Shown one piece after another: positions 1-64,000 of a stretch of DNA of 64,000 bases; the first letter of the stretch is position 1; every line of letters starts with the position of its first letter. This stretch comes from Sipunculus nudus (lineage: Eukaryota > Annelida > Sipuncula > Golfingiida > Sipunculidae). The notes beneath the pieces are model-generated. The model was not told where the DNA came from. It worked only from the letters and a program-made list of their open reading frames with translations, and made no database searches. A program made the position numbers and the translations under genes. The DNA is taken from NCBI GenBank assembly GCA_026874595.1, contig CM049315.1, forward strand, positions 9,337,664 to 9,401,663, given 5' to 3'.

Positions 1-133
1 AATCGTGACATGACACCTTTGTGTCATATTAATCAGAATATTATTGTCCATAGAATGTTTGATACAATTTCATAAAATCTTAAGGTATACTCATACACAC
101 TCACTTCAGGGATTTGTATATTATTTTTTGCAG

Positions 134-215
134 AGCTGCAGGAAAGCAATGTGCGCTTAAAGCTGACTATCGTTGACACTGTTGGCTTCGGAGACCAGAT
201 TGATAAAACAGATAG
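134..215 (+). CDS. Septin exon with G3 (DTVG) motif
   Basis: The acceptor is TTTTTTGCAG and the donor is GTATGA. The exon starts with the last two bases of a Glu codon, encodes [20 protein letters not shown] and seven further residues, and ends two bases into a Ser codon. The DTVGFGD stretch is the switch II/G3 loop that contacts the GTP gamma-phosphate and magnesium. Confidence 0.95.
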
Positions 216-3200
216 GTATGAAACCTTTGTTTAGTTCTCTGTGCTTTAGTATTAATTTATTTAGCTTTAATTTATATTTACCTTCTACAAGACCAAAGGT
301 AAATTTTCACAAAATGTGGTTGTATAAAGGAGCTGACCAAGTTTTTTTTAAAGGTGATTACAACATTTTTTCAGATAGATGGTGTAGCTTGATTCCTGAA
401 ATGAAATAATGGCATGTATTTCATGAAATGTGAATCCAAAGGCCTGTGCAAAGGTACACTCTAATGCATAGTTAACTACAATGACCTGCATATAATTTAT
501 AGAAACTTGAAATCCAGAAGCATTTGTAATAACACATTAACTGTCAACAGAAATCCTGAGGTAAAGAAAAGATGGATTTTGGCTCATTTATCATCATTAT
601 TTTTTATTTAAAATGACTGAATAAGCGTTTAGTACTTTAGAACTTGGAAGTTTCTTTATGCTCATGATATCTTTATTCCCTTGTAATCAATAGTTATGAA
701 GTCTCCATATTTATTGGTTTTGTGTGCAGTGCCAAGCCCATTGTTGACTACATTGATGCTCAGTTTGAGAGCTACCTCCAGGAAGAACTCAAGGTCAAGA
801 GGTCAATCCACAACTACCATGACACCAGGGTGCATGCCTGCCTCTATTTCGTTGCCCCCACCGGTCACTCGTATGTACTTCAATACTGCCATTTTCAGTG
901 CAACACTATCTTTAATGTGGCTGCATGTTTATCTTCATATTTATTAATGAGAGCATTAATGAATTAATCCATGAAAGATTTATTCTAGAAAATAGAGTAC
1001 ATAAGAATTACACACATATTTGCACTATTTTAAGGAATGGATTTTAGCTCAGTTGACTGTAAGTCTATCTGAGCTATTGTGAATGTCCTTTGTCTGTCGT
1101 CCAGCCGGCCTTCCGTCTGTTAACAGGGCACATTTTGGAACCGTTGGACCTTAGGAAATTCAACAAGTTTTCCTACCAAACCAAAACTGGGTCACAGTGA
1201 CTTCATTTCTTTGAGAAATTAAGGAAGAAGCTCCATTTTCCATAAAAATCCTGATATTAACCTAACTGGTGTTGTGTTGTTCCTATTTGGCATTACTATT
1301 CCTCTATATGTTTCCTGTGTAAATCAGGGCTCGCCCTGCATCCCAAAAATTGTTAGCCAAAAGTTAAGCCTAAAGGAGCTTTCTTTAGCCATTTCAGAAA
1401 CACTTTAGCCAGTACTTAATCTCTGAATAATGGGAAATATTGATATTTAGCACTGAGCAAAATTCAAAATATCATGAATTGATCATATCATAACAATATA
1501 CATATGAATATTAAAAGATGGTTGGACAGTGCAATTCATGATTATTCTGTGTGACTCTGCATTGAACATTAAGTTATATATATAATCACTATAATTAAAT
1601 CAACTGAAGACCAGTCTTTCTAAAAAAAACTTTTATTTCACAATATTATAATCTCTTGTTTTGTTCATTCAGTAAGGCCTAAAAAATGTTCTTTGTTTCC
1701 AGTATCCAGACTAACTCCAAGAAAACCTAGCCATTCTAAAATTAAAATTAAAATTAAATAAAAGCCTTTGGCCATTGGGCACAAAAAGGTCGCTTCATAA
1801 ATCTTGTACAAGTCACAAATAATTGAAATTACAGCTAATTATATCACAGTAATGATTAAGTTACACATTCTATGATCTTAGGCATACATTATGTATAAAT
1901 GTGTAAGAGATACAGTGTGCATATTTATGCAGGAGATCATTTGATTACCATGTACCAGCCTTCTTTAGTCAGGGTGGTGGTAATATTGCAACCTGGTTTC
2001 TCGCTCCTTTTTTGGACAGAGGGACAACATAGGAGGGCCAGGTATATATACATTTTGGATTGTTTCCTTGAAACCTATGTGTGAATTAATTTAATCTTAG
2101 CAACATCAGCAAAATCAAATAATAAAATAATCTTCTCAAAAGCCTGTTTTATATCACATTGTAAAAAAATATTAAAAATAAAATAAATTCCCAACCTACT
2201 CACTCTAAATTTTTCACCACTGTATTCGGAAACAAAGAACTTACTTTTTAGGTGTGAGTAAGGGCATTGGAAAGATGCTTCTCGCCAATAAATTAGCCAG
2301 AGAGTATTTTGTTTCGCCAGATCTCCCTATTGCTAGCCACTGGCGAATTGGCGAATAGCCCTGTAAATGCTAGTAATTAGGTCTGTATTGTGTAATTTTT
2401 ACCCACTTTAAATAGTAACTGTGTAGCTAAAAAGCCTTTTTCAAGCATGTCACTTTATTTAATGAAGATTAAATTGTATCCCAGAAATCAGATCAGAATT
2501 TTGTAATACTTCCATCTAGTTCTCAAGACTAGTGGTGCCATCTGCAATTGTTTCTGCGTTGCATTAAATTGTCTGTTTGCTTTGGGTGACGATGGCTCAT
2601 ATCTCAGGAGTGGATAGATGTATCAGCCTAAAATTGTGCATGTTCATCCATCTTTGATAGCTTTGTTGTAGACCAAACAGGTGGCGCCACCTGCCATTCC
2701 GTTTTTGTAGAATACATAAATACATTTTCTCTCAGTAGTGGTTTGGTGTCTCAGCCTGAAATTTTGCATGTTCATCCGTCTTGGGTAGATTACTCATTAA
2801 CAAGACTAGTTGCATTACCTGCAATCCCTTCTTTGTAGAATATATTCATGCATTTGTCTCAGGACTGGTTTTATGTATCAGCCTGGAACTTGTCCTCAGA
2901 TTTTTTGATACCTCCATCTTGTTCACAAGTCTGGTGGTGCCACTTACAATAGTTTCATCTCTGATGCCACATATTTGGAGTCATGTCATGTCAGGAATAA
3001 CCAGTGCCTTACTTTACTCGTGCCTCTGTGATTTGGGGATATCTGTAGTTGCTTGTGGACTGCCCATTTTCTAGGTTTTTAGCTCAGCTGACTATAAGTC
3101 ATCTGAGCTATAGTCTTGGTCCATTGTCCGTCGTCCGTTCGTCTGTTTGTCCGTCCGTCCGTCCGTCTGTCTGTCTGGATGTCCGTCCGTAAGACTGGCA

Positions 3201-5540
3201 CGTTTCGACACCGTTCGACCTACGAATCTGAAATTCGGCATACAGTTAGATGTCCCCAAAATCTCCTACCATGCCAAAAATTGGGTCAATATGACATTGT
3301 TCCTTCGAGATATTAAGGAAAAAACCTCAATATTTATTAGAAATCTATTTTCACACTTCAGGACTGCCTAATATCAAAACCACTCATCTGGTTTTCTTCA
3401 TTTTTCCCATAAATATTCCTCTATATGGTTCCTATGTAAATGCCAGAAATTAAGTCAGTATTATTTAATTTAAAAAAGTTATGGGCCCAAATATAATGGA
3501 CTTTGTAAAAAAATGAGGAAAGATATTTTGTCACTTAAGACCAAATGTGTTAAAGGTAGGAATTTTTTTTTCAGTAATACTACTTTAAATAATCAAAATT
3601 GAATTGTATACCAAAAATTAGATCAAAATCTGTTAATTTTTTTTAAATATTGGCAAAAATATAAAATTGGTAACTTAAATTTTGCCCAAGTTTGACCATG
3701 GCACGTTTTTTTTCCTGTAACTGCTGTGGATTTAATTTTCAAAGCATGTTTTTGTTACCATTTCAACTGTTAAAACAAAAAAATTGAAACCAGTTGATCA
3801 AAAACTGTAGATTTTATTCAAGTTTTAAAGCACCATGTCGTATATTGTTTACACCAAGCTAGTGTTATGCAGTTTACTAGAGATCAGCTCCCCAGCTTCA
3901 GCTCTAAGTTCCTTAAATTTTGCATACAGTTATATGTCCCCCAAATCCTCTACCATACTAAAAGTTTGGTCACTAGGACTGCATTCCTTCGAGATATTAA
4001 GAAAAAACTTCATTTTTCCATTAAAACCCCATTGTTACACTTTAAGATTGCCTAATATCAAAACCACTGATCTGACTTTGATAATATATAATATACATAT
4101 TTTTCTATACATTCGCTATGCATATGCCAGAAATGATGTCAGTATCATGTAATTGTTTTAAGTTCTAGGCCCAACCATAATGCACTTTGTAAAAAATCAA
4201 TAAATATATTTACTCTCTTAACATGAAAATTGCTGAAGGTAGACATTTTTTGCCAGGGATATAACATTATTTAATCAAGATTCAATTGTATTCCCAAAAT
4301 TAGTTCTGAATTTTTCAAATTTTATAAGTTATTAGCATAAATATAAAATCAGTACCTTAAATTTTGCCCAACTTTGGCCATGGCATGTTTTTTCCCTGTA
4401 AGCACTGTTGATTTAATTTTCATATCTTGCACTGGTAAGGATTTAAGCTTCTAAATTCTGAAGTTATAAAAGGATTTGGTCAAAAACTAGCTTTTATGAA
4501 AGTTTTTATGAGACCATATCACACCTTGGCTGTACTGAAGCCCCTCTTTTATGTCCCCACATTGACCTTTCAGGCCAATTATGCATGCTTGAAGTGAGGC
4601 ACTCTGCAGCCAGCCAGCTCTTGGGTGGCTTCAACTGGATCTAACTGTCCAACCCCCTCCACTAGTATTTGTTTAGGCCATAAACAGAACAATAAACTTT
4701 TTTTTTAATATTTGGTTTATGATAAAAACTTAAAAAAATAAATGGAAAAGGAATTTATAGTTAATGAGTTACAGGGGATTACCTTGCAATTACTGATCAT
4801 TTATGGATCTTCCATGGATGGCCAAAATTGTATTTCAAATAACACCATGCAGTCACAAACAATTACAAAAAGCCATTACAAAATTAAAATAATAAATAAA
4901 TATGTCAAAAATTTAAAATATTACTCAGACAAGTGTTCATTAAAGATTTTAATTTGTTTGACTTATAACTCATGGTTGTATCAGTTGTTACATGAGACTG
5001 GCTAAATAATCAAAATTTATATTGCTGGTCCTTTATTTCAGTTAATAAAATTAAACATTCCCAACTCCAGTTTGCTCCTGGTATGATATATTGGGTGTTT
5101 TGATCCTTGGATTAATTTTAACACATGTATTAGTTTTATAGCTGAGAATACTTTTCTTTTTTTCCTGATACCATTTAAAAAAATATAAATATTCAAATTT
5201 TTCCTGTTAGTGCTGTGGATATAATTTTCACAGCATGTACACATTAACATTTCATCTGTTAAAATCTGAAATTTGAAACCAATTGATCAAAAACTGTAGA
5301 TTTTATTCAAGTTTCCAGGTACCATGTCTTCATTGTTTGCATCAGATCAGTATAAATGCAGTGTACTGGGCAGTTACATAACACCTTCAGGTCTGACCTA
5401 CTGCCACTGTGAGTTGTCTGGGTCAGGCTGGGTCAGGCAGTAATTACCAGAGAGCCTCTCTTTCTCTCTCTGGCAGTCTAGGTCTCTCTTTCTCTCTCTT
5501 TCTCTCCTCTGCTTTTTCTTTTTCTTTCTCCATCTTTCTT

Positions 5541-5603
<63 letters not shown>

Positions 5604-6756
5604 AATTGCCTCCCTTGCTCCCTCCATCCCATTCTGTTGACAGGTACTATAAACTAGATACATTAGCTATAAATGTTGATGCAATCTAGAAATGTGAATC
5701 AACTGAAATATTCACAATCACATGTATGTTATACTGTAAATTTATAGTAACATTCAGAAACTTGGATTAAAATTATGTAATGAAAAAAGGGAATAAATGC
5801 AAATATTGTTAATTTTTTCTTGGCTCAGTAGAATGGGGAAAAAATTATTTGCTTTGTTTCTCCATCTTTCTTTCTGTTTTAAATATTTAATGTTCATGAA
5901 TAAACTTTTTTTTATAAGCACTGTTGAATTAAATTTCATATCCTGTATGTATATGCAAGGGTGTTGTAACTCTCACCATCCCCTTCTTCATCCCACTGAG
6001 GCTTTGCTCCTTGGCACTGTGAACAATAGTTCTATGGCTATAGCATAAAATTTAATAATTAAAGAAAATATCTACAGAGAGACGGAGGCATTGTAACTCT
6101 GATCATAACACAACACCCCTCCCCCCCCCCCTATCAAGTCATTGCACCTGTGGAATGAGGACGTTATGGCAACTGTATACATATCATAAAATTGATAAAA
6201 AAGGTTTACCAAATAAATTGGATCTCATCAGACAAATGTGTAAACTGTTGAACTGTCAACAGCTTATCAAAAAGGTAACCAATGGAAAGGCATGGTCAGG
6301 TCTCAATTGGGTGTTTTGATCCTTGGATTAATTTTAACACATGTATTAGTTTTATAGCTGAGAATACTTTTCTTTTTTTCCTGATACCATTTAAAAAAAT
6401 ATAAATATTCAAATTTTTCCTGTTAGTGCTGTGGATATAATTTTCACAGCATGTACACATTAACATTTCATCTGTTAAAATCTGAAATTTGAAACCAATT
6501 GATCAAAAACTGTAGATTTTATTCAAGTTTCCAGGTACCATGTCTTCATTGTTTGCATCAGATCAGTATAAATGCAGTGTACTGGGCAGTTACATAACAC
6601 CTTCAGGTCTGACCTACTGCCACTGTGAGTTGTCTGGGTCAGGCTGGGTCAGGCAGTAATTACCAGAGAGCCTCTCTTTCTCTCTCTGGCAGTCTAGGTC
6701 TCTCTTTCTCTCTCTTTCTCTCCTCTGCTTTTTCTTTTTCTTTCTCCATCTTTCTT

Positions 6757-6817
<61 letters not shown>

Positions 6818-9800
6818 AATTGCCTCCCTTGCTCCCTCCATCCCATTCTGTTGACAGGTACTATAAACTAGATACATTAGCTATAAATGTTGATGCAATC
6901 TAGAAATGTGAATCAACTGAAATATTCACAATCACATGTATGTTATACTGTAAATTTATAGTAACATTCAGAAACTTGGATTAAAATTATGTAATGAAAA
7001 AAGGGAATAAATGCAAATATTGTTAATTTTTTCTTGGCTCAGTAGAATGGGGAAAAAATTATTTGCTTTGTTTCTCCATCTTTCTTTCTGTTTTAAATAT
7101 TTAATGTTCATGAATAAACTTTTTTTTATAAGCACTGTTGAATTAAATTTCATATCCTGTATGTATATGCAAGGGTGTTGTAACTCTCACCATCCCCTTC
7201 TTCATCCCACTGAGGCTTTGCTCCTTGGCACTGTGAACAATAGTTCTATGGCTATAGCATAAAATTTAATAATTAAAGAAAATATCTACAGAGAGACGGA
7301 GGCATTGTAACTCTGATCATAACACAACACCCCTCCCCCCCCCCCCTATCAAGTCATTGCACCTGTGGAATGAGGACGTTATGGCAACTGTATACATATC
7401 ATAAAATTGATAAAAAAGGTTTACCAAATAAATTGGATCTCATCAGACAAATGTGTAAACTGTTGAACTGTCAACAGCTTATCAAAAAGGTAACCAATGG
7501 AAAGGCATGGTCAGGTCTCAAATATTATTTGCAACATTTTCTTCAATCATATAAACCAACCATGGCCCAGATTACCTCTTCCTCTCAAACAATATCTACA
7601 TTTCATCATATTTTTAAGATTTTAACCTTCCAGGTGGTTCAGTACTGTTGACCATTTGTCCATAGGTACCTATGTACATGCCAGAAATTATGTCAATATT
7701 GTGTAATATGTAGATGTGAGGGGCATCAAAATAATGCACCTTGTCAAGACCGATCTTGTCAAGATATTATGTCATACAGTCACAAATTCATAAATCCCCT
7801 CATCAGTATAGTTAATCATAACCTTTTATCTGTCAAATTGAACTCTTGCAGTTTTCCATACACTATAGATCCTTCAACAAATAGCCTTATCATCATTATA
7901 CCACTGCTTAGCATACTGTCATTGCATTCATATTTGCTCAAATAAATTGCTTTTTTCGACCCCTCCCAAATAAATAAAAAATAAACCACTATATTTTACT
8001 CCATATTAATCCATCAGTCAGGTTATTTCATATATCATTTACTCACATATTACATTATATTCCTTTATAAAACCCAACATGACCATGATATTCTAAGCTT
8101 TATCTACTCAATATAGTATCACAATGGTGATACATTTATAGTCCAATCAGGATCAGCTGAGCGCCGTGACCCATGGGTCCCTTGTTTAGCTCAGCTGACT
8201 ATAAGTCATCTGAGCTATAGTCGTGGTCCATTGTCCGTCATCCGTCCGTCTTTCTGTCTGTCCGTCCATCCGTCCTAATATTTTAACTTATAGTTTCAGT
8301 TTTTTACTCTGTATATATAATGATTGCAACTTTTGCAACAATTCTAATATTTTAACTTATATTTTCAGGTTTTTTTTATTAAAAATTTATAAAACCTGTA
8401 AATAAAAAAAATGATTCAGATAAAAACTTCTTAATGGAAAAAGTGGATATGCTTAAAAAAAATAGGATTATATATAAACTTAAATGCATTATTCCCTTGA
8501 AAGTGAAATAAAGGTATTAGTCCATTCTGTCCACTTGCCTGTCCATCTGTAAATTTTCATATGCATCACAGTATTTCAAAATTTTACTGTTTTTCTTCAT
8601 GACAGTCTTGTCAGAGTATTAGTTTGCAATCATATATTTAGAACTTTACTATAACGAAGTAGGAGGGCCCCTGTCCTCTTAGCTTTTCATATTCTTATAT
8701 AAATGAAAAACATTACAATAGAATATTTCTACATCCACCTTCGTGCTGCCCTCACTTTTCCCTTCTCCAAACCCCATCCCAAAGTCAGCCTCAGTTAGCA
8801 AGAACAAGATAAATCAGATATATTCATACTTTAATATTTTGTATAACTATTCGTCCATGGGTCCCTTGTTTTCAAGTTCTTAGGATAAATGTAAAATCAA
8901 TACCTTAAATTTTGCTCAACTATGACCATGGCACATTTTTTCCCTGTTAACACAGTTGATTTAATTTTTATGGCATATGTATACACATAAGGATTTAAAA
9001 TCTGAAATGTCATAGGAATTGATCAAAAAGAGTAGCTTTTATTCAGACACCATGTAAAGTAATTTCAAGGGAATTTATCAAAAAGAGTAGCTTTTATTCA
9101 GACACCATGTAAAGTATTGTTTACATCAAGCCAACCCAGTACAGTGGTGCGCAGTGAGTGATGCAGCCCTCACCTATGTACCTTCATTCACTCCAGGAAG
9201 CTTCCGTTGCTCAGCTTAGCTAGGCTTCCAGCTTTTGTTTATATATTCCTAATGTCAGGTATATGCATTGCACCTGTGTGAAATACTTGTTATAATAATC
9301 ATAAACACTTAAAATGTTATAACAGTTATGAGATGGAATAAAATAATACAGGAAAATACTCAGTCTCACTGAGGTTAATGCAGTACATCCAGGTTTGTAG
9401 AATATTATAATGTGCTAGGATTATTGTGAACACATTCTGTGATACTCTGGTATATTGAACCACAGAACAAGCTTAATAGTAAGCTTTTGTTGTTTTGTTG
9501 TAGACTAAAATCACTGGATCTGGTGACCATGAAGAAACTGGACAGCAAGGTGAACATCATTCCCGTTGTCGCAAAGGCAGACACCATCACCAAGCAGGAG
9601 CTACAGAAGTTTAAAATCAAGGTACGCAATGAAAGTGGTTATAAGTAATCAGAGGTTTAACTTTCAATGTTATTGATAACAATCTTTTGATGATATAGTG
9701 GTCTCCTAACATTTAATACCCAAGCCTGTAAAATCATCTGTGCAGAATGTGTGCTATAATGCCTAACATATAAAGTTAGGAAGCTGTTAAAACAATTTTT

Positions 9801-12800
9801 TAAGAAGTTGTTGAATGACAGTCCATTACCAGCCATTCTGGTATAAATGTATATCCCCTGTTATGATCATTTAAAGAATACGTGAATGCAGACACAAAAT
9901 TGATGTAAATCCCATCTGTTTGGTCACCTCCATCATTTCCTGGGCCTGACTGTTATTAACTAAACCCATGCAAGACAAGGTTTTATATGTGGTCAGTAAT
10001 TCATCAAACATGCAGAGATATTTCTCAATATACTCAGATATAAAAGAATTTTTATTGCCCATGGTAGGCATTTCAGAAGGTGGTACACAGATACATTTAA
10101 CAGTTCTTGTGGTTTAATATAAGTGACAATTTAATTGTAAGTGTTAAGGCAATATCAATAGTTACAAAAATATTTGCATCTTCGTCAAGAATATATCAAG
10201 GGTGTTCTTGGCATTGCATAGCATGCCAGTCCTACTTCTCAATAAACTATTAATTTTCTTGTCAGAGATGCAAAATGCCAGAGTACAGAGTGCTACGGAC
10301 AGGCCAGGGACCTATCTGTTCAATACTTTACCAAGTACATATTTGATTTGATTTCATTTGATGCAGCAAAGGTTTTGTTTCATTTAACACAGATTATGGG
10401 AGAGCTGGTCAGCAATGGTGTCCAGATTTACCAGTTTCCTACAGATGACGAGACTGTAGCTGAACTCAACTCTTCAATGAATGTAAGTGTGTGAGAGCTA
10501 TGATGATTATGATAATTTCTGATTCTTAGTGTCACAGTACTTGATTTATAAAAAGTTATCTTTACAGCTCACTTTTAATAAGCATATCAGTTGTAAAATG
10601 CATAAGAAATGTGGGTGTACATGGGTAGTCTCCATGTCTCCTGACTGCAGGGAAAAAAATGTGTATAATTGTATCCCAAGACAAAGTCTGGATACTATGG
10701 AGATTTCATTTGGATGCGATAATTCAAAAAATATTTTGCAGATCTTTACCAAACTAGACATGTGCATAGATATGGGTGAGAGCACGAAGCCTATTTAAAA
10801 TGGGGTCATGACCTTTACTAAGAAAGTGACCTTGACCTTGAATATTTCCATTTTGGGGGAAAATCACACAAATTCTTAAATATCTCAAGAAATCTTGCAT
10901 GGATTGATCCAAAAATCAACTAAACCGTGGATCTTGGATAGTGTTGTCATGTACCAGAAACTGGTGGCGCCACCTGTTATCCTTTTCTTGTTTTCATGCC
11001 GTTTTAAACCCCCATCATTGCCACTTAACGGTACTGTGAGCATTATAAGTAAAACACTAATGGACACATTTCTTTCAAATTTTGCATATACAAAGCAAGG
11101 GTTATTGGATTATGTGTATTTAATTTTGGGTCATGACCTTTCCTATGATAGTAGCCTTGACCTTGAATATTGCCATATATGGTGAAAATCACACAAAATC
11201 ATAAATATCTCAATAAGGGATGCATGGATTGGTCCAAAAATCAAATTGACCAAGGATCTTGGATAGCTTTGTCTTTTGCGGAAGACAGGTGGAGCCACCT
11301 TCTGTCCTTTTCTTGTTTTCTGGCCTTTTAATTACCCATCATTGCCACTTGACAGTACTGTGAGCATATAAGTCTAAAACTAATGGACAGATTGGGCTGA
11401 AATTGTGCATGTCCATTGATCTTGGATACCTTCATCTTGTATTCAAGACTGGTGGCGCCATCTACAATCGTAATTGTGTGGCTACATCCGTACGTTTGCT
11501 TTCGGTGGAAATTGCTCGTATCACCAGAGTGGTTTAATGAATTGGTCTGAAATTTAGCATGTCCATCCAACTTGGAAAGTTTTCTTGTAAACCAGACATG
11601 TGGCACCACCTACCCTCCGGTCTTTGTAGAATAAATTAATGCCCTTTTCTGATGAGTTATTTTCCCTACTGGCCTGAAATTGTGCATATCCATAGATCTT
11701 GGACTCCCCCATCTTGTACTCAAGACTGGTGTCGCCATCTGCAATCAGTACAGCGTGGCGTCCATCTGTACATGTGCTTTGGGTCTTAAATTTGGCATGT
11801 CTATTGATCTTGGAAAATTTTCTCGTATACCAGACAGGTGGCACAACCTACCTTCCCCTTTCAGTGAAATAAAGTAATGCTCTTTTCTCAAGAGAGATTC
11901 AACATATTGGCTCCCATATTTGGTGAAAAATATTGTTTCTTAAGTTGATAGATGGAAGAAACCATAGTGGCTTGCCAAGTGTCTGTATATGCTGCTGAAG
12001 ATGGGGGGGCTTTTCTTAAAGAGGTGGGGGGGGGGAGATTAAATTTGTAGTTGTAGTTTGTAATTGTATTTAGTGAGCTGCCGTACTGTTATTGTTTCCC
12101 TTTTTATAAGCCCATCTAAGATGTGTTATATTATGGGCAGTGATAACTTACCAGTGATTTGGTGGTTTTGATTAAACTCAACATGATTATTAATATCTTT
12201 GATTCTTGGCAAAATCTATACATATTTAATGAGGTGTTAGGTCACCCTACTTTGGTGTCACAGTGAAGACTTGATGGATTTTCATGCAAATTATCTATAA
12301 ATATTTACTAATAGTCTCCTTAATCCAGTTCTCAGCATCATCGATGTATATTTAATGAGGTCAGAGGTCACCAGATTACTGTATTTCATGATAACTAGGT
12401 ATTAGATGAGTTTTTTTTCTGAAATTAAGTGTGGATATTTAACTAATAAAGTAACTCAGCAGGGTTTAATTCTTTGCAAAATCTTTGCATATTTTTTAGG
12501 TCAAAGGTCACAAGATATATGTGTGACAGGTTTATAATGGACTTTTGCAGTTTTCTTGTTACCATAAATTTATGTAGGGCAGTTTTTAGCTTAGTTGATT
12601 GTAAGTCAACTGAGCTATAGTGATCGGTTGGCATCTCTCCGTCTGTCTGTCTGAACGTTAGACCGGCGTGTATTGATACCATTGAATCTAGAAACCTGTA
12701 ACTTAATATCCAGAGAGGACTAAGAACTATTCATGCAAAAAATGGATATGCTTAAAAAAATAGCCTTTAATGTAAAAATTGTGTTAATGTTTCAAACTTG

Positions 12801-15800
12801 ATTTATATATGGCCCACCAATAAAGTAAGAACCCTTTTAATTTTTGGGGTCATGAGGTCAAAGGTCAAGATCACAGGGGTCATCTGTCCACATATTTCAG
12901 GCCTACCAAATCACTTTTTTTTTAATGACGCATATTACTCTTTTTTCACTCTTTTTTTTTTTAGCAGCCCATTTTTAGCTCAGCTGACTATAAGTCATCT
13001 GAGCTATAGTCGTGGTCCATTGTCCGTCGTCCGTCCGTCTGTCCGTCCGTCCGTCCGTAGATGTGGCACGTTTTGAAACCGTAAGACCTAGGAATCCAAA
13101 ATTCAGCATAATGTTAGATGTCCCCAAGATCTCCTACCAAGCCGAAAACTGGGTCTTTGCGACTTCATTCCTTTGAGAAATTAAGAAAAAACCTCAATTT
13201 TTTATTACAAACCTATTTTTACACTTCAGGACTGCCTAATATCAAAACCACTCATCTGTTTTTCCTCATATTTCCAATAAATAATCCTCTATATAATTCC
13301 TGTACATGCCAGAAATTAGGTCTGTATTATATAATTTAAAAAAGTTATGGGCCCAAACATAATGCATTTTGTAAATAATCAGGAAAGAAATTTTATCACT
13401 TAACACAAAATTTGTTAAAGCTAAGCACTTTTTTTCCAGTAATATTACTTATATTAATCAAAATTAAATTGTATACCCAAAATTAGATCAAAATCTTTTA
13501 AATTTTTTTTAATATTAGCTAAAATAAAAAATTGGTACCTTAAATTTTGCCCAACTTTGACCATGGCACGTTTTTTTGCTGTAACTGCTGTGGATTTAAT
13601 TTTCACAGCATGTTTTTGTTAGCATTTCAACTGTTAACACCAAAAATTTGAAACCAGTTGATCAAAAACTGTAGATTTTATTCAAGTTTTCAAGCACCAT
13701 GTCACATATTGCTAGTGTTATGCAGTTTGCTAGAGCTCAGCTCCCGAGCTTCAGCTCTAAGTTCCTTAAATTTGGCATACAGTTAGATTTCTCCAAAATC
13801 CCCTACCATGCCAAGAATTTGGTCACTAGGACTTAATTCCTTCGAGATATCAATGAAAAACTTCATTTTTCCATTAAAAACCCATTGTTACACTTTAAGA
13901 CTGCCTAATATCAAAACCACTGATCTGACTTTGATCATATATGATATACATATTTTTCTATACATTCGCTATGCACATGCCAGAAATGATGCCAGTATTG
14001 TGTATTTTTTTTAAGTTATGGGCCCAAACATAATGCACTTTGTAAAAAATCAAGAAATATATTGACTCCCTTAACAAGGGCATTGCTGAAGCTAGAGATT
14101 TTATTGTCAGGGATGTAACATTATTTAATCAAGATTCAATTGAATACCCAAAATTAGTTCTGAATTTTTCAAATTTTATAAGTTATTAGTATAAATATAA
14201 AATTAGTACCTTAAATTTTGCCCAACTGTGACCATGGCACGTTTGTTTCCTGAGAGCACTGTTGATATAATTTTCATATCATGCACACATAAGGATTTCA
14301 GCTTTTTAGTTTAGAAAGCTGAAAGAAATTGGCCAAATATTGTAGCTTTTATTAATGTTTTTATGAGACCCTGTCAGACTTTGGCTCTCTCCAGCCCCTA
14401 TTGAGTAACCTGTATGTTGACCTTGTTGACCTTTCATCAAATTATGCACGCTTGAGGCGAGAATCCAGGCAGCTTATGGCCAGCCACAGTTGATCCAGGT
14501 GTCCAACCCAACTCATCTAGTAGTTTTAACCAACAACATAACAATAAACAATAAATTAAAAAATTTTTGTGGTTTTTAATAACAAATTAAAGAAAAATAG
14601 AAAAGGAATTTGTTAGTTTATAATAACAGGAAATTAACTTGCAGTTACTGATGATATAAGAATCTTGTATCGATGGGTAGAATGTCACATATTCCAAATA
14701 ACACCATGCAGTCACCTATGGCATTTTTCAGTTCATTTTTAATGATAAAGAAGTAAATCATATTATTCATTACTAATCATTAGGGATTATATGAAGGAAA
14801 TTAATGGTAGACAAAGATGCAGTTGATAATATTAATCTAGATTCCTACTGTGTCTAGTGTGTACATTTATGTGAAATTAGTCCAAAATGAATTTTTTACA
14901 GTTATTTTTTAATATAAATAAAAGCCATAAAACCAGGTACTTATGATCATTATTTAAATGTGTGAATTTTGTATATTCTGGATTCTCAAAATCATTGTTT
15001 GGTGAAAACTGAATAAATACCAGACATGGTGCAAATACTTTGTAATTGTATTTAAATACGAATATGATTATGTACTCCATTATAAAATTTCTTGCATAAA
15101 GAATGGGAATTCAGGTAAAAATGAAAGTATATGAATACTCGTGCAAATACTTTCAAAATGTATTCATGAATGCATTCATGAATATATTCTTTAATATTAT
15201 TTTAATAATCATATCAGTTATATGTCATTTTAAAAAATCATATGATTCTCTTATTATTTTTAATAAAAATTATATTTGGGACAATATTTGTAATTTTTTT
15301 AATAAATAGTTAAACTCTTATATTATATGTTCTGCTTATAAGTTATATGGCCAAGTCAAAATCTGTGTGACAATAGCACTCCATTTGTTAATAAAATAAA
15401 TGAAATCAATCCTCTTCCCTGTCTCCAAAGATACTATCAAAATCATACATAAGCTAAACACCCACAACTCATAATACAGCTTATATTTATTACCACACAA
15501 AACCAGCATGTGCCTCATTTCTAAAAAATATTTTTTTATTTTTTTATCATATATAACAGCTGAGCGTCGTGACCCATAGGTCCCTTGTTTCCTCTTTTTT
15601 TTCACGAGAGAATTCTGATATATACTAATTCTCTCCTGCTTAAACAGTCCAGTTACAACAGGCATTGGATATTTTGCAATTTTTTTAGTGCAAAATAGTT
15701 AATGGATGATAACTCCAGTTTGGGTAGACGAATTGGCTTCAAACATTTTCACAGGACCCACATTTTGAAAAAGCTCATTAACATATCCTTTCAGACAAAT

Positions 15801-18800
15801 TCAGCTGATAATAAAGATTTTCTCATAATCAATTTCAGCTCAGTACCATTACCCACAGGTCACTTGTTTATATGTATTTTGGAAACAAAAGAATAATTTG
15901 AGAAGAATAGTCAAACTATTTTAGAGTAAGCCCTCTTTGCTTTTAATTTACATTACAGAAAGTTACGACCACCAAAAGTCACTTTTGGTAAACAATGATT
16001 AAGTATAGCAGTTTCCACAAGAATGCCTGCAGAAGTAACAAGCTAAATTTAAGTTCCAAAGTGTGATCTCTATGTGTTGTTTCCTGAATTGAAGGTGAAA
16101 TATATTGTCAGAATTGCAAGTTTTCTCACACATACAAGTTACTTGTTAGTGGATTGATGTCATTCACTCTGCTTCATTCAGGGTCATGTCCCTTTTGCGG
16201 TTGTTGGCAGCACCGATGAGATCAAGGTCGGAAACAAAATGTTGCGGGCCCGTCAGTATCCATGGGGAACTGTTCAAGGTAACTATATATGTACAAGAAA
16301 TATCTTACAACTCTCACAAGTAAGATAATAAAATGGTATAGAACCAAGTAATCAGCATTTTTGATGCATCCAAATTTCATCAATTTTATCTTTTTATTTT
16401 GTTAACTTTAATGGGGGCACATGGTCTTTTTCTTTTATCATTTTGAGATTCAGCTGACAGTGGTCCTTTGATAATTTAATTACACAATGAATAATCTTTA
16501 TCGTTTTTCACTAAAATTAATCCTCAAGTATATTTGATTTGATTTTTTTGCCAATCTACTTCCAGGACCTTTAAGAGCTATTGTGATACATTACAAAATG
16601 TGTTTGTTAAAAAACAGTATAGTTGAGACTTGTTGCCATTTTATTGCTAATATGGGAGTAATGAGGCATTTTGAAATTAAAATGCCTTTTCAGTCCTGCC
16701 CCTTGTATCATTGTTAAAAAATTATAAACAAAGTTGCAGGGCTACTGTCTATGCAAGATTATGTTTATACAAAAAAGGAAAGAGTAATTGAGGATTCAGA
16801 TTTATCACCTTGATTAAAACAGACTCAAGGATTACAGCTTCGTTTCATCTCTTGCTTACTGTAAATCCCTCAAAAGAAGATGCATCTTGTGTTACAGTAA
16901 TTAATTTTCAAAGATTTAGATATGTTACCAATGTCAAAGTGCCACTTCTATTGCAGTAAATTTTTTATGATGTTTTACAGTGGAAAATGAAAACCATTGT
17001 GATTTTGTGAAACTGCGGGAGATGCTGATAAGAACAAACATGGAGGATTTGCAAGAAACCACACACTGCCGTCACTATGAACTGTACCGTCGCTGTAAGC
17101 TGCAAGAAATGGGCTTCTCTGATAATGATTCCATGAGGTCAGTACTTGATGTATTCTTTCAAATATAAAGTTAAAAATGTTGGTCAGTTTCTGTTTATAT
17201 ACAAGCCTGTTCAGTCATCCTTACAATAGACACATCATACTTGTCACTTGCCTGCTTATGTTTTCAGGTGTCCATGGTTTGCATTTACAGATGTAATCTA
17301 ATCATAATTCCGGTTGTCTAATGTCTTTTGTCTTATCTTGACATCTGTTATTAACATATTCATATGGGTATCATCTTCATCCTTCAGTTGACAGTGCTAC
17401 TGATGGGCCATGGACTGATCCTTTTAAGAATAAAGGATGATCAGTTGCAATTTCTATTTTTTTTTAGTCTGTCAAAAATGTATCACCACAAAAGGAACGA
17501 TCAAATACCGTTTCTGATTTCTTTTCAGTCTTTCAGAAACATATCAACACAAGAGGAATGGTCAGATGCCATTTCTAATTTCTTTTCAGTCTGTCAGAAA
17601 CGTATCAACACAAGAGAAATGATCAGATATCTTTTCTAATTTCTTTTCACTTTGTCAGAAACGTATCAACACAAGAGAAATGATCAGATACCATTTCGAA
17701 TTCTTTTTAGTCTGTCAGAAATGTATCAACACCAGAGGAATGATCAGATGCCATTTTTAAATTTCTTTTCAGTCTGTCAGAAACGTATCAACACAAGAGA
17801 AATTATCAGTTACATTTATTGATTTCTTTTCAGTCTGTCAGAAATGATTCAGCACAAGAGGAATGATCAGATACCATTTCTAATTTCTTTTCAGTCTGTC
17901 AGAAACATATCAACACAAGAGAAATGATCAGATACCATTTCTGATTTCTTTATAGTCTGTCAGAAACGTATCAACACCAGAGGAATGATCAGATGCCATT
18001 TTTAAATTTCTTTTCAGTCTGTCAGAAACATATCAACACAAGAGAAATGATCAGATACCATTTCTAATTTCTTTTCAGTCTGTCAGAAATGTATCAACAC
18101 AAAAGGAATGATTTCTTTTCAGTCTGTCAGAAACGTATCAACACAAGAGAAATTATCAGATACCATTTCTAATTTCTTTTCAGTCTGTCATAAACGTATC
18201 AACACAAGAGAAATGATCAGATACCATTTCTAATTTCTTTTCAGTCTGTCAGAAACGTATCATTACGAGAAATGATCAGATACCATTTCTAATTTCTTTT
18301 CAGTCTGTCAGAAACATATCAACACAAGAGAAATAATCAGATACTATATCTAATCAGATGCCATTTTTAATTTCTTTTTAGTTTGTCAGAAAGGTATCAA
18401 CACAAGAGGAATGATCAGATACTATATCTAATCAGATGCCATTTCTAATTTATTTTCGGTCTGTCAGAAAGGTATCAACACAAGAGGAATGATCAGATAC
18501 CATTTTTAATTTCCTTTTCAGTCTGTCAGAAACTTATGAGCACAAGAGGAATGATCAGATACTATATCTTATATAGATGCCATTTCTTATTTCTTTTCAG
18601 TCTGTCAGAAAGGTATCAGCACAAGAGGAATGATCAGATACCATTTCTAATTTCCTTTTCAGTCTGTCAGAAACATATGAGCACAAGAGGAATGATCAGA
18701 TACTATATCTAATATAGATGCCATTTCTAATTTCTTTTTAGTTTGTCAGAAACAAACAACACAAGAGGAATGATCAGATACCATTTCTTATTTCTTTTCA

Positions 18801-19567
18801 GTCTGTCAGAAACATATGAGCACAAGAGGAACGAACACATGGCTGACATGCAGAAGAAGGAGGAGGAAATGAGACAGATGTTCGTGGTCCGTGTCAAAGA
18901 GAAGGAGAGCGAGCTGAAGGATGCTGAGAAAGATGTAGGTGGACACACTTACTTGTTATAAGTAAAGATAAACCAGTTTTGTCATTCCTATAATGAGGCA
19001 TCCATAACATTGCTTTTCTCATTGGTAAAAGTAATTTACCTATATTCATCTATATTTCTGAAAGTGACAAGTACTGGTTTCATTTTTCGAGTTTTAATGT
19101 TGTATGTTAATGAGTTTCAGTAAATTGGATTTCCTAACACTGCAATCATATATATCATGATGGCTTGAGAACAACATTCTGTCTCAGGAGGTGTAAATGA
19201 ATAAGGCTTTGTTCAAATCTGAGTTAATTTTACAATAACTCCACCACAATGGTACAGTTTATTGGGGATTTGGCCTCACTTTTCATAGCGGAAATAAAAA
19301 TTGTTCGCAATACCTAGGTCTCCAAGTGGAAGTTGTGGACAGCATTGTTGCTTTAATTTACCAGTAGTTTTAATTTTTTCTGACCTGTCCCTATATTTCT
19401 TATTTCCACAGCTGCATGCCAAATTTGACACCCTGAAGAAACAGCATGCCGAGGAAAAGAAGAGAATGGAGGACAAGAAACGCATTCTGGAGGAAGAAAT
19501 AGCACAGTTCCAGCGCAAGAAGGCCATGGCTCAACAGCAAGCCACCATGGGAAAAAGAAAGAAGTGA
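134..19567 (+). CDS. Septin gene (SEPT6/8/11 group), 3' eight coding exons; 5' end outside window
   Basis: Septins are GTP-binding proteins that polymerise into hetero-oligomeric filaments at the cell cortex and division site. Eight exons (134-215, 730-870, 9504-9621, 10393-10482, 16182-16278, 16981-17137, 18802-18934, 19412-19567) have AG/GT borders and join in phase into 324 residues plus stop. Visible signs: G3 motif DTVG (visible residues 15-18), G4 motif AKAD (98-101), the septin signatures [13 protein letters not shown] and ARQYPWG, and a charged C-terminal coiled coil in the last two exons. The coiled coil and the sequence favour the SEPT6/8/11 group, whose other members are GTPase-poor; the residues deciding that here are upstream. 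About 100 residues (N-terminus, P-loop) are missing from the window. No lesions were seen, and all phases agree, so this gene looks functional. Which paralogue it is cannot be settled by eye. Confidence 0.95.
730..870 (+). CDS. Septin exon, GTPase core (IVDYIDAQF ... [12 protein letters not shown])
   Basis: The acceptor is TTTGTGTGCAG and the donor is GTATGT. The exon completes the Ser codon of the previous exon and encodes a strongly conserved part of the septin GTPase domain, including [16 protein letters not shown] and LYFVAPTGH. It ends two bases into a Ser codon, matching the next exon more than 8.6 kb downstream. Confidence 0.96.
1042..2505 (+). mobile_element. (GTCC)n-core interspersed element, copy 1 (interrupted, 3' end missing)
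   Basis: The head reads TTTAGCTCAGTTGACTGTAA, a near-palindrome, followed by a GTCC/CCGT-rich stretch and the phrase GTTAACAGGGCACATTTTGG that recurs in the other copies. The body is interrupted at 1326-2361 by another insertion and resumes at 2362. The characteristic tail (GTGACCCATGGGTCCCTTGTT) is absent. It is non-coding. It is possibly a pearl/Helentron-type non-autonomous element, by structure only. Confidence 0.7.
1318..2369. mobile_element. hAT-like non-autonomous insertion nested in copy 1
   Basis: The insert of about 1036 bp begins AGGGCTCGCC and ends GGCGAATAGCCC, so its ends are imperfect inverted repeats. It is flanked by TGTAAATC (1318-1325) and TGTAAATG (2362-2369), a 7-of-8 target duplication. 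Other copies of the host repeat (for example near 3435) read straight through as TATGTAAATGCCAGAAATTA, which supplies an empty site. No transposase was seen. An 8 bp duplication and the AGGG-type ends suggest hAT; this is an inference. Confidence 0.65.
2510..3060 (+). repeat. Satellite, ~130 bp units with GGTGCCATCTGCAAT motif
   Basis: Diverged units share CAAGACTRGTGGYGCCA followed by TCTGCAAT or ACCTGCCAT, then TTTGTAGAATA and CTCAGRASTGG. Motif copies start near 2530, 2680, 2805 and 2930. The same family recurs at 11440-11880 in the same orientation. No coding potential is apparent. Confidence 0.65.
5091..6306. repeat. 1.2 kb tandem duplication, first copy
   Basis: This 1216 bp unit starts TTGGGTGTTTTGATCC and ends GGCATGGTCAGGTCTCAA. 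It is followed directly by a nearly identical copy. It includes a long (CT)n tract at about 5538-5600 and a C tract near 6120. No gene was seen; open frames through the CT tract are low-complexity artefacts. Confidence 0.95.
6307..7521. repeat. 1.2 kb tandem duplication, second copy
   Basis: This 1215 bp copy starts immediately after the first. Positions of matching landmarks show an offset of 1216 before the CT tract, 1214 after it and 1215 after the C tract. The only length differences therefore appear to lie in the CT and C homopolymer tracts. Confidence 0.95.
8187..8870 (+). mobile_element. (GTCC)n-core interspersed element, copy 3 (short)
   Basis: The head (TAGCTCAGCTGACTATAAGT) follows directly on the CTTGTT tail of copy 2, and the end at 8851-8870 is TCGTCCATGGGTCCCTTGTT. 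At 0.68 kb it is a compact, near-complete version. Its 3' half matches 32.9-33.3 kb closely, for example CCATTCTGTCCACTTGCCTG against CCATTCTGTCCACTTACCTG. Confidence 0.75.
8871..9235 (+). repeat. Body fragment of a (GTCC)n element with a ~50 bp local direct repeat
   Basis: The block carrying CTTAAATTTTGCTCAACT and GACCATGGCACATTTTTTCC matches the bodies of copies 2, 4 and 5. Within it, the phrase AAAAAGAGTAGCTTTTATTC plus CAGACACCATGTAAAGTA occurs twice in succession (about 9026-9058 and 9080-9114). Confidence 0.7.
9504..9621 (+). CDS. Septin exon with G4 (AKAD) motif
   Basis: The acceptor is TTTGTTGTAG and the donor is GTACGC. The exon encodes the septin signature [20 protein letters not shown] followed by [23 protein letters not shown] is the guanine-specificity (G4) loop. 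It ends on a codon boundary. Confidence 0.97.
9622..10392 (+). other. Septin intron, no feature seen
   Basis: This is AT-rich sequence between two septin exons. I saw no exon, no element from the repeat families of this window and no obvious structure in it. Confidence 0.7.
10393..10482 (+). CDS. Septin exon ([20 protein letters not shown] ...)
   Basis: The acceptor is ATTTAACACAG and the donor is GTAAGT. The exon is 90 bp, exactly 30 codons, and ends [10 protein letters not shown]. The phrase [11 protein letters not shown] is highly conserved in SEPT6-group septins. Confidence 0.97.
10800..11890 (+). repeat. Satellite, long units (~325 bp, then ~275 bp)
   Basis: The phrase GGTCATGACCTTT plus GACCTTGAATATT recurs near 10805 and 11130, a spacing of about 325 bp. 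The second half carries the CAAGACTGGTGGCGCCATCT motif near 11445 and 11728. A related block lies at about 45860-46090. Similar GTCATGACCTTTGACCTTG repeats are common in bivalve genomes; that is recalled, not checked. Confidence 0.7.
12583..12971 (+). repeat. Diverged (GTCC)n-element head
   Basis: The head TTTTTAGCTTAGTTGATTGT-AAGTCAACTGAGCTATAG is followed by CTCCGTCTGTCTGTCTG but not by the usual body. It then runs into the phrase GTGGGGTCATGAGGTCAAAG-like text at 12843-12890 that also occurs at 46190-46400. No tail was found before the next element begins at 12972. Confidence 0.6.
12972..15589 (+). mobile_element. (GTCC)n-core interspersed element, copy 4 (2.6 kb)
   Basis: The head TTTTTAGCTCAGCTGACTAT is followed by CCGTCCGTCTGTCCGTCCGT and by CACGTTTTGAAACCGT. 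The tail CAGCTGAGCGTCGTGACCC-ATAGGTCCCTTGTT ends at 15589. The body contains two consecutive versions of the same block (13100-13700 and 13730-14330). No open frame resembles a protein. Confidence 0.7.
16182..16278 (+). CDS. Septin exon ([20 protein letters not shown] ... [10 protein letters not shown])
   Basis: The acceptor is CTTCATTCAG and the donor is GTAACT. The exon encodes the G-domain segment ending with ARQYPWG, one of the most conserved septin phrases, and ends one base into a Val codon that the next exon completes. Confidence 0.97.
16279..16980 (+). other. Septin intron, no feature seen
   Basis: This is AT-rich intron between two clear septin exons. I recognised no repeat family or coding segment in it. 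Confidence 0.7.
16981..17137 (+). CDS. Septin exon ([17 protein letters not shown] ... [13 protein letters not shown])
   Basis: The acceptor is GATGTTTTACAG and the donor is GTCAGT. The exon encodes the end of the GTPase domain: [30 protein letters not shown] and EMGF. It ends two bases into a Ser codon, whose last base must come from the next exon at 18802. Confidence 0.97.
17430..18801 (+). repeat. Tandem array of 3' splice sites: ~21 copies of the intron end plus exon start
   Basis: The unit is about 61 bp: ~29 bp of intron end (AATTTCTTTTCAG) followed by ~32 bp matching the start of the septin exon at 18802 (TCTGTCAGAAACRTATSARC). TCTTTTCAG-type sites start near 17459, 17520, 17581, 17642, 17702, 17764, 17825, 17886, 17947, 18009, 18070, 18114, 18175, 18236, 18295, 18373, 18451, 18512, 18592, 18653 and 18733; the genuine one is at 18793. 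Most keep the AG. Towards the exon the spacing alternates 61 and 80 bp, a 141 bp higher-order unit. Reading from a decoy site soon meets a stop, because 61 is not a multiple of three. Confidence 0.95.
18802..18934 (+). CDS. Septin exon, start of C-terminal coiled coil
   Basis: The acceptor TTTCTTTTCAG at 18793-18801 is the last of the tandem series, and the donor is GTAGGT. After completing the Ser codon the exon reads [20 protein letters not shown] and continues [25 protein letters not shown], matching the family's ETYEAKR...EEEMRQMFV segment. Heptad-like charged sequence begins here. This copy was chosen because only it continues in frame into the coiled coil. Confidence 0.96.
18935..19411 (+). 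other. Septin intron, no feature seen
   Basis: This is a short AT-rich intron before the terminal coding exon. Nothing was recognised. Confidence 0.7.
19412..19567 (+). CDS. Septin terminal coding exon (coiled coil, stop TGA)
   Basis: The acceptor is TTATTTCCACAG. The exon encodes [20 protein letters not shown] and continues to a basic end, MGKRKK, with TGA at 19565-19567. The coiled coil mediates pairing within septin filaments. The C-terminus is short compared with vertebrate SEPT8/11 tails; other splice forms cannot be excluded. Confidence 0.95.
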
Positions 19568-21540
19568 GGCACCTGCCCACCACCACCAGCAAATCCAAAA
19601 TGAGGCTACATCCAATCCAGAAGAAGGCTACAGCCTCTTTCTCGCTATGGCTGGTACCAAAACCATACTTCAACTTCTTGACTAACCATAAACCAATGAG
19701 AAACCAGACAAACTGTTCAGGAATTGTTCATGAGACCTCATGTGACTGTGAATGATGTACTTAAATCTATGGTTCACAGGATGCATTATATCAGGTCATG
19801 AAACTGTGTGTGTATCTTATAGCATTTTATTTTACTGATGAAGAGTTTGTACATTCTTAAACAGTATTAGGAGATTTTATTTTCATTTTATTCTAATTTA
19901 TAACATATTATCTTATCCTGTATAGTTTCACCTAAAATATTATGCAACAGTTAAAATGCACTTAGAACATTTTCTACTTTACCACTTAAGTTACTCTCTT
20001 ATGTCTCATAACCTTTTAAGTAAACATTGTGAGTAGTATGAATGAAGTCTTATTAAAATCTGCATTGTTACCAACAGTTTGCAATGAAATATGTTTGTAT
20101 TTATTTTTAATTCAAAATGTAAATGTCAGAAGTGAAAAGGTACCTTGAAATTGAAGTTCAGGTTTGTTTGGTACTAAGGTATTCTAAACAGACCATGAAA
20201 CTTTAATCTTTTTAAAAGTAATATAAATGCCAATTATCTTTCAATATACTCATAGATGTTTATATGTGGTGTATTTCCAGTAGAATTAGGCCATAAGTGG
20301 GTATTTTTCACTCGTCTGCTGAGTGCAAGCAGAAAAGATTGTTGTGAGGATTCAATAGTAGTATTGAGAGGCAGGCTTATGAGTTTGGAGGAATTCTGTT
20401 GGTAACATTCATAAGTCAGTTTGTTTAGTTTACATTAGGGTTCACCAAATGATACAAGAATGCTGTTTAATTCATTGAAAAGGAGATTTGTGCCATCTTC
20501 ACTCACTGAAGCTGGAAATAGAAACAAGTGTATATAAAGATAAGTCCAGAGACTTAGTTTTCACCTTCAATTCATGAAACCTGTCTTTTTTTCCTTTTAC
20601 TTTGGAAATGAACACTTAATGCTCACAGGACATTTAACAAATGATGTAGATAGGCCTCAGATCAACAGCTTCATGCTTATGTCATTTTTCATGTTATTAG
20701 TACTTTAGAGTCTTCCATTAGTAGGAAAAGCTTGAGAAATTGTGTGACAATAATGTGTAGATATATAAAACGATAATTATGGACCAAGCTTTGTAACAGG
20801 TGTATACTGCCGTGTTGGACTGTAAGATAGTTTCCCCAGTTGGGTAGTTGCCGCTGTCAAAAATATAGTGTAGAGAAGATTAAGATTTGCTTGTTGCTAT
20901 TGAAACTCATCATTACTCATTCTTCCACAGGAATAACTTGGTATTCTTCACCACTGGGAAAACTGGATTTTCCTTATCATGTGACAAGTTGTAACTGCTC
21001 TGTTTAAATATTATTATATACTTGTACTGTTACTGTATCTTATATCTTAATTTAACAGAAAAATATTAAGAGCTCTTATGTCTCTTAGATTTCCTTAGAA
21101 GGACTAAAGAAAGGACTGCATTAGTCACATTTTCCATTCCTCGAAATGTATCATTACCCAGTCATTTGTAATAACTATTATTCTGCCCATGAAAGGTTAA
21201 TTATGGCTTAGTAAACATACTTTATGTATTTGTTCATACAGAATCTCAGTCAGTTCTCAATTCAGTGTTACATGACTCAGTAAAACCCTTGGGAAACAAT
21301 GCAAAATAAACAGAAAGATCATTTGGCAAAGAATGTGGAACCAGGTGCATTTTTAACTTCTAACAACCTTGGGGATCCATATATCATTTTCAACACTCCA
21401 AAGCTTCAGAAATTTTTCAGATCCTCTGCTTGGCAGCCAGCAAGGAGAGTGGTACATGAGCAACAATGTTTGGTAGATCCTGCTTGCACATTAGAAATAG
21501 GGCTTCAAGTTGCAGCATAATATATATTTACATTGTAAAA

Positions 21541-21541
<1 letters not shown>

Positions 21542-21609
<68 letters not shown>

Positions 21610-21610
21610 T
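21542..21610. repeat. (TA)n(CA)n microsatellite
   Basis: An uninterrupted TA run of about 45 bp continues directly into a CA run of about 20 bp. It lies in the presumed septin 3' UTR. Confidence 0.98.
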
Positions 21611-22604
21611 GAAATATCGCTTACATGAACAACTGTGGGACCAGCCAAAGTGTTTGTTTAGTGGGATGGTCATGTTATCGGAAACATGAGTATGGGACCA
21701 AAAAACACTGGTTGTCCTAGTTGGGGCGGTCGTCATAGCAGGATGGTCGTCAGGCGAGATTTCAATACATGTACACACACGCACTTTGCCATAGTTATTT
21801 ATGTATTAAACTTTCATCGGGCAATCATGACATTGTATTAATTGATATCTTCAGATGGTGCTGAACCTAAGTGTTCATTGTGTAAAAGCATTTAAATGTA
21901 CATACAAAAGCTAACAAGTCACACCGCCTCTTAATAATGTGGCCAGAAGTACAGTTTAGGTAGTAGTTAGTGTTTCTTCCTGACCAGCATATTTTAAATA
22001 TTTATGAATGTGTATTTGGTAGATAGAATTTTGTTAGTCCAGCCCACCTACCAGCATTAGCTCTTGCCTTCCGTTAGATAGTACATTTGTATTCCTTATC
22101 AATTTTATTATACTTTGTCTTAAAATTCTGTTTACTTTAATAAGTAAAGTAATGATATTTTTTTTCAGAATACTGCGTCTTCCCAGACTGTAATCGTTTA
22201 ACATGTGTTATATATGTAATGCCCAGAATGGGATCCAGTTAGGATACATTAAAGATGGTGGCAATGATAATATTCATCAGAAATGAATAACACTGTTCTT
22301 TAAACACCTTGATGGTTAGTGATACAAATATCGGGTAGACATCTTTGACACTGTAAATGAAACCATGGAAATTCCACCGTCTTAACATCTGACGTAGCAT
22401 ACACAGGAACTGTATTCGTAGTTTTCGAACCAATTAGTCCTTTGCTTTGAGCTTTGATATATAGCTGGCACTTAGACTATTTATGATGGTAGATAGCACG
22501 TAATGTATTCTTTTTATACATGTATCCGGTTATGACATGTAACACTGTTTGGAGCTGCCACACATCTAGCTTGGAGCTGCCGCATAACTATATAGCTTGT
22601 TTCT

Positions 22605-22610
22605 AATAAA
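22605..22610 (+). promoter_or_regulatory. Candidate polyadenylation signal AATAAA
   Basis: AATAAA occurs in TTTCTAATAAAGCCATATAA, about 3 kb after the septin stop, with no intervening gene on this strand. Confidence 0.45.
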
Positions 22611-22630
22611 GCCATATAACTGACAACTAG

Positions 22631-25090
22631 TTTTCTCTTATGTCAGACTGCAATGCTATGTGCACGTATTATAATATTCGGTCTCAATAAGTCTTCACAT
22701 GTTATCAGGTATGTTTGGAGCTTAGGGAGAAACCTGATTTGTGGTTTTAAATAAGGAACTTCTGTGCACCGGGAAATGCTTAAGGTACTTGACACAAACA
22801 ATAGTTATCTAAAGGGATTACGTTAAAACCGTAGCAGAACTCATGTAAAAAAGGTTGACCTATATTCCACAGGCTATGTGAGAATAAAAATGTTTTAAGC
22901 TTACTGAAATTATACTGAAGAATTCATGGTTGCTGGAGAATTTCATTCCTTCACAACCCAAAAGTTATCGTTATTCGAATTTAGGATAAAACCAGCTTCA
23001 CCAGTTCTTCATGTGATAATGCGTCATGGTGAATTTTCATCGCATCCATCGGTTTGTGTGGATGAGAAATAATTGAAAATACTTCATATTCTCCAGCCAC
23101 AGGTGCAGAGCTTTTAAGAAATTTTAAAATCATAGATAATCTTTATCAGTCGCCCAGGCCTGATGATTCTGTTTACATTTATTCTATTTGTTAACATTGT
23201 TTAGACATTAAAAAAAAAAGAACCGGTCGTATCTAATTTAGTTTTGTTAAATTGTTTACCGTAAATCAGAAATCCCCGTAAAGAAATAATGGACATTGTG
23301 CAAAGGAACTGCTTGCGAAATTAAATTAAATGAGTTCTTTTACATTGCCACAGGAAGGACCACCCCGAATGTGGCCATCTCCCCGGACCGTCACGGACGA
23401 ACACGGCAGTTTTGAACTTCCCAAAACTGCCGTGTTGGCCTCCCGGAACCCCAAGGACCTTCCCGGACGTTCCAGGACCAACAGGGATCGCCGCGGACCA
23501 TCATGGCGGCTACACGGTTCACACGCCGGATGTGATCCGTGACGATCCGGCACCTATATGAGCCTGGGGCTCAAGAAATCACCTCTAAAGTAAAGAATTT
23601 TCAGGTTCTTGGGGATAAGGCCTTTAACCTATTGTAGTCTTTCAATATTTCTCAAGACAGAACATATTAGGAACTCGAAGAACTCTCAAAAATATATTAA
23701 AAGTTTCAAAATACAAAAATAACAAGTAGAATGTATATTTTTTTTTAAAGTTGAAAATAAGCGCCGTCTTTTTTTAATTGCTAGGGAAGTATGTACATAT
23801 GCAGGATTCCATTCCGGTGTCCTGCAACAATTTAATGTGCAATTTAACACTTTGGATGGAGATGTCAGTCACCTGCTTCTATCAATCCATTATACTGCCG
23901 GTTAACGGCAAAATACAGAATTGTTTATATTGTGATAAAAGTACCAAACTTGGTGGAGATATTAACAATTTTTTATTAGTTCCACCAAATCTTCTCAGTG
24001 TAACGGGGGCGGATCCTATGTTAAATTTGGGGTACTCAAATTTATATGAAAAATACACGGAAGATCATCATAGTTAATTACATCATATACATTCCTTATA
24101 GATAGAGTAAAATTTTGGAATATTTGGTTCTATTTAATTAACATCATCATGAGAAATGTAAAATTACCTTTGTGATCTCATTAATGTAAACATTTGTAAA
24201 TAAAAGATGACTATTTGCCATTTAACGACATGTAGTTAACTGAAGTTAATTTTTTGTTAAATATGGCATAAATCTTCCGTTTTAAAGTAAGGTTTAATCA
24301 CTATTCTCAATTCACATCTCGTCGATGTCTCCTTTGATGAATATAGGAGACTGTACGGGAGGGCAATGAGAAGGGGCGGGGGTTACTACTTACGTAGTAT
24401 GGGTTCACTGTATAAACATTACTTATTTCATCATACAATGTGTATGTTGCTTCGTGCTTAACAATCATGTACAGTTTTATTGTTCTTAGTGCAAAATATC
24501 TGTCGTTTTTATGAATGAGCTTATGGACATTTCCATAATAGCACTGAAATAAACCCCTGAATTTCCAGGGAGGGGGATCATTTTTAATTATCAGGGGCGG
24601 ATCATATTTAATTATCAGGGTACATTCTTTTAAAATGTTATCATAAATGTACAACTAAACAGCGTTTTAAAGTTTTATTTCTACAAACAAATCTTGAAAA
24701 CCAACAAACTATCCATTTGCGTATACTGTCCCTTTTCAATTATCAAATCATTACATGAACATCTCAATCTGGCAAGCGCTTGTTTATGCTTGGTATTAGT
24801 TACACACAGTAAATATTTCTCCATTAATTGATAGCATTAAAAGTACCACATAAATTTAATTTAGTACTTACTTCTACACCACAAGACCAGTTTTGTTCTA
24901 TCATATCAATAATTCTTTCCTTTATTTTAGCCAAAATATTCTACTGTCTCCTACTTCTTGATTCATCCACACATACCCAAAACCTACGCTGCATATTTTG
25001 CTTCTTATATGAGTAACCCATGTTTGTTTTACATTCATATCTAGATATCTCCAATAACCATAATGTACTAGTTTTGTCCAGTATTTTACA
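22631..25090. other. Intergenic stretch, no intact gene seen
   Basis: The stretch is AT-rich except for a GC-rich patch at 23350-23570. Open frames near 23780-24077 and 24307-24654 show no recognised domain. A short repeat with GGGGCGGATC occurs near 24010 and twice in tandem near 24575-24620, and appears inverted near 28580; it may be the edge of an unclassified interspersed repeat. Confidence 0.6.
23350..23570. repeat. GC-rich patch with a perfect 15 bp hairpin
   Basis: About 220 bp are rich in GGAC and CCGG words, in contrast to the AT-rich surroundings. Arms 23400-23414 (AACACGGCAGTTTTG) and 23422-23436 (CAAAACTGCCGTGTT) are perfect reverse complements around a 7 nt loop. An open frame on each strand is a by-product of the composition. 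It is perhaps a transposon end; no family was recognised. Confidence 0.7.
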
Positions 25091-27335
25091 CCTCTTAATA
25101 ACTAACCGACATACATTGGATGCCTTCCAAACTCTCCCAATGATGCTGCGTTCAGAGCTGAAGAGCTAATTTTTATAATGTACTTGCAAAATTTATATTG
25201 CAGCTTTTCACTCATTTCACATCTTTCATACCCCCACAGTTCTGAACCATATAATAATACCGGTGTAACCATACAATCAAATAGATAAAATAGCTGGCTC
25301 ACCTATAAACAACTATATTTCCTATAAAGTTTTTTTATGAGAGTCACTGCTCTTCCAGCCTGCGTTTCCTGCACTTTCTTTGTTTTATTCCATGACAATG
25401 TACTTGTAAACATTACCCCGAAGTATCTATAGTCATTTACCGTTTCAATTTGAGTATTTTTGATAATGCCATTTCTCTATTCTTTTTAATAAATCCCCGT
25501 GTCTAAAAACCATAATTTTTGTCTTTCCTAAATTAACTTTTAAGCCATAATTGACAGAAAAAACTTGCAACTGGTTTGTTTGTTTAGGAGACGTCCTACT
25601 GTATCCCTGATGCATACTAAATCATCAGCGTACATTAATGTCATTAATTTGGCAAATATTCATCAATATTTATACCATGACAATCTGTTTCATTAAATTT
25701 TTCATAAAATTCATCTATGAATAAAGAAAACAGAAGGGGACTCATCATGCACCCTGGTCGAGTTCCGTTAATACATTCAAAATAATCTGTTAATCCTTCC
25801 TCTGTAAGAAACCATGATTTCATTTGACTATATATTGACTGAAGTGTCTGTAAGAGTTTCCTTTTTATTCCAGTTTTAAATTAAACATACCACAATAAAT
25901 CATGTTGTACACTATCAAAAGCAGTTGAAAGATCAATAAAAGTGTAATAAAACCTTCTTTTCTTTTTTGTTAAATATTTCTGCACACACCCCATTAAAGA
26001 AGATGTATGGTCTGCTGATGTATAACCTTCCCTATAGCCAGCTTGTGCTTCACATTAGAATCCAGCTTGATCAATATAATTTTGAATTCCGTTTGCCAAT
26101 ATTTTTGTAAATAGTTTACCCACGGTATTAAGTAATGAAATACCTTTATAATTTTTTAGGATCTGTGGTGGAAGCCTTTTTGTGAATTGGTACAATAAAT
26201 GCTTCGCTCCAAGAGACTGGGAAAATCATTTTCTAATACACTATTAAATAATTGTAATATATGAGACGATATGTGACTATATGTATCTTTCAATATATCT
26301 ACCGTTATCCCTTCAGGCCCTGTGGCCTTTCCTCTTTTCATTCCATTTATGGCTTTCTGTACTTCACATGGTGTCATGAGTCCATCAAGCACTGTAACAT
26401 CTTTTAGATATTCCAGTGTATGTTTCCTAAACTCTGGATTAATTTCATGTGTTGATGAATACAAAAGTTTCTTAAAAGTTTGTAGTAACGTACCGGTTCT
26501 GTTGTAACAATTTTCTTTTTATTTAAAGATCTCATGTTTTTCCTCATGGAATCAGTGTCTTTTGCACCTATCACCTTATCCACCTCTGAGGCTTAGATGA
26601 CTGCCTTCTTTTCTCCACATAATTTTTTAAACCTCTGTTTTGTTTGTTAATAATTAAGTAAGTCGCCATCTGATATTGTACATCTATACATATTCAAAGC
26701 TACATATTTTTCATTTTTCCAAAATTCACATTCTTTGTCCTACCAATTTGGTTGCTTCAGTTTCATGTTGTCTTGGAAGTTTTGTTTATTTCTGTAGGAT
26801 ATATTTGATGAATACTAACCAATGCCTCACTTAATTGCTTTGTCCGGATATGTTTCTAAGGTTTCATTAAATGTGTTGAAAAGTAACGCACATTCTATTT
26901 GTTCCAATGATTTTGAAATAAAATGTGCGTTACAATACTACGGGTTTATAAAATAAATATTTGTTCTAATGATTTTGAAATATTTTATCTTCATCAGTCT
27001 GATAAAATTTTACCCATTTTGTCAGTTCGTATATGTGTTTATTCGAAAGCTCTTTCCTTGGTCTGATAATATTAAGTGAACAGCTTAAAGGAAAGTGATC
27101 GGACGGATCATCTGATAATACACAGGATCCATCTACCTTCGCTGTACTCTTCCTGACTATTCCATAACCATAGTTTACGTGGAATGCATCAGAAAATTCA
27201 TCATCCATGGTTGCCCATGTCTCAATGATACATACAATACTGTGATTATTTATCAACTCTTTAACTTCTACTGATTTACTTTTGTTCTTAAGTCCATATG
27301 CATTCCATGTTGCTATTTCTGCATAAGCATTTCTA
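25090..27335 (-). mobile_element. Decayed LINE (endonuclease and reverse transcriptase relics)
   Basis: On the - strand, fragments run in the expected order. Endonuclease start: IATWNAYGLKNK near 27310, IIETWA near 27230, and SDHFPL near 27095. RT: KRGKATGPEGITVDILKD near 26310, a degenerate AGYREG/DLSTAFDS block near 25930-26040, and LMYADDLV near 25630. The C-terminal phrase PVLLYGSELWGYERCEM lies at 25210-25265. Many stops and frameshifts separate the pieces, so it is inactive. The clade is uncertain. Confidence 0.8.
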
Positions 27336-27529
27336 CTAGTGCTGGACTAGTTTACATACGGGGGGAAAATTAAGTTAAAGTTGAAAAATATGACAAACAG
27401 AAACAGGCTTTTAACCATATGCACGAGGGGAAAAAATCCTATTGGTTCAAATAATATTAAAGAAGATAGGTCTGAAATAATGTGTTCAATAGAAAATCAC
27501 GGACTGTAGTCTGTTGGTCATATTTGATT

Positions 27530-28110
27530 TTGAGCAAGTCTGTATTTCAATAGGTCAGAAGCCCTCAGAAGCACCAATGATCCCTGTGAATTTGAGAAAG
27601 ATCGAACATTTTGTTGCGAAGGAAAATCAACGATAGTGCTCTGGTGGCCATATTGGAATTCCGACAGGTCTCCAATTCGATAGAGATGAAGCCCTTATAG
27701 GAACCAATCATCTCTGTGTAAATGAGATAGATCAAGCTTGTTCTTGTCGAGATATCCTAAATTGTGCTCTTGGAGCCATATTGGAATTCTGACAGGTCTG
27801 TTATTGGAAAGGGATTGAGTCCGCATAGGCACCAATGATCCCTGGGAAATGATAAAGATCAAGCATGTTCTTGTTGAGATATCCGGTGCGAAAGATGATC
27901 TCCCATTATGATCTGGTGGCCATATTGGAATTCCGACAAGTCTGTAATTCAATAGGTCTGAAGCCCTCGTATGTACCAATCATCCCTGTGAATTTGGGTA
28001 GCTGAAGTATGTTGTTGTTGTTGAGTTATCACGTGCGAAAGAAAATCAGCGATTGGGCTGTGGTGGCCATATTTGAATTCTGACAGGTCTGTTATTCAAT
28101 AGCTCTAGAG
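27530..28110. repeat. Satellite, ~130-145 bp units (GTGGCCATATTGGAATTC)
   Basis: GGTGGCCATATTGGAATTC-like phrases recur near 27643, 27771, 27915 and 28061. Each is followed by GACAGGTCTGTAATTCAATA, GAAGCCCTC, ACCAATSATCCCTGTGAAT and a GATCAAGC/TGTTGTTG block. Units are diverged. Open frames in it are incidental. Confidence 0.85.
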
Positions 28111-29332
28111 CCATATGATCAGGAAAAGTAGGCAGGCAGAGTTCCGAAACATTTTTACTAAATAATTAACTTGCTCTTTAGTAGGCTGATTGACAAACAT
28201 AAATAGTTATAATTATAACCATGTACTTATCCATGCTGTCACCATACCCTTTATTTAGTTAATTATTCAATTAATGGTAAGCCTACGTTTGTTATAATTT
28301 ACATGAAACATGTTTGCGATATATACATGTTAACAAAATTCAAAAGGCGTGCTAAATCGCGTTAGTTCTGCACAATACTTGAAAAATTATTACTGCTCCA
28401 TTAATCTGGTCGCTTGTTAATCTGAATTAACTTCACTTGAAAGTAAAGTTTGAGTACAGCAGACTTCTGTATTCCATGTGCTGCAAAATAAAGGCCTTGA
28501 TCAAACACTTTTAGATTATACATTATTTATCAATTATTTAATTTATTCATCGGTACCCCCAAAGCAATTGCAGGATCCACCCCTGAAATACCATGAATAT
28601 TTCGTGGAACTATTTCTTAAACGAAAGCCAGTGTACAATACTACAACTGTACCAAAATTGGTACTTTTATCACAATTTGAACAATTTTTCCATTAGCCGC
28701 CGCACTACAAGCCAATGCCAGCAGCTGACAGAAACCGGAGATAATTCTATTTTGAACTTCTAAATGTGTTCCAGAAATCTAAAGTGTTATTATGTTCAGG
28801 GTGCATATCATGCAAATATGTTATAAAGAGAGAAGTATACTACATTAAGCAGCCAGACAAGTACTGAAAGCATATCGAAAAAGTGGTTATCAAAGAAAAC
28901 TGGCATTTGACCAAACTCAAGGATTATAAACTGGTATGTAACGTGCAAAGTATCGAGTTATACTATAGGTACGAGTTTCCCACCAGTAATATAATTCACT
29001 ATTGGTTTAACATGTATGGTATACCCAATGAATCCAGGTAAAAAATTATCATCGATTGAACTTTAAATATCGAAGAAAATAAGTTTTTCACTCACAACGA
29101 CCTTTATTCGCTTTCTAAAAATTAAAACACTCTCCAAACCCTTGTTAAAATGTTTTATAATAATACTTTACAATAAAACATAGGTCTAGGTCAATGGCGA
29201 CCCAAATTTGCATATGACAAACATTAAAAATAAAATGTAATCGAAATTCTTTTAACATAATGATATATTAAGCTTTGATCATGAAAAGCTAGGTCTAGAC
29301 ATGGGTAGTTCATGAGATATCGGCAACAGTGT
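28111..29332. other. Intergenic, nothing recognised
   Basis: AT-rich sequence. A segment at about 28560-28700 resembles, in inverted orientation, the segment at 23935-24030 (shared GTGATAAAAGTACCAA, AGTTCCAC and GGGYGGATCC words), suggesting two copies of an unclassified repeat. Confidence 0.5.
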
Positions 29333-30946
29333 TTTTTTAGCTCAGCTGACTATAAGTCATCTGAGCTATAGTCGTTGTCCATTGTCTGTCTGTCTGTCCG
29401 TCCGTCCGTCCGGATGTCCGTCCGTAAGACTGACACGTTTCGACACCATTGGACTTACGAATCTGAAATTCGGCATACAGTTAGATGTCCCCAAAATCTC
29501 CGACCATGCCGAATATTGGGTCAATAGGACTTCGTTCCTTCGAGATATTAAGGAAAAACCTAAATATTTTATTAGAAATCTATTTTCACACTTCAGGACT
29601 GCCTAATATCAAAACCACTCATCTGATTTTCTTCGTATTTTCCATAAATATTCCTCTATATAGTTACTATGTACATACCAGAAATTAAGTCAGTATTATT
29701 TAATTTAAAAAAGTTATGGGCCCAAACATAATGGACTTTGTAAAAATTTCAGGAAAGATATTTGGTCACTTAAGACCAAAAGTGTTAAAGGTAGGGACTT
29801 TTTTCAGTAATACAACTTTAATTAATCAAAATTTAATTGTATACAAAAATTAGATCAAAATATGTTAATTTTTTTTAAAATATTGGCAAAAATATAAAAT
29901 TGGTACCTTAAATTTTGTCCAACTTTGGCCATGGCACGTTTTTTTCCTGTAAGTACTGTGGATTTAATTTTCACAGCATGTACACATAAGGATTTAATCT
30001 GTTTAAATCTGAAATTTGAAAATAAAATATGCAAAATTAGGCTAGTAATTGAATTTATTTTGGAGGCTCTTGTTGTATTCCCTTACATTGTCAAGCAGTC
30101 CACTTTGATGACTGTAGGTTATTCAGTGCAGCTCTCTCCACTGAGTTGAGCTCGATCAGGCTGTCTGCAGTTCAGTTAATACCATACCACAGGGAGCCTT
30201 TTTCTCTGGCAACCCCCGCTCCCCCCACCCCTACCCCATTCTGTTGACAGACCTGTACTATAAACTAGATGAATATTAAAATTAACATTTTTTTTCAGCA
30301 ACGAGCAGTAACAACGGAGAACCCTCCCCCACTCACCTCTTCAATACCCAGGACTGATAAACAAGATGAATCTTATAATTTTAATGTTAAATAAATTCTG
30401 TTGATGAGACTTGGATCATTTTGATTGTTTTAAAGAAAAAAAAATTCGGGAATTTAATCATAATATTCAAATGTGATAAAATATTAGGATCTAATGTAAG
30501 TGCTAACTGACAAGATTTAAGAAGATATAAATACTTTGTAGCATTTCATTCATATCTCTTAAAGTTGGCAGGGCCTAGGTGTGAATAACACTATTAACTT
30601 AGTATTAAAATTAGGAATATTGGTCAAACTTTGTTGGATTAATTTTTAACTCATATGGCCATATATTTAACTTTTGAAAACTTAATTACCTTCACACATT
30701 ATTTGTTTATGAAATGTTACTTTTATATAACACTTACCGTAGGCCTATTTGTTCCCTTGGTGCATCACTAAATGGTTTAGCTCATGTCCATTATTCTATA
30801 ATTTACAGAGTTTTATTTTAGCATGGCCATTTTCTCATAGCTTTTCTAATGAAAATATACATGAAAAACCAAAAGAAATAAAATATTTTGCAGTTACTAA
30901 TATTTTCCAAGCTTAGCTGAGCGATGTGACCTATGGGTCCCTTGTT
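29333..30946 (+). mobile_element. (GTCC)n-core interspersed element, copy 5 (1.6 kb)
   Basis: The palindromic head at 29337-29370 is followed by GTCTGTCTGTCCGTCCGTCC, then the conserved body (TTCGGCATACAGTTAGATGT). The tail TTAGCTGAGCGATGTGACC-TATGGGTCCCTTGTT ends at 30946. With head, core, body and tail present once each, this is one of the cleaner full-length copies in the window. Confidence 0.8.
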
Positions 30947-31039
30947 CAATAATTGAACTATTTTTTGTTACGTTATTGTTGATGCTCTGTCAAAAAAGTA
31001 GGTCTGGTTTAGGTGTTACTCTTGGCAGGTTGTCAGCAT

Positions 31040-31152
31040 TGTCTAATAAAATAACAGGTCATATAAGGCTTCCACTTTGTTCCAGATCCACCGTCGATGA
31101 CACTGGTACAAAGTGGTAGCGTACTATATGACCTAATGTTTAATAATAGCGG
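31040..31152. repeat. Imperfect hairpin, ~25-40 bp arms
   Basis: Left arm 31056-31080 (AGGTCATATAAGGCTTCCAC-TTTGT) pairs with right arm 31108-31134 (ACAAAGTGGTAGCGTACTAT-ATGACCT) with a few mismatches, around a 27 nt loop. Weaker pairing continues outwards through AATAAAATAAC and TGTTTAATAATA. It could be a small MITE or a pre-miRNA-like hairpin; I cannot tell. Confidence 0.6.
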
Positions 31153-31458
31153 CAGGCCACAGGCATCAGCTCCACCTAAAGCTGTGCATGTTTTCTTTCT
31201 TTTTCTTTTTCTATTATTGTCTGGAGACTGATGTTAAGGATTTTAATCCGCTGATACAACAGCCACCTGTGACACATGGAGAAATTGTACATAATATGGA
31301 GGTAAAGCGTTATGTATTTCATGAAACTGAGATCATATGATTTAATGAGGAAATTGGTAAGAAATTGGGAATATTATCAACATGAGATAATGAAAGAACA
31401 GTTTGTTATCTATTATAAGGGGATTTATTATTTTTGGCTTGGACTAATTTTTTTTATA

Positions 31459-32081
31459 GTCATTTGAGTTATAGTCGTGATCCTTTGTCCGTCGTCCGGC
31501 CGTCCGTCCAGCCGTCCGTTAACAGGGCACGTTTTGAAACCGTTGGACCTACGATTCCAAAATTTTGCATACAGTTAGATGTCCCCAAAATCTCCTAAGA
31601 TACCGAAAATTGGGTCACTAGAACTTCGTTCCTTTGAGATATTAAGGAAAAACCTCTGTTTTCCATAAAAAAGCCATTGTTAAACTTCAAGGCTGCCTAA
31701 TATCAAAACCCCTGATCTGTTTTTGATCATATTATATGCATATGCATATGCATATTGTTCCCTACATTTTCTATAACCATACCAACAATTTGGTCTGTAT
31801 TGCGTATTGTTTTGAAATTATTGGCCCAAACATAATGCAATTTTAAAAAAAAATCAGGAAATGTATTTACTCACTTAACATGAAAATTGCTTAAGCTGGA
31901 GACTTTGTTTTACAGATATAACTTTATTTAATCAAGATTCAATTGTTAATCCAAAATTAGATCTGAATTTTGCAATTTTTTCAAGTTGTTAGGATAAATA
32001 AAAAATCAATACTTTAAATTTTGTCCCACTTTGGCAACGGCACGTTTTTCCCCTGTAAGCACTGTTGATTTAAATTTTACA

Positions 32082-32151
<70 letters not shown>

Positions 32152-33309
32152 ATTTAATCTTGTAAAATCTGAAATTTCAAAGGAATTGATTGAAAAGAGT
32201 AGCTTTAAGTGTCAAGTGTTGTTTACACCAAGCCCACTAGTAGCACAGCTTTCACTAGTGTTATGTAACCGACTCCAGGCAGCTTGCCTTGGCTCAGCTT
32301 GGCCACTGCTAGCAAGCTTCCCCTCTGCCCTTTACTCCGCCACCCCGATCCCCCGCCCCAGATGGTGCATAAACCAGATGAATGTTATAATTTTCTGTAT
32401 TTGATTCATTTCTATTCTAGAATGAATAAAGTGCACATTTAATTGTGTCCACAAAGTGGTGTATTGCTATGAAGATGTGGATGTTCATCAGATAAGGAAT
32501 TCCTTACTTCAGAAGAGTAAAAACTTCACCAGGTGTGAAACTGACTATTAATTCCAATAATAAATTATAGCTGAGATAGTAATTAGCACGATGATATTGT
32601 TTGTCCCTCATTCAACCAACAGTGTGTATACTTTATTTGAAAAGATGTTTTTATTTTATCAGATTTACTGAATCTTTTATTTCGGTGAATAAAATTAAGC
32701 ATGTACTGAAAACTCCGATGTACAATTTTTTAAAATGTGATTCAAGGAATAATCTTGAAGGTGCCATGTTGTGGCATTATTTTCTTTTAAATTCATTTTA
32801 AACATGTGTGATTTAAAAATAATAAAATATATGTGTATGCATAATATGACCCGATATGAGCTACACCGGACAAATAATGATTGCAACATAGAACTCTGAT
32901 ATTTTAACTTGTAAATAAAAAAAAAATGACTCTGATAAAAACTATTAATGGAAAATGTGGATATGCTAAAGAAAATAGGCTTTAATAAAAACTTAAATGC
33001 ATTATTCTCTTGAAATCGAAATGAAGGTATCAGTCCATTCTGTCCACTTACCTGTCCATCTGTAAATTTGTCATATGCATCACAGTATCTCAAAACTTTT
33101 ACTGTTTTTCTTCATGACAGTCTTGTCAGAGTATTAGTTTTGCAATCATATATTCAGAACCTACTATAACTAAGTAGGAGGGCCCCTTTCCTCTTAGCTT
33201 CTCATATGCTTATATATATATAAACCATAACAATAGAATATTTTGCATATTTTGCCTTTGCAAAAATTTCAAACTTAAGCTGGGTGCCGTGACCCATGGG
33301 TTCCTTGTT
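31459..33309 (+). mobile_element. (GTCC)n-core interspersed element, copy 6 (head truncated)
   Basis: The first arm of the head palindrome is missing; the sequence starts at ATAGTCATTTGAGTTATAGT. GTCC-type repeats, GTTAACAGGGCACGTTTTGA and the body follow, with a (TA)n tract at 32083-32149. The tail (GGTGCCGTGACCCATGGGTT-CCTTGTT) ends at about 33308. The 3' part matches copy 3. Confidence 0.75.
32083..32149. repeat. (TA)n microsatellite
   Basis: An uninterrupted AT dinucleotide run of about 66 bp lies inside (GTCC)n element copy 6. Confidence 0.98.
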
Positions 33310-33699
33310 GTTACTAATGTAACATTTTGTTTGAAAGCATTTGTCTTTATATGTATTTATAAAATATTGTTGAGTGTAGCAAATCAATCCTTGAAGACTA
33401 TGAGTGAAGATGTTATCAGTAATAATTTGGTCGGTATCATTTATGATTTTTGGTGTTATGTTTTTTTTTTAGACAGTAGTCTGATATCTTAGTTCTGGTT
33501 TTATTTGGAACAAGGGTATCTTTTTGTCTTGAGTCATGTTCGTGTGTCATTGTCTTTGTTGCAAAATAAAATGTATGTAGAAATTACGGAAGGGCCTCAT
33601 GACAGTTTTTATAGTAAAATTTTATTATATTTAGTCTGAAAATGTCTTTGGTTTTTGGATTTTTAATGATTTTTAAAATTAATGCTATCTATGATAATT

Positions 33700-34780
33700 C
33701 TTATGGCTTTTTTTTGTAGTTTTTCTAATATATAAATTGCACAATTTAAGTGTGATAGAATAAGTGTATCATATGCATTTTTAGTATAGGAACAGGTAGA
33801 CAACGTTTTAATTTATTTAGGATTCCAACATATTTTGATATTTTGGTTGCGACTTTTTTTAATGCGTTTGCTATTTTATATGTTATACCTAGAAAGTTAA
33901 ATTCTGAGACCCTACCATTTATTTTAAGTTCAGGGGTTCTGTCTTGTTTTTTCTTATTGTTAGTGTGAAACCGTGAATTTAGGTTTGTTTACATTTAATG
34001 AGAGTCTGTTTGCAGTTAACCAGTTATGTACTTTGTTTAATTTATTGTTGATGATGTCTTGGTCTTTTTAAAATTTAAAAAGTTACGACAATGTTGTATG
34101 TCGTTCATACATATTAACTATAATTAGGGGCCTTGAATTGATCCCTAAGGTACTCCAGTGATTAAAAAGTATTTTCTTGATTTATGCCCCTTTAAAATCA
34201 ACATATTGCACTCTGTTTCTCAGATAATTATTTAGCCAAAGTAGTGATTTTCCATATGATTATAATTTTTGAAAAAGTGTGTCATGAGTTAATGAGTCAA
34301 AAGTTTTTGATAAGTCAAGGTATATAGAGAGGGAGTGTTTCCATTGTCAAATTCTGTATATATTCTGTGTACTATTTCTAATGATGCATGTGCGGTTGAT
34401 TTTCATCCGAGTCCATATTGGTTATTATATAGTAAATTATGTGTGTAAAGGTATTCATATTATTGATTGCATATTTTTATCGTATATTTTTGAAATGCTA
34501 GGTAGAAGTGATATTGGTCTATAATTCTCAAGCAAATGAATGTTCTCTCTTTTTGTGAATCGGGGTTAATTTTGCTATTTTTAATTTATCTGGAAAGATA
34601 AAGGTGGTTATTGATTGATTTATATTAATGCATTGTGGTTTGATTATGACAGGACCAATTTTCTTAAGTAAATTAGTAGAAATATCATCATATCCTGTTC
34701 ATTTTTTTGCCCTAAGATAAATGATTATATTTTTGACTTTCAATTCATTTATATGTTTTAAATGTTAAAAATTATCAATA
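33700..34780 (-). mobile_element. Heavily decayed LINE reverse transcriptase relic
   Basis: Read on the - strand, phrases typical of LINE RT survive between stops: NQYGLG and SKTFDSLTHDTLF near 34280-34420, SLLWLNNYLRNRVQYVDF near 34190-34260, a GVPQGSILGP-like motif near 34125-34165 (read here as GVP, stop, GSIQGP), and NNKLNKVHNWLTANRLSLNV near 34000-34060. It is too damaged for clade assignment. Confidence 0.7.
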
Positions 34781-37539
34781 ATAATTTTTTGTTTCCGTTT
34801 CACACTGTGTATCCTGTTGCACAATGTACTGCGTAGCGTAGACTGTGCATACGCAATTGCCCGCAAAAAAGGAAAGCGCTGGAACATTGTAACATAGTTT
34901 CAACTGGAGTCTGTTTTATCCTGTAAAATATATATCCAGATTTTCGGATAAACTATCCATTTCGTCAGGTCTTACTGTTAAATACCTGGCATGCAACTCA
35001 AACCAGAAAATGCATCTCTCCGTGTCAACTGGGAAGATTTTGAATGAAGAAGCTGGCCACAACTGCCCTGAAAGTTATGTATACGCAATAAAGTGGTCGC
35101 GGAAGAAACGAATGCGCTAGAAAATTGTTTCAACTTGAGTCTACTTTATTCTGTGGAGCACAATATCCCGAATTTCGGATAAACGGAAAGCTGTAAAATG
35201 GCTTGCATAGGTACGAGTTTAGTAGGACACCATTATCTGGTTTTAGAATAGAAATGATTAGTATTCGGCGATGTATTTTCATTGTTCTGAAGGTTTGGTT
35301 TTTGCCGTGTTAGAAAATTGTTAAAAGAGAATAAAAAAGTTCTTGGCACTTATGGTTTCCTGTGGCTCGCTATACTACCCTGTGGAAAATTGCGAAACCT
35401 CCATTTTTGTGTTGGAAATAACCGTTTCTTGCAAGCAAGTATTAGCCCCACCTTAATCCGCACCTGCCTTGCTCATATTTTAAAATATTTCGATACTGTT
35501 CTTTGCAGGAAGCATCTAAGAATTATCTTATTAATGTTCATATGTAAGCAAGGAACGGTATATTTTATGGTTACTTTGACCGATTACGAATAATCCATTC
35601 AACCGCATTTTGTTATATTTGTACCTTAATTAAAAAAATTAAGCACTAACAATTATTTATTTCTATTTTTTCTCTGCCCTGTATAAGGCTTATGTCGAAC
35701 CTTCGACAAAAAACTGTTATACAATTGCTATATTTTGTTGTTCAAACAAGGAATTTTTTGGCTACTTTTTTATGATTTTTTTTATGATTACTTTTTATTC
35801 TTCAGATTTAACATGTGCCTGTATTACTATGAAGTCAAGATCTGAAAGCGTCACAGCAGTATAGGTATATTTATTGATTCATATAGCTCATTTCACCAGT
35901 ATATGACCTTTCAGCTATTCAGCACAAATTTTTCTTTTCTACAGGGTCCTGAACTAAACTATTAGTCATAGAATACATGATTAAACACTAAAATATAAAC
36001 ACTAAATTCATAATCATATATAAAAACATGTTGGAATATGATATATGAAAAAAATCACATGAATACAATTAACGTACATAGGTATATACATCAGTTATGA
36101 AATCATAAAAGATAGGTATAGGATACTACATGAAATTATCCTTTGAATTATGGTATTGATATTTGTTTAATATACAATATTGATTTTAACAACTAATGTT
36201 ACTGAATTTACTGCGTGTACAAAGATTCAAACTGGCCGATATTATTATCAGATTTAGTAGGCCTAAATCATTTGAAATATCTTTGATTGCATTAGATATT
36301 TTACATAAAGCTTCACCTTATGTGAGGCCGCTGGTACTTTGAACAAATAAAGTTTTGTCTTGTAGATAACCGGCTAAACTGGGATTGGAGAGAATCCCCC
36401 ATAAGTAACGCACGATTCCTCGATTTAACACCAAAGAGTCCAAGATTAACTGCAGGAATATGTGGACCGGAATCTTTGGCCGAGCCTCTCGGATCTGCGG
36501 CTTCCATATGTTTAGTTTCAGTTTTCTCGTTATCAGCGATTATTGGTTCTGCTGATAGATGGCCACTCGTGAGCAGTGAACTTATCACAGTTGTTTAATC
36601 CATGCACCATTTTTTTACCAAATTTTCTTAGGGTTCCCGTAGAGTGACGTCATGGAAGGCATAAGAAAACATCTTGCCATATTTCGTTTGGAAACTGGTG
36701 AGAAGTTTATGTTTCTTCGCACATTCCTTCGGTTGTATTCGGTTGTATTGTTTCACATGTAAAGTTGATATGTACATATCCAATTTCTTGTGTTTTTGTT
36801 CAAAGTTCAAGTTGAAGAATTTAACGTTTCCTTGCGTTTATAGACATCCCTAAACCTTTACTCGCATAAGTTTGTAATCTTTTCTGACAGTTTGGAGTAC
36901 ATGCACTGATATTTTATTTTAGTTGTGATGGAAAATTACACCAACTGTGGCAAAATCATATAAGCCCGTCTTCTTATGGCTGTATGTTCATGTTTTCAAA
37001 GTCGACCCAGCCATTAAATGCTACGGATCATCTCTCGGTCCGAAGACTTTCTGAATTCACAAACAGTACATAATTCTCAATAATTGAATCAGTTTTGTGA
37101 TTTTATAACGCATGTAACAACAAAATTATTTTGTTTCATAGATTTGCGGATACATGGAAACGTATCTTAATAAGCTGTATAATATTGCCCAAACGGTAAA
37201 ATGTCATATTGTCGTAGCTTAATATCTAATAAAGTACATCCACAGAAGTTACCAAGCTAATATAAATCGAAGTATAAACATTCCTGAAAAAAAATGACAT
37301 TGCAGATTTACCGATGGAAATGCAACAGCGTACATAAAGACACCTGCCGACAGGGTACATACTACTTTCATGCTGATAAACATATATCCGTCAATACTTG
37401 GTCTAGTGCTAATCTTAAAGTGGAACCAAAAGAATATGCTTCAATGGCGAGAATGCCAACAATAACACTAAAAATATATATGGACCTGCTGAAACAAAGT
37501 AGTACAGATTTTACTATTTAGATTATCACTATATTTACA
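34781..37539. other. Stretch without a recognised gene
   Basis: There is an imperfect direct repeat of ~120 bp (34845-34960 against 35083-35190, sharing ATACGCAAT, GAAAGCGCT/GAATGCGCT, TTTCAACTKGAGTCT and TTTCGGATAAAC). An open frame at 35318-35593 (+) has no recognised domain. The rest is AT-rich with nothing recognised. Confidence 0.55.
36313..36588 (-). CDS. Unrecognised 91-codon open frame, possible exon
   Basis: I do not recognise it. It starts MISSLLTSGHLSAEP and includes KTETKHMEAADPRGSAKDSG and VNLGLFGVKSRNRALLMGDS. Its composition is less AT-rich and more protein-like than neighbouring frames, with no membrane segment. A possible donor (CCG|GTTATC) lies about 225 bp after the ATG on this strand. 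It lies 1 kb downstream of the SLC22-like copy A. It may be a first exon of an unrelated gene or chance. Confidence 0.25.
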   Translation of the reverse strand: MISSLLTSGHLSAEPIIADNEKTETKHMEAADPRGSAKDSGPHIPAVNLGLFGVKSRNRALLMGDSLQSQFSRLSTRQNFICSKYQRPHIR

Positions 37540-37788
37540 TCAAAATGCTATTAGTGCAATAACTGATCTCTGAAACTTTAACCCCCTGTTGTAATTAATG
37601 GGTATAATAAGACATGCATCATCTTGCTTTGGTCTGTAGAATTTCGGTTGATGGCGCCACTGTTCTACTTCCTGCACAGTCTGCGGTAGCGGTCGCCATC
37701 TTGTTTCCGGAAGTATCAGCGCCAGGATTCCAGCAAGAACAGAGGATATCCCAAAGATAACGGCAGGCAACCAGGAGGTATGTCTGAC
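37540..37788 (-). pseudogene. SLC22-like copy A, exon 11 (last)
   Basis: The acceptor on the - strand is TTTATTAAACAG. The exon encodes the last membrane segment (WLPAVIFGISSVLAGILALI), LPETRWRPLPQTVQEVEQWR and a cytoplasmic tail, with a stop at 37540-37542. LPET-x-x-x-PLP-x-T is the standard SLC22 C-terminal signature. This exon itself is open. Confidence 0.85.
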
Positions 37789-37973
37789 CTGTTTAATAAA
37801 TGTCATACACCTACAGAAAGATCCTTGAGTCTACACAATCCCCTTTGCTGATTTCCTCTTGGTGACTAAATATCAGTTGTTTACTCTATATTGACATGTA
37901 AGGGTTTTATTTGTTGCTTATAAAATGTATATAAAAATTAAGAAAACCAGGCGTGATATTGTGCAGTACGTGT

Positions 37974-38265
37974 AAAGTACATTTAACTTACTATAAAAGT
38001 ACTACTTAAACCAACTAAGTAACATCAATTTGACTTATTACAATGGGATAAATAGTTTTATTCTGTGTTGTATGTTCTTTTGTGTGATTCTTTTTTTTTA
38101 TATGGTTCTGTCTTTCCTAGGGTTAAAGTATAGCCAGTGATATGTTTGTTTCGTGTTTATGTATTGTTATGTTTATTATGTATTTGTGTAGATGTACATC
38201 TATGTTTGTAACGTTTGTATATATCCTTATGTACTCTTTTTTTGTTAATAAAAAGTACATTTAAC
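37974..38265. mobile_element. Short retroposed insert with 14 bp target duplication
   Basis: AAAGTACATTTAAC occurs at 37974-37987 and again at 38252-38265. The 264 bp between them end in TTTTTTTGTTAATAA just before the second copy. A 14 bp duplication and an A-rich/TAATAA 3' end suggest a LINE 3' fragment or other retroposon on the + strand. It sits in the last intron of copy A, 27 bp from exon 10. Confidence 0.55.
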
Positions 38266-38292
38266 AACAGTTTCAATATTCAAGTTTCATAC

Positions 38293-38364
38293 CAACATCC
38301 GTGCAAATGGTGCTATGCACGTAGCAACACTGGCAGCACATTGTCCTGACCAAGACCAGTGTTT
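38293..38364 (-). pseudogene. SLC22-like copy A, exon 10 (frameshifted)
   Basis: Acceptor CTGTATTCAG and donor GTATGA are intact. It reads NTGLGQ and then, in another frame, QCAASVATCIAPFARML, which matches the TM11 region following YPTNIR. The length is 72 bp; 70 or 73 would keep frame with both neighbours. Confidence 0.75.
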
Positions 38365-38768
38365 CTGAATACAGAAAGAAAAATGTAAACAAAACAAGGT
38401 AAATCTACTATATAAGATGAATACTTAATCTGTCTTACCTTTGAACTGTATTTCAATTATTTATAATAAATTTACAGAATTTGACCTAAAATAGCAGTAG
38501 GTATTATCGCCTCATGTGACAAGATAATATCACATAAAAGATAAGATTATATAAACGGATAATAATTAAATAGGAATTGAGTTGCCATGTAACATAAACG
38601 TGGCAAGACTTCTCATGATGTTTAATACCTTCAGTATATTTCGACTATAAAATCTCACGAATTTGTCAACATCTGTACTACTGATGTATTCTGTACTTAT
38701 CCTGGAGCTTTGGTCCTCTCATCACGATCTAATGTTATGAAAGTAAAAGAATGAGCTGTTAGTATTAC

Positions 38769-38884
38769 CTGATGTTTGTTGGATACAGTTCCGGTGTGTT
38801 GGTAACAATGGCAAGGAACGAACCAGCGACAGCAAACTTTTCCAAAGACACTCAGCAACAAGGGCACCCTGGCAGAGCCAAGAC
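38769..38884 (-). pseudogene. SLC22-like copy A, exon 9 (1 bp insertion)
   Basis: Acceptor CTTTTGTAG and donor GTAATA are intact. It reads LGSARVPLLLSVFGK in one frame and KFAVAGSFLAIVTNTPELYP plus TNIR in another. One extra base in GGAAAAGTTTG explains the shift; copy B keeps GGAAAATTTGC without it. TPELYPTNIR is the SLC22 signature before TM11. Confidence 0.8.
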
Positions 38885-39212
38885 CTACAAAAGATTACAA
38901 TAAATAATTTTATCCTGTCTTTTGTTTATATCTAAATGGTGTATATATCTGTCAACTTCTAATCATTTTGTAATGTGAATTATTAAGAAAAACAGAAATG
39001 GTTAATCGTCAGATATGATACTGAACGCTATCGACGTGTTTGTATATTACTAGTACTATTTATATTATTATAATAATTATTTATTTATTTAACCTGATAG
39101 GTAAATACCACAGTTTCCTGTTTAACCAGTAATTTTCATTTACAATTCCACCTCTGTTCAGTTCAACTTAAGTTAAGGAAATTGCGAATATTAGTACTTG
39201 TTGTTTATTCAC

Positions 39213-39292
39213 CAAATGTCTGGACAGTAGTAGCCAAAAGAGCAGCCCCGCAGAGAATATGAAATCCGGACAGAGGGAGCACTCTTCCGTAC
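39213..39292 (-). pseudogene. SLC22-like copy A, exon 8
   Basis: Acceptor TTGTTGACAG and donor GTGAAT are intact. It encodes YGRVLPLSGFHILCGAALLA then TTVQTF, the GRR-like loop and a membrane segment. It is open and in phase with its neighbours. Confidence 0.8.
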
Positions 39293-40181
39293 CTGTCAAC
39301 AACACATGGTACTATTAATTTTTTTCCAATTGTCATCAGTAACATTCTATTGTAGATAGATTTTAGTGTAATTACATTAAGATTTAATTTTTGGGAAATT
39401 ATAACAAGTTTTCCACTTGACCTAAAAATAATTATATTTCAAGTCAGAATCTGGTCACCATGTCATCCATTTAGTGCAGACGTAAATACCTCAGTACTAA
39501 TTAGAAGATTGAATTGTCGCCTCCTAGGCAATAAAAGCTGGCAAACAAATTCTATGAAAAAATGACAAAATTAAAACCTATTGATTTGATTTCAGGTCAA
39601 CACAATTATTGTATGTGAACAGTTGAATTTTAAATGCTACCGCTTTCTCGGTCAAATAAAATGAATAATAGATACGAATAAACAATTGTGTACAATGTGG
39701 AGAAATCCTTATTGAAGATAACGTTGTCAAACCTGTGGGGCCAGAGAATTTCGTTTACATTTTAAAAACATCAGATGTCACATGGAAATTTTCAGTGCAT
39801 GTTGTTATTCCATTGTTATATGCTCAGCGGGCACATTTATTAAACATTCTTTGGTATTCCCTCATGCAAGGTTGGCGTTACGCTGCAGGGAGTTAATTCA
39901 TGGTTTAGCATTTGAAATAAATAAGCAAATTAATCAGCCAGTGCCGGAATAAACCATGCAGTAGCAAAAATGGCAGTTGCTATGAGCCCTGCATCTTTTA
40001 GGAAATAAAGGTACTCTTGAATTTTGTTTTCCAGATGGAGAACTGCCTTGAATGCATGTGGCTGCAAGTATATTTGTTTTTTTTTAGATTACTTAAATTC
40101 TATTCCCTAGATTGAATATCTGAGTATACAACCTCATTTTGTTTCATTTAAATCAGAAAATTAATGTTTACGGAATGCATA

Positions 40182-40186
<5 letters not shown>

Positions 40187-40239
<53 letters not shown>
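40187..40239. repeat. (TA)n microsatellite
   Basis: An AT dinucleotide run of about 50 bp in the intron just downstream of copy A exon 7. Confidence 0.97.
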
Positions 40240-40242
<3 letters not shown>

Positions 40243-40295
40243 ACTAGCATTTGTCCGACACCCTCTAAAATGGGAGAGGAAAAACTTCAACTCAC

Positions 40296-40430
40296 CTTTT
40301 GAGTAAATACCCACAGAAATTAAAAGCCGGTATTTCAACCAATGCGTAGAGGAAAAAATTGAGATAACGATTCCCGACCAGTGACGTCACAGTCCTGCTG
40401 AGTCCCATATACACTAAGCAGTTCACGTAC
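40296..40430 (-). pseudogene. SLC22-like copy A, exon 7 (acceptor lost)
   Basis: It encodes YVNCLVYMGLSRTVTSLVGN, then RYLNFFLYALVEIPAFNFCG and YLLK, typical of SLC22 TM7-TM8. The donor GTGAGT is intact. Where phase requires an acceptor, the - strand reads GGGTAAAT|GTACGTG, so the AG appears mutated. The next AG (CTGCTTAG, 20 bp in) would break the frame. Confidence 0.75.
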
Positions 40431-41115
40431 ATTTACCCGTACAAATATTAATTTTGCACAAGTGATATCTGTCTGATATGTTTTCATTTAAACATGTAAT
40501 GATCAGTAAGGATTTAATTCTTGATTGGGTCCCATGCCAGCATGGCAGAAAATATATAAAATATCTCTGCATTAACAGCAATTCTTGATTTCTTAATATT
40601 TGACCTCATTATTGAAGGGACAATTCAGCAATTTTTACATGATGAGAACTTGTTAGAAATTGGTCAAATTTGAAGAAAAAATCTGCAGTACTTGAAATGT
40701 TATGGGGGTCACAATGATCCTAGATTACCAAATATTTAACTTTGAAGATCAAGATCGAGGTCACTTCATGAATTCGGCGGGGAAATGAACAGTAGTACTT
40801 CCAAAAGTACGTAAAAATCGTAGAGACGATGGACTATGGTTTTTCGATTCGGTTTATTTAACCTTGAAGATACAAGCCAAAGTCACCAGTTTTTAAACTC
40901 TCTCGAGAACATGATTAAATCAACTTGACTTATAATATTACTAAGTTTGGGAGCACTTATACTGATTAGCCCGAAACAGCTAATTATCTCATCACATAGG
41001 TAAATATTCAAAATTACCAGGCTGTACCATTCTCATGCCAAATATCAAATTGTTAACTTATTAATTTGATATGTTTGTGGGTCACAGACATTCTAAAAGA
41101 AATTCAAAATCGTAC

Positions 41116-41278
41116 CATATGTAAATGTTCACAGCGGTATATGGCCTTATTGAAGGTGAGCTGATAAACATCCGCAGCCTCTGGTTCCACATCTCTGAGG
41201 AAGATTCTTTTTGGTGACGACACAATTTTCTGAGGCAGCTGACTTCTTCAGAAGCTTTCGAGTCTTTTTCGAGATTGC
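41116..41278 (-). pseudogene. SLC22-like copy A, exon 6 (large intracellular loop)
   Basis: The acceptor is GCCTATATTCAG and the donor is GTACGA. It encodes a Lys/Glu-rich cytoplasmic loop (LEKDSKASEEVSCLRKLCRH), then MFISSPSIRPYTAVNIYIW, matching the SLC22 'LF..P.LR..T' region before TM7. It is open. Confidence 0.75.
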
Positions 41279-41699
41279 CTGAATATAGGCAAAAAAAAAG
41301 CATGTGATATTACAATAAACAATATCACCACTGCTGTATGTTTAAGATAATGCATTTAATTAAATTCCGTTTCGTTGGGTCAAAAATTTACTTGCGTTTA
41401 GGTCTTTTAATAAAAAATAAATAAAATGGGATGTTTAGTTTATTTTCTCTTTTAAGAAATGTATTTTCTGTTGGTGAATTTGTGATTTTTTTTGTTTACA
41501 CCGTGACACATGTATGACCTAAATTTAATATAACAGTCAGTAGCTTTATTCCTAATCCACAACAACAGAACATTTGTAAAATTAAAATCATATACCAACA
41601 ATATTAGTATTATTAATTGTATTATTTGTCAAAAATGGCACAAATCATGACTTATGATATTAAAGCTTGGCACAAGTATTTTGTTTAGGAGGAGCTTAC

Positions 41700-41834
41700 A
41701 ATCGTCTGCCTTCTGGGTAAACAGAACTTCCGGTAAAATGACCTTGTTTGTCTTCCCCCGCTGCCCTAATGATATCCTCGGCTTTTTCGACTTTCCCGTT
41801 GGCAAGCAACCAGGGCACGCTCTCGGTAACACAC
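41700..41834 (-). pseudogene. SLC22-like copy A, exon 5 (1 bp insertion in a G run)
   Basis: The acceptor is CAAATTTAG and the donor is GTAAGC. It reads VTESVPWLLANGKVEKAEDI and IRAAG, then, after a frame change in GCGGGGGAAG, KTNKVILPEVLFTQKADD. ES-P-WLL-x-G is a core SLC22 motif after TM6. A run of four G instead of five would keep the frame. A 24 bp partial copy of this exon lies at 41924-41947. Confidence 0.8.
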
Positions 41835-42496
41835 CTAAATTTGCATTAACTTTTAGAACATAGATTCCAAATTTAAGAAAAGAATCACAGATTTCAATTG
41901 TGCAACGGTAACAAACGGTATGCCGCCGTCCTAATGATATCCTCGACCTATTAAAGCCTATGTCCTATTCACGAATTTCAATGGGCGATTGGTATATTGG
42001 CGAGCAAACTAAATATGAGAAAACGTTGTTGCTCTAATTGGATAAGAGTTAATTACCACTATTGTTTTAGCCTGAAAATTCTCTGGATTAATTATGAGTG
42101 TGAACATTCAATTAGCATAAGAAGCAGCAGCTGGTGTGTTAATCATCTAAATTGGTAACATGCAAGGAATACATTGGCACAAGGTGTCATGTCTCGCTAC
42201 TCATTAAGAAACGAATAAATGGATACTGCCATACGATTAATTTGTTAAATCGTTGTGACACAGGTTAACGTAAACTGTATCAACGGTACAGAACATATCG
42301 GAATATTAAATGCATATTAACATATACAGTTTCCACTGAGGAAACTGGCTTACAGTCTTTGCTCATAAAATTCAATTTTTATTAAACAAAAAGGTCTAAA
42401 ACAATAAAGAACGTGAACTGAGTTATTCACTAATTTTTATCTTGGCTGCCTGAATCGCATTTAAGTGGAATGTGACCATATTTTTTTTACAGTTAC

Positions 42497-42693
42497 CAGT
42501 AAAATGTCACTGTTAGGCAGAGTGGAAGAGAGATTGTCATCTGCAGATGACGCCATTTCCGCAGTAAATAGACTAGTGGTGTCAACAATATCAAGCCAAC
42601 TCCCCATGCTGTCTCCAGGATCACATCAACTACAGTTCCGTATTCTTTTGAAAAGTGTTCGATCGATAGGACCAAAGCACTACCCACGATTCC
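42497..42693 (-). pseudogene. SLC22-like copy A, exon 4 (TM4-TM6)
   Basis: The acceptor is ATATTTTACAG and the donor is GTAACT. It encodes GIVGSALVLSIEHFSKEYGT, VVDVILETAWGVGLILLTPL and VYLLRKWRHLQMTISLPLCL, corresponding to TM4-TM6 with the W-R-x-LQ motif of SLC22. It is open and ends two bases into a Trp codon that exon 5 completes. Confidence 0.82.
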
Positions 42694-43029
42694 CTGTAAA
42701 ATATTAAAAAACCCGCATTCTGCATAAGAGAATATGGCTGTAATAAATATATTTGCAGCGAAATGATTTACAATTTTAATTTTCCCATGAAAGCATGAGA
42801 CGGCAAGTCTAAAATCTTGACACATTTTTAATAAGGAGAACAAGATAAATTAGGGGCTTTGTGTATCTTCTATAGAACGTTGTTACCAGAAACGGTATTT
42901 CTTAAATAATTTTGCGCTTTCCATCTATTTCCGCTCTTTTAGCAGAAGCATACATTCTGTCTTATTTACATATATGATTAGTATTTTAGTTATTTCCACC
43001 AAATGTTCGACATGTTATCGTTTACTTAC

Positions 43030-43260
43030 CTGAATAAAAACTCCATCAAAGAACAGGAAAGTTGCATAAAACGGAAAGCTCGGGGAGAAAGCCAGAATTA
43101 TGCAGACGATCACTTTTGTCCAGATACACCCTAAAAATATTGGCTTTCTCCCGTACAAGTCGGACAGAAAGCTCAAGAATGGAGCTCCCAAGGTTTGTCC
43201 GATCCCGTTCAACACCATTGAGAGTTCAGCCTAGCCATCTTTGTCACAAACAAGGTCAAA
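43030..43260 (-). pseudogene. SLC22-like copy A, exon 3 (MFS signature; in-frame TAG)
   Basis: The acceptor is TTCTTTTCAG and the donor is GTAAGT. It encodes FDLVCDKDG, a stop, then AELSMVLNGIGQTLGAPFLS, FLSDLYGRKPIFLGC and the next membrane segment. The family reads CDK-x-WLAEL here; the Trp-Leu pair is replaced by Gly-stop, as if one base was lost and another gained four to five bases on. LSDLYGRK is the MFS loop 2-3 signature. Confidence 0.85.
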
Positions 43261-43899
43261 CTGAAAAGAAAAGGGCGCATGTATATTACATTTACTGTAA
43301 AGTCCAATATATCGTCATCGTCTTCGCATTTGTTTTTATATTTTTAAACATCACAAATTACCCTATATATTAACAATCCTTTATTCGCATATCATCGATA
43401 CATACCGTTTAGTATAAAAACAACTTTGCCTCTATACATGATGATACACAATTTTTAGTCAGTTAACATGATCAAATAAGTCGATATTCACATTCTTTTT
43501 CAAACAGTAACATGTTTGGATAATTTCCATACTTGAAAATACTTATAAATTATTTTCCTATAAGATGATTTGCATATTTAGAATATCCCATTACTGAAAA
43601 CTCATACCCAAGAAGAATACTTATGTCGTCTAAAACAACTCTTCCCCTATAACAGCATTATCACTTTTTCCTCACTTCCTTCTATAATGCCAATACTATA
43701 TCACAATCAACAACAAAAAAAAATGATCAATACTGTTTTTCTTATATTTGATGGAATAACAGATGCACGTCTCTTTCCTCATTTTGTTTAACAGAATCCC
43801 TGTCGGGTAGATTTTGTCCCGAATAATTTCCCGGCCATAATTCTTTCCCCAAAAATATTAAGCTGCTGGTTTACATTAGTCACTAACACACTGTTAATA

Positions 43900-45700
43900 C
43901 ACCTGTTGTCAATTTTTATTTTATCATATCCTTTTATTTGAAATTTATCAATTTCTTCATAACATTTATCGTTCTGATTTTAAAAGCACTGTATAATGCA
44001 GTGTATTGAAATATAAATCCTGCACCACCTTCCATCTTTTCTTAAAGCTGATCATAGGATTTGTAACAACCATTTTTGCTATAAACATCTGAAACATGCA
44101 CAATACCTTGTTTTCAGCTAATCGCAAAAAAATTAAAGTATAACCTCTGTATTTTACATTAACATTATTCCATATAATCTGATAATCGGCCAATTCATAA
44201 TTTACATCTTTACTATCTGAATCTATTTTCAAACAGTTCATATAAAACGTTTGCATTAAAAAAAATAATCCTTCGGCATCATATTTGCAAAATGTGTTGG
44301 AATATGCAATTATTTAACCATGTTATTACCAAAATACTCTTAAAACATTTTTCCAACCACAAACCAGCCGTTTAATATAAAAATTTTCTGTGTATTTTCC
44401 ACAAATGGGACATGTATTTCCCCATACCTATCCCTGCTGCACAACAAGTCTATTTACTTTTTCTTTTCCTTTTCCAGTACACTGCCAAAAGAATTTATAT
44501 ATCAAACCGTTAACCCGTTTACAAACATATTCCGGTGGTTGTAGGACCATCAGTAAATGTACAATTAGTGAAGCCAATAAACTCTTTGCTAGAATTTCAC
44601 TACCGTGAATACTTATATTTCTCTCGCTCGTAGATTCAACAGTTTTTTTTCATATTTTCAATCCTGTTTTCCCATTTACTCTCCAACTCGGCTGCTGACC
44701 TTTCATTTGCATGTCTGAAACGTTATATCCTTAGAGTTTCACCCGGCCGTATCATATTAAGTGTAGCTAGGGAGTCTCTCCTAACCCTCTCCTTTCCTAA
44801 CCACATACTACTATTTTTTTTTTATATTCAATCTGAGGCCAGCGAATTGTTCAAACTCTGTTGCATACTTGAATACCTCCCAAACTGACTCATCTCCACA
44901 AAATACAGTCAGATCGTCAGCATATTGTGTTAAATTTACTTGCGTTTCGCCTACTGTTACACCAGAAACTGAAACATCTTGCCTTAATTTACATTAAAAT
45001 ATCTCAACTGACACAATAAATAGTAGAGCACTTACTAACTCAAGACCATCATTTCCAGGAGTTGCATTTAAATTCATAGATTAAATTATTTCAGTAGTTT
45101 CCGCTACAGTTACTTCCCCATCACATATTAATTTATCATCATCCGATAATTGAAAAAACGACTCTGTTCTCCATAAATGTATCGTACTTTTCTTTTATAA
45201 AGTCACCTTGTTCTGTGTATAATTCAAAATAATAATTATATATCTGATTCATTATATCATCTTTATCATCACAAGTATGTCCATTTTCTTTTTTTATAAC
45301 CGAGATCCACTTCGTACTACCTCTTGCTCTCTCTAAGCCCAAAAAAGACGAAGTGTTTTTTTTTGCGGGCCTTAATTCATTTCAATTTAGATCTAAATTG
45401 TGCACCTTTCAAGTTTCCATCACACAAATTTAGTGCTTCATTTTAATCTCACCACATTTTTCGCTAATATTTTTACCCCGAGTATTCTCCAACTGCTTTT
45501 CCAACTCTTTTAAATCATCCTAACCAACATTTCAACCTTTATCGAAAAAGCTTTACATCTCCGTTATCTAATGCAGCGCAATTTTTACGTAAGTCTCACA
45601 CTATTTGTGGGTTAAGACCTTTGTTACTCTCTGATATCGTTTTTCCAATAACGTGTTAATGAATTCTATAAAATGTTGGTTACTTAACAAACTATTGTTG
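43900..45700 (-). mobile_element. Decayed LINE relic (YADDLTVF)
   Basis: - strand fragments: GLERARGSTKWISVIKKENG near 45290 (linker between endonuclease and RT), NLTQYADDLTVFCGDESVWE near 44900-44940 (RT catalytic motif) and a C-terminal stretch with IIWNNVNVKYRGYTLIF near 44130-44190. It resembles L1/Tx1-type LINEs, but most of the RT is deleted and stops are frequent. Confidence 0.7.
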
Positions 45701-45849
45701 AGCTAATATCAAGGACAAGGTTTGGCACAATCTTCCCTGAGGGAAGGGAAAGTGAAGGAAGAAATAATTCGTCAATTTTTTTTTTCAAATGACATTTTTG
45801 CCTGTCGTATCAGTTCAAATCGAAAGGATTGTTTTTACAGCTTGGTGAC

Positions 45850-46650
45850 GTATCGGAAACAGGAGACGCTGCCTATTATCCTTTTCCTTTTTTTGCGCCT
45901 TTTAATATCCCATCATTGCCACATGACAGTACTGTGAGCATTATATGTCAAAACTTAATGGACAGATTTCTTTCATATTATGCACATGCACATATATGGG
46001 TTTTGGAAAGAGGTCTATTAAATTTTGAGTCATGACCTTTACTATGAGTGTAGCTTTGACCTTGAATACTTCCATATTTGGAGATAATAACATACCTTCT
46101 ATGATATCTCCAGTCTTGATTGATATAAGGATTTCATACTTGACTTATATATGGCCTACCACTAAAGTAAGAACCCTATAGGTTCGAGGGGCATGAGGTC
46201 GCGGGTCAGGGTCACAGGACTCGCACCTTTAAAAAGATTGTGGATGCATTTTAAGCTTTCATCTTGCAAATAAAGCTCACCACCCAATAGAGGAAATTTT
46301 CTTTTAATTTTGGTGCCACAAGGTCAAAGGTAAAGGTTGCAGGAGCCATCTGTCCAAAAATTATTTTCCTGATGATAAAACGAGTTTAGATTGAAAAATT
46401 GATTCAAACGTGACTTAAAAATGGCAATTCACTTTAGCAAGAACCCTGTTGATTTTTGTGTCATGGAGTCATAGGTCAAGGTTTAAAAAAGATTGTGGAT
46501 GCATTTTAAGCAAAACTTTTTATCCAAGACCTTTCATCTTACACAAATGGCTCCCAATTGGCGAAGATTCCTAACAATATTTGGGTAGCAGGTCAAAGGT
46601 AAATGTCATAATAGCCATCTGTCCTCAAATCTGTGGGAAAATAGGATTTT
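45850..46650 (+). repeat. Satellite-like repeats (GTCATGACC / GTCATGAGGTC blocks)
   Basis: The first part (45860-46090) matches 10980-11190: CATCATTGCCAC, ACAGTACTGTGAGCATTATA and GACCTTGAATA. The second part repeats GTAAGAACCC, TTTTGGTGYCAYRAGGTCAA and AGGTCAAAGGTAAA phrases near 46165, 46310, 46440 and 46590. Part of this also occurs at 12790-12890. No coding sequence. Confidence 0.65.
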
Positions 46651-47388
46651 GGTTAAGCCCATAACTTTTGAAGTATCGCCTCTATTTCCTTCAAATTTAA
46701 CACAAAAATCTCCAATAAAATGCCGGAAAATTCAAACATTTGTGACCTTGGCCCTGGTTGCCTTGTCGAGTGTAAATATATGCTTCAGAAGAAGGGTGCT
46801 GATTTTAGAAGGCGGTATGCGTTACCTGTGTGGGGGTACTACGGCATCTCTGATGCCAGAAATTTCAAGTTTTTTTTAGTTTATTAATTTCTATGACATT
46901 TAAGTATAATTCAATGTGTGAATAATGAACATATACATGAATCACTCATGAACTATTGTAATACATTATTCAGTGATTGTCTATGAGTACTTTTGTGAAA
47001 AGTGTCAAAATTTTCTTCCCTAACTTCCTTTCTTCCTAGGAACTTCCCTAACTTCCTGGAAATTTCCCTAACTCCCCTTTGAAAATAAGAATTTCCTATC
47101 TTCCGGGAAGAATACCAACCCTGTCAAAGACCGCGATCTAAATGGTGTTCTATAGAAGCAGAAACGAATGAATGATCAGACTTTGCGTAAGGTTAAGCTT
47201 CACATGATTTACATAAGTAGAGAAGCCCCTTTCCAACAAAAGTGTAACCTGGCCGTCTAGCAGCTTGCGGGTTCCTTTTGAACCATGTAAATTCCTTTTG
47301 ATCCTTATTGTTCACAAATTATTATTGATATCTAAAAACAATTTTTTTTCTCTCAGATGTTATTTGTTTTCATATTTTCAACCCATAC
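46651..47388. other. Intron of copy A, low-complexity patch only
   Basis: A patch of repeated CCCTAACTTCCT words lies at about 47015-47110. No exon or known repeat family was recognised elsewhere. Confidence 0.5.
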
Positions 47389-47590
47389 CTCTGTCACTAC
47401 CGTAGACTCGTTCCCTTGCCCGGATCGTACCAGTAGCCGTCCGTGCAGGCCTGCGTTTTGTTACTCATAGCGGAGTCCACGTACATTTGACACTGAGACC
47501 AAGCCCATTTCCCATTCCGGTATTCCTGGGGTATGCTCACGTTCAGTAAGGCATTATTAGACATGCGACAACGGTGAGGTAGCGTATCTC
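47389..47590 (-). pseudogene. SLC22-like copy A, exon 2 (extracellular loop; frameshift)
   Basis: The acceptor is CTTTTTTTTCAG and the donor is GTATGG. It encodes DTLPHRCRMSNNALLNVSIP, EYRNGKWAWSQCQMY and ACTDGYWYDPGKGT, the cysteine-containing TM1-TM2 loop of SLC22 with a DG-x-W-x-x-C type motif. Near the end the frame changes (STVVTE in another frame), consistent with loss of one base. It joins exon 3 on a codon boundary. Confidence 0.8.
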
Positions 47591-47934
47591 CTGAAAAAAA
47601 AGATTATGCACGCTGTTAAGGACTATTTGTTTATGAGGATATTGACAAGAGAGAACGGGTATGATCATATATCCAATTTTATTTAATAAGATAAAAGCAA
47701 TTTGAATTACCTGAACGCATGAAGGGATTACAATTCTTAAGTTCTCAGCACGTCTTTATTTAATTTTTAACAGGGGTTACCAAGTAAAGTATGCATTATA
47801 GCCTCAAAATTACTAGAAAACATCTCTACATTATAACGTTGCAGAAACTCCTGTAGAACGCTAATAGAAACTCGTGACAACTGTTTTTGCAGCACAGTAT
47901 ATATAGTTATCTTCGTTCTGAACGTTGACAAGTG

Positions 47935-48080
47935 AGACAAGTAAACCCGGCCTTCCCAGGATTCCTTATTTGAAGAGGGTGGTCATGTACAGACCTCTTG
48001 GTCCATAAAAGTGATTTGCAAGACAAGTAAACCCGGCCTTCCAAGGATTACTTATTTGAAGAGGGTGGTCTTTGTACACT
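47935..48080. repeat. Local direct repeat (~60 bp)
   Basis: GACAAGTAAACCCGGCCTTC, AAGGATTMCTTATTTGAAGA and GGGTGGTC occur at about 47937-47985 and again at 48019-48070. Confidence 0.85.
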
Positions 48081-48239
48081 CCATAAGCAGTGGTTAGGCT
48101 ATGCTCAACTGTTTGCTACACTACCCGCTACATTAAACCGCCGGTCAGGTTTGGTCACCAGTCGATGCTGTTCCTGTGGTATTCACTTGCGAAATATTTA
48201 ACCGATCACATTGCAGGTATCACCAGTACGATCGGATGT

Positions 48240-48470
48240 TCTTCGAGGTACCGGTCACTTAGCACTCTGGTGGAAAGCGCTTGGTAGCACAGACCTTTCC
48301 CCAATTGAAATACACACGATGCAATCGTCAACCTTCAACACAGTCTCTATACTGACTCGCTGGTCTGGCCTGAGGTCAGTTATCCCCCACTGTCTGCATA
48401 TTTCCTCTCTTGCAGCGTTACACGAGCTTGCAACGGGCGCATCTATGTTTGATTGCACGCTTAACCAGTC
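48240..48470 (-). pseudogene. RecQ-type helicase fragment with degraded ATP-binding motif
   Basis: The - strand reads REEICRQWGITDLRPDQRVS, then IETVLKVDDCIVCISIGERS and VLPSAF, then in another frame DRYLEEHPIVLVIPAM. This fits the RecQ N-terminal order: motif 0 (F-RP-x-Q), motif I (normally PTGxGKS; here SIGERS, so the Walker lysine is lost), then motif Ia (VVVSPL). Fragments of this kind are often carried by transposons. It lies inside the first intron of copy A. Non-functional as seen. Confidence 0.45.
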
Positions 48471-49060
48471 AGATTTCTTCTACCAGTTCTGCAGATTTGT
48501 TTAAACGTAGAGCAAATCAGATTTTAGTTTATCCAGCGCAAACTGACTGGGTGTTTGGCACCTTGCCAAACCTGAAGAATCCTGCTATTTCTCACAGTGT
48601 GTGAGTAGAAGGTCACCAGGAGGTCACGTGCTGTGTTCAGAGCATAAGACCTCTAGGTCACAAAACTAATTTGCAAGGTTATCCCAAAGTTCATTATTGC
48701 ACGGGTAGATCTATATAAAACGGACAAAGCACCCCAGCTACTGAGTTTATATGTACAATGCTGAATGTAAGACATACACATTTCCATACTGCCTTGACGG
48801 ACGAGAATTCGCAATACAACTACGAAAAAAAGGAGCCAAAATTTGTATTTTCAAATGATTTTTGTAATTGAGTATTCAATTTCCTTTCGCCAGAAATATT
48901 TCAGTACAAGGCTTATCATGATTTGCTTTTGGCTTTTCACATGCATCGTTATCAAAAGGGCTCAGATATAGAGATAAATTAATTAATCTGGCGTAAGAGG
49001 CGAACATTTAGGGTAGTAACACAACTATGAAGCTGAATTTTGCAAGATTCGTATAATTAC

Positions 49061-49205
49061 CTATTAACATCAATGACATCAATGACCACGCAGATGGAAT
49101 GCCATATCCAAAGGCAAGGGGAAAGCATTTTTTCATATGCCACTGACTGAGTTTGCCGAGTAGTCCAAGTGCTTTGTCTGCCGAGAATTGCTCCTCCATT
49201 CTCAT
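49061..49205 (-). pseudogene. SLC22-like copy A, exon 1 (start codon)
   Basis: The ATG at 49205 (or two codons later, MEEQ) opens FSADKALGLLGKLSQWHMKK, matching the SLC22 N-terminus (D-x-x-L-x-x-LG-x-x-G-x-W/Y-Q) before TM1. The donor is GTAATT. The upstream - strand was not seen to contain a clear promoter. It is open. Confidence 0.7.
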
Positions 49206-49869
49206 GCTTTACTGATGACACCAGCTTAATGTCTAATAATATGGTGTTGTCAGCTATATGTTAGTAACTGGGCGAGATTTGATGTAAATTAAACTCAGAC
49301 TTATTTTCAGACTGGACTGGATCATGTTATGATAGACAGGTAAACATGCGGGCTCTGAAATTAGAAATTAAAAGCATTAAACAGTATCTTGATAGACAAA
49401 TTAGGATTTAATTTGAAATAAGCTTTAAGTGAAATTCAACATCAGTTGTATGGAGAGGAATTAAACCAGAAGTCTAAATTCTGATATTTCAAAGGTGGAG
49501 TGGAGGGTTGGGTGCTGTGAACATATGTGGTAGGCTTCCCGAAATGTTCCCGAATGCAGTAGCCAGGAGAGGACTAAACTTGCTTCTACAAACTTGAGCG
49601 GACTCTGTAATAATAGAGACAAAAATAAATGTGCTTTACAAACGAATGTGCTTTGTAAATTTAAAGTCGATTTTGTTATGTTTCAACAAAAGTGAGCATG
49701 TATAAACAACACCAGCATTTTTGCATGAACCACTGGTTGAATTTCCCGATATGTTCCGCTTCATGGTCAGGGCAGAGTGGCTCACCCATATGTCTGATCA
49801 GATGTGTCGGAAAACACCAGCTGTCTCTCAAATAAGAACATTTACATGAATTGTACAACAAGTTACAAA

Positions 49870-50050
49870 AAATTATACCAGGCACTATCCATGGCACTGT
49901 TGGTGGCATTTGGTAGTCTTTGGAGGTGGAGGGAACCGGAAGACCCGGCGAAAACCACCGAACTTGGACGGGCAACTACAACCCACTCTTATAGGCATGC
50001 CGAGTTCAAACCTAGGTCGCCAGCGTAGAGCGCCGAGGATTTTACTCCTC
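49870..50050 (-). mobile_element. SINE-like element (tRNA-like head, conserved central domain)
   Basis: The - strand has GCGACCTAGGTTTGAACTCG, which resembles a tRNA B box (GGTTCGAACC type), then GGTGGTTTTCGCCGGGTCTT and CCGGTTCCCTCCACC, close to the GGTTTTCTCCGGGTACTCCGG core of V-type SINEs (recalled). The A box is unclear. Open frames through it are not genes. Confidence 0.45.
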
Positions 50051-50154
50051 CACAATCCAAGTTCCTTCATAGCGAGATGTAAGTGAAGCCCAATAAACAG
50101 GGAACCAAGCAGACTTAGGAATGTGAAGGTGTAAATATGTTGAAATTCACCCAC

Positions 50155-51163
50155 ATAAAAATAGGATGTTTGGTTTCAACCTGTACAAAAACAAAACAGT
50201 GACACATGAGAAGACTGTTTCATAGTATAGTCTTCTTTGAGTTGACAGGATATTACACAACCAAGGTTATCACTTAACATTTCTTGACTCGCCATATCCA
50301 GTATAACAAATACGGCTAACATCGTTCAATAATTACCTTCTCAAGGGATCCGAGAACAGGACATTGACCAACATTCAGCGTTCATCACCCACTGCCTACA
50401 AAATGTTTACCATAATACCCCGTACATATACACGTACATGCAAAATATCCTTCCCGACCGGTCTGAAACCAGCTGATTGAAGTAGCAGAACAAGTATACT
50501 GATCTTGATATACATGTTCTCCAATTTCCCTTAACCAATCTTGGGTGGTTTGAATCACATTTATAAAGAGGACGTGTTACTGAACATAAGCAACCTTTAT
50601 TGTTTTGCATGTACGGTCTCAATTAATGTACAAATGAGACCAGCGACATTCATTAGGAGATTCTAATAATACTAGATTCTCAATAAGATCAGAAGCATCT
50701 GGATGTTAAAGATATTTTGTAAATTATATTTTTTATTGTTTGCTTACCATTATTTAGATGGTGTGCTCCTTAGCTAGGAGAATAGTTGGTTTTTTTTATT
50801 GTTTTGTATTAACAAACAGTAAATCCCATCATACTATTTAACGATGCTTTTCCGAAACCCTATGTTTTGAAGTACTTAGCTATGTCAGGTCTTTCATAGA
50901 GAGAAAGGTCTACTTTAAATATACCTCTTATAAAGAAGATCACAACGGTGTTTTGCAGTTTATACAGCAAGCAGCACAGTAAGTGTGTTCTAAATCTAAA
51001 AGCAAGAGGGTCTTTCCAATCGCGAGCTTTCCAGGGTTTACTATTGTACAATTAAGATGTGTGCAATATGTTTCAGTATATTATCTGATCGTGAAACTTC
51101 AGTTCATTAATATGTTTACTTCAATTCTAGTTTAAATGAGAATGAAATGTTCTCTGAAAAATT
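50155..51163. other. Spacer between the two SLC22-like copies
   Basis: I saw no exon and no element of the families above. It is plain AT-rich sequence separating the start of copy A from the 3' end of copy B. Confidence 0.5.
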
Positions 51164-51367
51164 CTATGCCTTCCTAATAGGTACAATATCACAAGCGTCA
51201 TTTTGCTTTGGCTTGTAGAACTTCCGCTGGTGGCGCCACTGTTCTATTACCTGTACATTTTCTGGTGATGGTCGCCATCTGGTTTCCCGCAGTAACAGTG
51301 CCAGGAGTGCATCAACAACCGTTGTTATTCCAAATATAATGGGTGGCATCTAGTTGCAGTCCCTTGC
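51164..51367 (-). pseudogene. SLC22-like copy B, exon 11 with in-frame TAG
   Basis: Acceptor TTGTTCACACAG. It reads RDCN, stop, MPPIIFGITTVVDALLALLL, RETRWRPSPENVQVIEQWRH and a short tail, stopping at 51164. The stop falls where copy A has the Trp of WLPAVIFG. The LPET motif has become LRET. Confidence 0.85.
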
Positions 51368-51602
51368 CTGTGTGAACAATAGCATTAACGTGTTTCGCCC
51401 TTTCAATTTATTGATTCTTTATGATAATTAATCATTCTTTATTAATTTTTTCTCCTTAAGATGTCTACAATGAATATTTTCTTTAAGAAACTGACAGATT
51501 TTCATTTGATTGTTGTGCATAATTATTATATCTGAGCGTCATTACAAAATAGGAAAATATAAACATTTTCTTCACACCAATATAATAAAAAATTACTCAA
51601 AC

Positions 51603-51673
51603 CAGCATCCGCTAAATGTGATATATACATAGCTATCCTCGTCGCATGGTGCCTATTGCCTACACCCGTATTC
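51603..51673 (-). pseudogene. SLC22-like copy B, exon 10
   Basis: Acceptor TTTCAATCAG, donor GTTTGA. It reads NTGVGNRHHATRIAMYISHL ADAG and is equivalent to copy A exon 10. Its length (71 bp) is out of phase with its exon 11. Confidence 0.75.
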
Positions 51674-52037
51674 CTGATTGAAAATATACATGAAATTTCA
51701 GAGTTAATAAGAAGATATAAAATAAGATACAATATTTTATCATTCAAATGTATCATGTGGGTGGCACTTTCTAGTTAGAATTGACTGTACGTTTCATAAG
51801 AACTGAATTACGTCCATTGTTAAACTGGGGAAAAAAATTTATGTACTTTTTAAAATAAGTTATTTTCTCTTGTTTTAAATTTTTCTCAAAGAAAGTAGGA
51901 CACCAAATTATTGAACTCCGAACTAGTTTAACCCTGAAATATATTGACTTCCATGTTAGCGAGCAGATATAATTATTAGGTGACCTAGCTTAAGTCACTA
52001 AAGTTATAAAATTAAAGTATCAGAGTTTCTATATTTC

Positions 52038-52158
52038 CTGATATTTGTTGGATACAGCTCCGGTGTAATAAGGATTATGGCAACATAAGAAGCACAACCT
52101 GCAAATTTTCCGACTATAGCCAGGAACAAAGTCAACGGTACTCTGGCCGGGCCAAGAT
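52038..52158 (-). pseudogene. SLC22-like copy B, exon 9 (donor lost)
   Basis: Acceptor TTTTGTGTAG. It reads LGPARVPLTLFLAIVGKFAG, CASYVAIILI and TPELYPTNIR without interruption, two codons longer than copy A's intended length. It is followed by CAG|GAAATA, so the GT donor is missing. Confidence 0.85.
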
Positions 52159-52339
52159 CTACACAAAACATTGGGAGTTGAGTAATTATTAAATAATTAT
52201 TATGAACATAAACGAAAGTGTTATCAATTTATACGTATGTTCCAGATATTACTATGATTAATATAATAATTACTCATATTTTATAATGTTTTATATCATT
52301 TTCCTAAAAGTTGGATGTCACTGCAATTCCCATGTGTAC

Positions 52340-53000
52340 CACTATGTATTGTTTTTTGTTCCCTGCCACAGCCGAAGGTCCGTCCGTCTGCCTTACCGTC
52401 CGTCAAAGATATGTTAACGCAATAACTGAACAAGAATTTGAGGTACAGTCACCAAACGTGCAGCATTGATGCATCGTGTCTAGGGCTAGATCAAGTTTGA
52501 ACATGGATGACCTTTACACATTCTTCAAGGACACAGCGGCGATAATGCTGAATGATGTTAACGCAAAAACTCAAAATGGTTTTGAAGTTCAGGCCCAAAC
52601 TTGCAGCATTGTTGCAGCTGATAAAGGGCTAGTTCAAGTTACACACGGAAGACCTCGACAATTTTTTCAAGGTCACATATGCGATAATGCTTAAATGATG
52701 TAATCGATGTCAACGCAGTACCTCGAAAAGAATATGGCGCTGTCATCAAACTTGCACCTTTGATGCACTTAATAAAGTGCTAGCTCATATATGAATATGG
52801 ATGACCTTGACGCATTTTTCAAGGTCATAGTGGCGAAAATGCTGAAATTATGTTAACGCAATTACTTTAAATAAAGATTTGGAAGCACAGTCACCAAACT
52901 TGCAGCATTGACGTACCTTATTAAGGGCCAGGTTAAGTTTGAATATGGATGACCTTTATGTGGATTTCAAGGTCACAGAGTTAAGCTTGGTTGATGATTG
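52340..53000 (+). repeat. Satellite, ~160 bp units (ATGGATGACCTT...AAGGTCACA)
   Basis: After CCGAAGGTCCGTCCGTCTGC there are about four diverged units, each with ATGGATGACCTTKACRCATT, TTCAAGGTCA, GTTAACGCAATWACT, CACCAAACTTGCAGCATTGA and AAAGGGCTAG. It may be a second GTCC-headed interspersed family with a tandem body. Open frames in it are incidental. Confidence 0.8.
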
Positions 53001-53132
53001 GTCCATCTCCCATTTCATACAGGTATTCACAATTTTGTTCAAGCTTTTCAAACAGCAGGCGGGGGACATAACAGATCAGATCAGCCTTTACCTTGTGTTA
53101 TTTGATCAAGGAACCATGAACAAGTTTTAGAC

Positions 53133-53315
53133 CCAATGTCTGGACAGCAGTAGTCAGAAATGCAGCTCCGCAGAGTAAAAGAAGTAAGCACACAGGGCAC
53201 ACTCTTCGCACACTAAATTGATTGCCGGTATTTCAACCAAGGTGTAGAGGAAAAACTTTGAGATTTCGATTCCCGACCATTGACGTCACAGTCATGCTGA
53301 GCACTATATATATGA
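53133..53315 (-). pseudogene. SLC22-like copy B, exons 7 and 8 fused by deletion
   Basis: It reads (frames mixed) MTVTSMVGNRNLK, then FFLYTLVEIPAI, then directly VRRVCPVCLLLLLCGAAFLT and TAVQTL with a donor GTCTAA. In copy A these are two exons separated by a 1 kb intron. Here the last ~7 codons of exon 7 and the intron are missing. One extra base precedes FFLY. Confidence 0.8.
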
Positions 53316-54415
53316 AAAAGTTTAACATACCAAATAGTAATTTTGAATTAGTTCATGGGAGGGAAAATTCGTCTAAACGTTGGTTTTTATTTTAGGATGT
53401 CGGGATTAATTGACATTACCCAAAACTGTGAAGTAGGTTTAAAATTTTATTAATTAACTTCTTTTCACAAGATTCAGGTAATATTATATTAATATAATAA
53501 TAAAAAATGTTTATTAATGTGAATAAAAATTTAAGAATATGAACTTTAATTTAAGAATATGAATTTTTAAGTATTTTTTAATATCATCTAATATCATTTG
53601 TTAACAAGTACTTGTTTTCCATGTTTTTAAATTGATATATATCCAGATTCGGTAAACATTGTATTGATATAATTAATAAATGAAAAAAAAACTTATCTTG
53701 CTAAAGTGATTTTGTTTTTGACCGGATGGACTAAGAAATGTTTTGGTTGGATTACAGTATTCCCCATTCTAAGATTTTTTAGTTCTATACGATAAGAATA
53801 ATCATTCCTCAAAAAAACTTTTTTACTGCCATTTTATATATTCTGAACACAGGGACCGTTAAAATAGAAGGCATAATCAGTTGATTATCATAATCATAAT
53901 GAAGAAATTCTGAAATAGGCATTATTAAGATGTATTGACAAAGAAATACATGTATGCGTAAATGAATTGATATAATATAGTCCTGGTCTTTCTTTAAACC
54001 ATGTTGCTAAAATGTTACTTATCTCATAATAATAAGTCAAAAATTAAAGGAGTTGTTGTTGATTTTCGACTAGTTGGAATAATTGGCTTCCTTTAAAATC
54101 TATCTCCAAATGGCCAGATGCATATGCAAAATCTAGGTATAGACACTCAACCTGTTTGGAGCTTTTTTTCGAAAGGACTCGGATTGTATTTTCCATCCAG
54201 CAAAGAGAAATCTTACCACATGCATATATGCAAAGCAGTGTAAAGCTTATTGACGGGTAATTGACAAACACCCTGAAGCTTTTTTTCAGTACTGTTTGAT
54301 GATGATCGATTTCGGTTTCTGCAGACTTTCAAAAAAAGCTGACATTTTCAGGAGCATTATGGAAGATGACCGACATATTTTACTCCTATATATTGCGTTG
54401 AATCAAAGACATTAC
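53316..54415. other. AT-rich stretch, no gene seen
   Basis: Nothing was recognised. Copy B exon 6 would be expected here but I could not find it. A polypyrimidine tract and CAG at about 54276-54288 on the + strand are not followed by a recognisable exon. Confidence 0.5.
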
Positions 54416-54606
54416 TGTATCGTTACCATTCCGGCAACGGGTGTACGGAGGAACGAAAAACAGCTGAGAGCAACTTAACAAGTTTAATCAGACTTCGTGT
54501 ACAACTCAGTTCTCCGGCAAGACGCCACTTGTGTGGGGACTGGTTCTTATAAACAATAGCGTTTAATGGGGAGCGGTTCTTAATAGAATTACCACATATC
54601 GTTACA
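54416..54606 (-). repeat. 3' LTR (191 bp)
   Basis: This is the left-hand LTR on the + strand, from TGTATCGTTACC to CATATCGTTACA. It aligns over its whole length with the LTR at 59527-59722. Confidence 0.95.
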
Positions 54607-54616
54607 TCCCCCTCTT
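54607..54616 (-). promoter_or_regulatory. Polypurine tract of the LTR element
   Basis: AAGAGGGGGA on the - strand lies immediately 5' of the 3' LTR, where plus-strand priming is expected. Confidence 0.85.
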
Positions 54617-55105
54617 AAAAAAAGACAATAGTATAAACACAAGTCCTTGCGCACAGTTCATGGTATCACGTTATCAGCTTATGTCCATAATGAACTGTTT
54701 AAGTTTCATCTATAGATCTTTTTGTTGCCTTTTAATCTACAATAAAATTATTATCATTTGTTCAGTCTCTTTTTTGTTTTTAAAGCATCTTGTAAAGCAA
54801 AATATGAAAGTTTCTCACTTCAGTTTTAAATACTGTTCTTGTCGACAATATGTGAATAGTTATATTAACGATTAGCTTATCACTTATCATTTAAAGATAA
54901 CTTATTAGTAAGAGCAACACTTTACTCAAGTAAATTACTCAAAAGCAAATTAAATTATTAGCACGAACTCTGCCCCCTTAAATGACATTAAACTACTTAA
55001 GGAGTGACAAAATTCTCAAAGCGCATTGGTTTCTTAATAATTTTTCCTCTGGACGACTTCACTGGCCATGCATCACGGTTAACTGCGGTATTACCACTCG
55101 TACTT

Positions 55106-56010
55106 TTAACAGTGTCTTGTTTTTTTCTGTTTTGAACTTTCTGTAGTTTCCTTTGGCGGTACTTGTGTAAATGCCTTTTTATTAACCATGGTAGACTGGT
55201 TCTCAGCCACTTTCTTATTCACCATAATTTCTGGTCTAACGATATCTTGTTCTCTCTCTATAGTTGCACTTTCCTTTGAAGCTCTCAAGTGTTTTCTATT
55301 TCTCCTGTATACACTTCCATCCTCTGTTCTCACTTGGCATGATCTGATATCTACCTGGCCTTCTACACTGGCTTTCACCCAATTTCTATTTCTACCAAAT
55401 GGCTTAATCCTGACTGTATCTCCTTCCTTCAATTTATTTAGCTCTTTTACACTTCTGTTGTAGTACTTAGTCTGTTTCTCTTTGCGTTTCTTTAAACCTT
55501 GTTTTACATCTGTCGCGATCTGGGGTTCTAACAATCTAGCTGTCGTCGGTAGCAGTGTTTTGGTCCTTCTACCAAAAATTCTCTGGCGAACAGTTAAGAC
55601 CTTCTGTCGGGGTATTCCTCCAGTCAAGGATAGCAAGGTATGGATCATTTTTGTCCAGCAAAGACTTCTCCATTAACCTCTCTACAGTTATAACTGCGTT
55701 ATCTACTTTCCTGTTGGATTGAGGATATCTCGGCGAGCTTGTCACATGCTGCATCTCATATTTCTGCACAAAATCTTGAAAATCTCTACTGTTATATGGT
55801 GGTCCATTATCAGAAAATATGACATCTGGTATGCCATGCCTATCTATATGAGCTTTAAGTTTGGTCAATACATCTTTGGCTGTTTTACTATCCAGTCGGT
55901 CCACCTCAAAGAAATCAGAATAGTAATCAACAGTAATTAGATAGTCCCTGTTGTTGAACATGAACAAATCACAACCACTTTTTTCCCCTTGGCCTGGTGG
56001 GAATCTCATG
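55106..56010 (-). pseudogene. Integrase core and C-terminal domain of the LTR element
   Basis: Overlapping frames cover the DDE core: DLFMFNNRDYLITVDYYSDF near 55950, SDNGPPY near 55800, and SPRYPQSNRKVDNAV near 55700, where the family has G-x-V/A-E; the catalytic Glu appears as Asp. The C-terminal part has KLKEGDTVRIKPF and VRTEDGSVYRRNRKHLR, typical of Ty3 integrase tails. A frame change occurs near 55600. Confidence 0.88.
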
Positions 56011-56889
56011 ACTTATCATTGGTTTCTTTTGTTGCTGACTTTGACATTGGCTGCAAATAGCACATTTTCCTACATGGTCCTCTATGTCTCTACACATGTT
56101 AGGCCAATAGACGCATTCTCTAGCCCTTCCCATGCAATATTGGATTCCAATATGACTAGAGTGTAGTCTATCCAGTATCTCTTGTCTCATACTATATGGT
56201 ACAACCACGCGTTCACCTTTGAAGATCAGTCCATTTTGTACTGATAACTCCTCTCTGAAGGTATAGTTTGTCTGTTTACTGTTTGGTACTTTGTCCTTAG
56301 ATACAGGCCAGCCATCCTGAATGACTGATTTCAAAGTGTTTAATTCAGTATCCTGTTCAGTTGCTTTCTGAATTCTTTTCAGGCGCTCCTCTGTGATTGG
56401 TACATAATGTAACATGTCAATGTGTTTAGTTTCAATTTCGATTTCTGACCGGATTTTAATTTTCAGTATCTCATCTGGTTTTCTCACTTTGACAGTGTGC
56501 GGCAGGTATGCTCTACTGAGCGCATCAGCTACATGCATTTCAATACCCTTCTTGTAGGTGACATCATAATCAAATTTCTGTAGCCTCAACAGCATTCTCT
56601 GCAATCTTTTTGGAGCTGAAAGTAGGCTTTTCCTGCAGATAAATTCCAATGGTTTATGGTCAGACTCGACCTTTACTTCCCTGCCATAAGTGTAATTTAC
56701 CGATCTCTCCATTCCGAACAGCACAGCTAAAAGTTCCTTCTCGATTTGTGCATATCTGCACTCGGTTGCCGTTAGCGATCGAAAAGCATATGCTACAGGA
56801 TGTCCTTCCTGGAGTAAACAAGCTCCCAGCCCTGACTCACTAGCATTACATTGTAGTGTCGTCTCTTTATCAGGATTAAAATATTTCAA
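55969..56889 (-). pseudogene. RNase H and integrase zinc-binding domain of the LTR element
   Basis: One open frame of 306 codons. RNase H: TLQCNASESGLGACLLQEGH (the family has D where N stands in CNAS), RYAQIEKELLAVLFGMER and VESDHKPLEFI. Then the integrase HHCC finger: LHSSHIGIQ, YWPNMCRDIEDHV and CAICSQC. The Asp-to-Asn change would remove an RNase H metal ligand. Confidence 0.9.
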
Positions 56890-57049
56890 AACTGGTGTCT
56901 CTCAGAGAATTTTCTTGACTTGTCTCAGCGATTTTCCTTGTACTTGTTCATCCCATATGAACTCAGTTTTCTCTCTAAGCAAGTCACGGATTGGTGCGGT
57001 AGCTTCAGACAGACTTGGAGCAAACCTAGTTTACTAGTCCCAATAGTCT

Positions 57050-57634
57050 CTATACACCTTGCTTATTCTCTAGTTCTGGCATCTCCATTACTGCCTTGAC
57101 CTTATGTGGATTTACTTTCAATCCATCTGACGATATGATGTGACCCATGTAAGCCACTTGATCCAGTCGCAGTTTCAGTTTATCTTTATTCAGCCGAATA
57201 TTCTCTCGTCTGCATCTCTCCAGCAGTGCATTTAGCTTCCGGTCATGATCTCGTACAGCTTCTTCATCGCTGTCTCCAACACCATATATTAGTATGTCAT
57301 CATGTATGGCTTTAACACCATCCAGTCCTTCCAGAACCTCATTCATTCTCCTCTGGAATTCTTCCGGAGACGGTGATAGTCCGAAAGGTAGGCGCTTCCA
57401 GCAGTATCTACCCCATGGTGTTGAGAATGTAGTCAGATAGCTACTTTCTTGATCCAGTTCTATGTGCCACGGCCCATTTTTGGCATCAGCCACAGTGAAC
57501 ACACGAGCCTTGGTCAATTCTGGTAATATATCATCAATAGTCGGAGTTGGATAGTGGTTACGTTTCAAGGCTTGGTTTAACGGTTTAGGATCGATACAAA
57601 GTCTCACCTTCCGATTCGGCTTCCTAACCACCAC
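57050..57634 (-). pseudogene. Reverse transcriptase of the LTR element
   Basis: The frame reads RLCIDPKPLNQALKRNHYPT, VFTVADAKNGPWHIELD, RYCWKRLPFGLSPSPEEFQR and GVKAIHDDILIYG, then MGHIISSDGLKVNP. These are Ty3 RT blocks, with the DD pair in HDDIL. The 5' part (KDIIVPVDTP, 57640-57700) is in a different frame, and a break near 57040 separates it from RNase H. Confidence 0.92.
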
Positions 57635-57879
57635 AAGAGCTGATATCCAGTTTAAGGTGTGTCCACAGGTACTATAATGTCTTTCTCTGTCAGTCGCTTT
57701 AACTCATCCTTGAGTCTGCCTTTTATAGCTACTGGTACCTTTCTGGTTGGCACATTTCTGAATGTAACTTTCATTTGAGCTTTCTTTCACCATTAAATAC
57801 ATCACTGTAAGTATGTAGTATGGTTTCCTTCGGTACTGGTTGTGTAAGGTCTGGTGTGACGTGAACTGATGTTTGTTTT

Positions 57880-58220
57880 TTCTGTTGTTAACATGTTTCA
57901 ATTTCACTAATGTTCCCTTGTTCAAGTGTTCTTGTTACACATGCACTGTTTACTTTAATCAAATTCTTTATCAGAACTGCTCTAGCACCTAGGATTGGCT
58001 GAACATCACCATCTACAACTACAAATTCAATTTTGTACTTTTGTCTAGGATTTCTCACATTTAATCTCCTTTTCCCTACTGGATGTACTTTCGTTTTAAT
58101 GAACATAACCAGTATTTGGTTAGTTTCTGCTAGATATTCTAGCCTTGGGTCTTAACAGATATCTGTATACAACAGTTTGGGTAATACATTTACAGTAGAC
58201 CCACAATCCTAATTGAAATT
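57880..58220 (-). pseudogene. Protease region of the LTR element
   Basis: The - strand reads DCGSTVNVLPKLLYTDIC, stop, DPRLEYL, then VHPVGKRRLNV and EFVVVDGDVQPILGARA. This is the retropepsin pattern with D-C-G in place of the usual D-S/T-G and an in-frame TAA, so it is presumably dead. ILGARA matches the family's ILG flap end. Confidence 0.8.
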
Positions 58221-58296
58221 CTATTCATGTCCCTTGCACATCATAACAGTGTACAGTCTCTTAGCATAGTCTTGTTCTTTTGTAGTATCCTCTTGT

Positions 58297-59262
58297 TCAA
58301 CACAACACAGATTCACTCGATGTTTCATCACTAGATGATGCATCATCAATTCTATGTAGACCTATTTTATTTTGTCTCTTTCTACTGGCTTGTGCCATGT
58401 TTGTTTGTCTAGGCCTGTTTCTACATTTAACCTGAAAATGATTCATTTGGCCACATTTTCTACAGTCTTTACCCCATGCTGGACATGATTCTCTTTTTTG
58501 TGCATGTACAGTCCCACAATATCTACATTCAATGTCTCTTTGGCCTGTTTGTTTGCTGTTATATCTTACTTTATTTACCTTAGGCTTTTGCTGACTAGTT
58601 TTTCTATCTCTATTCTGTACAGCTTGCACCTCTTCATGGTTTATGTTCTTTATTTTTTGGCTTGTTGGTTCATTAGCTCTACAAATGTCTATACAGTTTT
58701 TCAATGTTAACTTAGAGTGCTGTAACAGCTTTTTCCTGGTAGCAGTATCTCTGATACCTATGACCACTCTGTCTCTGATCATATCGTCTTCTAATGTGCC
58801 ATAATTACATGTTTTTGCTAATGTTCTGAGTGTTGCAATATAATGGGCAATATTCTCAAGTTGTTTTTGTTCTCTTTTTATTGAAACAATACCGCTCATA
58901 TGTTTCATTGGTTTCTTCAACACAATACTCTTCAAATGTCTGTATCAGCATCTCAACATCATTTTTCTCTTCATCACAAGTAAATTCAAACCCATCATGA
59001 ACTTCTAGGCCATCAGGCCCAAGACAGGTCAGTAATGTTGCAGCTTCTAATTGTTTGTCTTGATTTATTAGACCTGTCGCTACTTCATAGTTGTTCCAGA
59101 CTCTCTTAAACCGTTTCCAAATTGCTGACACATTGCCTTTTAAATCTAGCCTGGGGGAAATGGAATGTTTATTAGCGTGTATGAGCCCCTGGGCTGCAAC
59201 TGTTGCGCACTATCACTTGTATTATCGCTCATACCTGCGGTGTTCTGACGGTTCTGACTCAT
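58297..59262 (-). pseudogene. gag of the LTR element (two zinc knuckles, frameshifts)
   Basis: A likely start ATG at 59262 gives MSQNRQNTAGMSDNTSD. The frame changes near 59150 and again near 58890. Capsid-like phrases: IWKRFKRVWNNYEVATG and IAHYIATLRTLAKTC. The nucleocapsid has CRYCGTVHAQKRESC and the CCHC knuckle CRKCGQMNHFQVKC (C-x2-C-x4-H-x4-C). Confidence 0.88.
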
Positions 59263-59513
59263 AGTGAAACGGCTGTTTGTACACCAGTTACCAGCTACAA
59301 AAGGGCAAAAAGTTAATTTAATATGGGTCTCTCTTTTAAATGATGAGGGAACAGTTATTTCTGGTTCAATTTTTTAACTCACGTGAAGGCACGGCGCCAT
59401 CTTGAACTTTCGACGTCCGAGCGTGATCTGCCAGAAACATAGCGCAAAAGTCCATATATCCACACATATGTTCTACCATTCAATGTTCGGCAGTTACTAC
59501 TAGCTTCTGTTGA

Positions 59514-59526
59514 CCTTCTGACACCA
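59514..59526 (-). promoter_or_regulatory. Primer-binding site, tRNA-Leu type
   Basis: On the - strand TGGTGTCAGAAGG directly follows the 5' LTR. TGGTGTCAGAAG is complementary to the 3' end of common tRNA-Leu species (from memory). Confidence 0.8.
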
Positions 59527-59722
59527 TGTATCGTTATCATCCCGGCAAAGGTTGTACGGAGGAATGAATAACAGCTGGGAGCAACTTAACATAACAAGTT
59601 TAATTAGACATCGTGTACAACTCAGTTCTCCGGCAAGACGCCACTTGTGTGGGGACCGGTTCTTATAAACAATAGCGTTTTATTGGGAGCGGTTCTTAAT
59701 AGAATTACCACATATCGTTACA
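59527..59722 (-). repeat. 5' LTR (196 bp)
   Basis: From TGTATCGTTATC to CATATCGTTACA on the + strand. Compared with the other LTR it carries an extra ATAAC-like pentamer and about twelve base differences. Confidence 0.95.
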
Positions 59723-59944
59723 GCCACCTTCTTAGTGGGCTTCTAAGGCCGATTTATAACGTCAAATGACACACACGCATCTTAATGAAATTGAAACATT
59801 TGTTTCAAACAAAGTCACTTGATTATTAAAAATTACGCATTTAGTAGATCTTTTCCACCACAACAGTAGACAGGAAACGATACTGGCTGAGACCAAAATG
59901 CCATAGCAGCACCTTGCATTTGTGTATCCTATTCTATTACTTAC

Positions 59945-60030
59945 AATCTTTTGCTTCTTGCGTGAAATCTACTTCCCGCTCTCCTACTGATATTCTTGGC
60001 TTCCTCTACTTTCCCAATGGCTAGTAACAA
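59945..60030 (-). pseudogene. SLC22-like copy B, exon 5 fragment
   Basis: The - strand reads LLAIGKVEEAKNIS, then in another frame DFTQEAKD and the donor GTAAGT. It matches copy A exon 5 (LLANGKVEKAEDI ... LFTQKADD), minus about 20 codons in the middle. It lies upstream of the LTR element relative to the rest of copy B. Confidence 0.7.
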
Positions 60031-60361
60031 ACGTAGGAGTTGTTGCAGAAATTACAACTTATAAAATTACTTTCTTTAACAACGTTGCCAAAACATACAC
60101 AGGTAGTTTTTGTGTACTCAGAAATCGACGTTTCAATCTGTCATTTTTTATAAATGGATTTTACAATGAATTGTTCTTTATCAATATGTCATTTTCCAAA
60201 TTGATTTAAATGCAAAATTATATTTGGATATTATAGATTGTTGATAGATCAACGAAAATATTAAGCTCAGATAAAGAATTCACCTGATGAAGTCCAATCT
60301 CAACTCTCGAGTGTTCCTGGGCTGTTCCAAGTATCAATAAAACCCAACTGTTAACCAATTT

Positions 60362-60365
<4 letters not shown>

Positions 60366-60405
<40 letters not shown>
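60366..60405. repeat. (TAA)n tail of the LINE
   Basis: About 13 TAA units on the + strand, equal to a (TTA)n tail on the element's sense strand, directly after the 3' terminal sequence. Confidence 0.95.
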
Positions 60406-60683
60406 TTATTTATATAGCGCTTCTTATAATGTATACATAACATATCAAAAGCGCTTTACACATTAAATATTATCATAATATTTAAAATCATAGCTGTGCA
60501 GCAGTAAAACATAGTATGAATAACATTATAAATTGAACTAAGATCCTATCAGCTATAACCAATATGATATGATTTGCAGAATTAAAATATTTCAAGTCTG
60601 GATTTAAAAACATTAAGAGATTGAATGTTCTTCACGAATGTTGATAATTCGTTCCACAGGCGGGGACCTGCGTGTGCAAAAGA

Positions 60684-62175
60684 TTATAGTCTAACTTGCT
60701 CCAATTTAGCTTTTGGAACCGGCAGTTTGTTATTACTCTGCGATCTTAAACCTCTCCTATGTTCATATTCTAGAAGTGATTGCAAATATACTGGGGCTGA
60801 CCTATTGACACACTGATAAACAAACACAAGAACTTTATAACTGGTTCTTTCTCTAATTTTAAGCCAGTGAAGATCTCCAAGCACTGGAGAGATTCTCTCA
60901 TACTTTCTAAGGCCACACACTGTACGAGCTGCCTTATTCTGAATCAACTGTAGTTTTGATATAAAACATTCATGTGCACCAAGCAAAAGGCTGTTGCAGT
61001 AATTCAGGTGTCTAACAACTAACCCTTGTATTAAAATTTGAATATTTTCTGTTGTTAATGACTGTTTAACCCTGTTAATATTTTTCAGGGTCAGGTAAGA
61101 AGAACAACAACGTTTGATAATATGTTCTTTACGTTTCATTTGTCTGTCCATATAGTATCCTAGATTTCTCACAACAGGTTTTGCCGTGATGTTTTCTTCA
61201 CCTATCAGAACTGCAATTTCCCCCAATTTTATTTAACTGCTGTTGTGTACCAAAAACAATACATTCTGTTTTTTCATCATTCAGTTTTAACAATTTTGTC
61301 CTTTTCCAGAGTCTGATGTCCCTAACACAGTTTTCTAAATTCCTGATAAAATTATTCCTACTCATTTGTGATCCTGATTTAAATAACATATATAATTATT
61401 TGTCATCAGCATAACACATAAAACTAACATTATGTCCCCTACATATATCTCCTATAGGGGCTGTGTACAAATTATATAGTACCGGTCCCAGTATAGACCC
61501 CTGAGGAACACCGCAGCTCAAGACTGCCTTTCCTGATGTTACATCCCCTACTAAAACTGACTGAGTTCTACCTTTCATGTATGATTGTAGCCAAGACAGC
61601 ACATTCCCATTGATACCGTACCTAAATCTTAACCTTTTTAACAACAAACAGTGATCAACAGTGTGAAACGCTGCACTCAAATCAAGTAGAATGACACACA
61701 TTACTTCTTGTTTATCAATAGCTTTCCATATATCGGTATGAAATTTTAACAAAGCTGTTTCAGTTGAGCTGCCTGTTCTATAAGCAGCTTGACATTGCTC
61801 AGTTTTACCAATTTTTCTAAAAGTATGTTCCACAAGCTGGTTACAAGCTGCTCTTTCAATTAACTTCCCTAAAAATGCCAAATTTGATACAGGTCTATAG
61901 TCCTTTTCTGTCAAAGTAAGTCCCACTTTTTTAAGAAGAGGTCTTACTAAAAATGTTCTGAGGCAACTTGGAAAAACACCCTGTTGCAGCAAAGCGTCGA
62001 TAATATTCTTAAACACAGGCACAAAAATGTTAGAATAGTTTTTCACTAGGTATGTAGGGATGTGATCTAACTCACAACTTTTGTTTGCTAATTCACAAAG
62101 CAAGATGTTCACTGCCTTATCATCCAGCAATGCAAAATCACAGAAACAATTATCTTTTTCTAGAATTGATTCCAC
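60684..62175 (-). pseudogene. LINE reverse transcriptase and C-terminal domain
   Basis: RT motifs in order: CELDHIPTYLVKNY, KDYRPVSNLAFLGKLIE, QAAYRTGSSTETALLK, LLDLSAAFHTVDHCLL, CGVPQGSILGPVLYNLYTA and CYADDK. Directly after YADD the frame meets TAA at 61398-61396, then continues in the same frame (LYMLFKSGSQ). A frameshift follows near 61210, after which NLGYYMDRQM ... NKAARTVCGL continues to 60684. Confidence 0.9.
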
Positions 62176-62417
62176 ATACTTTTGGACAATATCTTATGGA
62201 TTTACAGGTTTAAGCCCATCCATGATTTTGGCTATTTTGGATATGAAGAAGTTATTAAACTGCTCAGCAAGGGTAAAATTATCAGAGCACTTTGGTAAAG
62301 GTAAAGTCTCTTTCCGGAACAGTAGCTGGTTAGACAGTTTATAGATTATGTAATCCCCTTTATGGTTTTAAAACAAACTCCTATAATTTTCCTGTCTTGC
62401 ATGTTTCAATTTGTAAT

Positions 62418-63300
62418 TTACAACCGTCTATAATGTTGAAAAGCTCTATAGCTTGATTTATCACGTCTCCTTTTCCAGACTCTTTCCTTTTGTTGCCTTT
62501 GTTTTATATCATCCTTGAGCTCATCAGTGAGCCATGGTGTTGGGTTTCTTTCTTTGACCTTGAAAGTCTTCACTGGAGCAGGATTATTTGCCAAAGTTTC
62601 ATGATAATTATTGTAACTTGACATTATTTGGTCCAAACTCTCCATGGTAATTTTATCAGTTAATTCATTCAAGTCTGAAGCAAACAAGTCTTTATCTATT
62701 TTCTTCCATAATCTTTTCCTGATTGTTTGGTTTATCATTCTGTCAGTTTTAACTTCCATATCAAATTCTATAAAACAGTGTTCTGATATAAAATGTCCTT
62801 GTTGGATGTTTCTAACAACAGAAGAGTCATTTTCTGATAGCACTAGGTCAATTTTGTGACCAGCAGTATGGGTAGGAAAGTTAACATAATTGCCTAAATC
62901 AAAACTTTCCATCATGTCCCGCAAAAGTGAAGTTTCATTATTATTTGGTTGGTCTATTTTGATGTTAAAATCTCCAACCACCACAAGGTGACTAGTTCTA
63001 TTAATATTGATTTTAAGTACTGAGCCATACTATTAAAAACTCCACTACACTGGAACCTGGAATTCTATAAAGTACACAGATGGTTATATTATTTGTTGGT
63101 GTTTCCAATCTAAAGTCAACACATTCTACATTGGGAAACTGATATTCTTCTTCTGTGCATATATGATATTGTTCCTTATGTATCAAAGCTATTCTACCAC
63201 CCCTGCGCCCTGTTTTCCTTGGTACAGACAATACTTGGTAAGAAGGAAGAGCTATTTCCTTTACTGGTTCTGTTTGATCTGATAACCATATTTCTGTCAA
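62418..63300 (-). pseudogene. LINE endonuclease domain
   Basis: AP-endonuclease-like motifs: TEIWLSD, GRRGGRIALIHK and CVLYRIPGS in one frame (63013-63300), then VVGDFNIKID, HKIDLVLSE and SEHCFIEFDM in another (62418-62984). The final SDH motif appears as SEH. One frameshift near 63000. Confidence 0.88.
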
Positions 63301-63326
63301 GGCACATATGTCAATTTTATTTTGGA

Positions 63327-63680
63327 TCAGGTATTGCTGAAGACTATTTTGTTATAAACTGACCTGATGTTTGCCATTGCAACTCGAATGTAGTCTGGAG
63401 AAATTTGTCCTTTATCTTCATGTATCATCTGTACCTGGATGTTATTCTCGAGTATGCAATTCCTAATTTTCTTATGCTCATGTCTCTGTCTTGCAATCAC
63501 TTCTATCTTCTTAAAGATATTCCTTCCATCTCGACTACGTCTGTACAGGTGACATCCAGGAACATTCTGTTTATTTATCCCCGCAGCAATAATACTAATT
63601 TTACTTGACGGAGGTAAAACCCTTAATGGTGACACTCTCAGACTCCGTAAGAATGTTGCAGTGTAAGTCATCATGTTCAC
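63327..63680 (-). pseudogene. LINE 5' open-frame segment leading into the endonuclease
   Basis: A 117-codon frame ends with SPDYIRVAMANIRSVYNK, the usual beginning of a LINE endonuclease. The preceding part (GCHLYRRSRDGRNIFKKIEV) is basic and not otherwise recognised. The sequence from 63690 to the window end is probably the element's 5' UTR. Confidence 0.6.
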
Positions 63681-64000
63681 TGAACTGAAAGATGTGGGTG
63701 ATATTAGAAGATGTCAGATGAACCACTGAGTGATAATACAGGATATAGGCTAAATTGGAATAAAACAGTCACCTACTTAAATCCTGATGGTAGCCACACA
63801 TATAGAATGTTTCCTTATAACATGAAGTAATCCAGCACAAGGTATTTCCGATGTATCTCAAAAGTGACTGACTAAAAATGTTTAATTTGGCAGCCACCAT
63901 CAGAACACATCTGACTAGGCGTTATTAAAAGCAAGGGTATATATACGGTGTGTTATGTTTTGTAGAGAACCATTTATTTAAAAGAGGATCCGTCATTTTT

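Follow-up and report, generated by a model that had tools for sequence, protein, structure and literature searches.

A large part of a septin-6-type gene lies in the 64-kb stretch of Sipunculus nudus DNA analysed here (hereafter the window; contig C10), and PF00735 matches four exons of this gene. These include, on the forward (+) strand, a coding exon with AG/GT borders at 16182..16278 (PF00735 match C10:9353839-9353940) and the exon at 16981..17137 (PF00735 match C10:9354640-9354777), which is further supported by its frame and ends at a phase-2 donor, ATGAG|GTCAGT. On the same strand, the phase-2 intron that follows would extend from 17138 to 18801, up to a 133-nt exon (18802..18934; donor GAT|GTAGGT) that opens the coiled coil; the last coding exon, read from sequence together with its stop codon, lies at 19412..19567 (+).

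The donor after 17137 and the exon at 18802-18934 were placed by sequence and protein continuity, and both agree with what had originally been predicted for this gene from sequence and frame. When 17137 is joined to 18802, the protein aligns across the junction with Septin-6-type chains, with no gap there in 4kv9, and the 148 C-terminal residues of the spliced septin have Septin-6 as their closest PDB chain (E 5.7e-55). In the same PDB comparison, 2qag_B and 9bht_B carry four extra residues immediately before the junction, which indicates that small length changes are borne at this place.

Structure of the array

The intron upstream of the 133-nt exon holds a tandem array in which the intron/exon border itself is repeated. 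A junction-motif search identifies 22 copies, with the last base of the AG at positions 17467 to 18801: 21 decoys and the predicted true acceptor (18801|18802). The decoy units occupy 17440..18773 (+ strand), each comprising a 28-nt intron part and a 33-nt exon part, and correspond in the unit alignment to the true unit at 18774..18834 (+), which consists of the last 28 nt of the intron and the first 33 nt of the exon. Sixteen of the 21 spacings measure 59-62 bp, four (towards the 3' end) measure 78 or 79 bp, and one, the result of a 17-bp deletion, measures 44 bp. The original prediction had described about 21 tandem decoy 3' splice sites in front of a septin exon, with a unit of about 61 bp lying across the border and with the junction sequence kept in most copies, and this description is confirmed. 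The 23-nt core TTTCTTTTCAGTCTGTCAGAAAC is exact in 7/21 decoys and within one mismatch in 14/21; AG is kept in 19, being lost at 17650 (AC) and 18459 (GG).

When up to 6 mismatches in 23 are allowed, a scan of the 64-kb window on both strands yields the junction motif at these 22 places only (24 at 7 mismatches), which excludes chance as an explanation. When the complete array and two of its units were used as queries against the 1.43-Gb assembly, in searches whose counts are lower bounds, the matches listed comprised only the septin array; since the array stands at one place among these matches, one haplotype is seen in the assembly.

Individual decoys are 72-95% identical to the true unit. 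At the exon end, the units form three dimers in a row, at intervals of about 141 bp (u17-18, u19-20 and u21-22; 18432..18834, + strand), the last of which pairs decoy 21 with the true border. These dimers are 89-94% identical (pairwise identity 0.926, 0.893 and 0.935), and u20 (0.95) and u18 (0.92) rank with the units most similar to the true border; u11 reaches 0.93 over its shortened length. Given the similarity of the exon-end dimers and the closeness of u20 and u18 to the true border, the latest growth of the array seems to have involved copying of the true border itself. Decoy 1, the outermost unit (u01; 17440..17500, + strand), is among the most diverged, with an identity of 0.80 to the true unit and 0.83 to the consensus; near it in divergence are u07 (0.80 and 0.84) and u14 (0.81 and 0.86), and the lowest values, 0.72 and 0.79, belong to u12 because of its deletion. 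The GGAACGA of the true exon is kept in u01, far from the exon, and the inner units mostly read GGAATGA or GAAATGA. This pattern of units is in keeping with minisatellite turnover of the ordinary sort that started from the exon border.

Border-spanning arrays elsewhere in the genome

A combination of TRF, self-comparison and reading of other loci revealed three further border-spanning arrays, all of them at donors. One belongs to the same septin gene: at its P-loop exon, just upstream of the window on C10 (locus L012, 70-369), the donor TATG|GTAAGATT is present in 9 copies of 33-35 bp. Another lies at an exon of a septin gene on C11 (L008, 1660-3150; donor TCAAA|GTAAGTC), with 26 copies in view, mostly of 37 bp, and the third at an exon of a kinase gene on C4 (L073+L089; donor CTAAG|GTAGATAC), with 26 copies in view, mostly of 65 bp, and an array that reaches the end of the examined sequence. 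In the L008 array, an insertion at about 1897-2380 breaks the run of copies; by eye, the inserted element resembles a tRNA-derived SINE with a poly-A end. The exon body is continued by the first copy in the three donor arrays and by the last copy in the septin array of the window; in all four, the copy predicted from protein continuity to be used adjoins the exon body and gives the shortest exon. The original prediction knew of no described septin gene with this arrangement; a peculiarity of septin is not supported, as like arrays lie at three other borders (two septin, one in a kinase gene) and the kind is described in amphioxus. Similar arrays at other borders, one of them in a kinase gene, suggest a general mutational process.

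The frequency of such arrays was assessed in 20 of 54 internal kinase exons, a sample not chosen for repeats, and a border-spanning array was present at one of the 20, exact borders having been mapped for part of them. At another of these exons (L069) an array begins just past the donor; this array and those of L041, L015 and L084 were rejected as border arrays on reading, as the exon border is not spanned. Coverage by arrays of at least three copies amounts to 5.1% in the 20 kinase loci, as against 2.5% in a further 30 kinase loci and 2.2% in the window, and, set against a coverage of 5.1%, a single border array in 20 exons indicates no excess at borders. Among 15 loci with septin matches, self-comparison, which needs an overlap of at least 10 nt with the Pfam match, found no border array; TRF then showed the one in L008, which had been missed because the exon end lies beyond the Pfam match. 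Genome-wide, a test for enrichment of donor-like arrays with AGGTAAGT triplets gave 1,032 matches versus 662 for a reversed control; the matches, of which the first places were listed, cluster in few arrays, and the difference is no clear sign of enrichment.

Predicted consequences of decoy use

The exon preceding the array was joined in silico to each of the 21 decoys, including the AG-less positions 17650 and 18459. In 20 of the 21 resulting frames, translation would end within the array, at a stop codon that lies 220 to 1,315 nt short of the final exon junction. Stops located farther than 50-55 nt upstream of the last junction render an mRNA a target of nonsense-mediated decay; with stops at least 220 nt before that junction in 20/21 decoys, decay of the mRNA is expected, and these decoy-spliced mRNAs are predicted to be decay-prone, with truncated septins unlikely to accumulate. 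Decoy use had been proposed to lead to an early stop and hence to a septin without its coiled coil. The early stop is present in these 20 frames, but decay would be expected in place of a truncated protein, and the remaining decoy behaves differently: decoy 21 (18714..18773, + strand; junction 18741|18742), 60 nt upstream of the true acceptor, is in frame and stop-free, and its use would add 20 residues and leave the coiled coil intact.

At two decoys (18381-18394 and 18600-18613), AAAG|GTATCA is found 12 nt past the acceptor position, which in theory allows in-phase microexons of 12 nt.

Predicted choice of the last acceptor

The polypyrimidine tract and the AG are largely common to the decoys and the true site. 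A branch-point candidate of the TGAT/TAAT type (motifs sought: TGAT, TGAC, TAAT and TAAC only) lies about 28-30 nt upstream of the true site and also precedes 15/21 decoys, and the branch point was accordingly rejected as the discriminator of the true acceptor. In contrast, the exon itself is distinctive. Purine-rich GAR hexamers, from a list of our own choice, number 15 in the 133-nt true exon versus 10 in the 1,334-nt decoy array. Scored with human weights, the donor of the exon (18935) reaches 5.5, whereas no site within the array exceeds 4.6. Finally, the exon length up to donor 18935 is 133 nt from the true acceptor versus 193 to 1,467 nt from the decoys. It had been surmised that a branch point or exonic signals might be found only at the last copy; the former suggestion fails, given the candidates at 15/21 decoys, and the latter is supported by the difference in GAR hexamers.

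As most decoys equal the true site in tract, AG and branch-point candidate, the choice of acceptor is most likely made across the exon, and the features in which the exon differs (GAR density, donor score, shortest length) make exon definition point to the last copy. No excess RNA folding was detected in 17440-18039, which represents 600 bases of the array (z 0.55). No spliced retrocopy was found in the genome, where a 247-base spliced query produced 5 matches, accounted for by three exons of the gene itself and by two of the decoys.

We favor, with considerable though not full confidence, a neutral border minisatellite in which the last acceptor is normally used and splicing is fixed by exon definition. 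The minisatellite would have arisen via tandem duplication across the intron/exon border (a 'mirage'), inside the intron and upstream of the true border. The array is probably neutral, with normal mRNA using the last acceptor only: of all the copies, this acceptor would have the shortest distance, 133 nt, to the donor of the exon with which it pairs, and it adjoins a stretch dense in purine-rich, enhancer-like motifs. Were a decoy used now and then, the outcome would be a decay-prone mRNA or, from the nearest decoy, a 20-residue insertion. Two possibilities had initially been put forward, an acceptor-choice device producing truncated septins and reliable skipping of the array by the spliceosome; skipping is the better supported, with 20/21 frames expected to lead to decay and the nearest decoy predicted not to truncate.

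Conservation of the decoy sites and alternative explanations

One rival explanation is regulated acceptor choice coupled to decay, in which a used decoy would bring array sequence with a stop into the mRNA and the ensuing degradation would tune septin dose. The AG kept in 19/21 decoys and the stops in 20/21 frames, none of them nearer than 220 nt to the last junction, are in line with such a mechanism, as is the variability of the units: the 23-nt junction core varies at 25/482 letters (5.2%) among decoys versus 73/755 (9.7%) for the rest (one-sided rank test, p 0.007, with 17 columns of u12 left out and with units that share ancestry), and this lower variation could mean constraint. When ranked among 61 circular windows, however, the junction core comes only 4th in this respect. 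Across the four arrays, AG/GT is kept in 76/79 decoys (septin acceptor 19/21, L012 8/8, L008 24/25, kinase 25/25), but AG itself is not specially conserved, as numerous other dinucleotides of the units match or exceed AG/GT in how often they are kept (septin acceptor 29/59, L012 15/32, L008 11/35, kinase 25/63). Among the three donor arrays, a core of ±9 is less variable in two and not in the kinase one, in alignments that, being anchored at the junction, favour the core. Overall, these comparisons could accommodate some constraint and give no clear sign that the decoy splice sites are maintained. Enhancer-like motifs dense only in the true exon, a best-scoring donor that is the exon's own, and like arrays at other borders, including that of the kinase gene, which suggest a general mutational process, further speak against regulated choice, and we consider it unlikely.

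Leaky, low-level splicing to decoy 18741, through which a small share of the septin would carry 20 additional residues ahead of the coiled coil, appears quite unlikely as well. This decoy is in frame and stop-free, its 193-nt exon leaves the donor unchanged, and the four extra residues of 2qag_B and 9bht_B suggest that the place bears some length change; against this, the insert contains a hydrophobic run (FHFLFLF-like by eye), 4kv9 aligns without a gap at the junction, and the acceptor is TAG, not CAG. An assembly artefact in the repeat is very improbable: tandem repeats are error-prone, but the ordered unit-to-unit differences, the 44-bp unit, the dimers about 141 bp apart and the occurrence of four different border arrays in one assembly speak against an artefact, and identities of 72-95% between decoys and true unit argue against simple misassembly.

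Comparison with known systems

The favored reading, a neutral minisatellite at an exon border, has precedents. A human minisatellite with multiple splice donors, in IFI6/G1P3 (6-16), was reportedly described by Turri in 1995. According to another source, two downstream repeat units of IFI6 serve as donors, which results in three mRNA species (PMC4526556). As in the septin array, a splice site at the edge of an exon is multiplied by a minisatellite; IFI6 represents the donor side and its repeats are used, whereas the septin array consists of acceptor decoys that are predicted to be unused.

Closer to the present case are the 'mirages' of amphioxus, which two papers present as minisatellites lying across exon borders in genes whose mRNA seems to be spliced in the regular way (PMC3087553, PMC3902484); Adh3 data and globin RT-PCR are reported to suggest this (PMC3087553). 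In the BflGb6 globin gene, the repeat units measure 150-160 bp and number 6 in one haplotype and 3 in another (PMC3087553), and a mirage-type array is present in PGBD5, with Adh and troponin C cited as further cases (PMC3902484). Mirages resemble the septin array in that the 3' end of an intron, together with the 5' part of the exon, is copied in tandem like a minisatellite, with repeated splice signals, and they affect both types of border, as do the arrays of the Sipunculus nudus genome. The septin unit likewise spans the border (28 nt plus 33 nt) and repeats the splice dinucleotide (AG in 19/21 decoys); it differs from BflGb6 in phylum and in scale, with 21 decoys of about 61 bp versus 6 and 3 units of 150-160 bp. 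An abalone TSSK1-like gene provides an intronic minisatellite in a mollusc, with a 27-bp unit in intron 3 and a copy number that differs among individuals; border coverage is not described in the available part of that report (PMC6905558). A literature search that covered few subscription papers showed no border array beyond amphioxus and IFI6, and no acceptor array outside the lancelets. The septin array looks like a border minisatellite of the kind first described in lancelets, and not like a special septin switch.

The interest of the array lies in its recurrence in the genome and in the natural test of exon definition that it provides. If only the last of 22 acceptors, or the first of 9 to 26 donors, is used, such arrays constitute in vivo tests of exon recognition at near-equal splice-site strength, and their presence outside the lancelets would mean that intron/exon change could stem from 'mirages' more widely than the amphioxus papers suggest. 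A broader proposal is possible but doubtful: splice-site minisatellites may occur at a few per cent of exon borders, at donors and acceptors and twice in one septin gene, supplying spare sites for exon/intron gain, with up to 26 near-identical sites in competition and the shortest exon prevailing.

Additional observations

Several features unrelated to the array were recorded in the window and in the assembly. In the window, bases 5090-6100 are repeated at 6306-7314 (1,011 bases, 1,216 bp downstream, 99.8% identity, in a comparison that ended at 6100), a repeat whose near-identity marks it as a recent local duplication. Frames for a retroelement integrase, RNase H and reverse transcriptase are found on the - strand at 55569-57703 and 61396-62193, and an endonuclease match under the Pfam cut-off at 62418-63029. 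Elsewhere, phosphagen-kinase exons are matched dozens of times along C16:44157300-44530205, mostly at intervals of about 6.3 kb, in what is a long tandem gene array. The nearest PDB chains of an arginine-kinase-like exon are taurocyamine kinase 4wo8 and arginine kinase 4rf6. Strong COX1 matches occur on contigs C60, C61, C62, C66, C72, C74, C75, C89 and C123, and a short one on C5; among 11 matches in all, of which those on C60 and C123 were read, no complete mitochondrial COX1 was recognised. With C60 and C123 bacterial-looking by their neighbouring frames, the assembly seems to hold bacterial contigs, perhaps from symbionts.
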